Assembly (NCBI RefSeq): GCF_000167355.1
Contig: NZ_AAEW02000001.1
Coordinates: 186,001-250,000, forward strand
Source: Desulfuromonas acetoxidans DSM 684
GTDB taxonomy: Bacteria > Desulfobacterota > Desulfuromonadia > Desulfuromonadales > Desulfuromonadaceae
DNA: 64,000 nt
Reading direction: 5' to 3'
The notes under the pieces: model-generated
Told to the model about the DNA's origin: nothing
Database searches by the model: none
The model's input: only the letters and a program-made list of their open reading frames with translations
Made by a program: the position numbers and the translations under genes
In this document: piece by piece, positions 1 through 64,000 of the stretch
Layout: the number at the start of each line of letters is the position of its first letter
Position numbering within the stretch: position 1 is the stretch's first letter

Positions 1-1787
1 GTCGAAGCTTCGCGGGCATTATGAAGCAGGTTAAGCAACACCTTGTCCACCTCAGCGCTATCGGCCCTGACGATGACGGCAGATCCACGAATCTGCACCG
101 CAGAGTGACCGGACTGCTCAACGGCCCGTTGCGACAACGTCAGAAGGTCCGTGTCCGTGAATTCCAGGGTGGGCTGGCGTTTGACATTCTGCAACCGGAC
201 AATGAGCCTGTTCATATTGTTCACAGTGTTGTCCAGTGTTTCAAACATATCCGCCCGAAACTCGGCATCATCAATATAATCGCGGGCATTATCAACAACC
301 AGAGCCAGGCTGGACACAAGATTTTTAAGATCATGAATAACAAAGGTCGAAACACGACCGATGGCCGCCATCTCATTGGCGGCGACCAAGTCCGCGTACA
401 GCTTCCGACTCAGCAGCACGCCAATCGCTTGGTGTGACAGCGTTTTCATCAGGTCGAAATCTTCGTAGGTCAGCGGGTCACCGTCGTAAACCCGTTCACC
501 CAGCGCAATAACCCCTTCGATCCGTTGCTGAAAACACAATGGAACTAAAAACTTACACCCCTTTTGATGGAGGCTGGCCCAATCTTCGGTCAAGGTCGTG
601 CGGTTTTCGCCCAGATCAACCACCCAATTGTCTTGTCGCATACGTGATTCTTCTGGAAGCCCCTCTCCTGGTGACAAGTGACTCATATCCATCTCGTGCT
701 GAGCACTGCATAAGAATCGACCACTCTGCTGATCACGGAGAAACAAGGCAGCACCACGTAACGAAAATGTTTCGGCAAAAAAGGCCAGAATTCCCGCCTC
801 AAGTTCTTCACGATTTTTCGCTTCAGCGAGTCGGGTGGTGAAATGAAGCCATTCATTGCGATAATCGTATTTTTTCTGATAAAAATTCTTGTGCAGCACG
901 ACCTGAATCCGCCGCCGAACCCGTTCGGAAAGAAACAGCACCACCAGCAACACACCGGAAAAGACAGCCAGAGCGACAATAATCGTCCGATTTTGTGTCA
1001 CATCAAGATAACGAACACCGGTGCCAAACAACCCCAGGCCGATCAGATAGATCCCTACAACCAGAAACACCACGGAGCGATAGGCCACATGGCGTGACAC
1101 CTCAATGCGCATCACTTCGCCGCGATACAAGCGACTGTAGGTCATAAAGCCAAGGGCCAGGATCACACTGGCCGTGCGGACCGGAATCAGGTTCATATCC
1201 AGCGATCGATACAAAAGCGCCTGACTGTAGTGAATCACCAAAACGGCCAGGATCAACCCCGCACCGACAATTTCAAACTTGGCCCGCCAGCGATCCGGTC
1301 GCGACAAGGAGACATAGGTGCGTTCGAGATGGAACAGGCCGACAACCAGTGCACACATCAGCAAGACATAAAACAGATGACCTTGGGAACGCAGGAAGAG
1401 GATTCTCTCGTCGACAAAATCCGGAGAGTAAAACAACTCCAAGGGCGATAGAAAAAGAGCAATTGCGGGAAAAAACAGCATCGCAGCAAGCAGCAACTTC
1501 GACCGGGAGGAAACGTGCCCCTGCTGCCACTGGTGTGCATAGGTAAGGCTGAAAAACAACCACGTGAAAGGCAGGCTGGCTTCGGCAACAAGCCCCATCT
1601 TCTTCCAGCGCATCAAATCAGCGGGTTCAAGGAAGACGAGCAGGTCACTGATCTCCAGAACAACACAAGCCAAAAGCCCCATAAATAAGGCAATGGTCGC
1701 GGTCTGCCAACGCCCACGCAGCAAGACAACCAGCACGTAGATCACGGCAAGACTGATGACTGTAGTTGATAGAATCGGTTGCAGCAT
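1..1787 (-). CDS. prsK: XrtA/PEP-CTERM system sensor histidine kinase PrsK (3' end cut by window)
   Basis: The reading frame is open from an ATG at 1787 to the window edge (about 595 codons), so the C-terminal ATPase domain is incomplete. The N-terminal half is a chain of hydrophobic helices, followed by the phrase HKNFYQKKYDYRNEW that I associate with PrsK, a GAF-like segment and a dimerisation/phosphoacceptor helix FVIHDLKNLV with the probable phosphorylated His near residue 485. Then comes the start of the HATPase domain with an LLNLLHNAREA-type N box at the edge. In the family PrsK signals to the sigma-54 activator PrsR, which switches on PEP-CTERM genes. PrsR would be expected just beyond the left edge. 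The gene follows epsI after about 144 bp with no clear terminator. No ORF caller entry covers it because the stop codon is missing. Confidence 0.9.
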   Translation of the reverse strand, partial: MLQPILSTTVISLAVIYVLVVLLRGRWQTATIALFMGLLACVVLEISDLLVFLEPADLMRWKKMGLVAEASLPFTWLFFSLTYAHQWQQGHVSSRSKLLLAAMLFFPAIALFLSPLELFYSPDFVDERILFLRSQGHLFYVLLMCALVVGLFHLERTYVSLSRPDRWRAKFEIVGAGLILAVLVIHYSQALLYRSLDMNLIPVRTASVILALGFMTYSRLYRGEVMRIEVSRHVAYRSVVFLVVGIYLIGLGLFGTGVRYLDVTQNRTIIVALAVFSGVLLVVLFLSERVRRRIQVVLHKNFYQKKYDYRNEWLHFTTRLAEAKNREELEAGILAFFAETFSLRGAALFLRDQQSGRFLCSAQHEMDMSHLSPGEGLPEESRMRQDNWVVDLGENRTTLTEDWASLHQKGCKFLVPLCFQQRIEGVIALGERVYDGDPLTYEDFDLMKTLSHQAIGVLLSRKLYADLVAANEMAAIGRVSTFVIHDLKNLVSSLALVVDNARDYIDDAEFRADMFETLDNTVNNMNRLIVRLQNVKRQPTLEFTDTDLLTLSQRAVEQSGHSAVQIRGSAVIVRADSAEVDKVLLNLLHNAREAS

Positions 1788-1931
1788 GAACCACCCCTCA
1801 GGGCTGATAAAAATTCAAAACGCAGACAGGCGCGCCATGAGGCGCTCCTGATCACATACAAGCATACCGTCTAATTGTGATTTCCAAAGGGGATCGGGCT
1901 GAAAACAGCGGTGTTACCATGCAGCATGTCT

Positions 1932-2561
1932 CTATTGCGGCAAAACGGCTTTGATCTTCGGATAGAAATCACGCACAAATTGTTCGACAGCAGATGAAGA
2001 GACACTGTCAGCCTCTTGAAAAATCGTAGAAATGCGAATAAATGCCGAATCACGCCTCTGGTAACGGATCGAATTAAGAATTTCGGCAAACTTCAAGGCG
2101 TATTCATTGGTCAGCGATTCCCCCCTGACCTGATACCAATACCAGAAAATTTCGCGGCGGTCGCCGTGCTGATAAACTGCTTCGACCAGTTGAACATCAT
2201 CGCCGTCAATATTTAACGCTCTGCTCTTCTCCGACACGGCCTGCCAGCCACTACCCGGCAGACAATGCTTTGGCGAATGGATAGGCCCACTGTCCGGACC
2301 ACCTCCATGGTAGCCGACATACAAAGTTACCGGTTGCTTCTCCTCGTTGACATAAACGCGGTACAGATAATCCGTTGGTCGCAGTTGGTCAAGCACGGCT
2401 TCACTGAAATAGACATCATCCACCTGAGCCCAACTGGCGACGCGCAGCGGAATTTCATCCAGGGGTTTGGCTACCGGCACATGAACGTCGCGATGAACAC
2501 TGACAAAAACCGCCGTCATGATCAAAACAAGATAAATCAGATAAAAACGCGCTTTGCTCAT
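1932..2561 (-). CDS. epsI: EpsI family protein (exosortase C-terminal domain/associated)
   Basis: A 209-residue protein with one N-terminal hydrophobic anchor (residues 4-20) and a periplasmic domain containing the family phrases LYVGYHGGG, HSPKHCLPGSGW and the C-terminal WYWYQVRG. In many exosortase loci this domain is fused to the exosortase or encoded next to it. The exact function is unknown, but it probably assists XrtA. The ATG at 2561 overlaps the xrtA stop by an ATGA junction and is preceded by a GGGGGCGG stretch, so I prefer it to the upstream TTG at 2573. The C-terminal tail after the conserved domain is Ser-rich and ends in KAVLPQ. Confidence 0.92.
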   Translation of the reverse strand: MSKARFYLIYLVLIMTAVFVSVHRDVHVPVAKPLDEIPLRVASWAQVDDVYFSEAVLDQLRPTDYLYRVYVNEEKQPVTLYVGYHGGGPDSGPIHSPKHCLPGSGWQAVSEKSRALNIDGDDVQLVEAVYQHGDRREIFWYWYQVRGESLTNEYALKFAEILNSIRYQRRDSAFIRISTIFQEADSVSSSAVEQFVRDFYPKIKAVLPQ

Positions 2562-3418
2562 GACCGCCCCCAACGTCGTAAAAGCATACCAAGCATGAAC
2601 AACAGCAGCATGGCCAAAGCGAAAACAGCCATCCCGGCAAATTCATGAAAAAATCCTTGCGCCGCAGCAGCACCATAATGCTGGGCAAGAACGCCGGTAA
2701 CAATCACGCGAAACATATTGGTGGCGATGGCAATGGGGACCGCAGCAAGGATAATGATGGTCCGCTTGATGACAGCTTTTTGGGTCATAAAGGCATAGGC
2801 CACGGAAAGTGCCAGCAGAGACATCAGCGAACGTAAGCCACTGCAGGCATCGGCCACTTCAAGGACCGTCTGCGGAAAACGGATGATATTACCTTCACGC
2901 AGCACGACTATGCCCATCGCCTTGAGACTGATTACAGAGAATTTAGCCACCAGCAGTTTTAATGGAAATGCCATGGCGTCATAAACAATGTACGGCAACG
3001 GCACCATAAACAGCAGAAAAGCAAGCGGCAGTGCCAGCAGTCTGAAAACCTGCCAGCCATACCAGAACAGAATGGTTCCCGCCAATACCACCACCAGGGA
3101 TACACGCATAGAGTAATATTCGGTGCCGGCAAAACCGAGAACCAGCAATGCCACACCGGCAATACTGACAAACAACCCGGTCATGGCCGGACGTACCGGC
3201 AGGGATTTCAATTCAGGCCAACTTTGCCAGACAAAATAACCGGAGATAAAAGGCACCAAAAATCCATGAGAATAATTGGGGTCATGGCTCCAGTCCGCCA
3301 CCATTTCCGGAATGACATTGCGGTAGGTCAGAGCGATTAACGCGACCAGAACCAGCCAGTGCCAACGGTAGCGGGAAAGATCCTGCTGGAAAGTCTCCCC
3401 TGCACTCGGCATCGTCAT
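2558..3418 (-). CDS. xrtA: Exosortase A (XrtA/EpsH)
   Basis: A 286-residue polytopic inner-membrane protein with about eight hydrophobic helices. The exosortase transpeptidase signature is complete: Cys192 in ADACSGLRSL, Arg237 in NMFRVIVTG and His258 in FFHEFAG. The family recognises the C-terminal PEP-CTERM signal, cleaves it and probably transfers the protein to a cell-surface acceptor. Its likely substrates are encoded at 47599 and 49123. The start codon overlaps the wecB stop by an ATGA junction, and the end overlaps epsI in the same way, so the three genes are translationally coupled. All catalytic residues are present, so XrtA should be active. Confidence 0.96.
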   Translation of the reverse strand: MTMPSAGETFQQDLSRYRWHWLVLVALIALTYRNVIPEMVADWSHDPNYSHGFLVPFISGYFVWQSWPELKSLPVRPAMTGLFVSIAGVALLVLGFAGTEYYSMRVSLVVVLAGTILFWYGWQVFRLLALPLAFLLFMVPLPYIVYDAMAFPLKLLVAKFSVISLKAMGIVVLREGNIIRFPQTVLEVADACSGLRSLMSLLALSVAYAFMTQKAVIKRTIIILAAVPIAIATNMFRVIVTGVLAQHYGAAAAQGFFHEFAGMAVFALAMLLLFMLGMLLRRWGRS

Positions 3419-4542
3419 CAGTTCGCTCCACTCTCAACTCGCAACAGAACGTCAACAATCCGCTCAGCAGCTCGGCCGTCCCATTTTTCCGGTATCTGGC
3501 CGGTGGCGGTATCTCCATGAAGAATCCGCTGCGCTGCTGCGAGAATCGCCTCCTTGTGATGACCAACCAGCGTATTGGTACCCTCTTCACACGTGATTGG
3601 CCGCTCGGTATTGGGGCGCATGGTAATGCAGGGCACGCCGAGAACCGTGGTTTCCTCCTGCAAGCCACCGCTGTCCGTCAGAACCAGACGCGCGCCCATA
3701 TTGAGATGAAGAAATTCCAGATACCCAAGCGGTTCGGTGATCCAGACCCCCGCCACCGTATCCGACGTATTGAAGAACCCTTCGAGGCCAAACGATTCGA
3801 CCATTTTTTTCGTGCGCGGATGAATCGGGAAAATCACCGGCATTGTCTGCGAGATCTCGTGGACCGCTTCAAGAATGCCTTTGAGGGCATCGCGGTCATC
3901 GACATTAGCCGGACGATGTAGTGTCAAGGTAGCATAGCCTTGCGGGGTCAGACCTAATTTCTCACGCAGGTCGAGCTGTGAAGCCATCTGCCGATGTTTC
4001 ATCAGCGTATCGATCATCACATTGCCGACAAAAAAGATCTTCTGGGCATCAACCCCTTCAGCCAACAGGTTGCGGTCGGCAATATAGTCGGTGGTAAAAA
4101 GATAATCGCACAACACATCGGTGCACAACCGGTTGATCTCTTCAGGCATCAACATATCGCGTGACCGCAGACCGGCTTCGACATGCGCCACGCGAATACC
4201 GAGTTTCTTGGCGGTAATAGTGCAGGCCATGGTCGAATTGACATCGCCAACCACAATCACCAGATCCGGCTGATGATCCAGGCAGACTTTTTCAAATGCC
4301 ACCATAATCCGTGCGGTCTGCTCGGCGTGGGAGCCGCTGCCAACACCGAGATCAATATCCGGTCGCGGCATGCCGAGATCGACGAAAAACGACTGACTCA
4401 TTTTTTCATCATAATGTTGTCCGGTATGGACCAGAATGGGATGAATGGCATCAGGGTAGTGATTCATGGCCTCAATCAACGGGGCCATCTTCATAAAGTT
4501 AGGTCGGGCACCGACCACGTTGATGATTTTAAGTGGCTTCAC
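3418..4542 (-). CDS. wecB: UDP-N-acetylglucosamine 2-epimerase (non-hydrolysing)
   Basis: Interconverts UDP-GlcNAc and UDP-ManNAc, providing a ManNAc-type precursor for the exopolysaccharide. Visible motifs are the N-terminal VGARPNFMKMAPLI, HTGQHYD, VVGDVNSTMA, HVEAGLRS, TLHRPANVD and the UDP-binding LTDSGGLQEE. Length (374 aa) fits the family. I place the start at the GTG at 4542, which has a GGAG 6 nt upstream. The longer frame opens at a TTG at 4575 and would overlap the preceding gene by 47 bp. It overlaps the acyltransferase gene by 14 bp and xrtA by 1 bp. Confidence 0.95.
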   Translation of the reverse strand: MKPLKIINVVGARPNFMKMAPLIEAMNHYPDAIHPILVHTGQHYDEKMSQSFFVDLGMPRPDIDLGVGSGSHAEQTARIMVAFEKVCLDHQPDLVIVVGDVNSTMACTITAKKLGIRVAHVEAGLRSRDMLMPEEINRLCTDVLCDYLFTTDYIADRNLLAEGVDAQKIFFVGNVMIDTLMKHRQMASQLDLREKLGLTPQGYATLTLHRPANVDDRDALKGILEAVHEISQTMPVIFPIHPRTKKMVESFGLEGFFNTSDTVAGVWITEPLGYLEFLHLNMGARLVLTDSGGLQEETTVLGVPCITMRPNTERPITCEEGTNTLVGHHKEAILAAAQRILHGDTATGQIPEKWDGRAAERIVDVLLRVESGAN

Positions 4543-5362
4543 GATGTCTCCATTTCTTCTTAAACTGCTCCTCAATCTCCCAAGGACAAAGACTATCAGA
4601 TAACACAGAGTTTACATCTCGACGAATCGTCCAGATCAGCGGACGCAATAACAGATTGGCGCTTTTAAGGACCTCTTCAACCTCCATGACATAAGGCCGA
4701 CGGCGCCCACGGTGCTCGATGGCATCGCCAATGGGCTTCAGGTTTCCGCCGAGACGACTGAAATGGGTGGCCAATAGCGGCTCAGTGAGCATATACATGG
4801 TCTTGATACCGTAAAATGAGGCCATCTCCAACATGCCGATATACAGTCCCACCGGGATATACGGAAAACGACGACGTCCCTGAATCGTAGCGTCTTCCTG
4901 CAGATCAATGGAGATCGGCTTACTGAGCTCATTTTTCCGTCGCCGATAATCCGCAACAATCGCCAGTCGCGAGACCTCTGCGGTTTCGCCCCGTTCCGAG
5001 GCTTCGAGATCCGGATACCCGGCATAAAGGGTGTCACGACAGGATTCCTGAATCGGAAAGATATGATCCGGATGGCCGACCTGCGGTAAAACAAGACGAA
5101 CACAGCCGATGTAACGCTGTGAACGCACCGCCATCAACAGACAGTGCAGAGCATTTTCATCATAGCTGTCCTGCTCCAGGCCCTCTTCATTCACGGGTTC
5201 CCAGCCCAGCTCCTCACAATACACGGAGTGGCGAATCCGCTGCGCCTCCCGGACAAGATCGGGGGTCACTGCGGGAATAACCTTGAAATAGGTATGAAAA
5301 TGTTTATGTAATTGCAGCATTTCCCGTAAACGAGCCATTTTCAAACTCAATGATGTGGCCAT
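4529..5362 (-). CDS. PEP-CTERM/exosortase system-associated acyltransferase
   Basis: A 277-residue GNAT-fold protein of the TIGR03694 type, related to N-acyl amino acid synthases. The features are AQRIRHSVYCEELGWEP near the N-terminus, RYIGCVRLVLP, the acceptor-loop phrase AEVSRLAIVADYRR, and IGMLEMASFYGIKTMYMLTEP. The substrate is unknown. The family occurs in species with exosortase and may make an acyl amino acid or lipid-like acceptor. It is the first gene of the acyltransferase-wecB-xrtA-epsI-prsK run and diverges from the VanZ gene at 5570. A shorter paralogue sits at 46452-47177, so the locus has two copies. Confidence 0.88.
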   Translation of the reverse strand: MATSLSLKMARLREMLQLHKHFHTYFKVIPAVTPDLVREAQRIRHSVYCEELGWEPVNEEGLEQDSYDENALHCLLMAVRSQRYIGCVRLVLPQVGHPDHIFPIQESCRDTLYAGYPDLEASERGETAEVSRLAIVADYRRRKNELSKPISIDLQEDATIQGRRRFPYIPVGLYIGMLEMASFYGIKTMYMLTEPLLATHFSRLGGNLKPIGDAIEHRGRRRPYVMEVEEVLKSANLLLRPLIWTIRRDVNSVLSDSLCPWEIEEQFKKKWRHREAT

Positions 5363-5569
5363 GACGCCCCCCTGAATTTTCTCTGAATGCTCACAAATCA
5401 GCTCTCTTCGACAACGATGACTGCGCCAGAAGACAGTTAATTTTAAGGGATTTATATTAAAATCAATATAGCAGGCTTACGGACACCTCGCAAAAAATAT
5501 TAAAGAGAATTTCATTCAAATGTCCAAAAAGTTTGCCGAACAAATCATTCTTACGTATTCTGCTAAATT

Positions 5570-6922
5570 ATGAACAAGTCAAGCCTGCCCAGAACCACGA
5601 ATAGCTGTTGCAGCTCCCGCCTGTTGATCATTCTGGCTTGCGTCTATTTTTTTCTGCTGGTCTACGCCAGCCTGATGCCCTATGACTTTCGTGCCTCAAT
5701 CGACATTCGCTGGGTGATCAACAAAGCGCTCCATGCTTGGCCGGTAAATCCGTATGCCCAGGTCAGCGGCTCTGACGTTTTAAGCAACCTGATTCTCTAC
5801 ATTCCCCTAGGGGCCCTTTTGGCCACCCACTGGGCAACGAAGCATCACCACAGGATGCGTGCCGCCTTGGCCGCCCTGATGCTCTGCAGTCTCACCAGTC
5901 TTCTGATCGAAACGGGTCAGATTTTCTTATTGTCGCGCACGGCGAGCATCACCGACTTCATCATGAACACCATCAGTGGCGCTGTTGGTGCCGTAGTCGG
6001 TGCCCGCTGGGGACCGATGTTGTGGCAGCAGATTCTGTCAACATTGCATCAACGGCAAAAACACAGCCCGCTGGATCTTCTCACACTGGTTTTCGCTGCG
6101 TTGATCGCCGCCGATGCTCTGGCTCCGTTTCTGCCAACGCTGTTAATACGCCAGGTCTGGCGCAGTATCAAAGCCTCACAGTTCAACCCGATTGCAGGGT
6201 TTTCCCAGCATCCGTGGCACTGGTGGCTGGTCACACACATCCTGCTGTATCTGGTGTTCACTCTATTGGTCGCCCAGTGGTCCAAGCCTAACCATTCAAA
6301 ACCGGGAAGGGTGAATGCAGCCCTGTTCTGCGGCCTGTTTGCCACAATGCTCGAAGTGGCAAAACTGTTCATCACCTCACGGGTGATGAACATGAGTAAC
6401 CTGATGGCCAACTACACCGGCATCTTTGTGGCAGTCATTCTACTGACCGTGTGGCGACGACCTTTATCCCGTGAACTTCGCCTGACGCTGGGTCTTATCG
6501 GAGTCACAGGCTACATCCTGTATTTGGGCTGGCTGCCGTTTGATTTTCAATTCGATGCTCAACTGTTCACCAATAAATTGCCTCGCGGTGTTGAGTTCCT
6601 CCCTTTTTACCACTATGCAATGGGAGCCTCTCTGAATCATATTCGGCTGTTTTTGCAGACGATCCTCCTCTCAGCCACCCTGGTGTACTTCTACCGGCTC
6701 CGCTTCGCCACGCTTGATCAACGCTGGTTTCGCTTGCCGGTCATTGTGCTGCTGACAGGCACCATTGGCCTTCTTCAGGAAGGCGGACAACTCTTTCTGA
6801 CTTCGCGCACACCGTCCATGACCGACATCTACTGCTATATCATCGGCGGCATACTGGCAACGCGTATCCCACTGCTGCCTCTTGATGCTCCCCCTGCCGA
6901 AAAGGAGACCCATGGCGTCTAA
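5570..6922 (+). CDS. VanZ-like integral membrane protein (two VanZ-type units)
   Basis: A 450-residue, strongly hydrophobic protein. The first half has the VanZ pattern: YASLMPYDF, SNLILYIPLGALLA, LIETGQIFLLSRTASITDFIMNTISGAVGA. Similar phrases recur near the C-terminus (GWLPFDF, FLPFYHY, LQEGGQLFLTSRTPSMTDIYCYIIGG), and a middle copy includes FATMLEVAKLFITSRVMNMSNLMANYTGIFVA. The protein therefore looks internally repeated rather than a single VanZ domain. Function is not established. VanZ-like proteins are common in EPS and exosortase loci. No convincing Shine-Dalgarno is seen before the ATG. It overlaps the next gene by 11 bp, so the two are a pair. Confidence 0.8.
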   Translation: MNKSSLPRTTNSCCSSRLLIILACVYFFLLVYASLMPYDFRASIDIRWVINKALHAWPVNPYAQVSGSDVLSNLILYIPLGALLATHWATKHHHRMRAALAALMLCSLTSLLIETGQIFLLSRTASITDFIMNTISGAVGAVVGARWGPMLWQQILSTLHQRQKHSPLDLLTLVFAALIAADALAPFLPTLLIRQVWRSIKASQFNPIAGFSQHPWHWWLVTHILLYLVFTLLVAQWSKPNHSKPGRVNAALFCGLFATMLEVAKLFITSRVMNMSNLMANYTGIFVAVILLTVWRRPLSRELRLTLGLIGVTGYILYLGWLPFDFQFDAQLFTNKLPRGVEFLPFYHYAMGASLNHIRLFLQTILLSATLVYFYRLRFATLDQRWFRLPVIVLLTGTIGLLQEGGQLFLTSRTPSMTDIYCYIIGGILATRIPLLPLDAPPAEKETHGV

Positions 6923-7988
6923 CCCCTCAATTCGTCTGGCAATCATCGGCGATCTGCTGTTTACCACCCCTTACGCCTCCCAGAACGGCAGTCGCGGCCT
7001 GGAATCAGTGTCTGCGCAAATCACTACCCTGTTCGCCAACTGTGACCTCGTTGTCGCCAACCTGGAGAGCACACTGGCGGCCGACCAACAGGTTGCCACC
7101 GAACCACGGGTGCTCGGAACCGCCCAACAATTCGACTCACTCATTCAGGCGCATATCAACGTGGTCACGTTGGCCAACAACCATGCCTTTGATGCCCTTG
7201 ATGAAGGTTTTCGTAAAACATCTGACAAACTCAACGAGCTGGGGATTCATGCCTTTGGTGCCGGAAATAACCTCACCGCAGCACAAGCTCCCGTCAGTCT
7301 CACCATGAACGGCGTTCGCATTGCATTCATCGGTGCTGTGGCCACTTCCACCGGCATGGGAACCTTTGCCGGCAACGACAGTGCCGGTGTCGCCCCGCTG
7401 GAAACCAGAGCCATCTGCGACCAGATTCAGCAACTCAAAACCAGCCACGACCATGTTGTCTTCATCCCGCACTGGGGCGAAGAGCGCTTCCGTTTTCCGG
7501 CACCGGATCAGGTGGCGCAGGGCCGAGCATTTATCGATGCCGGAGCCTCCGTAGTGGCAGGTCATCATCCCCACGTTCTCCAAGGCACGGAAACCTATCA
7601 CCACGGCGTCATTACCTACTCATTGGGGAACTTCCTTTCAAATCCGGTCTATTGGCAGGATGGTGATTCCTTAACCTGGGACAAATTTGAGCGTACCAGT
7701 CAAATCATTGTGTTTGAATTAGATCAGGAAAAAATTACCCGAATTGAACAGGTTCCAGTGTTTGATGATGGGACACAGATTCGTATAGAAGAAAGTGGCT
7801 GGGGGGAAAAATGCCTGCACCATGCTGATAATTATCTGCGTCAGGGGATCACTCCGGCACGGTATGCGAAAGAAGTGTTTCGTGTTCACAAACTTCTGCC
7901 GTTCAAATCCCGGTTGCGTTGGGACACCATCCGCCGCCTTCGACCAAAGCATTTTAAAAAGGCCGTAAAGCTCTTTTTAAATAACTAA
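6912..7988 (+). CDS. CapA family protein (poly-gamma-glutamate capsule-type metallophosphoesterase)
   Basis: A 358-residue member of the PGA_cap/CapA family with a calcineurin-like fold. It shows the GDLLF start motif, LVVANLESTL, VTLANNHAFDAL, FIPHWGEE, VVAGHHPHVLQG and ITYSLGNFLSN, including the usual metal-binding Asp, Asn and His residues. The start at 6912 has an AAAGGAGA ribosome site and lies inside the end of the VanZ gene, and the longer frame from 6882 is less likely. No signal peptide is apparent. Family members are linked to capsule synthesis or anchoring, but the enzyme activity here is inferred only. It converges with the beta-helix gene at 8059. No strong terminator is visible in the 70-bp gap. 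Confidence 0.85.
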   Translation: MASNPSIRLAIIGDLLFTTPYASQNGSRGLESVSAQITTLFANCDLVVANLESTLAADQQVATEPRVLGTAQQFDSLIQAHINVVTLANNHAFDALDEGFRKTSDKLNELGIHAFGAGNNLTAAQAPVSLTMNGVRIAFIGAVATSTGMGTFAGNDSAGVAPLETRAICDQIQQLKTSHDHVVFIPHWGEERFRFPAPDQVAQGRAFIDAGASVVAGHHPHVLQGTETYHHGVITYSLGNFLSNPVYWQDGDSLTWDKFERTSQIIVFELDQEKITRIEQVPVFDDGTQIRIEESGWGEKCLHHADNYLRQGITPARYAKEVFRVHKLLPFKSRLRWDTIRRLRPKHFKKAVKLFLNN

Positions 7989-8058
7989 CTGTTCTCCGCC
8001 GACAAAGAGGAACAACATCACCACCCTCTCCAAGAATGACAGACACTCTTCACTGCCT

Positions 8059-9624
8059 TTAGTGAACCTCAAAGCAGCCAGCATCGAGTCTCTCTGCCGA
8101 GCGCGATTGCCCCGTCAGATCCTCAGTTACGGCAAATTCGACTAAGCGCGGGCAAAAACCAATCGCAGGCGAACCCGGCCGGAGTTCAAAATTAAACAGT
8201 TCTGGATGATGATACTCATGGACTGAGGCGTGGTTGAATTCCGGGTCCACATACCGGTTGGCCGCCATGAGACTGTTTATTTTTTCAACCTCTGACAGGC
8301 TGAACCTCTCCGGGCCGACAGTAACAACTGAACCAAATCCGGCACCATACACAATATTGTTTTTCATAATCGAAACATCAAGCGCTTCGGGTTGCTGAAA
8401 TGCCACCGCACTCCCCGCCTGCGTGACCACAACATTATTGCGAATATTCGTGTAAAGCATCCGCATCCTACCCGTTGTATCATTGAGCAGGATGCCGGCA
8501 TGATAGAGCGGTTTTTCATTGCCGGACACATCGTAACGCCCCACCCATATGGTGTTGTTGATGATCTCGTTATTGACAAAATCCCCCCCGGAACCAGATT
8601 TACTTTTATAGCCGAACAACACAATGCCCTGCTTGGCGTTATTGAAAATAAGATTATTTTTAATCAACGCGTTACAAACACCATTCACCAGGGAGATCCC
8701 GCCACCGGTCAGATTGGAATGACAAATATTACGTTCTATAAACAATCCATTCACGCGACCATTGTGTTGAATACAGAACCGGCCATCATATTTTTTTGCC
8801 GTGCGATAAAACAACGAATCCTGGATTCGCAGATCACTGTTTGCCTGGTTATCATCTGAGGTGCCCAGATACACGCCATGAGATAAGGTATCGTGAACAA
8901 CGCAGTTTTCAATCAACACCTTATGCACATTGACCATGCCGCGAAAACCGCTTTTCAGATGGCGCGCCAGAACATTACGGATCGTGACATCGTACACATA
9001 GTTCCAGTCATAGCGATTGGTCCCATTGAGATAGATCGCATTACCGTCACCGCCGTTGGTCTCATTGTCAAAAATGAAACCATCGATGATAATGCTCTGT
9101 GCCCCTTTAAGACTGAAACAGGCCGCATTACTGCCTGCGCCGCAATTGTCGAACACAACGGACTCACCAGGGTAAGACAGCAAAAGAATCGGCTTATGGA
9201 CTGCACCAAAAACATTTTTCAGTTCAATCTGCTGATGGTAGGTACCCGCTCTAAAAATGACCGCATCACCGGGTTGAAGACGTGTTTTAACTTTCTCCCA
9301 CGTGGCAAACGGTGACTCAACAGCGTTTATTGTGGCGCTTTCGTCATTGCCATCAGGGGCAACAAACAGCAACCGATCCGGGGAATAGCCTTTGTCCGCC
9401 AAAAGCACCCGCAAACTGCCATATTTTTTCAACGCGCTTTGTGCCTTATTAACTTGCGGGTCCCGATCATCCGCATCCGGACCGTTGACAAATATGTCGC
9501 CGACCCCGTAACCATCCCCGTCGCGATCAACAAAGTAAATAGCCTCATCGGCAACGGCGCCCCACGGCAACAGCAACAGCAAAAAAGCAATGGTCAAAAC
9601 CTGAGATACGTGACGCAGAACCAT
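8059..9624 (-). CDS. Secreted right-handed parallel beta-helix protein
   Basis: A 521-residue protein with a clear signal peptide (hydrophobic residues 9-22, cleavage near AVADEA). A calcium-binding-like DRDGDGYG loop follows, and then a long run of parallel beta-helix coils with repeated N-N-I/V-I patterns (IIIDGFIFDNE, VLIENCVVHD, ALIKNNLIFNN, NNEIINNTIW, IRNNVVVTQAG). A C-terminal FNFELRPGSPAIGF is typical of polysaccharide-processing or surface beta-helix proteins. It may bind, cut or epimerise the EPS, but no catalytic site was identified. The ATG has an AAGGGGGG ribosome site. It is separated by 37 bp from the next beta-helix gene, suggesting duplication or one operon. Confidence 0.82.
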   Translation of the reverse strand: MVLRHVSQVLTIAFLLLLLPWGAVADEAIYFVDRDGDGYGVGDIFVNGPDADDRDPQVNKAQSALKKYGSLRVLLADKGYSPDRLLFVAPDGNDESATINAVESPFATWEKVKTRLQPGDAVIFRAGTYHQQIELKNVFGAVHKPILLLSYPGESVVFDNCGAGSNAACFSLKGAQSIIIDGFIFDNETNGGDGNAIYLNGTNRYDWNYVYDVTIRNVLARHLKSGFRGMVNVHKVLIENCVVHDTLSHGVYLGTSDDNQANSDLRIQDSLFYRTAKKYDGRFCIQHNGRVNGLFIERNICHSNLTGGGISLVNGVCNALIKNNLIFNNAKQGIVLFGYKSKSGSGGDFVNNEIINNTIWVGRYDVSGNEKPLYHAGILLNDTTGRMRMLYTNIRNNVVVTQAGSAVAFQQPEALDVSIMKNNIVYGAGFGSVVTVGPERFSLSEVEKINSLMAANRYVDPEFNHASVHEYHHPELFNFELRPGSPAIGFCPRLVEFAVTEDLTGQSRSAERLDAGCFEVH

Positions 9625-9661
9625 GCTGCCCCCCTTAAAAAAATTGCTGCCCGCCGGAAAC

Positions 9662-10921
9662 TCATTTGATCAAGGCTTCAATCCAGTCCAGAGTTGAATA
9701 CGTTACGTCAGGAACCCTCACCAGCGGCACAGAGACATCAGAAAAGTCCGCACCCACATCCCAGGATTGATACGCATCGGGACCAACCTGCTTCAAATGC
9801 GTGTCAGCAGAGTTGATCTGCAACGCCCCATCGTTGTCAGCGAGAATCATCGGATCGACATCATAAATACCGTCTTTTTCAAATGAAGGAAGGTTGGGGC
9901 GATTGTCCCCATCAGGACGAAACCACAGGTTTTCACGAAAAACAAAACTTTCAGGATCTGTGCCCCGACCAACATTAAAAAACACCTTGACCCGTTGGTC
10001 CGTAACCACCACGTTGCGTTCAAACACACCACGTTGACACGGTTTGAACTGAGTCTCTTTGGTTTCCTGCAGGATGCGACCGAGCCATTTCTCCGGCCGA
10101 AAAAACAGGTTGTGGTGCACATGGCTGTCTTGCGCAGTAACCCAGGCGAGCTGGGATTCGCCGCCTATAAAGGTATTTCCGGCAATAGTCACATGTTTTG
10201 CTTCATAATCACCGACAAAAGGGCGGAAATACTGTTTGCCGGTCAACCCGCCAATCTGCACGGTACGCAGACCAGCCATACGAAACAGATTGTTCTGCAC
10301 CAAAATATTATGCGAACCGCCTTTAATCTGAATCGCGTTACCGCCACGAAAGCCCTGCTTGCCGGAAAACACACATGCTTCGACCAAACCGTTACGACAG
10401 CCGACCATATCCACGCCAGACCCACCCCAACCTTCGATGCGACAGCTCCGTAAAATGAAATCCGCCACGCCGGACAGCTTTACCGCGTCTTGGTTTCCGT
10501 TACCGCCGGTATCAAGAACGTGAATATTTTCCAAAATAATGTGATGTGATGGCGCCTTTTTACCACCATCATCAATATTGATTCCGTTGCTGGCAAAGCC
10601 GCGAAATATCAGGTTGCCACACTTGAGATAGGAACAACTCGTCAACTTCAGTCCTTCGCGACCGCCTTCGAAAACAGGAGGCAGGTTTGGATCACTGCCC
10701 CGAATGACAATAGGAGCCTGAGAGGTGCCATGGAGATTCTTTAAAGAGATCCCACGATAAAAACCGGGAGAAAGAAGCAGTTGATCTCCCGAAGCAAGCT
10801 TCGTTAAAGCATCTTTGAGCTCCGTGGCATCCCTGACCTGAAAGACATGAGAACAACAGGGCGACGACAAAAAAGCCAACAGGAGAAAGGTGAGCAAAGA
10901 AACAATCTTTGAATGCTTCAA
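9662..10921 (-). CDS. Secreted beta-helix protein, polysaccharide lyase-like
   Basis: A 419-residue protein with a signal peptide (residues 7-24) and a beta-helix core. The N-terminal phrases LLLSPGFYRGISLKNLHGT and PIVIRGSD are typical of the chondroitinase-B/alginate-lyase-like (PL6-type) beta-helix group, as is AGNTFIGGESQLAWVTA. A lyase or EPS-remodelling role is inferred from the fold and context. The start is a TTG, supported by a strong AGGAGG 7 nt upstream and by the absence of a nearby ATG. It lies between the TPR gene and the second beta-helix gene. Confidence 0.8.
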   Translation of the reverse strand: MKHSKIVSLLTFLLLAFLSSPCCSHVFQVRDATELKDALTKLASGDQLLLSPGFYRGISLKNLHGTSQAPIVIRGSDPNLPPVFEGGREGLKLTSCSYLKCGNLIFRGFASNGINIDDGGKKAPSHHIILENIHVLDTGGNGNQDAVKLSGVADFILRSCRIEGWGGSGVDMVGCRNGLVEACVFSGKQGFRGGNAIQIKGGSHNILVQNNLFRMAGLRTVQIGGLTGKQYFRPFVGDYEAKHVTIAGNTFIGGESQLAWVTAQDSHVHHNLFFRPEKWLGRILQETKETQFKPCQRGVFERNVVVTDQRVKVFFNVGRGTDPESFVFRENLWFRPDGDNRPNLPSFEKDGIYDVDPMILADNDGALQINSADTHLKQVGPDAYQSWDVGADFSDVSVPLVRVPDVTYSTLDWIEALIK

Positions 10922-10946
10922 AATCAGGCCTCCTTCTTTGTGCGAT

Positions 10947-11561
10947 TTAATTGCTGAAAGGAGTATGGAGTTGCACGCGCTGACCGGCTATCACGTTTTT
11001 TCTTAAGGCAATCAGTTTGCTTCGCCAATGTGTTTTAACTTTTAGACCTTTATCAATGGCCTTCAGAGCTTGTTGGCGATCTCCGAGAAACCAGAGTAAT
11101 TCCGCATAATAAAACCACACTTTTCCCGACTCGCTGCTGTGCTTGAGAAGGGTACGATAGTCCGTAACCGCTTTGCCATAGACACCAATCGCCGCATAAC
11201 ACTCCGCCCGATACTTTAACGCCGAAGGAAACCTGAGTGCACGGGGGTCACTACGGACGATAAAATCGAGATTTTTAATCGCCTCCGTATAATATTTCAA
11301 TCGCCCATAAATGAAGGCTCTTTTGTAATAAAGCTGTAGATTGCGCGGTTGTAATTTGACCGCCCGATTAATGTAATCAACCGCCAGATGTTTTCGTGAT
11401 TCATGGCGCAGGCATTGGTTCGCTTTGGCCACCAGTATTTTGACATTCTGCTCCACCGTACCGGTTTGCGCCAAGACGTTACCAGCCAACAGAGTTCCGG
11501 CCAATGCGACAACAACAACCGTTATCATCCCTTTTATCCGACAGTGCATCATCACATCCAT
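10947..11561 (-). CDS. Secreted TPR-repeat protein
   Basis: A 204-residue protein with an N-terminal hydrophobic signal (around residues 9-31, ending VLAQTG) followed by about four tetratricopeptide units, e.g. HLAVDYINRAVKLQPRNLQLYYKRAFIYGRL and the next YTEAIKNLDFIVRSDP. It probably acts as a periplasmic scaffold in EPS assembly. The specific partner is unknown. An ATG at 11552 would form an ATGA overlap with the glycosyltransferase stop and is preceded by GGATGTG. It is a plausible alternative start 9 nt inside the one given. Confidence 0.75.
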   Translation of the reverse strand: MDVMMHCRIKGMITVVVVALAGTLLAGNVLAQTGTVEQNVKILVAKANQCLRHESRKHLAVDYINRAVKLQPRNLQLYYKRAFIYGRLKYYTEAIKNLDFIVRSDPRALRFPSALKYRAECYAAIGVYGKAVTDYRTLLKHSSESGKVWFYYAELLWFLGDRQQALKAIDKGLKVKTHWRSKLIALRKNVIAGQRVQLHTPFSN

Positions 11562-12691
11562 TTCTTCAAAATACAGCGCTCAGCATTTAGTCTATACCAG
11601 CTCAAATATTCATCAACCATGTGCGTCACGCTGAAATGGGCCGCGACATGCTTACGGCCACTCTCGGCCAAACGTCCCTGCAATCGTGGTTGTTCGATCA
11701 GGCGCTCCATGACCTCGGCAAGTTGCGGCGGTTGTTGCGCAGCAACCAGTAACACATGGTTGCCCACGGCATCAGAGATACCACCCACATTGGTACTGAT
11801 CACCGGCAGCCCCGCTGTCATGGCTTCGAGAATCACCATCGGCAATCCTTCACTACGACTGGAAAGCACAAAACAATCCGCCGCCGAATAAAGAGCCGCT
11901 GTATCTTCACGAAAACCCAGAAACCGGCAACAGCGACTCAGGTCATGTTGCTTCAGCTTATCCAACAGCCCCTGGCAATAAGCGTTTTCACCAAGAGTTC
12001 CGGCAATGGCGACAAAAAATCGGCCCGGCTGTTTGTGGTTTAACAAGGCAACCGCATCCAAAAGATCTTCAAAAGCTTTTTCCGGACGCGGGTTACCAAC
12101 GGCCAGAAAAACACAGGTGGCATCATCGCAGCCCAATTCTTCACGGACACGATGACGCTGCGTGCCGTCAATAGGCACCGGCGGGACACCATTGCCTATC
12201 ACCCTCAGATCTTTGGTCCAACCAAGATAGTCGCGATGGCGCGTTGCAACACTTTCTGAAACTGCCGAAAGCGCTGTGATAAAACGGGAAAAAAAACGCA
12301 GGCGCCCCTGCAGCCCCTCAAAGCCTTCATACAGCAGACCATGGGCGGTAAACAACAAAGGGCAACGCCCGGCAAAAAGATTTGCCAGGGCAGCATAAGG
12401 CAAGCTGGCATAATCGTGCACATGAATCACCGTCGGGCGGAATTGTTTCAGCACACGCCTCAAGCGGTAAAGTGCTTTAAGATCTTTACCGCTGTGACTT
12501 CCCAAAGCGACCACCTCAATATGTTTCACTCGCAACAGCGGGGACAGTGTGCCCTTATCCTGCAGACAGATCACACAAACAGGAATATGACGCTCCGCCA
12601 TCTCCGTGGCAAGGTGAACCACCAGCCGCTCCATACCTCCGGGCCGCAGTTCCGTCAGGACAAATGCCACACGGGGCAGATCAGAAACCAT
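11552..12691 (-). CDS. Glycosyltransferase family 4
   Basis: A 379-residue GT-B fold enzyme. N-terminal FVLTELRPGGMERLVVHLA is the glycine-rich acceptor-side motif of GT4. VGNPRPEKAFEDLLDAVALL, FLGFREDTAALYSAADCFVLSSRSEGLPMVILEAMTAGLPVISTNVGG contains the donor-binding EX7E signature. The donor sugar cannot be told from sequence. The start has AGGAGGAAACCG before the ATG and overlaps the polymerase-like gene by 11 bp. Confidence 0.9.
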   Translation of the reverse strand: MVSDLPRVAFVLTELRPGGMERLVVHLATEMAERHIPVCVICLQDKGTLSPLLRVKHIEVVALGSHSGKDLKALYRLRRVLKQFRPTVIHVHDYASLPYAALANLFAGRCPLLFTAHGLLYEGFEGLQGRLRFFSRFITALSAVSESVATRHRDYLGWTKDLRVIGNGVPPVPIDGTQRHRVREELGCDDATCVFLAVGNPRPEKAFEDLLDAVALLNHKQPGRFFVAIAGTLGENAYCQGLLDKLKQHDLSRCCRFLGFREDTAALYSAADCFVLSSRSEGLPMVILEAMTAGLPVISTNVGGISDAVGNHVLLVAAQQPPQLAEVMERLIEQPRLQGRLAESGRKHVAAHFSVTHMVDEYLSWYRLNAERCILKKWM

Positions 12692-13985
12692 CGGTTTCCT
12701 CCTGATCCTGGAGATAGTTGTCCAGAGACCGTTTCAGGCACACAGGCAGCATCAGCAATACCCAAAGAATTTCCGTGTAAATCATGGTGATGGTCAGCGC
12801 ACAGGTCATAAAAATCACCAACGCCACAAGAATGGCGAAATAGAGCTGGGTAAACTCCTCCTCTTCAGGTGGAGGCAAACTATGCACCTGAAGATAAATA
12901 TGGCGTAAATTGAGACTCGACTGCAGCAGAAACAGCAGAAACACCGCCAAACCAATCACTCCTAATTCGGCAAAACATTTGACATAGGTGCTATGGGAAT
13001 CCTTGCCCTCATATTCGGGGATATAGCGACCAATGGTCTGATACCAGTTGCCCGGCCCGATCCCCAACGGGTGAGAAGCCACCATCCGCAGCCCGGCTTT
13101 CCACAAACGGATCCGACTGGAAGAGGACTCATCCATCTCGCTTTGATCCGTTGAAATACTCATGATGCGCTGAATGAAAAAATCATCTGAAAGATAGATA
13201 ACACCAACCATTCCAGCCATACAGAGGATGACGATATGTTTGCGGTACTTTTTTGGAGCAAAAATAAACGCGGCAACCGCTCCCATCACCAGACCGAGAA
13301 ACGCGCCGCGACTGCGACACAACACCACCGCATTGGCCGTAAATGCACCGCACGCAGCGTAATAGAGTTTTCCGGGCCAGCGACTGCGCAAAAACATGAT
13401 GCCAATCAACGGCAGCATCGCAGCCATAAACGCAGCAAAAAAGTTGGCCTCGGAGAAATCCGCTCCGCCAATCCCTTCAAGGCGTCCGCGGGAGAACGCA
13501 CTGTAAGGAACACTCCAGGCCTTAATCCCCAAGAGAAACGCCGCCGAGGACAGCACCGCGAAAAGACCTTTGAGTTTGTTGAGGTCCGTAATGACATGGG
13601 TCATCATCAGGGTGAAAATAAAGATTTTTGCCAACTTGATGGCAGGATGATCGGTGCTGCCATAGCGACCAACCGTTTGCGGTGCGAAAAAGTAGAGCCC
13701 CCAGACAACCAGCAGAAACAGCACCATCAACCACTCTTGCTTCTCAATCAGCTTTTCACCAAAACGCAATTTCTTACGCTGCAAAAAGATTCCTGCCATG
13801 GTGGCCAGAGCCAAGGTGAATGAGAAACGGATCCCCATTTGCGCAAAAGGCCGCCCCCACCACTGATCCGCCGGATTGAGGCAATAATCCGCCAGGTAGC
13901 CATAGATTCCCAACTGGGGCAAAGCCAGGGCACCCAACACGCAAAAGGTAAAGACACTGATAAAGAGTAGTCCTCGACTCGACAC
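12681..13985 (-). CDS. O-antigen ligase/polymerase family membrane protein (Wzy-like)
   Basis: A roughly 434-residue protein with about 12 hydrophobic helices and a large periplasmic loop carrying GIGPGNWYQTIGRYIPEYEGKDSHSTYVKCFAELGVIGLAVFLL, the Wzy_C/O-antigen ligase signature. In this context it is probably the EPS repeat-unit polymerase. I place the start at the GTG at 13985, just after the preceding gene's TAA, because GAGGGG lies 7 nt upstream. The longer frame from a GTG at 14051 overlaps that gene by 65 bp. It shares an 11-bp overlap with the following glycosyltransferase. Confidence 0.87.
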   Translation of the reverse strand: MSSRGLLFISVFTFCVLGALALPQLGIYGYLADYCLNPADQWWGRPFAQMGIRFSFTLALATMAGIFLQRKKLRFGEKLIEKQEWLMVLFLLVVWGLYFFAPQTVGRYGSTDHPAIKLAKIFIFTLMMTHVITDLNKLKGLFAVLSSAAFLLGIKAWSVPYSAFSRGRLEGIGGADFSEANFFAAFMAAMLPLIGIMFLRSRWPGKLYYAACGAFTANAVVLCRSRGAFLGLVMGAVAAFIFAPKKYRKHIVILCMAGMVGVIYLSDDFFIQRIMSISTDQSEMDESSSSRIRLWKAGLRMVASHPLGIGPGNWYQTIGRYIPEYEGKDSHSTYVKCFAELGVIGLAVFLLFLLQSSLNLRHIYLQVHSLPPPEEEEFTQLYFAILVALVIFMTCALTITMIYTEILWVLLMLPVCLKRSLDNYLQDQEETDGF

Positions 13986-13986
13986 G

Positions 13987-15300
13987 TTAACCCCTCTGTC
14001 CGTCGTCAAAAGATGCGTGAACCAGAGTTTCCAGCTCGGCAACTTCAACACGCATCCGTTCTTCCCAGCTCCAAAATGTTTTTGACAGCTCTTTTTGAGC
14101 CATACTGAGCTGGTGTCTCAATGCGTCATCCTGGCATAACTCAACAAGGTGCGCCCCCAGTGTTTCCGCATCATCCGCCTCAGACAACAGCGCATTGTGA
14201 CGATGTTTCAACAGATCCGCCGTCGAAAAATCGCTAACAGAGACAACCGGCAAACCGGCCCAGGCCGCCTCATAAAGCGGATTACACCGATTGGTCACAT
14301 CGTTGGTCAGCAGAAAAACATCTGCCGTATTCATCAGCGCCCAGATATCATCATGGGCCACCGCCCCCAACCAGACCACGGCATCGCCGAGATTCAGCTT
14401 TTTTGCCAGAGCTATGAGGTTGTCGCGTTCCGGCCCGTCACCGGCCACAATCAACTGACAGGCCACGTTCTGCCGTCGGCAGACAGCCAACGCCTGCAAC
14501 ATGCGATCAATCCTTTTCCAATAGCTCAACCGTGAACAGGACAGAGCCCAAGAAGTGTCTGGATTCAACGCCGCAAAACGGGCCACCAGCTCCTTTCGCG
14601 ACAGATCCGGCGGAGTGGAGGGTGGTTCAACACCATTTTGCCAGAAGCGAAAACGCTGCCCGGAAACGCCGAATTTCTGCGCCACCTCATCGCCACGGGT
14701 ACCGTCATTGGCGCAAATCAGCAGATCGGAAGGCACCAGGTAACCGGCCGCTGCTGTCGGGTAACGCAGCGAAACCAGAGGTTTCTTCATCAGATCAGCC
14801 AAAAAGGTACCGTACAAGCGGGTCACATTGGGAACCTTCCATAAGCGGCTGACCAGAAAACCGCTCAGGGCAGCATACTGATTGTGGGCGTAGACCAGTT
14901 GCGACGTAAAACCATGATGACGTACCCGTCTCGCTGCCAAGGTCAGGCTGACCGTCAACGCCAGAAGCATGAACACATTCAACAACCAGCGCAGCACATA
15001 GGGGACAGAATCGTTGTTGCCCAGGCGACGGGCCGCGTAGCGCACTTTTTTGAACAACGGCAACCAGCGACACGGGGCAAAGTAGACAGAAAACGGCTGG
15101 CCATCCGGAATGGTCAGTGGCTTGGCATCATCTGAAAAAGGATCAAAGCGCGGCAACACCAGTTCGAGCTCATGCCCTCCGGCAACATGGCCGTTCAGAG
15201 TCTCTCGCAGCGAGGGCATCCCACCTTTACCTTCCATCGACCAAACCGGCAGTGCCGAGATGTGAAGAATTTTCAGACTAGTCTTTACCATAATACTCAT
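13987..15300 (-). CDS. Glycosyltransferase family 4
   Basis: A 437-residue GT-B enzyme. The acceptor-side start KILHISALPVWSMEGKGGMPSLRETLNGHVAGGHE is typical of GT4, and the C-terminal half has SRLSYWKRIDRMLQAL, VVWLGAVAHDDIWALMNTADVFLLTNDVTNRCNPLYEAAWAGLPVVSV. The donor loop has N-P-L-Y-E instead of the common G-x-P-x-x-x-x-E-A, but the E is kept. The sugar is unknown. An internal ATG at 15291 is an alternative start. It overlaps the asparagine-synthase-like gene by 23 bp. Confidence 0.88.
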   Translation of the reverse strand: MSIMVKTSLKILHISALPVWSMEGKGGMPSLRETLNGHVAGGHELELVLPRFDPFSDDAKPLTIPDGQPFSVYFAPCRWLPLFKKVRYAARRLGNNDSVPYVLRWLLNVFMLLALTVSLTLAARRVRHHGFTSQLVYAHNQYAALSGFLVSRLWKVPNVTRLYGTFLADLMKKPLVSLRYPTAAAGYLVPSDLLICANDGTRGDEVAQKFGVSGQRFRFWQNGVEPPSTPPDLSRKELVARFAALNPDTSWALSCSRLSYWKRIDRMLQALAVCRRQNVACQLIVAGDGPERDNLIALAKKLNLGDAVVWLGAVAHDDIWALMNTADVFLLTNDVTNRCNPLYEAAWAGLPVVSVSDFSTADLLKHRHNALLSEADDAETLGAHLVELCQDDALRHQLSMAQKELSKTFWSWEERMRVEVAELETLVHASFDDGQRG

Positions 15301-16729
15301 CTCTCAACGTATGGTTGGCCCAGACAAAAAGGTGCTTTCGCCCTGGGAACGTCAGCCATGGCCGCCACCATTTTTTGATACCGATTCTTTTAACGGTATT
15401 TTTATAGGCCAGATTCAACACAAAAGAGGCCATGGAATAGAGGGTGACTTTTTGATGACTTGATGCCGGCACAGCACTCTTTTGCAAATAACGGTTCAGG
15501 CTTGATCGGGCAGCAGCAGTCGCTGGCCACCACAAGGGCGAATTTGACGAAGTATCCTTTTTTCGCTGGGCGAACAAACCGCGTGGCACGCCGGCTTCTT
15601 CAATCAGTCTTCTCGCAACAGGCCTGTCATAATCATTGTGCAGAGTCCATGGAGCCATCTCTGCCATCCGTCCAATAGCCTTGATCTGGTTGACACGTTG
15701 AATGCCCCACCAGGGAACAACGCAGTTAAAAACGCCCTCAATCAAACGAAATTCACCCATCATCTCGTTGACACCACCCTTAAGTTCCTGAACAGTATCA
15801 ACATTGCGATCCCACACCACATCGCCATAGCCGCCACTGAAAAACAGGCACAACGGCTTAGGAAAATCCAGAACAGTCAGATTGCGCCCTCCGGGCCGTC
15901 CGACACCCGCCCAGACTGCGACCTCATGCCGGTAGTGTTTTGGCTCATGGCGACACAAACGACACTCCAGCCCAAGATGGGGGGCAATTTTTTCACCGGA
16001 GTCTGAGCCACGCCAGAAACTGCTGGAATTTTCAATACTCGATGCTTTTTGGCAACCGGCGAATTTGGCAACTACAGCCGTGGCCACAGAATCATAGCCC
16101 GTTGATAACCCCACAAGCATCTCAACAGGAAAGGCGCGCTGTTTTGATGTGGCATTTTCCCCGATCAACTCAGCCGCGTGCCTCATAAAGGTTTTATACG
16201 CACCATAGTTGCTGAGATCAGGAAGGTCGGTTTGCTTGCTCACTTTTTTCAGCGCAGTGCCATCATAGAAAAGGTTGTCATAATAGACGACATGGAGCTC
16301 CGGGCCACTGGAAGGAATTGAAGGAACATGAGAGTTCAATCCCTTGGTCTGAACCGTAACAAGGTCTTCGGAGTAAAACGCATAGTCATCCAGAAGAGAC
16401 AGTCCTGCGATGTTCAACAAACCGGGCAATGTATTACTGACATACAGCTGGCTTTCGTCATGGGCAAACCACAGACGATCCATCCCCGTCGCTGACGAAA
16501 CAAAATAGATCCCTTCGGGACGCACGCGCACTCCGGAGCCAAAAACGAGATCTGTTTTATCAAAGTCTCCATCGGCAAAAGAGCGGTTCCAAACCCCTTC
16601 AACCGCCCACAGGTCTGAGATCTCAACCATGGGACCGTGAAAGAGTCGGGCGGTCTCGCTGCCCTGCTCAACGACACACACCCAGGCCAACTTGGGCCAG
16701 TGTTGTTTCTTTTCACACTGTAACTTCAT
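15278..16729 (-). CDS. Asparagine-synthase-like ATP-PPase protein
   Basis: A 483-residue protein whose centre has a PP-loop of the form VGLSTGYDSVATA (residues 206-218). This is the SGGxDS ATP-pyrophosphatase motif of asparagine synthetases with a T-G-Y variant. The N-terminal 150 residues resemble the glutamine-amidotransferase-type Ntn domain (FVSSATGMDRLWFAH, LYVSNTLPGLLNIAG), but there is no Cys2 nucleophile. It would more likely amidate or ligate using ammonia or an amine, or be inactive in glutamine hydrolysis. EPS loci often use such proteins to put amide groups on uronic acids. The substrate is unknown. A second, longer paralogue is at 20495. Confidence 0.72.
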   Translation of the reverse strand: MKLQCEKKQHWPKLAWVCVVEQGSETARLFHGPMVEISDLWAVEGVWNRSFADGDFDKTDLVFGSGVRVRPEGIYFVSSATGMDRLWFAHDESQLYVSNTLPGLLNIAGLSLLDDYAFYSEDLVTVQTKGLNSHVPSIPSSGPELHVVYYDNLFYDGTALKKVSKQTDLPDLSNYGAYKTFMRHAAELIGENATSKQRAFPVEMLVGLSTGYDSVATAVVAKFAGCQKASSIENSSSFWRGSDSGEKIAPHLGLECRLCRHEPKHYRHEVAVWAGVGRPGGRNLTVLDFPKPLCLFFSGGYGDVVWDRNVDTVQELKGGVNEMMGEFRLIEGVFNCVVPWWGIQRVNQIKAIGRMAEMAPWTLHNDYDRPVARRLIEEAGVPRGLFAQRKKDTSSNSPLWWPATAAARSSLNRYLQKSAVPASSHQKVTLYSMASFVLNLAYKNTVKRIGIKKWWRPWLTFPGRKHLFVWANHTLRDEYYGKD

Positions 16730-16784
16730 ACAAAAAACGGCCTTACTCCCGGAAAGACAGATTTGAATACGCCATAAACCTCCA

Positions 16785-18320
16785 TCAGGCGGTCAAATCG
16801 TATTTTTCTTTTAAAAACTGATGCAGCAAACGCCCCACCTTCATTGTCTCGGTTTTACAAAGCTGGTCTTCCTCTTCACTAAAAGGGACACAATAATCCC
16901 CATCAGTGGTCAGATTGGTAATATAAGGGGCAATGTCAGTAACTTCCCCCTCTTCTAAATGATCCGGAATCGCGGTGCCGGAAACATCTTTGCGGGTTCC
17001 GGCATAAACAGGTCCATCAGGCGTAATCAACATATAGGTCCTGAACAGATAGACGTATTCTCTGGATTCACCCTCCTCATTTTTCTTGATCGTGTCGGGA
17101 ACAACGTATTCGCTGACAACGTAGTCGTTATTGTTGGCAATCTGCGGAATGGAATCTGTTTTATAGAGATGGATTCCCAGGGCTTGATCAATGTATTTGT
17201 TTTTGACGATAATATTGGGAAAACGGTCATCCCTTCCGATTTCCTTCGCCAACAGAGTTTCGTGATCTACAGCTCCGGGAAGCCGTATTCTGTCCTTGGC
17301 CTCGACGTTTTCATTGTAAGTGGCTATGTTTGCTTCCATCACGCCCTTGCGCACCACGAAATTGGCCAAAGGGTTATCAAAATAGCGGCTGATAACATAC
17401 AGGGTGCGGTCATCGGAGTAATCCACATCAGCGCTGATCCTTCTGTCCCGCGGAGAGCCCAAAAAGGCATCATCAATAATGCCGAGCCGAAAATCGTCTG
17501 CTTGAGCCATCTCTTGCCAGGCGGCTTCCACTTGAATGTTGAAATATTTTTGAAACCCCGTCGGATAAAAAAGCAGCTGGTCAAGGCCCTCTTTTTTGGC
17601 GTATTCCATCATGTGGCGGAACAAAGGATCGCCATTCGGAGAGCACAAATGCCGATCGATATAGTGACCGGGATTAAAGTTGCTTTCGATGAAATACAGC
17701 TTGCCATTGGAGGGCAAAAAGTCGATGCCGATAAGCGCACAGGCCCTCGATTTTGCTCCTTTACCATGAAAGACCGGAGAGGAACAGGGCGATGCGGGGA
17801 TCTGCTGAACATATTCATCGACAACGATTTTAGGGTCCAATCGACACGCACGAAACAACATGTTGAGAACGGGAGCCTGATACCAGCCAATCTTAAATGC
17901 CAGATCGAGAAGCCTTTTTGCCAACCATTCAAGCAAAAGGGTTCCTTTGCGACCGGCAAAAATCAACACACGGCTGACAAACATCGATCTCTTTCTGATG
18001 TTCCAGCCAGCCTTGATCGTTTTGACACATAAGCGATAAAGGGAACCTCGCGCCACAACTCGAACCATGGGCTCCGATTGGAAAGCCTTTTCCGCCAAAT
18101 AGTGTGTGGCTAGCGCAACAAACTGCGCTTTAACCGGCTCATCCAAATCCTCAAAAGGACCAAGGATCTCCGACAAAGCAAGAACACCCTGGACAAGTGA
18201 AGAGTTATCAAGGCGGTGCTTTTGTGCCAGTCTGGCCAGCTCTTTCTTCGCCACTGCAGCTCTTACCGGTCCCGGCAAGTCCAACAATTCATTCCAAAAA
18301 GACTTAAACGAAACGTTCAT
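16785..18320 (-). CDS. Uncharacterised protein with ATP-grasp-like motifs
   Basis: A 511-residue protein I could not assign to a named family. Two blocks look like ATP-grasp ligase elements: GIDFLPSNGKLYFIESNFNPG near residue 205 resembles the end of an ATP-grasp domain (ExNxNPG). FPNIIVKNKYID and DYVVSEYVVPD (about 370-410), with YLFRTYMLITPDGPVYAGTRKDVSGTA, resemble the ATP-binding part that normally comes first. The order is reversed, as in circularly permuted ATP-grasp enzymes. It sits between the two asparagine-synthase-like genes and a flippase. I choose the ATG at 18320 because GGAGGGG lies 5 nt upstream, better than the ATG at 18344. Confidence 0.7.
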   Translation of the reverse strand: MNVSFKSFWNELLDLPGPVRAAVAKKELARLAQKHRLDNSSLVQGVLALSEILGPFEDLDEPVKAQFVALATHYLAEKAFQSEPMVRVVARGSLYRLCVKTIKAGWNIRKRSMFVSRVLIFAGRKGTLLLEWLAKRLLDLAFKIGWYQAPVLNMLFRACRLDPKIVVDEYVQQIPASPCSSPVFHGKGAKSRACALIGIDFLPSNGKLYFIESNFNPGHYIDRHLCSPNGDPLFRHMMEYAKKEGLDQLLFYPTGFQKYFNIQVEAAWQEMAQADDFRLGIIDDAFLGSPRDRRISADVDYSDDRTLYVISRYFDNPLANFVVRKGVMEANIATYNENVEAKDRIRLPGAVDHETLLAKEIGRDDRFPNIIVKNKYIDQALGIHLYKTDSIPQIANNNDYVVSEYVVPDTIKKNEEGESREYVYLFRTYMLITPDGPVYAGTRKDVSGTAIPDHLEEGEVTDIAPYITNLTTDGDYCVPFSEEEDQLCKTETMKVGRLLHQFLKEKYDLTA

Positions 18321-18368
18321 CACCCCTCCATTGGAGAAAATCATATAAATTCAACATGCATCTCAATT

Positions 18369-19922
18369 CTAAACGGCATCTTTGATCGAAACGGTCTTCT
18401 TCACTTTTTTTAGTAATCGAGTCCTGTCTTCGTGGGGCAACAGGATCGTCAGAAGGATCAAACACCAGAACAGGATGGCCGACCCAACATGTTCCCAGAA
18501 ACTCAGCCAGCCTTCGATAGACCACAGATTTTGCAGTAAGAGACAATAAAGGCTAAATAATACCGCCGCGAAAGCTCCGGGCAACAAGTTCCCATAGACA
18601 AACCCCGCCAAGGGAGTGTCGAGTTTCCGGCACAGATAATAAGGCACCGCAACCGCCGATATGAGTAAACGTGCGGTCAGGGTGCCTGCAGCGACACCAA
18701 CAAGCCCGATGTTGAACAGCATGACAAACAGTAATGAGAAAACAACGTTCATCACGGCTTCGACAACCGCGCGCTTGGCGGTAAATCGGACATGGCCCAT
18801 GGCCGACAAAACATTGATGCACGGCAGCAGGTAGAGCGTCGGGATCTTGGAAAGAGCCAGTACCGCCATAACACTGGCGGCCATGGTCACACTGTGCAGA
18901 TCAAATCCGTCCTGCAACATCCACAAACGGATAAAGGGCTGGGCGTAAAAAACGAGCCCCAGATAAACCAGCAGACCAAAACTTAACGAAATGCGGATCT
19001 GACTGTTCAAAAGCTTTTTAACTTCGCAAAAATCTTGTGCAGCAACCTTTTTTTGAACGGAAGGAAAGTAGGTCATGCCGATCATGCTGATAAACGGCGC
19101 CGAATAATAGATCAGCATGGCGCCAACACTGTATTCCCGAACTGAAGCGACACTTAAAAAAGCCCCGACAATAACAAGATCGCTCTGCCCGATAACTTTG
19201 AAGGCCACATTTGAGATAAACGCATAAAAACCGTAGCCGAAAAGTTCTTTGAAACGGCTGCGCGAAAACAGCAACGGAAAACTGCGCAATGCGGGATAAA
19301 TTCTACCCGCGCCGATCCGGTTGAAAACAAGGGAAGAAAAATTAGCCAGGGCAAGGGCTCCGGCAAGTCCCCACAGGGCCCAACCGGAATACAAGGCATA
19401 CACCGTTGCGGCGGTACGAATCAGCAAAACACACAGGTCGATGGACCGGGCAACATCAAAACGGTCATGGGCGGTAAGTACATTGGAGTAGATGGCCGCA
19501 ACCGCAGAAAACCAGAGGTTAACGGCCATAAAAGGGAGTAACAATCGCACTGTGTCATAATATTCGGCCGGGACATTTCTGAAAAAAATCGGAAAACACC
19601 AGCCAAGGACAACACCCACCAGCAGAATCAGCCCACCGGTTAACGTGAAAATCGCAAAACCGGCCCGGATCGTCTCATCCACTCCGGTCTGATCTTTTTT
19701 ACCCAGAAATAACGCAATATGACGACCAACACTTGAACGGACACCGATATCGAAAATCCCCATATAGCCGATCAGCACGGTCAGCAGGCTCCAGATACCA
19801 TAAGAAACAGCATCCAGCTTACCAACCACATAGGGCGATAGAAAAAACATCACCACGAGGGAGGCAATATGCCCTCCCCAGTTGATCGCCAGATTACGCA
19901 GAAATTTTCGTCTACTCGGCAT
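18369..19922 (-). CDS. Polysaccharide flippase (Wzx/MATE-type)
   Basis: A 517-residue membrane protein with about 12-14 hydrophobic helices and the Wzx-like N-terminus FLRNLAINWGGHIASLVVMFFLSPYVVGKLDAVSYGIWSLLTVLIGYMGIFDIGV. It probably flips the lipid-linked EPS repeat unit across the inner membrane. There are no enzymatic motifs. The start codon is ATG at 19922. It follows the hexapeptide acetyltransferase gene after 21 bp and precedes the ATP-grasp-like gene. Confidence 0.88.
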   Translation of the reverse strand: MPSRRKFLRNLAINWGGHIASLVVMFFLSPYVVGKLDAVSYGIWSLLTVLIGYMGIFDIGVRSSVGRHIALFLGKKDQTGVDETIRAGFAIFTLTGGLILLVGVVLGWCFPIFFRNVPAEYYDTVRLLLPFMAVNLWFSAVAAIYSNVLTAHDRFDVARSIDLCVLLIRTAATVYALYSGWALWGLAGALALANFSSLVFNRIGAGRIYPALRSFPLLFSRSRFKELFGYGFYAFISNVAFKVIGQSDLVIVGAFLSVASVREYSVGAMLIYYSAPFISMIGMTYFPSVQKKVAAQDFCEVKKLLNSQIRISLSFGLLVYLGLVFYAQPFIRLWMLQDGFDLHSVTMAASVMAVLALSKIPTLYLLPCINVLSAMGHVRFTAKRAVVEAVMNVVFSLLFVMLFNIGLVGVAAGTLTARLLISAVAVPYYLCRKLDTPLAGFVYGNLLPGAFAAVLFSLYCLLLQNLWSIEGWLSFWEHVGSAILFWCLILLTILLPHEDRTRLLKKVKKTVSIKDAV

Positions 19923-19943
19923 AAAAGCCCATCATCTTAAAGG

Positions 19944-20474
19944 TTAATCCAGCGTGCGTATGACCTTAGCCGGCACACCGGCAACAATCGATTTTGGCGG
20001 CACATCCTGTCTCACCACAGCACCAGCAGCAACAATGGCCGAAGCCCCCACGGTAACACCGGGGAAAATGACCGCATGCGCCCCGATCCAAGCATCATCT
20101 TCAACCAAAATCGGTGCGGTCTTCTGAACCAGCCCCTTGGCTTCAGGGTGATACGCCAGCCGAGAGTTATCGGGGTAACTGCTGGCAACAAACACGACAT
20201 AAGGCGCCACGGCTACACGTTTGCCAAAGGTTACGGACGGTGGCGTGCGGCTTATCCCGAGAATAAAACTGCCAAAGCCGATCTCCGTTCCCTCGCCAAT
20301 AACAATCCCCGACTTGACCAACAACAACTTGCGCAGGCGGTTATAGGGCGATACCGCGGCCTTCGAACGTAATGTCCGTTCGGTGTACAACCACCAGAAC
20401 AGCATGTAATAGCCATAACCAGGCCCTTGAACCAGACCGCCGCGAATCCATGAAAACAGCTTGGGAACAGACAT
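19944..20474 (-). CDS. Left-handed beta-helix (hexapeptide) O-acetyltransferase
   Basis: A 176-residue protein with a hexapeptide-repeat C-terminus: [72 protein letters not shown]. This is the acetyl-CoA-dependent sugar O-acetyltransferase pattern (WcaF/NodL-like). It probably acetylates the EPS. The start at 20474 has an AAGGAGGCGAT site. The frame from 20537 overlaps the upstream gene and looks spurious. It is the neighbour of the flippase. Confidence 0.88.
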
Positions 20475-20494
20475 ATCGCCTCCTTGGTACAGCC

Positions 20495-22315
20495 TCAGTG
20501 AACAGTCAGCTTGCCCTCCATAACATCTACCCAGCACAGAAAATAATAGAGAAGGTTCTTCTCTTTATTGCGCTGAAACAATACGTTGGCGCCCTCTGTT
20601 TCCTGCCACGAAAATGCCCGATTAATATAATCACAACCAGGATGGGTAGATCTTTTCAGATCCATGTCATGTTGCCTGAGAAAATCATCAATATAGGTAT
20701 TCGTCTCAACAGGGGCCTTGGCAAAGAGAGAACCGACAAGCGGAATTTTCCGCCGTCGTTCGTAGTAGTAGTGCAGGGAATAAAGAAAATTTTTCCAGGA
20801 GATCTCCGCACTGAAACGACCATCTCCCGCGAATAACCCTTTTTCACTGCAAAAAGGAATTTCGCAGGCCTTTTTGAAGTCATTGCAATAGATCTTCCTG
20901 AATAACTTCCGCTCCGAATCTTCAATTGTTAAAGGGGGAATTGACGCAATATAATCCCAGAATCGAGCCGACATGCCCGGCGTAAAAGGCATCACGGTAT
21001 TTGCATAGACCTTCAAAGGATTGGTCACCGTTCTGTTCAGTGCCCGATTCTTGAAAATAAAGCGCATGACGCCGTAGTCATCTTCACCATAAAGGCCACG
21101 CTCGCGGCGGATATTCTCCTGCACCCCTTTCTGCATGGCGTGAAGAAAATCCTCTGAAAAAACAGCCGCGGCATCTTGCCAGCGGTTGGACTCAGTAGTT
21201 AAATTTTTTTTCGCCAAATAGGTGTCCATATCCCGGTCAGTGAGTTGGGTCAATGTATAGCCCGGGGCAAATCCTTCCCAGACTCCACCGGACAGTCCTT
21301 CAACCCGAGCAGAGACATTGCTGATAAACAGCCCGCGGCCAGGCGTGGCCACATCATTCATCACCAGATAATGATCTTTGGCAACTTCTCCCTCATGGCC
21401 GGACACCGCATCAACAAGACGGGCCTGTTCAACTCCCAGATGCCGGGCCATGCGATAGCCCAGTTTTCCCTCGGCCCCACCAAAATGTTTTTGGTGGATC
21501 ACCGAAAGGGTCTTGATGGGCATCTCTTTTTCGTTGAGCAAACAGAGAATGAAGCGGGAATCAAAACCGGAGCTCATCAATAAGGTGTTGTCTTGCACCC
21601 CATATTCCCGATAGGCGTCAACCTCACGGCCAAAACAATCTAAAATATACTCCGTGGAAATCTCCTCGAATTGCGTGTCCCGCGAGCGCTCAGGCCAGTT
21701 CCAATAAAGCTCCTTGGTCAGGTCATTGTTCTCGGGGTCATAGCACATGCGCTCCCCTCTGATTCTGGAAACACCGGCCAATTGCGTCTGCTCTCCGACG
21801 ATATGCCCAAAGGTGACAAAAGCCCCCCAACCTGCCGGGTCAGGTTGCACCGGCACAACTCCGCCAATGGAAAAGGCTTTTATTTCCGAAGCAAAGGCAA
21901 TCCCTTGTTGAGCGCGATGACAATAGATCGGTTGAAAACCCATAAAATCAGGAACCATCAACGCTTTCTTTTCTTTTTCCTGCCAGAAAACTGCGGCATA
22001 GGCACCATCCATTTCAGTCAGGGCCTGAAAAGCCTCTGCTGTCTCCATCTCGACAATCTGCTGCAAAAAGGGTCTCAATTGACCCGACTTGGTCGGAACC
22101 CCTGAAACTACCAGCACATTGCCGTTTTGTCCTTTCACCAGCATCGGAATAACCCCATAGCGCTCCGACGTATGAACAACGCCGATGGCCCCCCCGGGGA
22201 CGTCAAAAACATCGACCGAATGCCAGTGCTGAACAACTTGAGCCTGACACATGCGTTCGACATATTCTTTCGATGAATAGGGCCCTACAGAACCGAAGAC
22301 TGCTGCTATTTTCAT
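20495..22315 (-). CDS. Asparagine synthase-like protein with degenerate amidotransferase domain
   Basis: A 606-residue protein starting MKIAAVFG. The first 190 residues follow the glutamine-amidotransferase class II layout ([31 protein letters not shown]), but the second residue is Lys, not the nucleophile Cys. Glutamine hydrolysis is therefore not expected from this domain. The C-terminal part has a PP-loop SSGFDSRF at about 248-255. I infer ATP-dependent amidation or amino-acid ligation in EPS decoration. The start was chosen at 22315, 8 nt after the preceding stop. The listed longer frame would overlap it. It is a second copy of the 15278 protein type, but divergent. Confidence 0.75.
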
Positions 22316-22322
22316 ACGACGC

Positions 22323-24401
22323 CTATTCCATTTCCCGTTTATGCGCAAACGTCTTTTGAGACGTTTCACAATCGACGACAATTTCTTGCTCAATTTTTTC
22401 CCCAAACGGATTCATCAGCGTCAGCAGCCATTTTTCTGAACATTCGTCTTTTTTCCCCAGACATAATGCTGGATTGGCGTCAAATGTCGCGCTGACAACC
22501 TTTTTTCCGTTTTCAGAGACCGCTTGCAGTTGAACGATTTGGGGCTGCTTCGCGGTACCACGCAAATTCACCAACAGGCAAACATCGCGATTCTTCGTCA
22601 CCAAAAACCTGACATGTTCATCAGGGTCAAAACGTAGCATTGGAGAAACAGCCTGTTCGCCCCCCCACGTCATCAACGGATCACCAACAAACGTCGTGAT
22701 CCACCCGAGATTCACCTGATTCATCAGCCAGGTTTCGCCCAGTGTTTTTTTCTGGGACAGGGCCGGATAAAAAACCTCATCGTCCCACCAGCTTTTGTTG
22801 TGGATGTGTGGAGCCCCGCGATACACTTTGGCGGCACCGGCTGTTGCCGTGACACCGCGCTTGAGATCCTCGACCATTTCCCCTTTCTTCCAGCCATTGT
22901 GGGAGATCACCGTCGCCGCAATGCCGCCGGGGAGATAGGAGATATCATCGTTCAAGAAGCCATCTTCAGTTATAAGGCGTCCCCATTCCAGCAGGTTCTT
23001 CCCCTGTCCTCCGTAGTAAAGGTGACGATAACCGTGCTCCCACAAAGACGTTCCGGCAGATGAGCGCTCCAGATACCCCACCCGTTTTTTTGCTTTGTCA
23101 TAGGTTTTACCGGGCAAGATCCCCATCGCAGGACCGGCATACTTCGAGGCGTATACAGCCCGATCAATCAGTGCTTTGGCCTGTAAGGGATCAGGGGCGT
23201 CAATACGGCTGACGAAATAAACGAAGCGCTCTTCATGCTGACGCCGATTGGCGGGAGTAAACGGTAAGGGTTGCGGACCGTTTTCAAAAGAAGGATTGGC
23301 GGAGTACACCTGGGGATGCACAAACGGATTGGCCGTACCAAACAATGGCCTGGTCTGGGGAGAGCGCAAAAAATAATTGCTGAATGCCCCTTGAGCAGTG
23401 AACTTTTGGGCTTTAACTTTTCGTCCGGCAACACTGTCGAGATCATAGTAAAGGAGTTGCAGACGTTGACCAAAATCGATGATGGAGCCGAAATTATTGA
23501 TCTGATTCGTTATGCCGCGAGCTATCCCGCAAGGGGCAACAGCGGTACGCGGCAGGCCGTAACAAACCACCATGAATAAAATGTGATCTTTGAGCAGTGT
23601 TCCATCATCACGGGCGTTGCGCGAATCTTCGAGAAACGCTTTGACCGGTGCGGCAACATCATCGAGAAAATGCTGGTCATCCCGTTTACCGTCACGGCCA
23701 GTACAGGAAAGTTCCACCTCATCGGCGTCGACATAATCGGCCTGCCAGGAATGCACCCTACCCTGGATATCGCTACAGGATGCCTGAATCGTCACATCTC
23801 CGTCGGCAAAGCTTTTCGCATTAAGCCGAATAGTCCAATCATCGCTGTTGTTACCGGCAATTTTCCCTTTTGCTTCAATCAAACCATCTTTGACCAGAGT
23901 CAACGCCTTGCCATCATCCGGTTCTAAAGTCATCTGCAGCGTGTGCAGCCGCCATTTGGAACGCCCACCCGGCAGAACAAATTCAACCAGGCGACTGTCG
24001 CGTAACTGATCGTCTTGAGGTGACGGACCAAACAGATAGCTGCGCTTTGCCACAACTCCGGCCTTATTGTCATCACTGCTCTCGGCCAGGTGCTCGGTGT
24101 TGAGATGACGGGCCTCATCAAGGACTTTAATACCATGCTGGCAGTGCAACCCGAGGATATAGGGTTTTTCACCGCTCTGCGGATCGGTATGCATACGCAC
24201 ATAATGCTCAGCGATCTCCTGCGAATCCTGGCCCGCCTCGGTCAAGGGTTCATCACCAATCCAGTCGGCGTTATACAACACCAGTACCTGCGACGGTGAA
24301 ATCGCTGACCATCCTGATGAACAACTGAGTACCACGAGCAGGGCAGACACCCCCAAGGGCCGCAGAAAGTCGTATATTTTGCGGTTTATGTGCTTTTTCA
24401 T
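22323..24401 (-). CDS. Exosortase-linked secreted protein, likely TIGR03790 family
   Basis: A 692-residue protein with a signal peptide (hydrophobic residues 13-33, ending GWSAISPSQ). The mature N-terminus SQVLVLYNADWIGDEPLTEAGQDSQEIAEHYVRMH matches the start I recall for TIGR03790, which is said to occur almost only in exosortase-bearing species. The function of that family is unknown. Later blocks include DHILFMVVCYGLPRTA, the cell-surface-like HNGWKKGEMVEDLKRGVTATAGAAKVYRG and a C-terminal PQIVQLQAVSENGKK domain. The start at 24401 follows an AAGGACG site. It overlaps dppA-like by no bases (11-bp gap). Confidence 0.7.
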   Translation of the reverse strand: MKKHINRKIYDFLRPLGVSALLVVLSCSSGWSAISPSQVLVLYNADWIGDEPLTEAGQDSQEIAEHYVRMHTDPQSGEKPYILGLHCQHGIKVLDEARHLNTEHLAESSDDNKAGVVAKRSYLFGPSPQDDQLRDSRLVEFVLPGGRSKWRLHTLQMTLEPDDGKALTLVKDGLIEAKGKIAGNNSDDWTIRLNAKSFADGDVTIQASCSDIQGRVHSWQADYVDADEVELSCTGRDGKRDDQHFLDDVAAPVKAFLEDSRNARDDGTLLKDHILFMVVCYGLPRTAVAPCGIARGITNQINNFGSIIDFGQRLQLLYYDLDSVAGRKVKAQKFTAQGAFSNYFLRSPQTRPLFGTANPFVHPQVYSANPSFENGPQPLPFTPANRRQHEERFVYFVSRIDAPDPLQAKALIDRAVYASKYAGPAMGILPGKTYDKAKKRVGYLERSSAGTSLWEHGYRHLYYGGQGKNLLEWGRLITEDGFLNDDISYLPGGIAATVISHNGWKKGEMVEDLKRGVTATAGAAKVYRGAPHIHNKSWWDDEVFYPALSQKKTLGETWLMNQVNLGWITTFVGDPLMTWGGEQAVSPMLRFDPDEHVRFLVTKNRDVCLLVNLRGTAKQPQIVQLQAVSENGKKVVSATFDANPALCLGKKDECSEKWLLTLMNPFGEKIEQEIVVDCETSQKTFAHKREME

Positions 24402-24412
24402 CGCGTCCTTTT

Positions 24413-25198
24413 TCAGCACTGCCACTCCAACATGGTCGACAATGTTTTACGCAAAGTTTTCGCCTGGCACAGCCGCCAGCCCGATCGTCGGATCATCGCT
24501 TTAAGGCAACGACTCCATGAGGTAAACTGCAGTTCCATGGTCACAGGTAAATCAAACCGGAACGGCTTTTTTTCGGTCAGAGTCGCAACCGCATGCTCAA
24601 CCGCCTGTTCAATCTCTCTTTCAACCGCTGAAGGGTGTTTACTCCAGGCACAATGACGACCAAAGCCCTCTTTTGTCGCCACCGTCTCCAACCACGGCAT
24701 GTGCTGTAACGCTTCGTCGCAGCCGTGTTGATCACTGACAACACAAATCACCGGCACATTGAATTCTCCAGCCACGGCACCATCCAAGGCGATTTCTCCC
24801 ACTTCTGCCCCGTTAACGCGGATACACCGATAGGCCGCCGAGCAATAGGTATGGGCCAGAACACCGTCAGTCGTCCCGGCCTTGGCGTGATAACCGATCA
24901 TCACCACCCCGGTATAACTGGCGTCAAGCCGAGGGAAACGCCGCAGGAATCCCGTACCGAGAACGATCTCACACCGCGAGTCCAGCTGATCAAACAGCAA
25001 ATTGGCTCCCTCGCCATGGTTATCCCAAACCACGACCTGTGTCGCACCACTTTGAAACAAAGCACAAATCGCCGCATTGGTCTCCCGCGTGGCCTGTTCA
25101 CGGGCAAACGTCATGTTGAGGGAACGCGTCAGCGAGCCGCCGGGTTCACCGACCACGCAAGCAACACCTTCGCAATCTACGGCGATCATGAATTTCAT
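24413..25198 (-). CDS. M55 family metallopeptidase (D-aminopeptidase DppA-like)
   Basis: A 261-residue cytoplasmic enzyme. The metal-ligand motifs of M55 are visible: Asp8 and Glu10 in VDCEG, His61 in WDNHGEGAN, His104 in GYHAKAGT, and Glu135 in EVGEIALDG. Members remove N-terminal D-amino acids from peptides and use a di-zinc centre. Next to asparagine-synthase-like and ATP-grasp-like genes it may trim or recycle amino acids attached to the polymer, which is inference. It starts just downstream of a 16.6-copy heptamer array whose last unit supplies a CAGGG before the ATG. Confidence 0.9.
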   Translation of the reverse strand: MKFMIAVDCEGVACVVGEPGGSLTRSLNMTFAREQATRETNAAICALFQSGATQVVVWDNHGEGANLLFDQLDSRCEIVLGTGFLRRFPRLDASYTGVVMIGYHAKAGTTDGVLAHTYCSAAYRCIRVNGAEVGEIALDGAVAGEFNVPVICVVSDQHGCDEALQHMPWLETVATKEGFGRHCAWSKHPSAVEREIEQAVEHAVATLTEKKPFRFDLPVTMELQFTSWSRCLKAMIRRSGWRLCQAKTLRKTLSTMLEWQC

Positions 25199-25205
25199 AA
25201 AAACC

Positions 25206-25321
25206 CTGAGTTCTGAGTTCTGAGTTCTGAGTTCTGAGTTCTGAGTTCTGAGTTCTGAGTTCTGAGTTCTGAGTTCTGAGTTCTGAGTTCTGAGTTCTGA
25301 GTTCTGAGTTCTGAGTTCTGA
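25206..25321 (-). repeat. Heptamer tandem array AGAACTC, 16.6 perfect copies
   Basis: Unit on the coding strand is AGAACTC. There are 16 complete copies plus four bases, all identical. The array fills the gap between the PaaK-like stop (25372) and the dppA-like start (25198), leaving only about seven bases to the start codon. On the gene side, before the array, a degenerate leader of AGTNCTN heptamers ends in AGTAAAACCTTTC. It reads as repeated R-T-Q-N-S-E-L in every coding-strand frame with no stop. Confidence 0.98.
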
Positions 25322-25371
25322 AAGGTTTTACTTCGTACTCAAAACTCAGGACTAAGCACTTTCTCTTCAAC

Positions 25372-26745
25372 TTAGAACTGCCTTTTCAAATACAACTCTT
25401 CAGCAACTTTGCTGATCACCGGCCGGTATTTGCCGGAACGCGCCGGTTTGATCTCATCAACCAGTTCCACTTCGATCCGGTCATCACCGCCGAGGCGCTG
25501 AGTCGCCTTAGCCCTGACCTGCTCAATGCCATCGGCCGGAAACTGATCATTGGTGACAAGGCGAATGTGAATCGCGCCAATCTCTTCCTGGACCACCTGA
25601 AATTTGACGATCCCTTTAACGGCACGGGCGATATAGATAAACGAATACCCCACCACCCACTTACCGGCCTTGGTAACGATAAACTCTACGGCGCGCCCAC
25701 CGCTGATGGAGACCGAAGACAGCGTCCGGCCGCAAGCACACGGCTTTTGGGACAGGGTGACAATATCGCCAGTGCGATAACGGATCATGGGAAAGGCCGG
25801 CCCCACAAGATTAGTGACCACGAGCTCTCCTTCACCCTCTGTCGGTTGCAGTGTTTGCGGATCAATAGTTTCCAGAAATAACTGCTCATCCATGCAATGC
25901 ATGGTGCCATAGCTACATTCATGACCAATCAACCCGGCTTCACGCAAACCGTAGGAATCGTAAACCGGCACGCCAAAGCCCTGCTCGATCAGCTCACGGT
26001 CGATATCGGACAGCAGTTCACTGGTGGTGATAATCATGGCTAACCCACTGCTTTTCAGTTCCGTCAGGTCCAATCCCAACGATTGGGCCATGGTAACGGT
26101 CAAGACAAAGGTGCTCGGATAGCCGAAAATGCACTTGGGTCGCCACGTGAGCCATTGAGCGAAATAGGACTTCAAGCGCTCGGGTGTGACTTCAAACCCA
26201 TTGGTTAACGCATCATTGATCAGCCAATCACGCACCTGCTTAATGCGGTCCTGCTTGCTCAGTTCTACCGGTGATCCCCAGTAGTAAAGTTCTTTTTCAC
26301 CCCGTTGCATCCCCACCCATTCATGGCCACGCATCCGAGCGGCATTGATCTGCGCCTCGCGCGTCGATGAGGTATAAAACTCCAATGCTTCGTTGGTCGA
26401 ACCACTGGTACGCACCAGTTGCACGCGTTTGCCTTCGTCTTTCCACACCATGGTTTCACGCTGGTTGCGTATGATCTCTTTGTTGAGGAATGGGAAGCGT
26501 TGCAAGTCTTTCAGAGACTGAATCGTCTGAGGATAGAGCCCCCTTTGATCCATAAGTGTGCGCCAGTACGGCGTATGCTGATAGGCCAATTGAACGATGC
26601 GTTGAAACCGTTCCAACTGCAGGTGCCGCAGACGTTCCCGGCCCCAATACTCAGACTGCAACAACTGACCGAGAATGGAAAAGCTCTCCCGTCCCAGCAA
26701 CTGTTCCTGCATTTTGAAAATTTGACGTGCAATGATCGGGATCAT
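25372..26745 (-). CDS. Phenylacetate-CoA ligase-like (CapK/PaaK) adenylate-forming enzyme
   Basis: A 457-residue ANL-superfamily enzyme of the PaaK/CapK type. Motifs: VQLVRTSGSTNEALEFYTS (ATP P-loop), GYPSTFVLTVTMAQS, YDSYGLREAGLIGHEC and MIRYRTGDIVTL. The C-terminal domain ends ...ARSGKYRPVISKV. It probably activates a carboxylic acid for transfer to the polysaccharide. CapK-like proteins are common in capsule loci. The substrate is unknown. Its stop codon TAA lies within an AGTTCTA-type heptamer, and its start follows a degenerate heptamer spacer. Confidence 0.88.
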   Translation of the reverse strand: MIPIIARQIFKMQEQLLGRESFSILGQLLQSEYWGRERLRHLQLERFQRIVQLAYQHTPYWRTLMDQRGLYPQTIQSLKDLQRFPFLNKEIIRNQRETMVWKDEGKRVQLVRTSGSTNEALEFYTSSTREAQINAARMRGHEWVGMQRGEKELYYWGSPVELSKQDRIKQVRDWLINDALTNGFEVTPERLKSYFAQWLTWRPKCIFGYPSTFVLTVTMAQSLGLDLTELKSSGLAMIITTSELLSDIDRELIEQGFGVPVYDSYGLREAGLIGHECSYGTMHCMDEQLFLETIDPQTLQPTEGEGELVVTNLVGPAFPMIRYRTGDIVTLSQKPCACGRTLSSVSISGGRAVEFIVTKAGKWVVGYSFIYIARAVKGIVKFQVVQEEIGAIHIRLVTNDQFPADGIEQVRAKATQRLGGDDRIEVELVDEIKPARSGKYRPVISKVAEELYLKRQF

Positions 26746-26749
26746 AAAA

Positions 26750-26804
26750 CCTCAACGTTCAGCTCTAAGTGCTTAGTACTAAGTACTGAGAACTTAGGAC
26801 TCGA
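26750..26804 (-). repeat. Degenerate heptamer spacer (AGTNCTN units)
   Basis: The whole spacer between 25372-26745 and 26806-27813 reads as consecutive 7-base units on the coding strand such as AGTCCTA, AGTTCTC, AGTACTT, AGTACTA and AGCACTT. It ends in GAGGTTTTATG, like the ends of the perfect arrays at 25206 and 32003. No perfect tandem copy is present. Confidence 0.85.
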
Positions 26805-26805
26805 A

Positions 26806-27813
26806 TTAAACCCAATAAAAATTATTCACCCCTTGCACCGCTTTACGCACCAGCGCCCGTAGGGGCCGGTTTATCAGGCAGGGTTCCACCGCTTTGGGTT
26901 GATAGTTCTTTTCTTTCACCAGATGAGCTAGATCAGAAAACGTACGTGGCGGATAAGCTTGGCGATTGTCATCCAGCCAGTCACAGAACTTTTCAAAACG
27001 CCGCGTGACGATGCGGTTCAACTTGCCATCGTGGTATTGCTTGTCGCGCACTTTAAACAGACTGAAACTGTGCAGAATCAGCACCGCTTCACCACCGGCA
27101 TCGCAGATCATCTTGACCGCATCACGACACTCCTCAAACGACGAGCCCATCAGATCAACCGGCTTAGAGGGGTGCAGTCCCGGCACCTTGGGCTGTTGAT
27201 ACGCGGAAAGCGCCACTTCCAGCACATCGCCGTACCATTTGCCGCCGTTGTAGCGTTGTTGTTCATTGAAACGACATTGGCCACCGACATAAGGAAACGT
27301 ATAACTGCTGTCGATCCAAATGCCAGCCTTTGCCAGAGCGGCCAAGGTCTCTTCAGACGCGCCCATATTCCCGGCGCGAAAAGCAACAGGCCTTGGTGCA
27401 CCCCACTGCTCCAATCGGTTCGACCCTTCTGTAACCATCTGTTGCTGAACATCCAGGGGAAGGTCCGCCATCTGATCGGTTTGGACATGAGACTGCCCCG
27501 CCTGCATCTGCCCGTAATGAACATGGTTCGGATGAATGTGCAGCTGGACATCCTGGTCCTGCTCCACCAGATAGCGTACAACCGGTTCCGTTTCTCCCGG
27601 GTAGCCCAGTTCATCGTTAAACGGTTCAACGAAGAATGTCGCCTGGAGATCTCGCTGCTGCAAGATGTCGCAAATCAAAGGAACCCCGTAGCGCTTGTCG
27701 CCATAGTCGCCCATCATGCCCAATTGCGGCGAAACAGGTTTGAGCTGGAGGTTCTGCCACGCCCCGCCCATGCTGCATTCGACATCAAATGTGATGTAAA
27801 CTCCTGGGTTCAT
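26806..27813 (-). CDS. Polysaccharide deacetylase (NodB-like)
   Basis: A 335-residue protein with the NodB fold: YITFDVECSMGG at the N-terminus (Asp/Glu metal region), LQATFFVEPF, QLHIHPNHVHYGQ (His-x-His), and PVAFRAGNMGAS. It may N-deacetylate amino sugars in the EPS. A dedicated deacetylase of the TIGR03006 type is also present at 34424, so this is a second one. No signal peptide is seen, suggesting a cytoplasmic enzyme. Flanked by heptamer spacers. Confidence 0.88.
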   Translation of the reverse strand: MNPGVYITFDVECSMGGAWQNLQLKPVSPQLGMMGDYGDKRYGVPLICDILQQRDLQATFFVEPFNDELGYPGETEPVVRYLVEQDQDVQLHIHPNHVHYGQMQAGQSHVQTDQMADLPLDVQQQMVTEGSNRLEQWGAPRPVAFRAGNMGASEETLAALAKAGIWIDSSYTFPYVGGQCRFNEQQRYNGGKWYGDVLEVALSAYQQPKVPGLHPSKPVDLMGSSFEECRDAVKMICDAGGEAVLILHSFSLFKVRDKQYHDGKLNRIVTRRFEKFCDWLDDNRQAYPPRTFSDLAHLVKEKNYQPKAVEPCLINRPLRALVRKAVQGVNNFYWV

Positions 27814-27820
27814 AACGGCA

Positions 27821-27852
27821 AGTCCTGAGTGAGAAGTTCTGAGTCCTTAGTC
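27821..27852 (-). repeat. Degenerate heptamer spacer containing the four-helix gene stop
   Basis: On the coding strand the units are ACTAAGG, ACTCAGA, ACTTCTC, ACTCAGG and ACTTGCC, running from the stop codon of the four-helix-bundle gene (its TAA is inside the first unit) to the start of the deacetylase gene. Confidence 0.85.
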
Positions 27853-28239
27853 GCCACGGTCCTTATCCTTGTTCTTTTGAGCTTCAATGGAGCGACGTAG
27901 GCCTGAAATGACACGTGAGGTTTCCTCTGCCAATGCCTTTGCCTCGCCGAACTGCGTCGCGTCAATCAATTGCGCATCAAAAGCAACGTAAAGTTGGGCC
28001 CGCACTTCCGCACAAGAACCTTTGGCGATCACCAAAAAACGATGAAACTCAGTCGGCGAAGACCGATCAAACCCTTCGGCAATATTCGATAGAACAGAAA
28101 CACTTGCCCGTTGAATCTGGTCACGTAAACCAAAATCCCGTGCCAATGCTGTTTCGCGCGCTATCCCGTAGATCAAACGTGCCAACGCTCTGGCTTTTTG
28201 CCAGGCGATCAAATCTTCAAAACATCGAACCGCTGCCAT
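27847..28239 (-). CDS. Four helix bundle protein (S23/bAvd-like, TIGR02436 type)
   Basis: A 130-residue protein, close to the family length. It begins with the characteristic FEDLIAWQKAR, then GLRDQIQRASVSVLSNIAEGF and EFHRFLVIAKGSCAEVRAQLYVA. The C-terminus is a charged KNKDKDRGD tail. Family members include the Leptospira 23S rRNA intervening-sequence ORF and the Avd accessory protein of diversity-generating retroelements, but here there is no rRNA and no reverse transcriptase in the window. Function is unknown. The gene lies inside an EPS operon and is flanked on both sides by degenerate heptamers of the same type as the perfect arrays. Confidence 0.93.
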   Translation of the reverse strand: MAAVRCFEDLIAWQKARALARLIYGIARETALARDFGLRDQIQRASVSVLSNIAEGFDRSSPTEFHRFLVIAKGSCAEVRAQLYVAFDAQLIDATQFGEAKALAEETSRVISGLRRSIEAQKNKDKDRGD

Positions 28240-28250
28240 ACATTTCCAAT

Positions 28251-28274
28251 CTCAGCACTCAGAACTAAGCACTT
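28251..28274 (-). repeat. Degenerate heptamer spacer upstream of the four-helix gene
   Basis: Coding-strand units AGTGCTT, AGTTCTG and AGTGCTG, then a short ATTGG stretch and the ATG. It matches the leader units in front of the perfect arrays at 25206 and 29545. Confidence 0.85.
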
Positions 28275-28285
28275 CGCACGGTGTT

Positions 28286-29530
28286 TTAATTCACAATTTC
28301 ATGCCCGCGTGCGCCAAGCTTTTTCAGCATTTGCCTGAAATCAACAGCAAAGGGTTTCGGATCGGCGAGCAGGAACGAATCATCCTTGGTCCACGGGCCA
28401 CAGTTCCACAGAACAGTCAGGGCCGCTTCAAAGCGACCAAGGTGCGTTTGTCCCGGCGGCAGTTCGTCGCGGCGCATCTGACCGAGAAACCAGTTGGATT
28501 CACCCCCGAGGATGCGTGACCGCAAGCCGATCTTATAAGGTGTTTTACGCATCTTCTCCGGCTCAAAATGGCTCTGCCACAGATTGAACGGTGCTTCGAA
28601 CCCAGCCATGACCACCGTGGGCAGCCCACCGCTGAAGCGGGGATTGATCTCGAGAAAAATATACTTTCCGGTATCCGGATCGTAATGGAACTGCACTCCG
28701 GCAATCCCCTGCCAGTTAAGCGCTTTGAGCAACTTGACCGTGTCATCAATCACCGCCGGATGATGGCAACTGATGCGCTGGACGGTAACACCTCCTGCCA
28801 GGGGCATATGATGTTCACCGATATAGTCGCCGGTCATAAACATCTCGCCCTCGTGCATGAGAATCTGCACGTGCTCTTCCGCTCCGGGATGATATTCCTG
28901 CACCAGAACATTGTCGGCAAAGGTCTCAAATTGGCGATGCCAGTTGAGCAGCTCCTCCAGAGTTCGGGCGTAGGCGGCTTTGACCGGCACCTTGCCGGCA
29001 TCGACATTCTGTTTGCGGGTGCGTAACACCAAGGGGTACTGCAAGGTCGATTCCGCCCCCGCTTCCATCAGTTCATCCAGACACATCCCTTTGGCCACCG
29101 GGATCTCCAAATCGAGACACAGTTGGTGGACGTAATCTTTGTCGGTTGCCTTGTCAAAGTTGTCCCGCGACGGCGAAAACAGATGAACCTCAGCTGCATC
29201 AAGCTGATCCCGCATCGAAATCAGGCGGTTATGAAATCCTTCCGAGACCGGCATGATCGATCCAACATCCAACTGCCGGACCAACGTCAGTATCTCATCG
29301 TCAAAACCGGACTCATGCGGCTTGTGATCAAGAATCCAGGCACTGGCCGAATAACGACTGTGAGCCGACTGGCCGTCCTTGGTATTGGTAACGGCATGTA
29401 CTTCCAAGCCATGGCGCGCCAGGCTGCGAACCACCCACAAGCCAACCTGGGTGTCGCCGACAATGGCCAGAACACGACGGGACCGCTCGTGCTGCTTCAA
29501 TGTTGTGTTGAATGGTTTAACTTGTTGCAT
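28286..29530 (-). CDS. ATP-grasp domain carboxylate-amine ligase-like protein
   Basis: A 414-residue protein. N-terminal Rossmann-like start VLAIVGDTQVGLWVVRSLARHG is followed by an ATP-grasp fold: YPLVLRTRKQ, NVLVQEYHPGAEEHVQILMHEGE and the metal-binding IFLEINPRFSGGLP. Substrates are unknown. It may join an amino acid or acyl group to a sugar or lipid carrier. Start: ATG at 29530 with AGGAG 7 nt upstream. The SD lies directly after a 9.6-copy heptamer array. Confidence 0.85.
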   Translation of the reverse strand: MQQVKPFNTTLKQHERSRRVLAIVGDTQVGLWVVRSLARHGLEVHAVTNTKDGQSAHSRYSASAWILDHKPHESGFDDEILTLVRQLDVGSIMPVSEGFHNRLISMRDQLDAAEVHLFSPSRDNFDKATDKDYVHQLCLDLEIPVAKGMCLDELMEAGAESTLQYPLVLRTRKQNVDAGKVPVKAAYARTLEELLNWHRQFETFADNVLVQEYHPGAEEHVQILMHEGEMFMTGDYIGEHHMPLAGGVTVQRISCHHPAVIDDTVKLLKALNWQGIAGVQFHYDPDTGKYIFLEINPRFSGGLPTVVMAGFEAPFNLWQSHFEPEKMRKTPYKIGLRSRILGGESNWFLGQMRRDELPPGQTHLGRFEAALTVLWNCGPWTKDDSFLLADPKPFAVDFRQMLKKLGARGHEIVN

Positions 29531-29544
29531 AAGGAACTCCTGTT

Positions 29545-29611
29545 CTGAGTTCTGAGTTCTGAGTTCTGAGTTCTGAGTTCTGAGTTCTGAGTTCTGAGTT
29601 CTGAGTTCTGA
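29545..29611 (-). repeat. Heptamer tandem array AGAACTC, 9.6 perfect copies
   Basis: Nine complete identical copies plus four bases, ending in the same phase as the arrays at 25206 and 32003. The downstream (gene-proximal) end supplies ACAGGAGTTCC before the ATG at 29530. The upstream leader encodes the last residues (SPEC) and stop of the preceding glycosyltransferase. Confidence 0.98.
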
Positions 29612-29621
29612 AAGATTTTAC

Positions 29622-30782
29622 TTAGCACTCAGGACTAAGCACTTTCTCAAAGACCTTATAAACTTCCTCGGCCACCTGATCCCAACTGCGCACACCGCTG
29701 GCAGAACGCACCTGCTGCGGTGGCCATGTCTTCTCCAGCACCTGGCTTAACGCCTGTTTGAGCGGGGCCACCTGTTGCGCTGGCACCATCCGACCACACT
29801 CCGGTTGGGGCAGAATATCGGCAACTGCCCCCACATCGGTGGCCACCACCGGTGTCCCGCAGGCCAGACTTTCCAACACCGCGTTGGGGCAGCCTTCACG
29901 GTATGAAGCCAGCACGCTGATATCTGCAGCACTGTAAAAATAGGGAATCAGGTCATACCCCTGTCGCCCGGGCAGAATCAGTCGGTCTTCAACGCCATGC
30001 TTTTTCGCCACTTCCAGCAGTTGTTCCTTACTACCGCCCTGAGCATCGCCACCTACAATGATCAGGCGCACATCATCCGGCAGCGCAGCCAGGGCTTCGA
30101 TCACTTCATGATGCCCTTTGCGGGGGCCAAGATGAGCCACGGTCACCAGCAGGCGGCCAGTTGCGGGTAGATGTAATTTTTCACGGCATTTCTGCCGGTC
30201 GCGGATGCGGAAATGTTTCAAATCCACACCATTGGGAATCACCGTCAATCGCTGGGTATCAACACCCAGACGAACCGCTTCTTCGGCCATGCGCGATGAA
30301 ACACTGATCACCGCCTGAGCTCCCAGCAAAGCCCGGCGGCATTGCTGGGTCTGGCTGTCGTCCTTCAGACACTCATACAGCTTACCGCGCAGGGTAATCA
30401 CGTAAGGAATATTAAGTTTTTGCGCCAGCAGTGCCACACCAACGCCATCCGGCCAGACAAAATGGGCGTCGAGAAGATCCGGTTGCCAGCTTTTTTGTAG
30501 AGATCCCAACCAGCGGCGCAAACCTGACGCATAAAGGCGGCCATCAGAATTTTTAAAAAACTTCGGGATATAAAAAAAACGGGGCCGGAACACGGACATG
30601 GCGTTCCAGCACTGTTCGTTTGCGTCACTGGCCGTTCCAGTCACCAGAGGAAACCAGGGCACCGGCGAACACACTTTCAACTCCGTTTGCTGGGCCAAGG
30701 CGGCGAGACGCTGGTAGACAAAGATCCCCCAAGTCGGGTTGTCCTGATTGGGGAAACAATATGAAAACGACAGCACCTTCAT
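29622..30782 (-). CDS. Glycosyltransferase family 4
   Basis: A 386-residue GT-B enzyme. Motifs: VLSFSYCFPNQDNPTWGIFVYQRLAAL at the N-terminus, VTVAHLGPRKGHHEVIEALAAL, LPGRQGYDLIPYFYSAADISVLASYREGCPNAVLESLACGTPVVATDVG with the EX7E donor site. The final residues KVLSPEC are encoded by the heptamer leader of the array at 29545, so this C-terminus has been shaped by the repeat. Gene is 8 bp after the next upstream glycosyltransferase gene. Confidence 0.9.
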   Translation of the reverse strand: MKVLSFSYCFPNQDNPTWGIFVYQRLAALAQQTELKVCSPVPWFPLVTGTASDANEQCWNAMSVFRPRFFYIPKFFKNSDGRLYASGLRRWLGSLQKSWQPDLLDAHFVWPDGVGVALLAQKLNIPYVITLRGKLYECLKDDSQTQQCRRALLGAQAVISVSSRMAEEAVRLGVDTQRLTVIPNGVDLKHFRIRDRQKCREKLHLPATGRLLVTVAHLGPRKGHHEVIEALAALPDDVRLIIVGGDAQGGSKEQLLEVAKKHGVEDRLILPGRQGYDLIPYFYSAADISVLASYREGCPNAVLESLACGTPVVATDVGAVADILPQPECGRMVPAQQVAPLKQALSQVLEKTWPPQQVRSASGVRSWDQVAEEVYKVFEKVLSPEC

Positions 30783-30790
30783 CCGCTCAC

Positions 30791-31996
30791 CTATCGCTTG
30801 ATCGCCGCATAAATATCCTGATACACCGCTGTGGTCTGCTGCCAGGTGTGATGTTCGCGCACCCAGCGCATCCCCTGCTGCTGCAGCGCCTCGCGTTGCT
30901 GGTCATTGTCGAGCAACATCTGCAGACGTTCGGCCAGAGCCTGTTCATCCCCGGCCTTGAACAGCACCCCGGTTTGACCATCGTCGATCAGTTCTTTGTG
31001 ACCGCCGACATCACTGGCCACCAGCACCTTGCCCATGGCCATCGCCTCCAAGGGTTTGAGCGGCGTCACCAGCTCGGTGAGACGCATGGAGTAACGGGGA
31101 TAGGCCAAGATGTCGATCATGGCATAGACCCCCGGCACCCGCTCATGGGGAATACGACCGGGCATCACCACGCGATCCGTCAGCCCCAGGGATGCAATCA
31201 AGGCCCTAAGCTCGTCCTCCATCTCACCGCCACCGACCAGCAACAACACGGTATCGGGCTGATTTTCAGCAACTCGCGCAAAGGAACGCACCAGAAGATC
31301 CAACCCCTCGTATCGGTAAAACGAGCCGATAAAGCCGATCACTTTTTTGCCGGCAAGCCCCCAGCTGTCCAGATATTCTTCATCTGCCGGGCAAGGTTGA
31401 AAATCATCCGGGTTAACACCGTTGAATACCGGGGTGATTTTCTGTGCGCCAATGCCGCGCGCCACCAAGTCATTTTTTAAGCCATTACACAAAATGGCCA
31501 CATGATCCGCCCGCCGACACACCATGGTTTCAATCCTTTTGGTCAGCCGATAACGTAGCGACCCTTCTTGAGTGGTGCCGTGATCAACTGCGGCATCTTC
31601 CCAGAAAGCACGAATTTCATAGACCAACGGCAGCTTGAGTTTATGCGCCACCCACAAAGCCGGAAGCGCATTGAGAACCGGCGAGTGGGCATGGAGGATG
31701 ACCGGTTGTTCTTCTCGTGCCACCTGATAAAGCCGCCTGGCCAGGGCAACCATCAACCGTGCTTCGCTGGTCATCGGTCCCGGCAAGGACGGTGTGGCAC
31801 CGGTTCGATAATAGGTAAATCCGTTAATCTCTTCCTTGTCAGCCCAGTCGCCCTGCCAACTCTCTTCGTGCTTCGGTGAGGTCACAATCACCGGCTCGTA
31901 ACCCAGTTTGCGTTGGGCGCGAAACAGGTTCTGGCTGCGAAAGGTGTAGCCACTGTGCAACGGCAGACTGTGATCAAGGATATGGAGAATTTTCAT
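30791..31996 (-). CDS. Exosortase A-associated glycosyltransferase (TIGR04063 type)
   Basis: A 401-residue GT4 enzyme with the N-terminus KILHILDHSLPLHSGYTFRSQNLFRAQRKLGYE, typical of the exosortase-A-associated Daro_2409-type subfamily. It shows FIGSFYRYEGLDLLVRSF and the EX7E-like ELVTPLKPLEAMAMGKVLVASDVGG. It probably adds a sugar to the EPS repeat. The ATG lies seven bases after a 22.6-copy heptamer array, and CAGG near the array end is the likely ribosome site. Confidence 0.9.
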   Translation of the reverse strand: MKILHILDHSLPLHSGYTFRSQNLFRAQRKLGYEPVIVTSPKHEESWQGDWADKEEINGFTYYRTGATPSLPGPMTSEARLMVALARRLYQVAREEQPVILHAHSPVLNALPALWVAHKLKLPLVYEIRAFWEDAAVDHGTTQEGSLRYRLTKRIETMVCRRADHVAILCNGLKNDLVARGIGAQKITPVFNGVNPDDFQPCPADEEYLDSWGLAGKKVIGFIGSFYRYEGLDLLVRSFARVAENQPDTVLLLVGGGEMEDELRALIASLGLTDRVVMPGRIPHERVPGVYAMIDILAYPRYSMRLTELVTPLKPLEAMAMGKVLVASDVGGHKELIDDGQTGVLFKAGDEQALAERLQMLLDNDQQREALQQQGMRWVREHHTWQQTTAVYQDIYAAIKR

Positions 31997-32002
31997 AAAA
32001 AC

Positions 32003-32160
32003 CTGAGTTCTGAGTTCTGAGTTCTGAGTTCTGAGTTCTGAGTTCTGAGTTCTGAGTTCTGAGTTCTGAGTTCTGAGTTCTGAGTTCTGAGTTCTGAGTT
32101 CTGAGTTCTGAGTTCTGAGTTCTGAGTTCTGAGTTCTGAGTTCTGAGTTCTGAGTTCTGA
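32003..32160 (-). repeat. Heptamer tandem array AGAACTC, 22.6 perfect copies
   Basis: Twenty-two identical copies plus four bases, the longest of the three arrays, in the junction between the broken glycosyltransferase (stop at 32185) and the TIGR04063-type gene (start 31996). It starts after AGTAAAATTTCTTC on the coding strand and ends in CTCAGGTTTTTATG. Confidence 0.98.
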
Positions 32161-32184
32161 AGAAATTTTACTAAGCAATCAGTA

Positions 32185-33405
32185 CTAAGCGCTTTCTTCA
32201 ATGATTCCATTTAATTGTTGCAGATGAGAAGCCCAGCTGTGCTGTCGTTCCACATAGGCTCTTGCGTTAGTGCCCATTTCTCGACGACGGGGTTCATCGT
32301 CAAGCAAATCGATGATCGCGGCGGCCATTGTCGCTTCGTCGTCGGCAACAATCAGTTCTTCACCATCAACGGCATGGGTTCCGGTTGCCGCACCACGAGT
32401 CGCCACCACCGGGCGTTCCATAGCCATGGCTTCGAGCACTTTGTTTTGAATGCCGCGGGCAATCAGCAACGGCACGACACAGATGGTCGCCGTGGCCAGG
32501 TGATCGCGCATATCGGGGACCGTGCCAGTCACGTCAATACCAGGTATTTTTTCGAGGGCACGCACCGCAGGCGTTGGATTGCGCCCGGCAATGCAGAACG
32601 ACACCTCAGGAACCTGCTGACGAATCAGGGGGAAAATCTTTTCCGCAAACCACACCGCCCCCTCGACATTAGGCCAATAGTCCATGGCCCCGGAAAATAC
32701 CAGCTTGCACGGCTCCGTGGAAAAACGCTGTTGATCAACACCGCAAAGAGAAAAATAATCGAGATCCACACCGTTGGACAGCGCCTCAACCTTATCGACA
32801 TTGACATGCTCACCGAGCACATTTTTTTCTTCTTCACTAACCAGAAACACCCGATCAAACTCATGAACGATACGCTGCTCAAAGGTTCGCAATAAGCGTC
32901 CCTCGCGCCGATAGAGCCAACGCATCAGCGGAGTTTTTTTTTCGGCATATTGCAGCCATTTTTCCGAATCGACATCAATCAGATCATCAAGCAGTGTGAC
33001 GTGATGAAACCGCTCCGGCCAATGACGCGAGCGAAACACATAGTCCGCCATGGAGGAACAGAAACAGAGGATAGCCGCTGGGTTCTGCTGTTCAAGATAA
33101 TCATCAACGGTCTGTTACAGAGGATGGGAATAAAAGCATTGCTGGGAAAAGGAACGTCCGGTAACCAGCGACATGCCAGCATACACACACATGGTTTTCC
33201 CGGTGCGTACCCGGCAATGAAACTGATCAACCATCTGCTGCAGAGCAGGAATGTGTTGGCAATCCTCAGGGTCATCAATCAGACATACCAGAGTGACCCG
33301 ATAGTGTCGGGCCAGATGCTGCACCATGTGATAAGTACGGATCTTATCGCCCTTATCGGGGGGAAAAGGGATGCGATGCGCGAGGACGAGAACATCTTTT
33401 TTCAT
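32185..33405 (-). pseudogene. TIGR03087-type XrtA glycosyltransferase with in-frame stop
   Basis: Two ORFs in the same reading frame make one protein of about 406 residues. The N-terminal piece (MKKDVLVLAHRIPFPPDKGDKIRTYHMVQHLA) ends at a TAA at 33117-33115. The other piece resumes immediately with QTVDDYLEQQNPAAILCFCSSMADYVF and carries the GT core (LVFSGAMDYWPNVEGAVWFAEKIFP, IQNKVLEAMAMERPVVATRGA). The reading frame is not shifted, so a single C-to-T change (CAA to TAA) explains it. Family length supports the joined gene. The start overlaps the FemAB stop by ATGA. Either the glycosyltransferase is lost, the stop is a sequencing error, or the two halves are made separately. Confidence 0.88.
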
Positions 33406-34427
33406 AGTGAAATATACTTTCTCAGCTCGGGTCCCAAGGTATTGGCGACGGGTAACGGCAGCTTCTGCCACAGGCTGGTCACCCAGTGACGCAGTGGTGA
33501 CGTGCTTCCGTGACCAGCCGTCGCTTTCTCCGTCTGATCGGCACAGAGGTCATACCAGTAAAGCGGTTGCGGGCTCGCGCCCCACTGCTTTTTAAATCGA
33601 TAGGTTCCCTCTTCCGGCGTTGAACGGCCAAAATCAAAACGGGGATAACCGTGCTCACAGGCAAACGAGAGAAACGTCCAGTACAGCAACATGTTAGGGT
33701 TCATCTTGTTGAACTGGCGTCGCGCCGAAGCCCAGGGAATCACCACCAGATCAGGGTGAAGGAGAATAATTCCAGCTGCAGCAACCTCGCCCTGAGGTGT
33801 AAAAACCGTGCCGACCCGGCAATTTGCGCCGTAAGTTTCGACGACGGCATCAATCCACCGGCGGCTGTGCACCGGCGAACCTAGATCGCGCATGTTCTCA
33901 GCAAAGACGGAATAAAAGTCGTCGACCAATTCCAGCCCGCCGAGACGCGCAGTCAGTCCATCGCGCTGGGGTTTTTTGATCTGACTTCTCAACTTCGATT
34001 TCATGCCGTCCAGCAAGGCGGCACTGCTTTCGGGCAAATCGAGCACCATGCGCACTTTGTTGGTCTGGTTCGCCAGATGCGGCCGTTGCGGCAAAATGGA
34101 CCGCAATTGGCAAACCGCACTCTGTTCGGCCTGTTCCAGCAATGCCTCGACCACGTCAGAATCCCGCGCCAGTACACCACCGGCATCGCAATACGGCAGG
34201 GAAATCAGGCGGGATCCTCGCCACGGAATGCGAAAATCGATCAATGGTAGAATGCCGCAAATCTCTGCGCCATCTTCAGCCACCAGATAGTGGTGGCGGT
34301 AGCCGTACGCTTTTGCGACAGCCTGCTGCCAGGCCCACAACTGGTAGGGCGTACCGTCATCATGACCGGCAACATAATCGTCCCAGCGCTGACGATCTTC
34401 ATAGGTCGCTCGCCGTATCCGCATCAT
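33402..34427 (-). CDS. XrtA/PEP-CTERM system-associated FemAB family protein
   Basis: A 341-residue FemAB/GNAT-fold protein of the TIGR03019 type: RRATYEDRQRWDDYV, WQQAVAKAYGYRHHYLVAE, LPYCDAGGV, LRSQIKKPQRDGL, FDFGRSTPEEGTYRFKKQWGASPQPLYWY. FemAB proteins transfer amino acids from tRNA to peptidoglycan, but the substrate in exosortase loci is unknown. ATGA overlaps on both sides. The first ATG (34427) is chosen, with a second at 34424. Confidence 0.92.
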   Translation of the reverse strand: MMRIRRATYEDRQRWDDYVAGHDDGTPYQLWAWQQAVAKAYGYRHHYLVAEDGAEICGILPLIDFRIPWRGSRLISLPYCDAGGVLARDSDVVEALLEQAEQSAVCQLRSILPQRPHLANQTNKVRMVLDLPESSAALLDGMKSKLRSQIKKPQRDGLTARLGGLELVDDFYSVFAENMRDLGSPVHSRRWIDAVVETYGANCRVGTVFTPQGEVAAAGIILLHPDLVVIPWASARRQFNKMNPNMLLYWTFLSFACEHGYPRFDFGRSTPEEGTYRFKKQWGASPQPLYWYDLCADQTEKATAGHGSTSPLRHWVTSLWQKLPLPVANTLGPELRKYISL

Positions 34428-35332
34428 GCCTGTGCCAATCCCAAACCATCACGAATGGTAGAAAAATTGAAATCTTCCAGCAGCTTTTTGAAACGCGGCT
34501 GCGTCTTGTTCAAATTCAGATAATGTCTGAAATTGCTCTTCAAGCCAGCCCCCTGCATGCGAGGCTGAGAGGGATCAAATTCCCAAGGATGCAGATAAAA
34601 TACAAAGGGCTGACCATCCTGCTGATTGATACGCTGCAACCCCCACCGTGTCACACAATAGGGCAGCAGACGAAAATAGCCGCCCCCGGCAATGGGCAGG
34701 TTTTTACCGGCAAGACGCAGTGTCGAAATCGGCAGTTCGCGTAAACAGGCTTGCCCATCCGTCGGCTCACCGGCTTGCCAGCCTCCCTGTTCGTCCTTTA
34801 TGGCAAACCCGGCAAAGCGCGGCCAGTCGGACATGCCGTAAAAATCATGCCGCATGGGAAAAATGCTCGAATCGTAGCGATAACCTGCCTCGATCAGTTC
34901 ATCAAACGCCCACGATGTCTGGCGGGAGATCGAGTAACTCGGCGCCCGGTAGCCCCAGACTTCCGTTCCCGACACCTGTTCCAGGTGCTGTTTGGCGTGG
35001 CGGATATCGGCACGAAACTCATCGCGAGACAGGGTGTTAATGCGCCGGTGGCCATGACCGTGACTGGCCAGCTCATGACCGGCGGCGACCAGGCGCTGAA
35101 TCAGGGCGGGGCACCGCTCAGCCACCCAGCTCAACACAAAAAAGGTCGCATGAACGCCCGAGTCTTCGAGCAATTCCAGCACGCGTTCGGTATTGGCTTC
35201 AAAGCGCCACTCTCGCTCCTCCCAGCTGGTTGGTGGCGAGACCTTTTCAAACGCCGAGACCTGGAAGTAATCTTCAACATCAATGCTGAGCAGGTTGGTC
35301 AAAGGCGCTGACTGTTTGCACTGAGTTGTCAT
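34424..35332 (-). CDS. XrtA system polysaccharide deacetylase (TIGR03006 type)
   Basis: A 302-residue NodB-fold protein. LLSIDVEDYFQVSAF (catalytic Asp region), VHATFFVLSWVAER, HELASHGHGHRRI (metal His residues), GYRAPSYSIS and the C-terminal FVFYLHPWEFDPSQPR. The layout is that of the DUF3473-bearing exosortase-locus deacetylase. It probably de-N-acetylates the growing EPS. The gene overlaps the ATPase gene by 4 bp. Confidence 0.94.
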   Translation of the reverse strand: MTTQCKQSAPLTNLLSIDVEDYFQVSAFEKVSPPTSWEEREWRFEANTERVLELLEDSGVHATFFVLSWVAERCPALIQRLVAAGHELASHGHGHRRINTLSRDEFRADIRHAKQHLEQVSGTEVWGYRAPSYSISRQTSWAFDELIEAGYRYDSSIFPMRHDFYGMSDWPRFAGFAIKDEQGGWQAGEPTDGQACLRELPISTLRLAGKNLPIAGGGYFRLLPYCVTRWGLQRINQQDGQPFVFYLHPWEFDPSQPRMQGAGLKSNFRHYLNLNKTQPRFKKLLEDFNFSTIRDGLGLAQA

Positions 35333-36396
35333 TGCCCCCGCCTCCCTTTTCCCGCGACCAGCAGTGCCCCAAGGCGATCGGAAATCCGCTCCAACAACAT
35401 TTCCATGCGCCGCATGCTCTCCAGCTGAATCTGCTGCAGGCGTTCGTCACGGGCTTCAAGGCGGCGCACCATCTCGCCGCCTTCCCCCCACAGATTCTCA
35501 AGTGCCGTGAGCCTTTGTTCCGGCGAACCGGATACCCCGGTACGGACTTTGAGTTCTCTGAGCTGGACTGTGGCCGAGGTGCTTTCCTGTTGATCCCAGG
35601 TAATATCGCCAATCACTTCATGGAGTAACTCCAGGGTCAAGTCTCGGCTCTCTTCGGCAAAGGCACATAACAGAGCAAAATCACAAAACAGATTGATCAG
35701 GCGCGGCACCCCACCGCTGTAATGAAACAACAGGTCAAAAGCCCCTTCATGCCAGACCACGGCCTCACGATTGCCAGCGGTTTCGAGACGATGGTAAACA
35801 TACGCTTCGGTCTCATCCCGGGTGAGTGGTTCAAGGTGGCAATGAATCCCGATACGCTGCCGCAACTGGCGTAATTCCGGCTGGGTGATCATGCTGAGCA
35901 GTTCGGGTTGACCGACCAGCACAATCTGCAGCAACTTGACGGTGTCCGCCTCCAGGTTGGACAGCAGGCGAATCTCCTCCAGCACTTCGACAGACAGGTT
36001 CTGGGCTTCATCAATGATAATAACGGCTCGCCTGCCTGCGGCATGCAGTTCAACCAGATAGTCATACAACTCACTGAGCAGGGTCACTTTATCTTTATTT
36101 TCGACGACCAGACCAAAGTCCTCATTGATCATGGCCAGCACCTGTCTGGCATCGGCCCGCGTGTTAAACACGCGTGACAGAGCAATATCCTCGTCCAGAT
36201 CCTTGATCAGATTCCGAACAATGGTGGTTTTTCCTGATCCGACTTCTCCAGCCAGCAGAATAAAACCCGCACGTTCCTGCAAGCCATAGGTCAGGTAGTT
36301 GATGGCCTTTCGATGTGAATGGCTCAAAAACAGGAACTGTGGGTTGGGCACCAGTTCAAACGGCTTGGTGGTTAAACAAAAATAAGCTTCATACAT
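35329..36396 (-). CDS. XrtA/PEP-CTERM system-associated AAA ATPase (TIGR03015 type)
   Basis: A 355-residue GspA/ExeA-like ATPase. It starts MYEAYFCLTTKPFELVPNPQFLFLS, with Walker A GEVGSGKTT and Walker B VIIIDEAQNLS. A C-terminal section of about 90 residues is charged and helical. The family is part of the core exosortase-EPS operon and may drive EPS export or assembly. Its exact job is unknown. Confidence 0.93.
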   Translation of the reverse strand: MYEAYFCLTTKPFELVPNPQFLFLSHSHRKAINYLTYGLQERAGFILLAGEVGSGKTTIVRNLIKDLDEDIALSRVFNTRADARQVLAMINEDFGLVVENKDKVTLLSELYDYLVELHAAGRRAVIIIDEAQNLSVEVLEEIRLLSNLEADTVKLLQIVLVGQPELLSMITQPELRQLRQRIGIHCHLEPLTRDETEAYVYHRLETAGNREAVVWHEGAFDLLFHYSGGVPRLINLFCDFALLCAFAEESRDLTLELLHEVIGDITWDQQESTSATVQLRELKVRTGVSGSPEQRLTALENLWGEGGEMVRRLEARDERLQQIQLESMRRMEMLLERISDRLGALLVAGKGRRGQ

Positions 36397-36443
36397 CCGA
36401 ATATCCGTTACTTATGCATCTCCCAGCCGAGCGTTCCGATCGG

Positions 36444-37703
36444 TTACCAGCGTAACGCCAACTGTGCATAGATAATATTGTTGGTGTAGTCCTCGTTGCG
36501 CTGGTCGGAATCGTTGCGGTTATAGGTGTAACCCAACGAAATCCGCCCCTGGCGCAATTCACGATACAGGGCAAAACGGAACCCGTAGCGCTGATATTGC
36601 TCTGAGTACTCTGGCGAATCCTCATCATAATCGGTGTAGCGAATTAACGTGTTCATGCCAAACTTGTCATCAAAAGGCACTTCTGAACTCAAACTACCGC
36701 CAGTCGCATCGTCCTGACGATTCTGTTCAACATAGTCATCCGTACGAGTGAACAGATCGAACTGGACGCTGATACGGTCACTGTAGCCGAGAGCAAACGT
36801 GTATTCCTGACGGTCTTGAGCCCCATCTTCAACACTGGCGGTGATGTCTTCTTGATAAGCAAGTGCCAACGACAGCGTTCTGGAAAGCTGGTAATCCATA
36901 CGCAGCCCCATCAGGTTGGTGTCATAATCGTCGCTGAATTCGTAATCAAGCCAGGCCCGACCAATATTGCCGGCAAAAATCATCTGCTCAACAGGCTGCC
37001 ATTGCAGCCCCAGGCTGAGGTCCCGCCGGTCATACTCCTCTTCCCCGGTGGCGTCATATAACGAATCCGTGGCGTCCTTGGGACGATATTGGGTAAACCC
37101 TCCGGTCACAGAGGAGCTGATATGTGCGGTCAACGCTTTGGACAGCGTGGCGCTGTAGCGATGGTATTCAGCATCATCGCCTTCCTCTTCGTCATACCAC
37201 AAATTTTCGTACTGGTAGTCAAGGCGCAGCTGCATGGTGCGGGACAGGTCAAACAGGGCATACGGGTTGATTTCCAGCCGATTGCTGTCTGTCAAATTGG
37301 TCAGATTGTTGTCGATGCCACCCTGGTCCCCTTCATCAATAGCAACGCGTTCATAGGTATCGCTGATGCGGAGAAAAACCGTGTCACGGTAGAGATGAAA
37401 TGTCGATTCGAGGTGAGTCCCTTGACTGGGGCGCAGATCATCCTCGTCACTGTTATCCAGATATTTTTCGTATTCCAGGCCAAGGTCAAGATTGAGTTCG
37501 AAAAGACGTGTTTCCCAATCAATTTCAAAGCCTGCCGTGATCAGGGTAATAAAATCGCTTTCGCCATCACGTTCAAGGTCGATATTGTCATTATATTCTT
37601 CCCGTAACGAAAACTTCGGCGTCACCTGCATCTCTCCCCAAGCGACGGTGCAAATCAACAACTGCGCAGCCAATAGGACTAATAGTGTCTTTCCAATCGT
37701 CAT
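36444..37703 (-). CDS. PEP-CTERM-associated outer membrane beta-barrel (TIGR03016 type)
   Basis: A 419-residue protein with a signal peptide (MTIGKTLLVLLAAQLLICTVAWGEM). The rest is alternating aromatic and polar residues typical of beta strands, with EYNDNIDLERDGESDFITLITAGFEI near the start and a C-terminal IIYAQLALRW ending in a Trp. This is the outer-membrane signature. It may be the EPS exit porin or a secretin-like partner. The ATG at 37703 has GGAGAGATGTC before it. A longer frame overlaps the kinase gene stop and lacks the signal at the N-terminus. Confidence 0.88.
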   Translation of the reverse strand: MTIGKTLLVLLAAQLLICTVAWGEMQVTPKFSLREEYNDNIDLERDGESDFITLITAGFEIDWETRLFELNLDLGLEYEKYLDNSDEDDLRPSQGTHLESTFHLYRDTVFLRISDTYERVAIDEGDQGGIDNNLTNLTDSNRLEINPYALFDLSRTMQLRLDYQYENLWYDEEEGDDAEYHRYSATLSKALTAHISSSVTGGFTQYRPKDATDSLYDATGEEEYDRRDLSLGLQWQPVEQMIFAGNIGRAWLDYEFSDDYDTNLMGLRMDYQLSRTLSLALAYQEDITASVEDGAQDRQEYTFALGYSDRISVQFDLFTRTDDYVEQNRQDDATGGSLSSEVPFDDKFGMNTLIRYTDYDEDSPEYSEQYQRYGFRFALYRELRQGRISLGYTYNRNDSDQRNEDYTNNIIYAQLALRW

Positions 37704-37744
37704 GACATCTCTCCGTCGTTTTCCGGTGATGCGAACCAATCTCA

Positions 37745-38602
37745 TTATTTGTATCCGTAGTACCCGTAATATCCGTAGCGGTTATCCTGGTATTGCCGAA
37801 CGGCATTGCACACCACGCCAAGCAGGTTGTGGTTTTTGAGCAAGCCGAGAGCCTTGGTCAGTTTATCGGTAGAGGTGTAGCCCTCACGAACAACAAACAA
37901 CACCCCATCCACAACATTGGCGATAAACTGCGGTTCCGCAAAGGGCAGTAGTGGGGTGGTATCGACAATCACATAACGGTCTGGGTAACGACTTTTGATC
38001 TCTTGCAGCAGTTCCTGCATCCGATTGGAGGAAAACAACTCAACCGGGTTGTCGACTAAGCGTCCGGCGGGCAAAATACTCAATTTGCCAATCCCGGTCT
38101 TGACCAGGGCCTGACCGACATCGATACCGTCAAGAACACAATCGGTCAGACCAATTGAGGATTCCAACTCCATATATCTCATGATCGACGGACACCGGAT
38201 ATCAGCCTCCACCAACAAGACGGTATGGTCATACTCCTGCGCCAATGTGATGGCCAGATTGATGGACGTCAGGGTTTTTCCCTCACCGCCAGTGGCACTG
38301 GTCACCATCAGCGATTTATCAAACCGGCCAAGCTGGGTCAGCTTGACAATGGATGACTTCAGCTTACGATATTGTTCTGACGCCGCTCCGCTTGTTCCAT
38401 GAGCCGTCACCAAAAACGGATTATTCAGAAGGGGAGCTGCCATCTCAGGCGCAGCCTGGTGCGGTACATCCTGCGGGGCCTCTTCCGGGACAAAGGGCGC
38501 ATCACTCACCGGGGCAGACTCAACAGCGTCCTCCCCCTTTTCACGATCTGCGCTCTGGCGTTTCTTTGTTGCCATTTCAATGGCTTTATCAATGCGACTC
38601 AT
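37745..38602 (-). CDS. XrtA-associated tyrosine autokinase (BY-kinase)
   Basis: A 285-residue CpsD/ExoP-like cytoplasmic kinase: Walker A VTSATGGEGKTLTSINLA, Walker A' LLVEADIRCPS, Walker B YVIVDTTPLLPF. The C-terminal tail is Tyr-rich (NRYGYYGYYGYK), the usual autophosphorylation cluster. It works with the chain-length regulator at 38668, and the PHP phosphatase at 62708 is the likely antagonist. The start at 38602 follows GGAGTATCC, preferred over the upstream start at 38620. Confidence 0.95.
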   Translation of the reverse strand: MSRIDKAIEMATKKRQSADREKGEDAVESAPVSDAPFVPEEAPQDVPHQAAPEMAAPLLNNPFLVTAHGTSGAASEQYRKLKSSIVKLTQLGRFDKSLMVTSATGGEGKTLTSINLAITLAQEYDHTVLLVEADIRCPSIMRYMELESSIGLTDCVLDGIDVGQALVKTGIGKLSILPAGRLVDNPVELFSSNRMQELLQEIKSRYPDRYVIVDTTPLLPFAEPQFIANVVDGVLFVVREGYTSTDKLTKALGLLKNHNLLGVVCNAVRQYQDNRYGYYGYYGYK

Positions 38603-38667
38603 GGATACTCCAAAATTCAAAAGTGCCGTTATTCCTGACCAGTCAAACCTCTTGAGCGTTTCACCGA

Positions 38668-40239
38668 TTACGATGTAAGCCAGACAACGAGTCTGTCCAT
38701 CAGAGACAACCTGAGAACATCATGTATCAACAGTAATCCGATAAGGCTCGAACATGCTACGGCATAGGAATAAACCCATTTATCTCGCTTCTTGTGTTTG
38801 GCCATCTCCTCGTCGCTATGCATCAAAGGGATTTCAGCCAGAACCGTGATCCCTTTGGATCGCAACACATCGGCATCGCGAACCGTATCGTCCAACTGTT
38901 CGCGCGCTACCACAGCAGCGACACCAGCACCAATCCCGACAAACAGTCCAAGAAGCATTTTAAACAAGCGCTTGGTACCAACGGGAAATGTCGGCAAAAT
39001 TGCCGGATCGACAATACGAAACGTTGTCGCTTTATCGGCAACCTCCATCTGTTTGGAGACTTCAGCCATACCGACGCGCTCGAGCAACGTTTCATAAACA
39101 TTTTTGATCATGCCCCGCTCACGCTCCATTTCAGCCAACGCCTTCTTGTCTCGTGGGAAGTTTTCCAAGATCTGTTTGTTATCAACGATTTGTGTCTGGA
39201 TTTCCGTCTCGCGGGCTTTTAACGCATTAAGGTCGGATTGCGCCGCATTCTTGCGCATCTTCAGGTCAACGAAGATCGGATCCTCAACCGGGTTGAACAG
39301 ATCCTCATTTTCGGCGACCGGGGATTCCGGCTGGGCATCACGCCGCTGTTCCAACGCGGCAATCTGCTCCCGAATTTTAACCACCCCCGGATAAGACTCA
39401 TTGTAAACCAGCAACAGCTCATCAAGTCGCGCCTGCAACGACTCAATTCGCATCTCTTCATCAGAGCCGATCATCAGATCGAGCCCTGCCAATGACCCTC
39501 CATTGGCAGCAGCTGACTTCATAGAGGCCAATTGGTCATTGATGGTTTTCACCGTTGCAATCAGTTCATTTTTCTTACTTTGCAGTTGTCTGAGGCTTTC
39601 TTCCATGGTGCTGATGCTTTCAACAATTGAAGCTTCGGTCACCGTTGAAAAAATGCCGGTTTTTTTTCGGTACTGATAAATCTCATCTTCCAACGTATTG
39701 AGTTTTTGCTTATAGAACGTCACCTGTTCAGACAGGAAACGATCAGCACCGAAGGACTCTTCACGCTTCGACGAGATATTTTCTTCAACATACGTATTCA
39801 CCAAGGTGTTGATATAATCGCGGGCAAAAACAGGGTCGGAATTGATCAGGGAAACGAAGAACAAGTCATTGCCCTTCATGTTGATTTTTGTCATCTCCTG
39901 ACACTGCTTGATCAGGCTTTCAAAAGCCTGCGCTGTCTCAACCTTGGCGTCCATATCCAATTTTTTCAAAACTCTGGAGATGATATCGCGACTGAGCATA
40001 TGGTAACGCAACACCCGGATACGATCGTTCATGGACGGGGTCACCGTCAGTCCCTTCAGCAAGCTATTCACTACATTTTTTTCAATAAAAACAGTGCTTT
40101 TAGCTTCATACTGTTTGGGGACAAAAAAGCTGTAAACCACAATCACCAAGCTGATTGTGACGGCTGTCAGCAAAAACAGATAACGCCGGTTATAAAGAAT
40201 CTGCAGATATTTTTTTATTTGAGCGAGTGAAGAATCCAT
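38668..40239 (-). CDS. XrtA system polysaccharide chain-length determinant (Wzz/GNVR)
   Basis: A 523-residue protein with an N-terminal transmembrane helix (YLFLLTAVTISLVIVVYSFF), a long periplasmic coiled coil (e.g. STMEESLRQLQSKKNELIATVK) and a C-terminal helix (WVYSYAVACSSLIGLLLIHDVLRL). The GNVR-type region holds a PAILPTFPVGTKR block before a second transmembrane helix. It belongs to the TIGR03007 type and controls chain length together with the tyrosine kinase. Confidence 0.93.
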   Translation of the reverse strand: MDSSLAQIKKYLQILYNRRYLFLLTAVTISLVIVVYSFFVPKQYEAKSTVFIEKNVVNSLLKGLTVTPSMNDRIRVLRYHMLSRDIISRVLKKLDMDAKVETAQAFESLIKQCQEMTKINMKGNDLFFVSLINSDPVFARDYINTLVNTYVEENISSKREESFGADRFLSEQVTFYKQKLNTLEDEIYQYRKKTGIFSTVTEASIVESISTMEESLRQLQSKKNELIATVKTINDQLASMKSAAANGGSLAGLDLMIGSDEEMRIESLQARLDELLLVYNESYPGVVKIREQIAALEQRRDAQPESPVAENEDLFNPVEDPIFVDLKMRKNAAQSDLNALKARETEIQTQIVDNKQILENFPRDKKALAEMERERGMIKNVYETLLERVGMAEVSKQMEVADKATTFRIVDPAILPTFPVGTKRLFKMLLGLFVGIGAGVAAVVAREQLDDTVRDADVLRSKGITVLAEIPLMHSDEEMAKHKKRDKWVYSYAVACSSLIGLLLIHDVLRLSLMDRLVVWLTS

Positions 40240-40275
40240 CTATTACGGTCCATTTCTGGAAAAGAATAAAAACAG

Positions 40276-41076
40276 TTAAAACATGCCTTCGCGCACCAAC
40301 ACATAATCGCCACGCTGCATGGGAATATTCTCGCTGAGCACCCCATCTTCCATGAGGTCATCCATATTCAGTTTGATTCGTTCACGTTTTTCACCTTGTT
40401 TGCGCAAAATCAACACGGCACTGGTTTTTGCAAATTTAGTAAACCCGCCGGACTCCAGAATGGCATCCAAGATAGACAAGCCATCGCGATAAACAATCGC
40501 CTGTGGATTGGCAACAGCCCCCACGACATACACTTTGTTCAGCTCATTGGTCGGCAGGAACAGAATATCTTCCGCCTCAAGATCAATGTCTGCTTCGAGA
40601 TTGCCGCGGTTGAACAGGTCATACATGTCGACAGTCAGCTTTTCTTTACCACGCTGAACAAAGCCACGCTGCAGGTCAGCATTTTCAATGCCTTCAAGAC
40701 CGCAAAGCAGTTTGAACAGGGATGTACTGCCAACGAAATGACGCACCTGCGCTGGCACCCCCCCACCGGAAATATAGATTCGGTTGTTGGTCACCTGGGC
40801 AACCGTCACCGTAACGATGGGATTTTTAACGTAATCACTGAGGACGTTGGTCAATTCTGTGCTCAACTGGGAAGGCGTCCTCCCCGAAGCCTCCACATCA
40901 CCAACCGCAGGCAGCGTAATCTTTCCATCCGGCCTTACGGCCACAGCAACACTTAGCTCTGGGACGCCCCACACCGAAACACTCAGATTATCACCGGCAC
41001 CGACCACATAATCCGCACTCCACACCGGTGTCGCCAACACGACCAGAAACATCAGTGCCCAAAAGATTCGTTTCAT
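40276..41076 (-). CDS. XrtA system exopolysaccharide export protein (Wza-like)
   Basis: A 266-residue protein with a signal peptide (residues 3-20, cleavage near VWSADYVVG) and the Poly_export domain: YVVGAGDNLSVSVWGVPELSVAVAVRPDGKITLPAVGDVEASG. An SLBB domain follows (VYVVGAVANPQAIVYRDGLSILDAILESGGFTKFA). There is no lipobox Cys, unlike E. coli Wza. It probably forms the EPS channel. Confidence 0.94.
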   Translation of the reverse strand: MKRIFWALMFLVVLATPVWSADYVVGAGDNLSVSVWGVPELSVAVAVRPDGKITLPAVGDVEASGRTPSQLSTELTNVLSDYVKNPIVTVTVAQVTNNRIYISGGGVPAQVRHFVGSTSLFKLLCGLEGIENADLQRGFVQRGKEKLTVDMYDLFNRGNLEADIDLEAEDILFLPTNELNKVYVVGAVANPQAIVYRDGLSILDAILESGGFTKFAKTSAVLILRKQGEKRERIKLNMDDLMEDGVLSENIPMQRGDYVLVREGMF

Positions 41077-41308
41077 ATCTATCGTCCTCCTCGTCCCAGA
41101 AGCACTACTTTGATAGTCTCCAGAATGATCAACACATCGAGAGTCATCGAATAATTTTTCAGATAGTAAAGGTCAAATCTCAGCTTCTCCATGGCATCTT
41201 CTTCGGAAGCGCCATAGGGATAGAAAACCTGGGCCCACCCAGTAACTCCGGGCTTGATGGTGTGGCGAGCAAAGTAATATGGAATGTTCATGGAAAGTTT
41301 TTCGACAA

Positions 41309-41334
41309 TGTAGTGGTCAACTATTTTTGGACAC
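41309..41334 (+). repeat. IS right inverted repeat
   Basis: Begins TGTAGTGGTCAACTATTTTT with GGACAC after it, matching the left-end copy at 42522-42547 (TGTAGTGGTCTACTAAACTT, then GGACAC) in inverse orientation. Several internal mismatches but the terminal 10 bases are identical. Confidence 0.92.
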
Positions 41335-42222
41335 AGATATAAGTTCTTTTTCCGCTACAGCCGGAGCCATTCCTTTATTTCTTTGATGAGGTCTGCTCCA
41401 GTTGTAATAGTTCATAAAATAGTGCTCGATGTCGAGCTGTGCTTCTGCAAACGTTTGATAGCCACCTTTTGGCATCCATTCGCTTTTGTAACTGCGAAAC
41501 AAACGCTCCATTGGTGCATTATCCCAGCAATTTCCTCGCCGACTCATGCTCTGTTTCATCTGATAGCATCGAAGCTGGAGACAGAACAAATCACTGCCAT
41601 ATTGTTGTCCCTGGTCTGTGTGAACCAAAACCCCAGTTGGCTTTTTCCTTGTCCGATAAGCGTTTTTGACAGCGTTAACTGCAAGTTGTGCGTCACAGTT
41701 TTCTGATAAGCTCAACCCAACAACACGCCGAGTGTAAAGATCTAATACCGCAGCGACATAAATCCACCGTTTTCCAACTCGAACATAGGTAATATCACTA
41801 CACCATGTCTGGTTTTTCCTCTTCGCATCAAAATCCCGATTCAACAGGTTCGGAATCTTTGGATGTTCTACTTTGGCAACTCTGTACAAACGTGGTTTAG
41901 GTTGTTTACTGAATAAGCTCGCCTCACGCATCAGACGACGTACTTTGAAACGTCCTATGGTGATGCCTTCACTGCGTAACATGTTGGTAAGACTGCGGCT
42001 TCCAGCTGAATAACGACTTTTATTGAACAACTCCTTGATCCGAATACGTAACTTGATGCGTTCAGTATCTGGATGAGCTCGACGATTCAAATAGGCATAG
42101 TAGCTAGAACGCGAAACATCAAAAAGACGGCAAAGGACACAAACGCAGTCATGCTCTCTCAATGTACTGATCAACTCAAACGAAGCTTGTCTTCCGACAT
42201 TAAGAGAGCGGTAGCCTTTTTT
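41317..42222 (-). CDS. IS3-family transposase OrfB (DDE, made by -1 frameshift)
   Basis: The protein reads SLNVGRQASFELISTLREHDC and has an HTH_21-type region, then the rve core: Asp in TWCSDITYV, Asp in VLVHTDQGQQYGS and Glu in NCWDNAPMERLFRSYKSEW, the DDE triad. About 300 residues. It has no usable start of its own; it is probably read by -1 frameshift at the AAAAAAG stretch (42222-42216), giving an OrfAB fusion of about 385 residues. Confidence 0.93.
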   Translation of the reverse strand, partial: KKGYRSLNVGRQASFELISTLREHDCVCVLCRLFDVSRSSYYAYLNRRAHPDTERIKLRIRIKELFNKSRYSAGSRSLTNMLRSEGITIGRFKVRRLMREASLFSKQPKPRLYRVAKVEHPKIPNLLNRDFDAKRKNQTWCSDITYVRVGKRWIYVAAVLDLYTRRVVGLSLSENCDAQLAVNAVKNAYRTRKKPTGVLVHTDQGQQYGSDLFCLQLRCYQMKQSMSRRGNCWDNAPMERLFRSYKSEWMPKGGYQTFAEAQLDIEHYFMNYYNWSRPHQRNKGMAPAVAEKELISVSKNS

Positions 42223-42473
42223 AGGATTTGCTTCTCTTTCTCCAGACGACGAATATGGGCTTCGAGTTCCTGGATACGCTTTTTGTCCTCTGTAAGGGCT
42301 GGAGTTTCCGGTGTCGTCCCAGCTCGTTCCTGTTTGAGCTGCTTTACCCAACGACGCATGGCCGTTTCTCCAACATCCATAACTCGGGCAGCATCTGGGA
42401 CACTGTATCCCTGATCCAAAACAAGGCTGGCACATTCAACCTTGAATTCATTTGTGAATATTTTTCTTCCCAT
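42171..42473 (-). CDS. IS3-family transposase OrfA (HTH)
   Basis: A 100-residue protein with an HTH (FTNEFKVECASLVLDQGYSVPDAARVMDVGETAMRRWVKQLK) and a leucine-zipper-like stretch (KKRIQELEAHIRRLEKEKQILKKATALL). It begins with ATG at 42473, and its frame overlaps orfB so that the slippery AAAAAAG falls at codons K-K of KQILKK. It binds the ends and is part of the OrfAB transposase. Confidence 0.94.
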   Translation of the reverse strand: MGRKIFTNEFKVECASLVLDQGYSVPDAARVMDVGETAMRRWVKQLKQERAGTTPETPALTEDKKRIQELEAHIRRLEKEKQILKKATALLMSEDKLRLS

Positions 42474-42521
42474 AGTCCTTAGACCCCTTTCTCGTTTAGG
42501 TGGATGTTACCACCTTTGTGG

Positions 42522-42547
42522 GTGTCCAAGTTTAGTAGACCACTACA
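42522..42547 (-). repeat. IS left inverted repeat
   Basis: Read on the coding strand it begins TGTAGTGGTC at position 42547. It pairs with the copy at 41309-41334. The adjacent CAA at 42548-42550 is the target duplication. Confidence 0.92.
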
Positions 42548-43706
42548 CAAATTCAGGGCGCTCCGGACGCGGCCCGACAAAACTCATGTCACCCATAAGA
42601 ACATTGAGCAGTTGCGGCAACTCGTCGAGTCGGCTTTTACGCAAAAAAGCGCCCACCTTGGTCACCCGCGGATCATTTTCCGTCGCCCATACGGCCCCCG
42701 TTTCCTTTTCGGCGTCCTCACACATGGTGCGAAACTTATATAAGGTAAAATGGCGTCCCCATTCTCCCACGCGAACCTGGCGAAAAAAGACCGGGCCAGG
42801 GGAATCGGAACGCACCAGATACGCCACGACAAGCCAAGCTGGAAAGGACAGAACAATCCCCACCAGAGACAAGAAAATATCGAGAACCCGCTTCATAAAG
42901 CGGCCAATGACCGTGATACGAAAACCGTTGGCATAGATAAAACTGCTTGGCTGAAAATTTTCGATCAGCAATTTGCGGGTCATCTGCTCGTAAAAGGTCT
43001 GGACGTCAACAATTTCGATGCCATTGAGTTTACAATGGAGCAATTCACGTAACGGCAAACTGCCACGGCGCTCGGTTAGGGCGACCACAACCCGGTTAGT
43101 ACACGTGGTTGAAACCAGTTTTTCCAAATCATCGACATAACCAAGCACTTTTTCCTCATCAACAGTGCATTCTTCCGCTTCCGGTTGGACAAAACCAACC
43201 AGAACCTGCTGTCCCTTCTGCCCCTGCAATAATTTTTCAACCTTTGCCGCTAATGTCCCACAGCCCACAACCAACACCCGTGTTGATAAGGCTGTCGTTC
43301 CCATCATCGACATAAGCATCTGGTGGACGGAAAACTGCAACAAACCAAAGATCACTAAGGAAATCAGTAACATTCCACGCCCGATCATGGCCATAGGCAT
43401 GACAAATGAAAGCGAGGCAAACATGAAAAAGGCCAAGCTGACAGCAACACCGGTGCGGGCAATCCGGTCCAATCGGCCAAAGGCGTTTTCCCAGCGATAG
43501 ATCTCACAGAAATAGCTCGAAAATGTTGTCAACAGGACAAAAAACAACAAACTGAAGCCGCCTGCGCCACTAAACGTCCTGAGCCCACAGGTGTCTCCCA
43601 CATAAAAAACATGCCCAAGCACAAGAGACAACGTGGCTAAAGCTAGGTCAACAACGACCAACAAGGAGGAAATTTTTTGCATTGCCTTTTCCTTACGTTC
43701 TTATGA

Positions 43707-46361
43707 CTACTGTTGCAGCTGATTCAAAAGTTGTTGGGCACGACGGGACTCAGGCTCGACCTGTAGACCAGCCACATAGCCCAAGACTTTTTCGGCCTCA
43801 TCGACCTGTCCTGCCCCACTTAATGCTTGCCCGTAATGAAGATGGACAATCGCAACTTTGGGGAGCAGCTCAACCGCTTTTGCTAAGATGGAAATAGCTT
43901 CGTCGTAGCGTTTATTTTTGATTAATGCCAATCCCAGGGTATCGAGAATCACCGGATTGGAAGGTTCGTTACGAAAAGCCCGCATCGCCAAGGTAAGAGC
44001 CTCTTGCGGCGCGCTATTATTCTCCGCATAGAGGTAAGCCAAATTATTCATCGCGCCAGTATGGTTTTCTGCTTTTGCCAGCACCTCACGGTAGAGTGAT
44101 TCGGCATCCTGTTTGTTGCCTCGCTGGTCCTGAAACATGCCATAGGCATATGTTCCAGGAACAAATTCCGGATACTGTTGACGCAACTTATGAAAAACAT
44201 CTTCAGCCTGTTTGGTTTGCCCGGTTTTAAGGTACAAACCACCGAGCTGCAGCAACAAAAAACGCGGATTGTCGGCCAGAGAGATCCCCTGCTGCAAAGC
44301 GCTAATGGCTTTTTCCGGTTGCCCCAGTTGCTGCTGGACAGCGGCAAGTAACAAATAACCGGCACCGCCCTTGGGATGTTGTGAAATTTCATCTTCAGCC
44401 ATGGAGATGGCCTTATTCTGCTCCCCGGCCTCAATCCAGGCTGCAGCCAGAAACGGCATTCCCGCTGTCGGACTGACAGCTTCCAAGGCTTTAAACGTCT
44501 CGATTGCCGCCGGAAAATCTTTTTGCTCCAATTTCAAGCGACCCCGAGCTTTGAGGATTGTCGGATTTTGTGGATGTGCGTGATAGGCGTCCTCGACCAC
44601 CTGCGCTGACTTTTGCGGTGCACTGCTTCTCTGGAAATATCCTGCCAGCGCCATATACCCTCTCGGTTCATTGGTCTTTCGCGCACGCTCATAACCAGCT
44701 TCTGCAGCCGCATTGTTGCCACCAACCTCCTCTAGTGATGCCATGGAAATCAACGCTCTGAGGTTATCTGGAGCAACCTCCAAAACAGCACGATATTCCT
44801 CCAAAGCCTCTTCTCGCTGTTGATGGATCAAATAATAATTTGCCAGATTAAAATAGGGTGCCAGGTAGTTGGGCTTTATGGCTTTCGCTTTCTTCAACGC
44901 AGCAAGCCCTTCTTCATCTTGTTTCTGTGCCAGATAAGCCGCCGCCATATAGTTATACAGCAGTGCATCTTGCTCTGAGCTACCCACACTCTCTTGAAGA
45001 AGATCTATAACACCCTGATAATTCTCCTGTTTCAAGTAAAGTGAAGCCAAAAGAAATCGTGTTTTCAACGATTCTGGAGCAACTTCCAGCGCTTTCTCCA
45101 GCTCAAATTCGGCCTTTTGTGAATTCTGTTGAGAAAGATTCAGTAACCCTTTTTTCAAATGAGGATCGGCAAGCAACGGATCAAGGGCGATCGCTCGATC
45201 AAAGTGTCTTGTTGCCAGATCAAAATCGCCCTTACTCAGATAAGCTGTTCCGAGCACATTATGAACAATAGCCAAGTCATCATGCTCCTGTAAAACCTGC
45301 GTCACTTGGTAGATGCAGTCATCAATGCGCTTTTGTTGCAAAAGCGTCATGCCGAGCATAACGCGTGCCTGAACATGGTTTGGCTGAAGGTCCAGAGCCT
45401 GCTGAAACTGATTGAGTGCCAACTCATAGTGCTTCAGACGAAATTCAGTCAGACCAAGGAAGTAATAACCGGCCAAGTCGGCCATCCCTTTGAGAGACTC
45501 CCTTAAGGCCACTGCTGCTGCTTTGTAGTCCCCCTGAACATAGAGAATCATTCCATTCAAACGTTTTCCTGCTGGATGTTTGGGGAAATTCTGTTTCAAC
45601 GCATCGGCATAACGTTGCGCCCCAACAATATCGCCCATATCCAAAGACAACATGCCCGCCCAATAACGAGCTATGATGTTTCCCGGATCAATGGCAATGA
45701 CCTGCTGATACGCATTAAGGGTTTCGTCCATACGCCCCTGACGCGCTTTCAGGCTGGCCAACATGAAATAAAATTTTTCCTGTTGAGGGAATTTCTTCAG
45801 CGCTGACTGCAGCAACACCTCGGCATCTTTGCGGCGTTCTTGCATCAGAAGCAAACGAATCTGGGCCAGGAAGGCATCTTCGTTATGCCCATCAAGTTCT
45901 ATGGCTTCAGTAAAAAGAGATTCCGCAATCGCCAGATTCCCCTGAAATTGCGCAACAAGCCCTAAATATTCCTGCGAGCGTGAGTTCTTCTCATGTGATT
46001 CCAAGAACAAGCCGACATATTTTTCAGCTTCACCTCCCTGATTTAGCACCAGATAGGCCAAGGAAAGATCCAAAAGAACGTCACCATTTTGTGGAGCCTG
46101 CAAATGGGCTTTCTGTAATTCCTTTTCAGCTTGACCAGGCTTATTCGCCTTCAAATAGGCCAACCCTAACTGATGACGCGCTTCAATATAATTGGGATCC
46201 TGGTCAAGGGCATTCTTGAAAAAAACCACCGCACCTAATGGGTTCCCTTGCTGCAGGGCTTCCTTACCGTCCTTGACCAGGCCTTCTTTGGTTTGCCCCT
46301 GACACGCGACCAGCAGACCAAGAAAAGTGACCCCAATAATTGTGTTTCGTAAAAATTTCAT
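43707..46361 (-). CDS. prsT: PEP-CTERM system TPR-repeat lipoprotein PrsT
   Basis: An 884-residue protein with an N-terminal lipobox (LLVAC, Cys20) and about 20 tetratricopeptide repeats (for example NPLGAVVFFKNALDQDPNYIEARHQLGLAYLKANK). The TIGR02917 type is a PrsT marker of exosortase loci and probably acts as a periplasmic scaffold. It is the first gene of the EPS operon and has a sigma-54-like element about 55 bp upstream. Confidence 0.94.
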   Translation of the reverse strand: MKFLRNTIIGVTFLGLLVACQGQTKEGLVKDGKEALQQGNPLGAVVFFKNALDQDPNYIEARHQLGLAYLKANKPGQAEKELQKAHLQAPQNGDVLLDLSLAYLVLNQGGEAEKYVGLFLESHEKNSRSQEYLGLVAQFQGNLAIAESLFTEAIELDGHNEDAFLAQIRLLLMQERRKDAEVLLQSALKKFPQQEKFYFMLASLKARQGRMDETLNAYQQVIAIDPGNIIARYWAGMLSLDMGDIVGAQRYADALKQNFPKHPAGKRLNGMILYVQGDYKAAAVALRESLKGMADLAGYYFLGLTEFRLKHYELALNQFQQALDLQPNHVQARVMLGMTLLQQKRIDDCIYQVTQVLQEHDDLAIVHNVLGTAYLSKGDFDLATRHFDRAIALDPLLADPHLKKGLLNLSQQNSQKAEFELEKALEVAPESLKTRFLLASLYLKQENYQGVIDLLQESVGSSEQDALLYNYMAAAYLAQKQDEEGLAALKKAKAIKPNYLAPYFNLANYYLIHQQREEALEEYRAVLEVAPDNLRALISMASLEEVGGNNAAAEAGYERARKTNEPRGYMALAGYFQRSSAPQKSAQVVEDAYHAHPQNPTILKARGRLKLEQKDFPAAIETFKALEAVSPTAGMPFLAAAWIEAGEQNKAISMAEDEISQHPKGGAGYLLLAAVQQQLGQPEKAISALQQGISLADNPRFLLLQLGGLYLKTGQTKQAEDVFHKLRQQYPEFVPGTYAYGMFQDQRGNKQDAESLYREVLAKAENHTGAMNNLAYLYAENNSAPQEALTLAMRAFRNEPSNPVILDTLGLALIKNKRYDEAISILAKAVELLPKVAIVHLHYGQALSGAGQVDEAEKVLGYVAGLQVEPESRRAQQLLNQLQQ

Positions 46362-46413
46362 AGACCATCCCTAAACTTAAAATGTCCTTTAAATTTTTTT
46401 CGACGAGCTAAAG

Positions 46414-46431
46414 ACGCTCAAAACATGCCAC
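46414..46431 (-). promoter_or_regulatory. Candidate sigma-54 promoter upstream of prsT
   Basis: On the minus strand the sequence TGGCATGTTTTGAGC has GG (-24) and GC (-12) separated by exactly ten bases. The -24 part matches the consensus TGGCAC except for T; the -12 part is GAGC rather than TTGC. Position suits the prsT start at 46361. PrsK-PrsR control of PEP-CTERM genes is known to be sigma-54 dependent. Confidence 0.5.
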
Positions 46432-46451
46432 ACTTACGCTTCAACCACAGA

Positions 46452-47177
46452 TTATGCCTCCCAGCCGTTCGGCAACTCCAAAAGCTGCGGATTAGACAAT
46501 GAGACACTCTGTTCGTTCTTTTCGATTTCCGCCAGATACGGAATCCGGCGGCCATGGTAGTCCGTTTCTTCTCCCACCTGAGTCCAGACAACACCCCACT
46601 GCCGCAATAAGGCGTACACCCCTTCGGTCATCACGGCGTACCAATGCGTCAACCCCAGTTTCAAGCTGTGGTGGTAAAGACATTGGTACAAACCGACTAT
46701 GAGGTATTCCTCCAAGGAATGCTTGATCCTTTCCACCTGATCAAACCCTTTTAAGTCGATATTCTGGAGCTCCCCTAACACGCGGCTGATTTCTGTACGT
46801 CGAAAATGTTTGCTGACAGCAAGACGGGATATTTCACCAATTTTTGTTGGCGCCCCCGCATACTTTTTTTTCTCATCCAGCACGCAGTGGCGTTCGATAG
46901 GCAGGCCTATGGAAGAATCAAGAATGAGTCGTACCGTGCCAATAATCTTTTCGCTTTTTGTCGAAACAACACAAAAATGATTCGAGTATCTGTCATAGAT
47001 ATCCATCTCCAAACCGCCCGGATGGTCTTCCAGACACTCAAAACCACGTTCTACACAATAGACCTGATATCTCAGGCGATAAATTTCCTCCATGAGGAAA
47101 TGATCAACATCGACATATTTAAAACGAAAATTTTCCGCGACAACATTCGGTACACTCTGGGAAAAAACACAAGTCAC
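46452..47177 (-). CDS. PEP-CTERM/exosortase system-associated acyltransferase, second copy
   Basis: A 241-residue GNAT protein with the same blocks as the 4529 gene: RYQVYCVERGFECLEDHPGG, KIIGTVRLILDSS, GEISRLAVSKHFRR and YQCLYHHSLKLGLTHWYAVMTEGVYALLRQWGV. The central loop differs (QVERIKHSLEEYLIVG), suggesting another substrate. The start is a GTG at 47177 with GAGGTGA 7 nt upstream. It diverges from the first PEP-CTERM substrate gene. Confidence 0.85.
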   Translation of the reverse strand: MTCVFSQSVPNVVAENFRFKYVDVDHFLMEEIYRLRYQVYCVERGFECLEDHPGGLEMDIYDRYSNHFCVVSTKSEKIIGTVRLILDSSIGLPIERHCVLDEKKKYAGAPTKIGEISRLAVSKHFRRTEISRVLGELQNIDLKGFDQVERIKHSLEEYLIVGLYQCLYHHSLKLGLTHWYAVMTEGVYALLRQWGVVWTQVGEETDYHGRRIPYLAEIEKNEQSVSLSNPQLLELPNGWEA

Positions 47178-47598
47178 AGCGGGTCACCTCAAAATAACTC
47201 CATTAAGTCAGATCAAGCTTTCGCACTGACTCATCGCTAAAGACGCAGTAATTGTGACCCTTTGATCTTTCCCAGAATGTTCCACAAACTTTGCATACGC
47301 CACTCAGTTAACTCTATTTTATGAAGCAATTATTAGCACATTATTTAAGAATCGCAATAAGCAATATAGTGCGAGCCTGTTAAAAATCCCAACACCTAGA
47401 AAAAAGTCGTTCCAAACACTTACAGCATTCGAGCCGCTTTACCTGTCGCTTTTCTTTACACTTTTCCTGCCAGCAAAATACCGTTTTTATAACCTGCTGA
47501 TTTTATAGGACTGTTTAATATTGGTATGATTTATGTAAATTCAATAGACAAAACCTATTCATTCCTCTTGCCCTACATAGATTTGACGGAGGCCGGTT
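47178..47598. other. Intergenic region, divergent promoters
   Basis: A 421-bp AT-rich gap between the divergent acyltransferase and PEP-CTERM genes. No terminator or RNA gene seen. On the plus strand TTGGTATGATTTATGTAA (47521-47538) has GG followed ten bases later by GT and is only a weak sigma-54 candidate. The ribosome site GGAGG before 47599 is clear. Confidence 0.6.
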
Positions 47599-48627
47599 AT
47601 GAAAAATACATCGTACGTTCTCAATTTCTTTTTCGCCCTTGCTCTTTTGATGCCAATGAGCGCAAATGCGTTAGCCTATCTTCCAAACCCGACTGAGGTG
47701 TATGACGGCTACATCCCAGCAGCCATAATGTATGACGAGTTCTACTCGTACAATTTATGGTTACTGGATGAGCTGGCCAACAATGGCCCCGTAGACCTTG
47801 AGGGATCTGAATCTTTTACAGCGAACGCCGGTGTTGGTGGTCAGGACATCGTTCTTTACACCCAAGCGGGTGGAACGAGTAACCTTGGGATAGGCCCTGA
47901 CGGCACGATGAACTTTGAGGATCCGGTAAATACTAATACTGGTGTTAGCGACGGTCCTAAACTGGATGGCTACTGGGGACAAAATGATCAAAACAATGAC
48001 GGAACGCCAGATGATGTCAACGGCCCTGCCACGGTCGGACAAGTCCTGGATTATCTGCATGCCTATAATCCTGACAACGACACCCCAGTCTTCCTTTTTG
48101 ATGTCAACCAGACCAATATTCATTGGCTGTGGGCGGCCGGACAGGTTAAGCTTCTCGACGACGTAACCGGCACATTGGTCGAATCATGGTCGTTCGATAT
48201 CATTCCGGATGGGAATTACAATCCCGTGCCTACAGATCCGATGCCTTACGCCACCTATTACGACCCGAGCGGAAGCCAAGATGAAGACGGCAACGACGTT
48301 GATACCGGGTCCTATGTGTATGTCCCGGGAGAATTGGAGATTACCGGCGCCTCAGGAACCTCTTATGATGTGGACTATAACGGCTCAGGCTTTTCCGATT
48401 ACGCTCTGTACTCGCCAACCATGGATCTGAGCTTATACGACCCCAACGACCTGTTTGTCGTCGAATTTCATTTCGATGGATTAAATAACGGCGGCGAAGA
48501 GTTTTTCTTGACCGGCTATACCGTTCCTGGAGACGTTCCTCCTGAGCCGATTCCAGAGCCATCAAGCCTGATTCTTTTGGGTGGTGGGCTTCTTGGCCTA
48601 GGCGCATACTTAAGGCGTCGCAAGTAG
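47599..48627 (+). CDS. PEP-CTERM sorting-domain protein
   Basis: A 342-residue exported protein. Signal peptide FFFALALLMPMSANALA, then a Asp-, Gly- and Asn-rich body (e.g. FDVNQTNIHWLWAAGQVKLLDD) with no recognised enzyme motif. C-terminal sorting tag PEPSSLILLGGGLLGLGAYLRRRK has the PEP motif, a hydrophobic helix and a basic tail, so XrtA should cut it. Expressed upstream of a strong terminator at 48663. Divergent from the acyltransferase at 46452. Confidence 0.94.
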   Translation: MKNTSYVLNFFFALALLMPMSANALAYLPNPTEVYDGYIPAAIMYDEFYSYNLWLLDELANNGPVDLEGSESFTANAGVGGQDIVLYTQAGGTSNLGIGPDGTMNFEDPVNTNTGVSDGPKLDGYWGQNDQNNDGTPDDVNGPATVGQVLDYLHAYNPDNDTPVFLFDVNQTNIHWLWAAGQVKLLDDVTGTLVESWSFDIIPDGNYNPVPTDPMPYATYYDPSGSQDEDGNDVDTGSYVYVPGELEITGASGTSYDVDYNGSGFSDYALYSPTMDLSLYDPNDLFVVEFHFDGLNNGGEEFFLTGYTVPGDVPPEPIPEPSSLILLGGGLLGLGAYLRRRK

Positions 48628-48662
48628 AACAAAACTATTCACAAGGTAAACCGATTCGATAC

Positions 48663-48694
48663 AAAGAGGTGCTCTTCAGAGCACCTCTTTTTTT
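48663..48694 (+). terminator. Rho-independent terminator
   Basis: A nine-base stem GAGGTGCTC/GAGCACCTC with a TTCA loop and flanking A/T pairs, followed by seven T residues, 35 bp after the PEP-CTERM stop. Confidence 0.93.
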
Positions 48695-49022
48695 GATCTT
48701 GAATAAAGCAGTGTCGAAAAGATTTACACTCCTGAACATGAGGTGTTCAGGCAAAGGGTACCATCAATCCCTTGCATACATCCCTATTGAGCAGAAAGCA
48801 AACGCTCTAAAAGACTTGTATTTTAGCCATCAAACAAGACTTAGCTAAAAAAACCGCCCCATGTTAGAACCTTCAGGAAGGCACCTTGCCGGGCATTAAA
48901 GCCAGCGAATTGCACTATTGCTCACCAACAACTCCCTTGAAAACCTGCATTTAGTGTCGGACATCATTACACAACGTCCACAGAACATAATAAGTCAAAT
49001 GATATCGGCAACTTATACACAT
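48695..49022. other. Intergenic stretch
   Basis: About 330 bp between the terminator at 48663 and the sigma-54 promoter at 49022. I see no gene, RNA or repeat in it. Confidence 0.6.
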
Positions 49023-49037
49023 GGCACCGGTATTGCA
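49022..49037 (+). promoter_or_regulatory. Sigma-54 promoter of the second PEP-CTERM gene
   Basis: TGGCACCGGTATTGCA matches the -24/-12 consensus (TGGCAC-N5-TTGCA) with ten bases between the GG and GC. It lies 86 bp upstream of the ATG at 49123. Since PrsK-PrsR act with RpoN, this is the expected promoter type for a PEP-CTERM gene. Confidence 0.88.
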
Positions 49038-49122
49038 TTCCATATAAGACAAATACGATTTAAAGATATTCCGTTAGCAAATGACGCGTTACCTCACTTA
49101 AAGGCAGCAAAGGAGACAGACC

Positions 49123-49896
49123 ATGAAAAAAAGATTACTGCTAGCAGTGTTTATCACATTGTTCTCACTCTCTTCGGCCCAAGCGTATTACATCAGCTTC
49201 GACCAGACCGGTAGCGGAAACGATGCAAATTTGGTTGATATGGATATCTGGTCTCTGACAGGTTGGTCCGAGTTCAATAGTGATGCTGGTGAAGTCGGTG
49301 ATATCTTCACCTATCAGGATATTTTGACGGGAGCATTTACAGAAGATTTCACACTTGAGATTGACCAAGGACAGGATAGTGCGCTCCCCAGTGCAACGGG
49401 CACTTTCGATTTCACAACCCTTTACGCAGATGTTCATCTTGAAGGTACGTACTACAATGACCAGAACATTCAATTTTCACTTGGAACCATCCAGATCTAT
49501 TCTGACATTTCAGGGGTCATCGGGGACTATGATGGAGCAGATATCGACGTTGCAACCCTTTCGCTCACAAGTGCTCTGACATCATCTTTGTCTGGCTCAC
49601 TTCTGGCCGAGAACGATCTGGCAATGCTGGTTGATTTAGCCTTCAAATTTGACACCGTAAATGATCTATTTTGGGGCAGCGACGAAGAGTATTTAGCTGA
49701 CAAAGGGTGGCTGCTGTCAATGGTCGCCGGTCGCATTGACCAGAATAACCTGTGGGTAGTGGGTGATGACTATCTGGTTGAATGGAACTCTCCTGACTTC
49801 GAAGCCAAATTTGATGTGGTCCCGGAACCCGGCACCTATCTGCTGCTCGGCATCGGCATTGCCGGCTTGGCTCTGAGCCGTCGCCGCAAGTCGTAA
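49123..49896 (+). CDS. PEP-CTERM sorting-domain protein
   Basis: A 257-residue exported protein. Signal peptide RLLLAVFITLFSLSSAQA, an Asp- and aromatic-rich body (YISFDQTGSGNDANLVDMDIWSLTG), and sorting tag VPEPGTYLLLGIGIAGLALSRRRKS. XrtA should process it. AAAGGAGACAGACC precedes the ATG, and a strong terminator at 49934 follows. No known fold was identified for the body. Confidence 0.95.
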   Translation: MKKRLLLAVFITLFSLSSAQAYYISFDQTGSGNDANLVDMDIWSLTGWSEFNSDAGEVGDIFTYQDILTGAFTEDFTLEIDQGQDSALPSATGTFDFTTLYADVHLEGTYYNDQNIQFSLGTIQIYSDISGVIGDYDGADIDVATLSLTSALTSSLSGSLLAENDLAMLVDLAFKFDTVNDLFWGSDEEYLADKGWLLSMVAGRIDQNNLWVVGDDYLVEWNSPDFEAKFDVVPEPGTYLLLGIGIAGLALSRRRKS

Positions 49897-49933
49897 AGCG
49901 CAAAAACTCAGAACAAATAAAATTCTGACACAA

Positions 49934-49972
49934 ACAAGGGGAGGCTACTGCAGTAGCCTCCCCTTGTTTTGT
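49934..49972. terminator. Bidirectional terminator
   Basis: A perfect 34-bp palindrome (stem begins ACAAGGGGAGGCTACTG) followed by TTTTG on the plus strand and preceded by AT-rich sequence. It serves the PEP-CTERM gene at 49123 and the convergent reductase gene at 49985. Confidence 0.93.
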
Positions 49973-49984
49973 GAAATGAAAGAT

Positions 49985-51109
49985 TCAGGCCCGTTTGTTC
50001 TTTTGATAATACTCCAGAACAACAGGCAGATAATCTAGTGGCGCCGGTTTATAGATAGATTCACCCGCCAGCAAACGACTCGTTTGCTGATCTTCAAACA
50101 CCTGGGGATCTCTGAGATACTCGAGAAAGTGTGGCAAGGTTTTGAGCACTTTGGCTTCACGTTGCGGCACAAACAGGCTCGCTATCTTGATCAGCACATT
50201 GAACACCGGCACAGGAAGATGAAGGTTGCGGTGGCCAAATAAACGACGCCCCTGAGAAAAATAGCGGTAATTGAAAAGATCGCGCTCCAGATCAACCACC
50301 TTCAATGCCAGCGAAGTTCCGGAGCATTCGTGGAGGATTAGTCCAGCCAGAGCCGTTTGTCCCGCAGACCAGGCGATGACTGCTGCCACATAATCGGACG
50401 GCACAATATCAAGAACGGCATCAGCCAAATCAGGCAACAGACCAAACGTTCGCTTCCCAGAAAGAAACTCGCACAGGTGGTAGAACACCTGAAAGTTGAT
50501 ATTTTTGCCGCTGTGTGAATCACCCACCACCATGCTGGGTCGATGGATTGTGATCGGTAGATTCAGCATTTGTGAAGCAAGATAATCCTCAGTTTCCGCT
50601 TTGGCTTGTTCATAGGTATTGTGAAAGGTGCGCTTCTCTTCGACAAAACATTCGGTCAAGGGACGATGGAGCTTACCAATGACACCTACAGTACTGATGT
50701 AATCAATCTTCTTCAATCCGCCAGCCGCGTGCATTTTTTGGCCCAGCGCGACGATCTCCTGCGCCGGGAACAGCGCCGCCTGACGCGCTTCACGGACAGA
50801 GAGATTCATCCGCACCACTCCCCCACAATGAATAATGGAGCGGCACTGCTGCGCAACCTCGCTATAACTGTTTTCAGCCATGCCGAGCCGGGCTTGCGTC
50901 ATGTCCCCACGGCAGGGGATAAGCCGCTGCGCATCCTCTGGCAGTGTGATCTGCCAGTAATCAATAAGCTCGGCTAAGCGCTGCTGGAGATGAACATCGT
51001 TTTCAGCACGTAACAACAGATAGATATTGCCGTCGTAATGCTGCAACAAAATAGGCACCAGAGCAGAACCAACCACACCAGAAGCACCTGTTACAAAGAA
51101 ACCGTTCAT
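49985..51109 (-). CDS. SDR / thioester reductase-type NAD(P)-dependent oxidoreductase
   Basis: A 374-residue extended SDR with the Rossmann start FFVTGASGVVGSALVPILLQHYD, IIHCGGVVRM, YISTVGVIG and YEQAKAETEDYL (catalytic Tyr-x-x-x-Lys). THE layout is that of thioester/acyl-CoA reductases or fatty-acyl reductases. It overlaps the acyl-AMP ligase by 4 bp, so the pair could activate and reduce an acyl group. Substrate unknown. Confidence 0.82.
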   Translation of the reverse strand: MNGFFVTGASGVVGSALVPILLQHYDGNIYLLLRAENDVHLQQRLAELIDYWQITLPEDAQRLIPCRGDMTQARLGMAENSYSEVAQQCRSIIHCGGVVRMNLSVREARQAALFPAQEIVALGQKMHAAGGLKKIDYISTVGVIGKLHRPLTECFVEEKRTFHNTYEQAKAETEDYLASQMLNLPITIHRPSMVVGDSHSGKNINFQVFYHLCEFLSGKRTFGLLPDLADAVLDIVPSDYVAAVIAWSAGQTALAGLILHECSGTSLALKVVDLERDLFNYRYFSQGRRLFGHRNLHLPVPVFNVLIKIASLFVPQREAKVLKTLPHFLEYLRDPQVFEDQQTSRLLAGESIYKPAPLDYLPVVLEYYQKNKRA

Positions 51110-52896
51110 AACCGGACAATACCTCCTTGCGAGTCTTCGAGAATATAGATGTCCTCAACAGGGAGATCCTTCGCGCTAATGCGCTGATAAACATCATCAA
51201 TGAGCTGGGCATATTTTTCAGAAATCACCTTGCGCCTCAGTTTCAAATTTGCGGTCAGCTCCCCCCCGGCAAGAGTGAAAGAGTGGGGCAACAGAACAGC
51301 GGCAGCAGGCCTCAAACCACTGGGGAACATCTCTTTGGCTAAGGCATTGATCTTGGCACGCACCACGTGAGATTCGACCTCGGCAAGGCCCTTTCCACTC
51401 TCCTGCGCCAGTGTCGCCAGAATGATTGGGACTTTTCTCCCCTCCCCAATGACCAGCACATGCTCAAACGCATCCAATTGCAGCAAAGCAGCCTCAAGCG
51501 CCATCGGGCTAACCCTTTTACCGGTAGAGGTTTTAAAAAAATCACTCTTGCGCCCCTGCAACGTGACAAAGCCTTCGGCATCAAGACTTCCTTCATCACC
51601 TGTTTTCAAAAAGCCATCCAGCGTTAATTTGTCCTGTGCATCACCGGTCAAATAACCCTCAAATACGCCAGGACCTTTGACAAAAATTTCACCATCCTCA
51701 GCCACGTGCACGGTGTTTTCCTGCAGAACCTTACCAACGGTTCCAAAACGGTAGCCATCTAATGAATTACAGGCGATGGGAATGATATTTTCACTGATCC
51801 CATAGGCCTCAAGAACCAGAACACCCAACGACTGATACCAGCGCAATAACCACAGCGGCATGGGAGCGGATCCACTGATAACATAAAGAAGACGAGTCCC
51901 GAAAATGCGTTGCCGAACCCGTTTCAACACCAGGAGGTCAGCAAGTTTTTGTTTCCAGCTCCCAGGACCAGAACTTGTTTCCTGAACGGCATTGGCTCTG
52001 CGCAGATAAAGGCAAACGGCAAACAACTTTCTCACCGGCCAGGGTTGCCGGTTCATCGTCTGCATCACGCCTTCGTGAACTTTCTCGTAAAAACGGGGCA
52101 CACCAATCAGTACATCAGGATTAATTTCCGGGAGCTGTTGAACAATCTCCATCGGATTGGCAACATAAAACAGTTTCGCCCCCACGGAAATCCCGGCAAA
52201 ATTCAACATGCGCTGAAACAGGTTGGACAAGGGCAACCAACAGGGCAAATGAGCATCGGATGCCACATCGTGATAACGGGACAAAATGGCGCGACAGGCT
52301 TGGATTACCTGAGTATGGCTATAAACAATCCCCTTTGAGGTTCCGGTTGTACCGGAGGTAAAAATAATCGTGGCGGGGCTATCTTTCGCAACCTTTGCCA
52401 GTGGGATATCTCCTTGCGCGCTCCTCTCCTGACCAGAAATACGCAACCCGTCAGCGTAACAATATTCACCCTGCAAAATGAAGAACAGAGCGCCATCATG
52501 GGCTGCCATTTTTTCCTCCAGCGCATCACTGTCCACGAAAACACCACGGATTTTGGCCTGGCCAATGATGTGTACCACATTCTCGGCAGTATCATGAGGA
52601 TCGAGACCGACAACAACACCGCCGAGCTTGAGAATCGCATAGTGGCACAGATCCCAGAGCAAGCTGGTCTTGGCCATTATGCCAATCCGGTCACCGGGAC
52701 GGCACCCGGCCTGATGCAAATAAGCCATCATTTTATCAAGCAAATCGTTGAACTCGTCCCAAGTCAATCCCCGCCATTGCCGCTCCTCTTTAAAAAACAG
52801 GCAGCGCTCAGCTCCAGAGCACTCCACACGCCTGGAGAGAAGGCCACATACGGTCTCAACCTGATCAATCAACATGTTGCAGTCCGTGGTTACCAT
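51106..52896 (-). CDS. AMP-dependent acyl ligase (long-chain acyl-CoA synthetase-like)
   Basis: A 596-residue ANL enzyme. P-loop ATIIFTSGTTGTSKGIVYSH, VLEAYGISENIIP, DGFLKTGDEGSLDAEGFVTLQGRKSDFFKTSTGKRVSPMALEAAL. The length and C-terminal ISAKDLPVEDIYILEDSQGGIVRL fit the long-chain acyl-CoA ligase group. It may feed the next reductase. The next gene's TAA is inside its start. Confidence 0.88.
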   Translation of the reverse strand: MVTTDCNMLIDQVETVCGLLSRRVECSGAERCLFFKEERQWRGLTWDEFNDLLDKMMAYLHQAGCRPGDRIGIMAKTSLLWDLCHYAILKLGGVVVGLDPHDTAENVVHIIGQAKIRGVFVDSDALEEKMAAHDGALFFILQGEYCYADGLRISGQERSAQGDIPLAKVAKDSPATIIFTSGTTGTSKGIVYSHTQVIQACRAILSRYHDVASDAHLPCWLPLSNLFQRMLNFAGISVGAKLFYVANPMEIVQQLPEINPDVLIGVPRFYEKVHEGVMQTMNRQPWPVRKLFAVCLYLRRANAVQETSSGPGSWKQKLADLLVLKRVRQRIFGTRLLYVISGSAPMPLWLLRWYQSLGVLVLEAYGISENIIPIACNSLDGYRFGTVGKVLQENTVHVAEDGEIFVKGPGVFEGYLTGDAQDKLTLDGFLKTGDEGSLDAEGFVTLQGRKSDFFKTSTGKRVSPMALEAALLQLDAFEHVLVIGEGRKVPIILATLAQESGKGLAEVESHVVRAKINALAKEMFPSGLRPAAAVLLPHSFTLAGGELTANLKLRRKVISEKYAQLIDDVYQRISAKDLPVEDIYILEDSQGGIVRL

Positions 52897-53957
52897 TCGG
52901 GATCATACGCTCCTTTAGGCAAAGTGATTTTCAAATCCTCTTCCGTCAGATCCAGCCATTTCATACAGCGGCTCACCTCACGCCCCAACAAAATTTTCTT
53001 GTCGATCATGGTATTAACGATCGGTCGCATGATCTGCCAATACACACGGCTGGCTTTGCCTTCACGAATCAAGGCTGAAAACTCGGGCTGATAGGGGTTA
53101 TAGCCAAAGTGTTTGAGGTCAGAATACATACACAGCCAATTGATCGGATAGTTGGTCAAAATCGGGTTGGTATGACGTGTGCTGGGCACCAGTTTTAAAC
53201 GCACTACTTCAGACATGATTTTATCCTGACTGTACGGCCAGGCGTGAAAGGGAGCCAGGTAGCGCGGGAACTGCGTCCCTTGCGGGTAATCGTGCGGATT
53301 GAAAAAATAGCGCAATTCGTCCTGACTAAAGACTCCTGAAGACTTCAACGCCGGTGGCGTCCAGTCGGTTTCTTGGATCAACTTCGGCGCAAACTCGTAC
53401 AACATCCGTTCCGGTTCGGGCTGTCCCGGAGAGTAGCCGGCAAGCACCAGGGGAATATTTTTCTCTTTGGCCAAACGGATCGCATCACCTTCAAACAGGG
53501 GGGCATAAACATAGGAGATGGTATAGACGGCACCACGCTGTTCCTGGTGCTGAAACAGATAGTTAAAAAGCTTTTTATACAGAGCCGGAGACGGGCTGTA
53601 GGAGATGTGATCAACATCGAGTTTTTTCAGCGTCGTGCGAATATTTTTCCACGCCAGATCGGGTATATTGGCGTTGGTCGTATAGGCCAGCACATTGAGC
53701 TTGTACTCGACCTTCAGCTTATAGAGCAGATAGACGCTGTCCTTGCCGCCGCTAAAGGGAACCAGACAATCATATTCACCGACACCACGACACTCCTGCA
53801 AGGCTTTTTCCAGGTCTTCTTCAAACTTCTGGCGCTCCTGCTCTTTGCTCTCAACCACTTTCTTGTCGTAGTCTTTGCAAAAATTACACACGCCATCACT
53901 GGCGATAGTGGTGCCTTCAACACTCTCTGGCAATAAACAGTTTTTACAGGATTTCAT
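52890..53957 (-). CDS. N-acetyl sugar amidotransferase (WbpG/PseA-like ATP-PPase)
   Basis: A 355-residue cytosolic enzyme with a zinc-ribbon-like start (CKNCLLPESVEG ... GVCNFCKDYDKK) and the PP-loop LVPFSGGKDSVYLL. Members use ammonia from an HisH-like partner to aminate a nucleotide or lipid-linked sugar. No HisF/HisH partner genes are visible, so the ammonia source is off-window or different. The start at 53957 gives the family-like MKSCKNCLLP and has GAGGGGGC upstream. An ATG at 53972 overlaps the transporter stop. Confidence 0.87.
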   Translation of the reverse strand: MKSCKNCLLPESVEGTTIASDGVCNFCKDYDKKVVESKEQERQKFEEDLEKALQECRGVGEYDCLVPFSGGKDSVYLLYKLKVEYKLNVLAYTTNANIPDLAWKNIRTTLKKLDVDHISYSPSPALYKKLFNYLFQHQEQRGAVYTISYVYAPLFEGDAIRLAKEKNIPLVLAGYSPGQPEPERMLYEFAPKLIQETDWTPPALKSSGVFSQDELRYFFNPHDYPQGTQFPRYLAPFHAWPYSQDKIMSEVVRLKLVPSTRHTNPILTNYPINWLCMYSDLKHFGYNPYQPEFSALIREGKASRVYWQIMRPIVNTMIDKKILLGREVSRCMKWLDLTEEDLKITLPKGAYDPEW

Positions 53958-53971
53958 CACGCGCCCCCTCA

Positions 53972-56269
53972 TTATAATGTTGATTCAAATTTTAAGAAAA
54001 TCGCCGGCAAAACAATCAGGTCAGCCACCACGGCAAAAAGCATGATCAAGGAGCAGAGAAAGCCGAATTGAATGGTTGGAACGAAACTGGCAAACAGCAG
54101 AATGGCAAAAGCCCCGGCCATGATCAACGAGGTGATAATAATGGGATGCCCTTTATCAACAAGAGTCTGTTCAACCGCTGCGGCAACCGTTCCTCCACTC
54201 TGCCTGAGATGTTGATAATTGCAGATAAAATGGATGGTATCATCAACGGCGATGCCGATTGCGACTGCAGCAATAATTGCCGTGGCACTGTTCAAAGGAA
54301 TGCCCAAAACTCCCATCACCGCGAAGTTGAGTAAAATCGGAATCAGATTAGGAATCAGAGCAATCACCCCCAGCCTGATCGAGCGAAAGATAAATACTGT
54401 CGTCAGCAGAATCAGCACCAAGGCCAAAGCCAGACTTTGCACCTGGCTGTTAACGATCAAATGGATCAATTTGTTGACCATCAGGGTTTTTCCAGTGATT
54501 CGGACGGTCAACCCCTCCGGTTCAGCGACCTGTTGCAGGTAGACATTGAGGTGGTGCAAATACTCGGCGACAACACTGGAACGATGTTCGGTAATCCGTG
54601 CGGAGACCCTTGTCCAACGACGCTCGCCATCCATGAACCTTTCCAGCTCATCCCCGTCATACAACAACAGGTATTGGGCAGCCATCGCCCGACTCTGCGG
54701 CAAAGAAAAAAAGCGCGGATCATCATTATGGAACGCCTTGTTCATTTCACGGAAGAAATCATTCGCTGACGAGACCTGACTGACAATCGGCTGCCGCTCG
54801 AGATACTGCTCAATACCCTCAACAATGGCAAGAGTCTGTGGTTCCAGCAATTGGTCCGCATCCGGTGTCATGAGGGAAATTTCTATCGTCTCGACACCAC
54901 CAAGTTGCTGATCCACAAACCGCGACGCCTGAGATACGGCACTGTTGGCTTTAAAATAGCTCAACAGATTCGTTTCCACCTCAATCGACAAAGCGGCCCA
55001 GATCGACAACACAATCAGCACGACGCTACTCCAGACAACCACACTGTGATGCGCAACCAACTGACTGGAAAGTCGTTTCAGCGAACGGCGTAACACAACT
55101 TTTTTCTCTTTTGCAGGACCTTTCAACCCGGTTTTATGGCGCAAAAAACAGATCCCCACTGGAATCAGCGTCATCGTCAACAGAAACTCGGCCATCATTC
55201 CACCAGCTGCGGCCAAACCGAAGTGTCGAATCGGCGGAACCTGACTAACCGCGAGGGAGGCAAACCCAATGGCGGTGGTAAAACTGGTGAGAAAACAGGG
55301 AACCGCCAAATGCACCAGAGTGCGACGTATGGTATCGGTGACTGCTGCGTCATGGCGATTCTGTTTCAAAAATACGGTAAAAACATGAATGCTGTCGGAC
55401 ACGGCCAGAGCCATAATCAGAGGCGGAAGAATCGAGGTGATCGGACTCATGGCCCCGCCGATCAAATTCAAAAACGCCAGAGCCCAAACAAGACACACCC
55501 CGACATTGGCAATGGACAAGACAATCGCCCAGACATTGCGCAGAGCAAACGCAACCAGAATCACCAGCAAGGCAAATGTCATCGGCATGAACACCAACAT
55601 GTCGCGATTCATAAAGCGACTCATATTGACATCGGTATTGATCCAACCGGCAACATGCCAGGCAAATCCCTGGTATGGCGACGCACTTGAAGCAAAGAGT
55701 GCTTCGACTTTGTCGACCAGCCGTTCATCAAAACGCGGATCATCGCTCCGGATGGGGCGAATCAACAACAGGGTGGCTGTTGAGGTTGAATTGACCAGGC
55801 GACCGCCAATCAGGCTGCTGTCCAGAGCCTGCTCCCGCACCTGATTCTCTTGGCTCGGGTTTGCAGGTAAAACATTATAGAGCGGCTCAACCATAAAATC
55901 GTAGTCGGAACCGACAAACCTCTCAACATTGCTCAGACTGACAACATCATCAACTTCCGGCAGAGACTCCAGGCGCACGGTCTGTTCATCAAGGTAAGAC
56001 AGAATGGAGGAATCAAAAATATCGTCAGTCGAAAATGCCACGACCAGAAACTGGTCTTCACCGAACTGCTCTTTGTACTGCTCATAGAAACGCAGATCAG
56101 GATCATCTTCAACAATCAGCGACTCGACGGAAGTTTCAGAAGGCAAAGTCGCATAATAATAACCAAAAATTCCGGTCAGGAAGATAAGGACAAGCAGATA
56201 GAGCCCGGGCGATTTGAAAATGGCCTGACAATTTTTATCGACAAAATTACGGATCATTATCGCCACCAT
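53972..56269 (-). CDS. MMPL/RND family transporter
   Basis: A 765-residue protein with about 12 helices and two large periplasmic loops. The TM4/TM10 motifs MALAVSDSIHVFTVF and GIAVDDTIHFICNY are the RND/MMPL proton-relay Asp sites. It most resembles HpnN-type lipid transporters. With the LolA-like protein and a beta-barrel protein it may carry a lipid, such as a modified acyl or polyketide product, to the outer membrane. Confidence 0.9.
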   Translation of the reverse strand: MVAIMIRNFVDKNCQAIFKSPGLYLLVLIFLTGIFGYYYATLPSETSVESLIVEDDPDLRFYEQYKEQFGEDQFLVVAFSTDDIFDSSILSYLDEQTVRLESLPEVDDVVSLSNVERFVGSDYDFMVEPLYNVLPANPSQENQVREQALDSSLIGGRLVNSTSTATLLLIRPIRSDDPRFDERLVDKVEALFASSASPYQGFAWHVAGWINTDVNMSRFMNRDMLVFMPMTFALLVILVAFALRNVWAIVLSIANVGVCLVWALAFLNLIGGAMSPITSILPPLIMALAVSDSIHVFTVFLKQNRHDAAVTDTIRRTLVHLAVPCFLTSFTTAIGFASLAVSQVPPIRHFGLAAAGGMMAEFLLTMTLIPVGICFLRHKTGLKGPAKEKKVVLRRSLKRLSSQLVAHHSVVVWSSVVLIVLSIWAALSIEVETNLLSYFKANSAVSQASRFVDQQLGGVETIEISLMTPDADQLLEPQTLAIVEGIEQYLERQPIVSQVSSANDFFREMNKAFHNDDPRFFSLPQSRAMAAQYLLLYDGDELERFMDGERRWTRVSARITEHRSSVVAEYLHHLNVYLQQVAEPEGLTVRITGKTLMVNKLIHLIVNSQVQSLALALVLILLTTVFIFRSIRLGVIALIPNLIPILLNFAVMGVLGIPLNSATAIIAAVAIGIAVDDTIHFICNYQHLRQSGGTVAAAVEQTLVDKGHPIIITSLIMAGAFAILLFASFVPTIQFGFLCSLIMLFAVVADLIVLPAIFLKFESTL

Positions 56270-56337
56270 TTAAGGGTGTAGGCTGTGAAATCGAAAAGCC
56301 AACGGGCCATTTACATTGAGGATTGTGCTAACTCCCT

Positions 56338-58257
56338 CTAAAACACAATGTTGAGTTTGGCATAAACCTGATCCGCCTGATCATAGGAGCCCAACCACGT
56401 CTCTCCATCGCCGCTGAAAATATTCACGCCGAGTTCACACTCGGTATTGGGAAAATATTTCAAAGTCAGATTGGGCTGCACATAACTGCTGCCATCGCTG
56501 AGTGTATAGTTGAACCGAGTCGCGATATCAAGATTGCCGCGCCACAACGATTTGCGCAATTCTCCCAGCAGGGCAACCGTATCCTCGTCAAAATAAAGCA
56601 GCTCTTTATCGTAGTGGAAAATGTGCAGCCAAGAAGTCTGCACATTGAAATACCACTCCGTTTCTGATGTATAATCAATACCAGTCACCAGTTGCCCTAC
56701 CTCATGACGACTTGAAATCAATTCAGAGGTGAGAAACGCCACCTTGTCAATGTAGGCAACTTCACCACGGAAGCCGATCAGGTCAAAAGTTGTCTCCCAC
56801 TCCGCGCCAACGACCTTCTGCCGCCTGAAACGTGCTTCAACCGCTTCATCTGTCAAAACGGCGCTACCCAGCAATGTGATCGGATCCGTTTCCGGATCAC
56901 CGTCATAACGGATATTCTTGACAGGAAAGCTGACAATAGTCGGCAAAGTCTCCCAACCATAGCGATAACTCAGAGCATAATCCGCTTGATCAGTCTGCCA
57001 GCTCATGCGAAAGGCACCGGACATATTCTCAAGAGAATCCGAGGGTTTTTCTTCATGGACACGCAAATCTCCAGCATAGGCCCTAGCCGCAGAAGAGAGT
57101 GCGGGATGAGTCAGAATCGATTGCCGCAGATTGCGGTAAAGAGCCCAGTTGGAATCAAAATAATCAATCTCAGATTCTTCAAACCAGGGGCTGACAATCG
57201 CTTCAAAAGAAACAACCTTGCCATAGGTCCGTAGGCGAACCAGCCACGATGGCTCTTTGCGGTCTTCGAGATCAATGGTGACAAACTGACGCAAATCTTC
57301 GGGATTGATGCAATCCAACGGTGAGAGCTGGTCACTCTTCCCCCAGCGAACCCGTTGTTTGCCCACAGAAAGATCCCACTGCGGTCGATTCAAAGAGAGA
57401 TACGCTTCGTAGAGCGTAACATCGGTATCCTCATCAGCGGCTTCAGCATCGTAGTAGAGTCGGTCCACTTCTACCGTCACACGACCGTGTAGAGGCTGTT
57501 GTGAAAACGCCTTCTCCAGATCTGCGCCAAAACGCGCCTGGAAACGGTAAAAATCATCATCTTCAGCACCTTGGCTGTCCACATCATACGCTGTATAGCC
57601 CTGCAATTCTCCCCAGGTGGAAACCGCCAAAAAAGGCCCTTGTGACGCGGCAACATCCTCAATCGGTTCAACAGAAAAAAACGGGTCCGAAACACTCGGT
57701 TGTTGCACAACGCTCGCGGCGGACTCCTTATCCGTTGAAGCGGGTAACGCATCAAGAACAACAGAGGCATCAGGCACCTCTGGAACAAGCCCGTCCGAGC
57801 TCTGATGGGAAAACTGCAGAACAATCATCGGGCTGTTTGGCGTCGAGAGCACTTGGCAACTCAATGGTTGTTGCAGATCGAAAACAATGCGCAATGTTTT
57901 GCCATGAACGCCAAGACGAATGTTTTCCAGACGTTCATCCCCAACATGTCGTTGCCATGGCAGCATTTTATCCGGCTGCGTTGACTGAAGGTCAAGATAG
58001 CACCGCGGCGACAGGTGGTCTGTCGCCGGCAGATCATGACGGACGAAATGGACCGGTGCGTCAAGCTCGAGCGTGACTACAGTGGCGTGTGCAGAGGAGT
58101 CGTAATGGATGGTTTTCAATTGGGCGGCATGTAACGGAGCAACATCAATAACGAAAAACAACGCCACCGCTGCGAACAGTTGCAACAAACGACCGACAAA
58201 AAACGTCGAGCCCGTCGTCTCACTCAACCGCTGTCGTGTCAAATATCTCACATCCAT
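56338..58257 (-). CDS. AMIN-domain plus beta-barrel outer membrane protein (DUF1302-like)
   Basis: A 639-residue protein with a signal peptide ending APLHAAQ. The N-terminal 100 residues (VVTLELDAPVHFVRHDLPATDHLSPRCYLDLQSTQ) look like an AMIN domain, which binds peptidoglycan. The C-terminal half is a barrel with alternating aromatics, e.g. LSVGKQRVRWGKSDQLSPLDCINPEDLRQ, DSNWALYRNLRQS, and a final NIVF. The barrel part resembles DUF1302, often next to MMPL genes. It may be the exit route for the lipid. Confidence 0.8.
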   Translation of the reverse strand: MDVRYLTRQRLSETTGSTFFVGRLLQLFAAVALFFVIDVAPLHAAQLKTIHYDSSAHATVVTLELDAPVHFVRHDLPATDHLSPRCYLDLQSTQPDKMLPWQRHVGDERLENIRLGVHGKTLRIVFDLQQPLSCQVLSTPNSPMIVLQFSHQSSDGLVPEVPDASVVLDALPASTDKESAASVVQQPSVSDPFFSVEPIEDVAASQGPFLAVSTWGELQGYTAYDVDSQGAEDDDFYRFQARFGADLEKAFSQQPLHGRVTVEVDRLYYDAEAADEDTDVTLYEAYLSLNRPQWDLSVGKQRVRWGKSDQLSPLDCINPEDLRQFVTIDLEDRKEPSWLVRLRTYGKVVSFEAIVSPWFEESEIDYFDSNWALYRNLRQSILTHPALSSAARAYAGDLRVHEEKPSDSLENMSGAFRMSWQTDQADYALSYRYGWETLPTIVSFPVKNIRYDGDPETDPITLLGSAVLTDEAVEARFRRQKVVGAEWETTFDLIGFRGEVAYIDKVAFLTSELISSRHEVGQLVTGIDYTSETEWYFNVQTSWLHIFHYDKELLYFDEDTVALLGELRKSLWRGNLDIATRFNYTLSDGSSYVQPNLTLKYFPNTECELGVNIFSGDGETWLGSYDQADQVYAKLNIVF

Positions 58258-58273
58258 CCCCCAAGCCCACCAC

Positions 58274-59089
58274 TTAACGTTCCATAGCGCGTGTCGTGAA
58301 CTGATGATCCGGCAAACCGCAGTTATAACGAACGGTTTGTGTTTTCAGCCGCGTTTTATGCTCATCGTCATGGTCTTCCATCAGCACGTCCATTTCCGTC
58401 GCTATTCCGTCGACGATCTTGAATGTCTGTACTGTATATGTTTTGAACGGTTGTGACTTTTTGTTCCAAAAAATGGTTTTCAACGGCAAGAAAGTCTCCC
58501 TGTCGATCCAAGAGGCAATCTTGCGGTATTGCGTTTCCGTGTCGGGCTTCGGGGTACTGATCAGTTGATAACAATTGCGTCCGGCAATCATTTGCTCCGC
58601 GTCCAGCCGATAGGTCCACTCATCCAAAGGATGACGCTGCATGTCTTCGTAGGTGAAATCCGAGTTCACGAAACTGCGTCCTTGCTGAGCCGCAACAATC
58701 CGACGAGTTCGTTTGAGCGCCGGCAAATAAAGATGCTGACGCGTGGAATGATCCTGCACATCTTCAATCACCAGAAAAGCGGTCCCTTTGATATCGGCTG
58801 GAGAGAGAAAGCGAATCATCACCTTACGCTCATCAGGTGTGTCTTTTCGCCGCGTTGTCATCTGGCGGGTGCGCACATGGCCGCTTTTACTGATCAGCTC
58901 CATGGTGCCAACCATCTCCATATCCTCACCAACATCGCGATGATAAACCCGCTCCGCCACCTGTTTTGCTGTCAGAGAAGTCGCATTATCCGTAGCGCCA
59001 CAATCCGTGGCAAGCACGCCGAAAAGACCCAGACAAATCGCAACAGATTTCACACGGGTCATTTGTTTTCCGAACAACGTGATGTTCAT
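58274..59089 (-). CDS. Outer membrane lipoprotein-sorting (LolA-like) protein
   Basis: A 271-residue exported protein with hydrophobic residues around 14-32 (SVAICLGLFGVLATDCGAT). The fold-typical phrases are MELISKSGHVRTRQMTTRRKD, VMIRFLSPADIKGTAFLVIEDV and KTYTVQTFKIVDGIATEMDVLMED. It belongs to the DUF4292/LolA-like group that occurs with MMPL and DUF1302 proteins and probably carries a lipid across the periplasm. Starts with ATG at 59089. Confidence 0.87.
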   Translation of the reverse strand: MNITLFGKQMTRVKSVAICLGLFGVLATDCGATDNATSLTAKQVAERVYHRDVGEDMEMVGTMELISKSGHVRTRQMTTRRKDTPDERKVMIRFLSPADIKGTAFLVIEDVQDHSTRQHLYLPALKRTRRIVAAQQGRSFVNSDFTYEDMQRHPLDEWTYRLDAEQMIAGRNCYQLISTPKPDTETQYRKIASWIDRETFLPLKTIFWNKKSQPFKTYTVQTFKIVDGIATEMDVLMEDHDDEHKTRLKTQTVRYNCGLPDHQFTTRAMER

Positions 59090-59211
59090 CAAAAGTTTAT
59101 CTCCCTGACACGTCCAAAAACGCCATCCAAAACCATTAGAAAAAACTTGTTTAATGATCTTAAAACCATAGCGAGAAAAGGTTCAAAGTAAAGCTCTAAG
59201 GGGCAAAATTC

Positions 59212-60087
59212 TTACGGCAGCACCGTTGATTCAGACGCGTGAGAATCCTGACTTTGCTGTTTTAACCGCCCCAGTTTGAGAGGAAGATAGTCCAGCGTTG
59301 TCTGATAGCCTAATTGGTAGAGTCGGTCCTTCGCCGGGCGAGAAAGTGAGAATTCCAGGGGGGAAAATTCCTCAGTTTTGATCAACAGGGTTTTTGACCA
59401 ATACAGATCCGCCACATATTCGCGCGACAATGAGGTCAAAAACGTCCGAATCAGCATCAGGATATATTCCGGCAGAGGGAAAAAACGGTTGCGGAAGGTT
59501 TCGCGGTGGCTGCGCGAGGAACGCAGACGAAAAAACACCAGAGGCTTGCCATGGCCACCCCAATCCTGGCGCAGCGCATCTTCAGCCAGAATGCTGCCAT
59601 CGACCAGGAGTTTTTCACCAAAGGGCTTGTAGGTGAAAAAGAGCGGAATGCCTATCGAACAACGCACAGCGGCAGCAACTTTGAAATCTGGAGTGGTTTC
59701 ACGATCAAAAACCACCGGCTGCTGTGAAAAAACATCTGTAGCCACAACATGCAGATCAATCGGCAAGTCACGGAACGTCGCCCCCTGCAGTTGTTCATCC
59801 ATCCACTGCTCAAAACGCTCACCGGATGACAATCCGCCCCTGCGAATCAGACTGGGCAATGAAAAACCACGGAACTGGGCAAAATCAACCTCAAGAGCCA
59901 ACTGTTGCAAACGATCGACGGGCAGACCGGCGCAGTACAGAGCCGCCACCACACTCCCTCCTGACGTTGCGACCATGCGACTGATACGAATCGGTAACTG
60001 CTCCAGAGCGCGCAGTACTCCAACATAGGCAGGCAGCCGCGTGCCACCTCCGGCAAAGACGGGAATAATTTCGTCCGGGGTAAACAT
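59212..60087 (-). CDS. Patatin-like phospholipase
   Basis: A 291-residue hydrolase with the oxyanion loop FAGGGTRLPAYVGVL, the nucleophile Ser42 in VATSGGSVVAALYCAG (A-x-S-x-G replaces the usual G-x-S-x-G) and the catalytic Asp163 in LLVDGS. It may act on membrane lipids. It has no signal peptide. Its neighbour genes are in the same direction. Confidence 0.88.
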   Translation of the reverse strand: MFTPDEIIPVFAGGGTRLPAYVGVLRALEQLPIRISRMVATSGGSVVAALYCAGLPVDRLQQLALEVDFAQFRGFSLPSLIRRGGLSSGERFEQWMDEQLQGATFRDLPIDLHVVATDVFSQQPVVFDRETTPDFKVAAAVRCSIGIPLFFTYKPFGEKLLVDGSILAEDALRQDWGGHGKPLVFFRLRSSRSHRETFRNRFFPLPEYILMLIRTFLTSLSREYVADLYWSKTLLIKTEEFSPLEFSLSRPAKDRLYQLGYQTTLDYLPLKLGRLKQQSQDSHASESTVLP

Positions 60088-60170
60088 CAGTCGTACTCCC
60101 TGGCCAGGGTAAAGACCAAATGCGCCCTCATGCCCATTCAGGTAAGTCGGTCGTTAGAGGTCAAGAACCA

Positions 60171-61193
60171 TTAAAGTCCAAATTTTTCCACATACCATGC
60201 AACAGTTTCTTCGATCCCGGCAGCCACCCGATATTGAGGAGCGTAATTCAAAAGCCGTTGTGCCTTGGCCACATCTGCCTGGGAGTGGCGAATATCTCCG
60301 GCGCGAAAATCACGATAAACCGGCTCATGCGCATAAGCGACACCATGATGCTGCATTGCCACCTGCATCGCACGAAACAGCTCATTGAGGGTAATGCGAT
60401 CTCCCAGAGCAACATTATAGACCTGATCTTTTGCCTCCGGCACGGCGTGCGCGGCCAGCAGATTGGCCTGAATGACATTGTCAATAAAACAAAAATCCCG
60501 ACTTGTTTCACCATCGCCATTGATGTAAACAGGCTCATTTGCCAGCATCGCTGCAGCCCATTTCGGGATGACGGCAGCGTAAGCCCCTGTCGGATCCTGA
60601 CGCGGACCAAATACATTGAAGTATCTCAATCCCACACAGTTGAAGTCATAGGTCTTGGCAAACACTCCGGCATAGACCTCGTTAACATACTTTGTCACGG
60701 CATAGGGCGATAGCGGCGTTCCGATCACTTCTTCCACCTTTGGTAGCGCACTGTGATCGCCATACACTGCACTGGAAGACGCATAGGTGAAACTTGCAAC
60801 ATCTGCCTGACGTGCGGCCAGAATCATGTTGAGAAAGCCATCGATGTTACTTTGGTTGGTAGCAAGCGGATCATTAATGGATCGCGGAACAGACCCCAGA
60901 GCCGCCTGATGAAGTACGTAATCAACCCCCGAACACAACCGTTGACAAACCTCAGGCTCGCGAATATCCCCTTCCACAAAGGTAAAACATTGCCATTGTT
61001 CACGAGAAACACGCTGTTGCACTTCGTCCAGATTATGTGGGTAGCCGGTAGAAAAATTATCAAGACCAACCACACTCTGGTCCAACGTCAACAGCGTCTC
61101 AACCAGATTGGACCCGATAAAACCGGCACAGCCCGTCACAAACCACACCTTCGGAGTCTGTTTAAGTTCAGCTTTTAATGCATCATAATCCAT
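60171..61193 (-). CDS. wbpP: UDP-GlcNAc/UDP-GalNAc 4-epimerase (WbpP/TviC type)
   Basis: A 340-residue SDR with GxxGxxG ([16 protein letters not shown]), [14 protein letters not shown], the active-site YAVTKY (Tyr-x-x-x-Lys) and the [22 protein letters not shown] region typical of WbpP/TviC. Converts UDP-GlcNAc to UDP-GalNAc, or the acids. An internal ATG at 61193 is used. It lies next to the C-6 dehydrogenase, the usual Vi/B-band pair that makes UDP-GalNAcA. Confidence 0.92.
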
Positions 61194-61249
61194 CACAACA
61201 AGTCACCTTTACAGCCCAAAGAGCTCACGCCAAATATTCGCCATTGTGA

Positions 61250-62575
61250 TTATAATGCCCAGTAGATAAAACCTTCAGCTTCAGCCTGCTGGGGAGAAAT
61301 ACACCCCTTAACATCAATCAACACCGCTTGGCTGTTGCCGTTGCTGCACATTCTTTTCATCTCATCAAAGGAGATCGACTTATAAATTTCATGGGCAACT
61401 GCCCACACAATCGCATCGACCGGACCGACCTTTTCCAGCGAGGTCAGCTCAATGCCGTATTCGTGCAACGTCTCCTGCGGATCAGCCACGGGATCATTGA
61501 CAATAACATCGATGTCGTAGTCTTCAAGTTCGCGGACAACATCAATTACCCGGGTATTGCGAATATCAGGGACATTTTCCTTAAACGTTAATCCCAACAC
61601 CAGAACCCGGGCTCCTTTGATGGTTTTACCGGCACGAATCATTTTTTTCACAGTGTTTTCAGCCACATATTTCCCCATACCGTCATTGATCCGCCGACCG
61701 GCGAGAATCACCTGGGGGTTATAACCAATCTCTTCGGCTTTATGGGTCAGATAGTAGGGATCGACACCAATGCAATGACCACCAACCAGCCCCGGAGTGA
61801 ACGGCAGGAAGTTCCATTTCGTCCCTGCGGCCGCAAGAACATCACGCGTTGGAATATTTAATTTTCCAAAAATAATCGACAATTCATTCATCAACGCAAT
61901 GTTGAGATCACGCTGGGTATTTTCAATAACCTTGGCTGCTTCCGCGACCTGGATCGAGCTGGCGCGATGGACACCAACAGTAATAACCATTTCATACACA
62001 CCTGCGACGGTATCGAGAGTCGCTTCATCCTGTCCGGAAACAACCTTGATAATTTTGTCGACGGTGTGAACTTTATCGCCCGGATTGATCCGCTCCGGTG
62101 AATAGCCCACGGTGAAATCCCGGCCACACTGCAAACCGGAATAATCCTCCAGCAACGGCACACAGATCTCTTCCGTCACCCCGGGATAGACCGTCGATTC
62201 ATAAACAACAATGGAGCCCGACTGTAGATATCTCCCCGCAGTGATCGATGCTGAACGCACCGGCGTCAGATCCGGATTATTATTCGCATCAATAGGGGTC
62301 GGCACCGTAACAATAATAAACGCAGCCTCACTCAATTGAGCAGCATCGGCGGTATAGGTAATTTTTGTCGCTGCCAGATCTTTAGAACTCACCTCCCCGG
62401 TAGCATCATACCCCTGTTTAAGGTCTTCAATTTTCTTTTGATCAATATCAAAGCCGATCACGTCACAGCAAGTGCCAAAAGCAACGGCCAGAGGCAACCC
62501 TACATATCCCAGCCCGACAACAGCAACCTTGCTTTTCCCGCTACGAATATCCTCAATTGTTACCATCTGTTTCAT
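61250..62575 (-). CDS. tviB: UDP-N-acetyl-hexosamine 6-dehydrogenase (TviB/WbpO type)
   Basis: A 441-residue UDP-sugar dehydrogenase: NAD-binding VVGLGYVGLPLAVAF, catalytic Cys in GLVGGHCIGVDPYYLT, and the C-terminal VLVLGLTFKENVPDIRNTRV. Oxidises UDP-GlcNAc or UDP-GalNAc to the uronic acid. Together with wbpP it supplies a GalNAcA-type sugar for the EPS, which gives an acid group that the asparagine-synthase-like proteins could amidate. Confidence 0.94.
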   Translation of the reverse strand: MKQMVTIEDIRSGKSKVAVVGLGYVGLPLAVAFGTCCDVIGFDIDQKKIEDLKQGYDATGEVSSKDLAATKITYTADAAQLSEAAFIIVTVPTPIDANNNPDLTPVRSASITAGRYLQSGSIVVYESTVYPGVTEEICVPLLEDYSGLQCGRDFTVGYSPERINPGDKVHTVDKIIKVVSGQDEATLDTVAGVYEMVITVGVHRASSIQVAEAAKVIENTQRDLNIALMNELSIIFGKLNIPTRDVLAAAGTKWNFLPFTPGLVGGHCIGVDPYYLTHKAEEIGYNPQVILAGRRINDGMGKYVAENTVKKMIRAGKTIKGARVLVLGLTFKENVPDIRNTRVIDVVRELEDYDIDVIVNDPVADPQETLHEYGIELTSLEKVGPVDAIVWAVAHEIYKSISFDEMKRMCSNGNSQAVLIDVKGCISPQQAEAEGFIYWAL

Positions 62576-62707
62576 CCTTTTCTACGACATAAAGTAAGCA
62601 CATGTAATGCCAAAGAGGCTCATTTCTGTTGAAATCGTTCTCCATCCCAACTGGATCAAAAACCGATCCAGCAACCACCGTGCAAGCATTCTCAACCAAA
62701 CATGCGA

Positions 62708-63463
62708 TTAAACAATCCCTTTCAATCCTACATCAGCTCCACACGAGAATTTCCGATCTCGCTGACACCCCAGTTCAACCAGCCAGTAATTATCCCGGAG
62801 AATTCTTTCTGCCTGACGTGGATTATGTCCATCACTACCGATACAGGCATACATCCCATGTTGCTGCAACAGCATTGCCAGTCGTCTGGCATTGGCGCCA
62901 TAAACACCGTTAAAGCTACCGAGATCCGCCTGCAGTAAACAGCCCTGATCCACCACATCACGCAAAGCAACAGGCAACAGATCCGCAGGATGACGAGTCA
63001 ACCAACGTTGAACAAAGTCAACCACAGTCAGCTGAAGTTTGCCGGCAAAAAACCGTTCAGGATGCGCCAGAACCGGCTTCAGACCTCTTTTTTTTATCTC
63101 GCACACAGCTTGCGGCAGCATGCGGACATCCCCTGATGAAGGCAGTTCAAATAACAACAGATTTGTTTTGCCCAGTGGCATTGGATGCTCAAGACGACCA
63201 AGAAAAAAATCATCCAGATAATATTCCATACCTGTTTCCAGCTGCAGAGCAATCCCCTCACGATCAAGCTGCTGCTGCAACGCCGCAACTGCAGCACTAA
63301 CCTGTTCACCGGAAAAATCATACAAGCCAGTAATACAATGCGGAGTGCAAAAGACCCGCGAAAAACCTGCTGTCACCAGTTGTCGTGCCATCGCTATGGA
63401 CTCTTTTTCAGTGCGACAACCATCATCAAGCCCCGGAAGAATATGACAATGACAATCGATCAT
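62708..63463 (-). CDS. CpsB/CapC-type PHP-domain tyrosine phosphatase
   Basis: A 251-residue protein of the PHP family: DCHCHILPGLDDGC (two metal His), VFCTPHCITGLYDF, LETGMEYYLDDFF, VLAHPERF and CIGSDGHNPRQ. It removes phosphate from the BY-kinase tail (37745). The ATG at 63463 is preferred to an upstream GTG at 63469. It is the first gene of this minus-strand run. Confidence 0.92.
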   Translation of the reverse strand: MIDCHCHILPGLDDGCRTEKESIAMARQLVTAGFSRVFCTPHCITGLYDFSGEQVSAAVAALQQQLDREGIALQLETGMEYYLDDFFLGRLEHPMPLGKTNLLLFELPSSGDVRMLPQAVCEIKKRGLKPVLAHPERFFAGKLQLTVVDFVQRWLTRHPADLLPVALRDVVDQGCLLQADLGSFNGVYGANARRLAMLLQQHGMYACIGSDGHNPRQAERILRDNYWLVELGCQRDRKFSCGADVGLKGIV

Positions 63464-63799
63464 AGGCACTCATTTTTTGTAAAGACGCACATCAAATATT
63501 TTTACAACCCATTGATTTGTTTTGAGTGAAGGAAGGGCAAAAGAATTAGCACTCCGTACGTTAAAAATTCCGACAAAAACTGTCGAAATTCTTAACAACA
63601 ATAAAAGTCTCCCTATGAATGAAGGGCTCCCGGTAGACAACCCTCATAAATACTGCGACTTAGCAAGAGTAGTCCAAACTGGGCGGCCCAGCAATGCCCG
63701 GCACAACTTTTGCTTATATTATTTATTACATTCTAATTTTACGCACCTATTATCTATAACGCAAATTTTAGCATTTGTTAATGCCTAAAGGAGATTCAC
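63464..63799. other. Intergenic region, divergent
   Basis: 336 bp between the phosphatase and the small protein. It holds the sigma-54 promoter at 63699 for the plus-strand gene and an AT-rich stretch upstream of the phosphatase. I see no other element. Confidence 0.7.
63699..63714 (+). promoter_or_regulatory. Sigma-54 promoter
   Basis: CGGCACAACTTTTGCT has GG and GC ten bases apart (consensus TGGCAC-N5-TTGCT, first base C). It ends 85 bp upstream of the ATG at 63800. Confidence 0.8.
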
Positions 63800-64000
63800 A
63801 TGATGATCTATGTTCAGTACTTCGGAGGGCAATATGATTACGTCAAGCCGGACATGCTTGACAACAAACTGATGTCAGGAGAGATTCGGAAGTTCTTGCG
63901 TGCTAACGGCTGGGCTGTTGTTGGCCAGGACCCGATCCGAAAGCCCGATTCCGACGAACACCACTACTTTGGCAAAGAGCGCCGCAGGAGCTTTCATTGA
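63800..64000 (+). CDS. Small protein, possibly GSU3473-like
   Basis: A complete 66-residue protein ending in TGA at the window edge. It reads YVQYFGGQYDYVKPDMLDNKLMSGEIRKFLRANGWAVVGQDPIRK. This resembles small Geobacter proteins with a Y-D-x-V-K-x-x-x-L-D start and GW-V-x-V-G-x-D-P-I-R end, but the match is from memory. AAAGGAG precedes the ATG. Sigma-54 promoter 85 bp upstream. Function unknown. Confidence 0.7.
   Translation: MMIYVQYFGGQYDYVKPDMLDNKLMSGEIRKFLRANGWAVVGQDPIRKPDSDEHHYFGKERRRSFH

Follow-up and report, generated by a model that had tools for sequence, protein, structure and literature searches.

An S23/Avd-fold reading frame between inverted heptamer arms at operon junctions

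A small open reading frame (ORF) with the S23/Avd fold lies between two arms which, as read from the sequence, are inverted copies of a heptamer specific to its locus. This arrangement recurs around relatives of the gene in many bacterial phyla, between the genes of operons. The association of heptamers with TIGR02436/PF05635 genes is real and general. We consider it probable (about 0.6) that the gene and its arms form a compact element working like the intervening sequence (IVS) in 23S rRNA that encodes S23, but between the genes of protein operons.

The element and the heptamer arrays of the window

The window is the whole 64 kb stretch of DNA that was analysed. It contains the following features.

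25206..25321, minus strand: ORF-less copy, perfect array of 16.6 units (TRF)
25330..25363, minus strand: degenerate arm inverted relative to the 25206 array, pairing with it in the predicted fold
26764..26802, no strand: ORF-less copy, a palindrome in which AGTNCTN gives way to its complement (TRF, predicted fold)
27814..28285, minus strand: whole four-helix-bundle (4HB) element, filling the spacer between the ATP-grasp and deacetylase-like genes
27820..27850, minus strand: 3' arm, sense ACTAAGG ACTCAGA ACTTCTC ACTCAGG ACT, in duplex with the 5' arm
27847..28239, minus strand: loop ORF of the element, 4HB (S23 / 23S_rRNA_IVP), 130 aa
28250..28275, minus strand: 5' arm, sense AGTGCTT AGTTCTG AGTGCTG, lag-7 score 9.5, pairing with the 3' arm
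29542..29611, minus strand: ORF-less copy, perfect array of 10.0 units (TRF)
29620..29648, minus strand: degenerate arm inverted relative to the 29542 array, read from the sequence
32003..32160, minus strand: ORF-less copy, perfect array of 22.6 units (TRF)
32170..32198, minus strand: degenerate arm inverted relative to the 32003 array, read from the sequence

The 4HB protein matches PF05635 (E 1.4e-33, 115.8 bits; curated cut-off 33.8) and TIGR02436 (E 1.5e-30, 105.6 bits; curated cut-off 24). It has no Pfam domain besides PF05635, and its gene is the only PF05635 match of the genome at E <= 0.001. The single chain is modelled by AF2 as a four-helix bundle (pLDDT 94.1), which Foldseek matches to 2gsc (the best PDB entry), 2rld, bAvd 4dwl and the DGR RNP 8ub7. 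A search with the PADLOC models for anti-phage defence gave 0 families at E <= 0.01.

The 3' arm of the gene is inverted relative to the 5' arm, and the duplex between them has a predicted energy of -27.9 kcal/mol, a value that 3 of 500 mononucleotide shuffles also reach. The complementary ends form a predicted stem around the 4HB insert, as in an IVS; the element lies between the ATP-grasp and deacetylase-like genes and not in rRNA. The 3' arm is too degenerate for period 7 (lag-7 score 3.5), which counts against the IVS-like explanation. This arm overlaps the 4HB stop codon.

Heptamers in six of the seven gene junctions, as given by the first-pass annotation, are borne out by the junction sequences and TRF. 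Its perfect AGAACTC arrays of 16.6 and 22.6 copies stand, and the third has 10.0 copies instead of 9.6. The degenerate units it described are present on both sides of the PF05635 gene and throughout the 26746-26805 junction, where TRF on the 64 kb window finds an imperfect period-7 array at 26765-26787. The exceptional junction, 30783-30790, is indeed 8 bp long. That annotation noticed no heptamers elsewhere in the window, and TRF finds no further period-7 row in the 64 kb at score 30. What that reading overlooked is the geometry of the arms: the flanks are mutually inverted. The arrays are real, but they are not direct repeats alone: opposite every perfect array stands a degenerate arm in inverted orientation (25330-25363, 29620-29648, 32170-32198). 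The arms at 29620..29648 and 32170..32198 overlap the 3' ends of the GT genes at 29622 and 32185, respectively. The pattern AGTNCTNAGTNCTNAGTNCT has 46 matches in the genome (3.82 Mb, 51 contigs, 96% complete), every one at C1:211209-218158, that is, at 25209-32158 of the window; the reversed control pattern has 0 matches in the 3.82 Mb.

Heptamer flanks across the 4HB family

Enrichment of heptamers beside TIGR02436/PF05635 genes, on which the first-pass annotation had staked its proposal, was found. A heptamer-periodic flank is present at 135 of 148 4HB genes (151 genes, less three with flanks <60 bases), compared with 103 of 721 control ORFs, and at 115 of 126 genes after thinning at 80% identity. 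The period is specific: lag 7 scores at least 12 in 22/30 and 27/39 family members, the other lags (4-12) in 0-1. Against this, 13 of the 148 loci have no periodic flank; in three distant members among them (L166, L173, L191) clear heptamers were not seen by eye. The period is also weak in one gammaproteobacterial order, where lag 7 reaches at least 7 in 4/11, one of these being the L053 gene again; inverted arms are kept there (score >=12 in 6/11). Inverted arms of other periods surround a second small ORF, GxxExxY, with period 7 in 0/30.

The arms were scored in 80 relatives, the best of 523 confirmed ones, a set that includes near-copies and, because of this choice, leans to the subfamily of the window gene; two loci with flanks <100 were excluded. 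The inverted-repeat score is at least 12 in 51 of these 78 genes, compared with 3 of 284 control ORFs, and in 40/62 after thinning at 80% identity. It stays below 12 in 27 of the 78 nearest relatives. Direct repeats reach a score of at least 12 in 10/78 of the same relatives and 7/284 controls, a modest excess in the tail; both observations count against the IVS-like explanation. Direct-repeat flanks were rejected, their median in the best 80 of 523 being the same as that of the control. Within the 80 loci, four have a stop or frameshift inside the match.

Heptamer units change fast between loci, and still the two arms of one locus match: the own-arm unit distance over 88 two-arm loci is 1.56, the lowest mean of 2000 permutations being 2.99. 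With a heptamer particular to the locus on one side and its inverted copy on the other, the ORF would form the loop of a hairpin.

Genomic context and copies without the ORF

Both neighbours are co-directional with the gene in 56 of 72 cases, compared with 280 of 634 control triples. The element fills a spacer between cistrons of a co-directional operon, and related species carry the gene or lack it at one and the same junction. In genus g55 (18 loci of 19 genomes, the fragments L251 and L252 of G160 being left out) the gene is present at one junction in 10 species and absent in 8; at four of the 18 loci (L241, L242, L244, L246) the upstream gene is different or unrecognised. At the junction of the window itself, four relatives (G002, G003, G006, G008) have other content and no 4HB gene.

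Hairpins without the ORF and of one unit occupy either neighbouring junctions, as in the window, or sites throughout a genome, as in G166, where they are found between the genes of DUF503 and rbfA and of the ribosomal proteins L16 and L29. The palindrome at 26764..26802 is a heptamer palindrome in two sister species as well.

The 4HB genes placed on the tree come from 16 phyla. The phyla cluster on it, with 33 changes against a mean of 50.7 after shuffling, so that descent may be largely vertical, which counts against the IVS-like explanation. The dN/dS ratio is 0.09 and 0.05 for two pairs of intact copies. Of 45 pairs 7 were usable, five of them including a frameshifted copy; the median over the 7 is 0.167. 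Phage or plasmid cargo was rejected: none of 50,697 phage records matches, whereas 25 of 72,556 plasmid records do, as does one short partial viral contig. The plasmid matches are mostly cyanobacterial; five of the 25 were viewed by eye, and all five have short flank repeats, only some with a clean period 7.

Possible links between protein and heptamer

The inference of the first-pass annotation that the small protein could bind, spread or maintain the repeats is not supported in that form: the repeats make up the inverted arms of an element enclosing the gene and do not stand beside it as separate targets. The AGTTCTG arrays of the operon also persist in two sister species without the gene there, though each has another PF05635 match elsewhere. 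The unit distance is 0.79 at 70-80% protein identity and 1.77 at 60-70%. Below about 60% likeness of the units is lost, pairs resembling distant ones, so no lasting protein-heptamer code is evident.

One unit, GAGGACT, hints at a link in trans. Three copies of GAGGACT occur in 10 of 14 genomes picked for that 4HB-flank unit and in 1 of 20 picked for others; the pattern read backwards matches in 2/14 and 3/20. At least the single GAGGACT match of G165 is inside the L036 locus itself. The second unit, CGAGTTT x3, matches in 4/34 genomes (backwards control, 3 matches, G176) and gives no clear support, because the match of G181 fits the arm of its own 4HB gene and the 4HB unit of G187 differs.

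Alternative explanations

The hairpins might serve the host, segmenting a polycistronic mRNA at its junctions with the 4HB protein as an RNA-binding regulator of the operon. The confinement of the repeats favours this: the heptamer pattern is matched in 3 of 10 genomes of the genus, always in one operon, and at the 25206 junction the two sister species have a hairpin of the unrelated unit CACGGAA, whose 7 and 6 matches all lie inside or at the edge of that operon. The G166 hairpins between unrelated genes (L16|L29, DUF503|rbfA) and the variation of the 4HB gene among species at one site argue the other way, and we regard a host module as rather unlikely. Still less probable is a DNA transposon with terminal inverted repeats, whose transposase would be helped by the 4HB protein and whose MITEs would be the ORF-less hairpins. 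The TIR-like arms, copies with and without the ORF, presence or absence at a fixed site and the 16 phyla would suit it. PF05635 is the only Pfam match of the protein, no transposase domain was detected with Pfam among ten window proteins scanned, the ORF-less loops of G166 are mutually unlike by eye, unlike MITEs, and the phage and plasmid counts above are also unfavourable.

Plain replication slippage would make the heptamers spacer VNTRs and the 4HB gene an unrelated passenger. Copy numbers do vary, the 32003 array having 22.6 copies here and about 12 and about 42 in the two sister species, and the 29542 array 10 here and about 2 in each; a length of 7 nt has been proposed to suit polymerase slippage, a proposal cited in PMC4679880 and PMC4692102. 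Slippage leaves unexplained the ratio of 135/148 to 103/721, the inverted matching arms, and period 7 at the 4HB family against 0/30 at GxxExxY, so that we find it very improbable.

A more speculative reading, also improbable, regards heptamer arrays in bacteria as the output of a dedicated writing system and not as slippage debris. A ring of the S23/Avd type, possibly aided by a polymerase or, as Avd is in DGRs, by a host reverse transcriptase, would add or copy units onto both 3' ends at a break or nick. This would yield inverted arms of one genome-specific unit, unlike loops, and an optional ORF.

A possible course of events

By combining these observations, it is possible to outline how the IVS-like element might work. 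The element would be co-transcribed with the operon, and its arms would pair in the mRNA. RNase III may then cut the stem, by analogy with the IVS, and free the ORF-bearing loop. Insertion would be tolerated because the neighbouring cistrons retain their own starts, which they would keep after cutting. Slippage would lengthen and shorten the arrays, and the complementarity of the arms might be maintained by template switching within the palindrome or by selection. The protein is probably a pentameric ring, as in its solved relatives. It may bind the RNA or DNA of the element and so aid its persistence or spread, which is the least certain step.

Comparison with known systems

The IVS in the 23S rRNA of Coxiella burnetii has a 28-bp stem with the S23 ORF in its loop, is excised by RNase III and carries 2-3 GACAGAT heptamers before the ORF (PMC4990558). 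Common to both are a stem of terminal inverted repeats with an S23-family ORF in its loop, heptamers just upstream of the ORF in numbers differing between strains, sporadic presence and decaying ORFs. Unlike that IVS, the window-type element lies between operon genes, both its arms are heptamer-built, and ORF-less copies occur at several junctions. The S23-family protein of X. campestris is a homopentamer; doubts about the production of S23p in vivo, voiced by the Coxiella authors, count against the IVS-like explanation, and in 2016 S23 proteins were without known function and the functionality and origin of IVSs unclear (PMC4990558).

The fold is like that of bAvd of diversity-generating retroelements (4dwl_C, TM 0.70 query / 0.81 target, E 7.4e-3), but the scan of ten proteins at 22.3-34.4 kb of the window revealed no reverse transcriptase. 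In REPIN/RAYT systems a single ORF-bearing unit is accompanied by short ORF-less palindromic relatives. The element described here resembles them in this respect, and differs in having heptamer-array arms and no RAYT domain, PF05635 being its sole Pfam match.

TAACTGA heptamers of Beggiatoaceae, Cyanobacteria and Bacteroidetes stand mostly directly upstream of start codons (PMC4679880), and the main text of that paper does not contain S23, four helix or intervening. GGGAATC in Xanthomonas, with some copies inverted, and GGGGA(C/T)T in Nostoc are described in PMC4692102, as is the over-representation of heptameric repeats in bacteria, for which detailed literature was lacking in 2015. All three are likewise dispersed, length-variable, intergenic heptamers of cause not established. 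No publication was found that combines S23/4HB genes, inverted heptamer arms and operon junctions.

Implications

If the writing system were true, it would explain why heptanucleotide repeats are reported in excess in bacterial genomes. S23 IVSs would then be one branch, in rRNA, of a much wider class of elements, and the GxxExxY elements, whose arms have other periods, would form another. Inverted heptamer arms around PF05635 ORFs offer a sequence rule testable in any genome or RNA-seq set. The family-wide tie connects two open questions, the role of the S23 protein and its IVS and the excess of heptamers in bacteria.

Heptamer hairpins of the window

The four-helix-bundle (4HB; S23/TIGR02436/PF05635) gene of the window lies between an ATP-grasp gene and a deacetylase-like gene, and its two flanks are inverted copies relative to each other. 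On the coding strand, AGTGCTT AGTTCTG AGTGCTG stands before the gene and ACTAAGG ACTCAGA ACTTCTC ACTCAGG ACT, a degenerate 3' arm, after it. The duplex energy between the arms is -27.9 kcal/mol, compared with -16.7 (SD 3.6) in single-letter shuffles, of which 3/500 are equally low. The heptamer features, with arrays located by Tandem Repeats Finder, are as follows:

25206-25321, perfect period-7 array
25330-25363, degenerate inverted arm facing a perfect array
26764-26802, palindromic unit
26765-26787, short imperfect period-7 array
27847-28239, minus strand, 4HB gene
29542-29611, perfect period-7 array
29620-29648, degenerate inverted arm facing a perfect array
32003-32160, perfect period-7 array
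32170-32198, degenerate inverted arm facing a perfect array

Since the gene has inverted flanks, each perfect array has an inverted partner arm and 26764-26802 is a palindrome, the window contains one ORF-bearing and four ORF-less hairpins. The first-pass annotation had placed all heptamers of the window in this stretch, and Tandem Repeats Finder agrees, returning no further period-7 row at score 30 in the 64 kb. Across the 51 contigs of the genome (3.82 Mb), the pattern AGTNCTNAGTNCTNAGTNCT has 46 matches, all within the heptamer stretch, and its reversed control has none. The 4HB gene is the sole PF05635 match of the genome in a profile search.

The operon genes around the arrays are on the minus strand. 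Three of them match the XrtA/PEP-CTERM exopolysaccharide families TIGR04063, TIGR03087 and TIGR03019 above cut-offs; the others include an ATP-grasp protein, an M55 peptidase and the deacetylase-like protein, whose score is slightly under the Pfam cut-off. The TIGR03087-type glycosyltransferase is split into an N-terminal part (33115-33471, stop at 33115) and a remainder (ORF 32185-33051); the copies in two sister species, G002 and G008, are continuous by reading.

The structure model of the 4HB protein has a pLDDT of 94. Its Foldseek neighbours are XCC0516 (2gsc), a Bacteroides S23 protein (2rld) and bAvd (4dwl), and also Avd in DGR ribonucleoproteins (8ub7 and others) with E about 0.01-0.04; a PDB sequence search at E <= 0.1 matches 2gsc alone.

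Heptamer flanks across the family

The proposal in the first-pass annotation hinged in part on heptamer repeats being enriched near TIGR02436 genes, and they are: a periodic flank is present in 135/148 4HB genes against 103/721 control ORFs. This pooled set includes the window (3/151 genes were dropped); both flanks are periodic in 88 genes, one in 47 and none in 13. Thinning at 80% identity (n=126) leaves 74, 41 and 11, respectively. The control ORFs come from the 80 loci of the first sample; among those that lie >3 kb away, 53/480 have a periodic flank.

For the first sample, a collection covering 84,980 species' genomes supplied the best 80 of 523 confirmed relatives; 71 labelled rows fall into 16 phyla. 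In the 1.17 Mb around these best 80, there are 125 period-7 segments in 50/80 loci, and 0, 1, 5, 0, 2, 4, 1, 3, 0 and 4 segments at periods 4, 5, 6, 8, 9, 10, 11, 12, 13 and 15; period 14, a multiple of 7, has 17. No more than 150 bp separates the gene match from 59 of the 125 segments (in 42 loci), and the remainder are more distant, many in a few array-rich loci such as L032, L062 and L095. When 100-bp flanks of 78 of these genes were compared with those of 289 control ORFs from the same loci, the median lag-7 scores, which measure period 7 in each flank, were 10.25 and 12 versus 3 and 3. The median inverted-repeat score between the flanks was 15 versus 7, and the direct-repeat score did not differ (7 versus 7). 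Inverted-repeat scores of at least 12 occur in 51/78 genes and 3/284 controls; direct-repeat scores of at least 12 occur in 10/78 and 7/284. The second sample, from the class of the window, gave lag-7 scores of at least 12 in 22/30 best and 27/39 further members (one of the 40 retrieved had too short a flank); at other lags, 0 or 1 members reach this score.

The pattern is weaker in a third sample, 11 genes of one gammaproteobacterial order retrieved by another query. A lag-7 score of at least 7 is reached in only 4/11, one being the L053 gene again, and inverted arms are still present in 6/11; by reading, several of these genes resemble one orthologue between an S21 gene and a tRNA gene. Where neither flank is periodic (13 loci), degenerate units are visible by eye in some cases (L073), and no clear heptamer units are seen by eye in the more distant members L166, L173 and L191. 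A tandem repeat of 28 bases lies downstream of the L173 gene (L173:348-447).

Arm matching, gene presence and decay

The arms of one locus match each other in sequence. In 88 two-arm loci, the mean distance from the unit of one arm to the inverted unit of the other is 1.56 of 7, and none of 2000 permutations falls below 2.99. Between loci, the units become dissimilar once protein identity falls below ~60%. A quickly built phylogeny of 77 4HB proteins resolves few forks, with phyla clustered yet mixed (33 changes; minimum possible 15, shuffled mean 50.7). In three Nitrospira loci (L046, L067, L068), the 4HB reading frame extends into the 3' arm, ending for example in SSVLSPQS, and that of the upstream gene extends into the 5' arm.

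One genus was compared across 18 species at a single junction, which lies upstream of a PfkB-family gene; the 4HB gene is present in 10 and absent in 8. Carriers have GTTCAAC-type arms, except L249 with GTTCTAG-type arms on both sides. Where the gene is absent, the site holds an unrelated short spacer in L236 (88 bp) and L248 (60 bp), and 60 bp with short repeats in L237. L238 has a different sort of ORF-less hairpin there, and in L241, L242, L244 and L246 the surrounding genes differ or are unrecognised. The dN/dS of two intact orthologue pairs is 0.09 and 0.05; the median is 0.167 (7 usable of 45 pairs). Five of the seven include a frameshifted copy (L243, L245), so 4HB copies also decay.

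In the sister species G008 and G002, the operon is present, with deacetylase-like proteins 91% and 86% identical to that of the window, the ATP-grasp/deacetylase junction is without a 4HB gene, and a PF05635 match lies elsewhere in each genome. Arrays persist at other junctions of G002 and G008 (about 12 and 42 copies versus 22.6 in the window; at a second junction about 2 and 2 versus 10). At two junctions, the one that holds the 4HB gene in the window and the one with the 25206 array, both species have a CACGGAA-unit hairpin instead. Searched with a 137-nt copy of this hairpin, G002 gives 7 matches and G008 gives 6, each inside or at the edge of the operon; four other genomes, including that of the window, give none. 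Relative G006 has a short spacer at the corresponding junction.

A second small ORF family, GxxExxY (PF13366), offers a parallel to the 4HB elements, its genes often being flanked by inverted arms of other unit lengths. The only PF13366 match of G002 (L229/L153) lies in the same operon between CACGGAA-type arms, and at the corresponding junction of G003, by reading, other inverted arms enclose a GxxExxY-like remnant. G003 (L154/L115) also has, by reading, a cysteine-synthase-like gene flanked by arm-like sequence on each side; its neighbours are deacetylase and PaaK-like genes. Inverted-repeat scores exceed the 99th percentile of controls in 14/30 best PF13366 loci of the window's class (L202-L231 range); scores of at least 12 occur at lag 7 in 0, lag 8 in 4, lag 9 in 4 and lag 10 in 1. 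The unrelated 4HB and GxxExxY ORFs thus seem to follow one plan in which the period of the arms differs, GxxExxY being less regular.

Operon location and ORF-less copies

Neighbours on both sides are co-directional with the 4HB gene in 56/72 cases, compared with 280/634 control triples. On a Picosynechococcus plasmid (L259), the gene lies between cas10 and a Cmr3-family gene, and on a Pseudanabaena plasmid (L261) between cas6 and cas4, with long GCTAAAA arrays.

In G166 (Phycisphaerales), whose own 4HB gene bears a GAGGACT unit, there are 28 forward and 31 reverse matches to GAGGACT x3. Eight places were examined, six picked for a forward and a reverse match within ~130 bp; seven have two inverted arms and one a single arm, and the loops are dissimilar by eye. 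One ORF-less hairpin lies between DUF503 and rbfA and another between the ribosomal L16 and L29 genes; at one of the eight places (L267), a second hairpin with a different heptamer (GGGTTCA) is nested in the loop. GAGGACT x3 is found in 10/14 genomes picked for that flank unit versus 1/20 picked for others (Fisher p 7e-5), the genomes being hand-chosen and some matches being the gene's own arms. The backwards-read control matches in 2/14 (38 times in G163) and 3/20. A second unit tried in the same way gave no clear answer.

Relation to rRNA intervening sequences

According to a 2007 survey cited in PMC4679880 and PMC4692102, heptamers outnumber all other long simple repeats in most of the bacterial genomes examined; a proposal of polymerase slippage is given in the same articles. 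The intervening sequence (IVS) of Coxiella 23S rRNA, termed a selfish element, has a 28-bp inverted-repeat stem with the S23 ORF in its loop and is excised by RNase III; two or three GACAGAT heptamers, varying in number between strains, precede the ORF (PMC4990558). This design matches that of the window element, the Coxiella IVS being in an rRNA gene. Because the window element is not in rRNA, it falls outside the rRNA IVS class as defined. The abstract, introduction and one results section of PMC4990558 contain no generalisation of this design, and a search of a library with few subscription journals or preprints returned no paper that connects heptamer arms with S23/TIGR02436 genes located outside rRNA.

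The element probably works like the S23 IVS. The sequence comparisons show its anatomy, its generality against controls, the match between its arms, the variable presence of the gene and its location in operons. The hairpin would be transcribed and processed by RNase III, and a role for the protein and the route by which copies arise are inferred.
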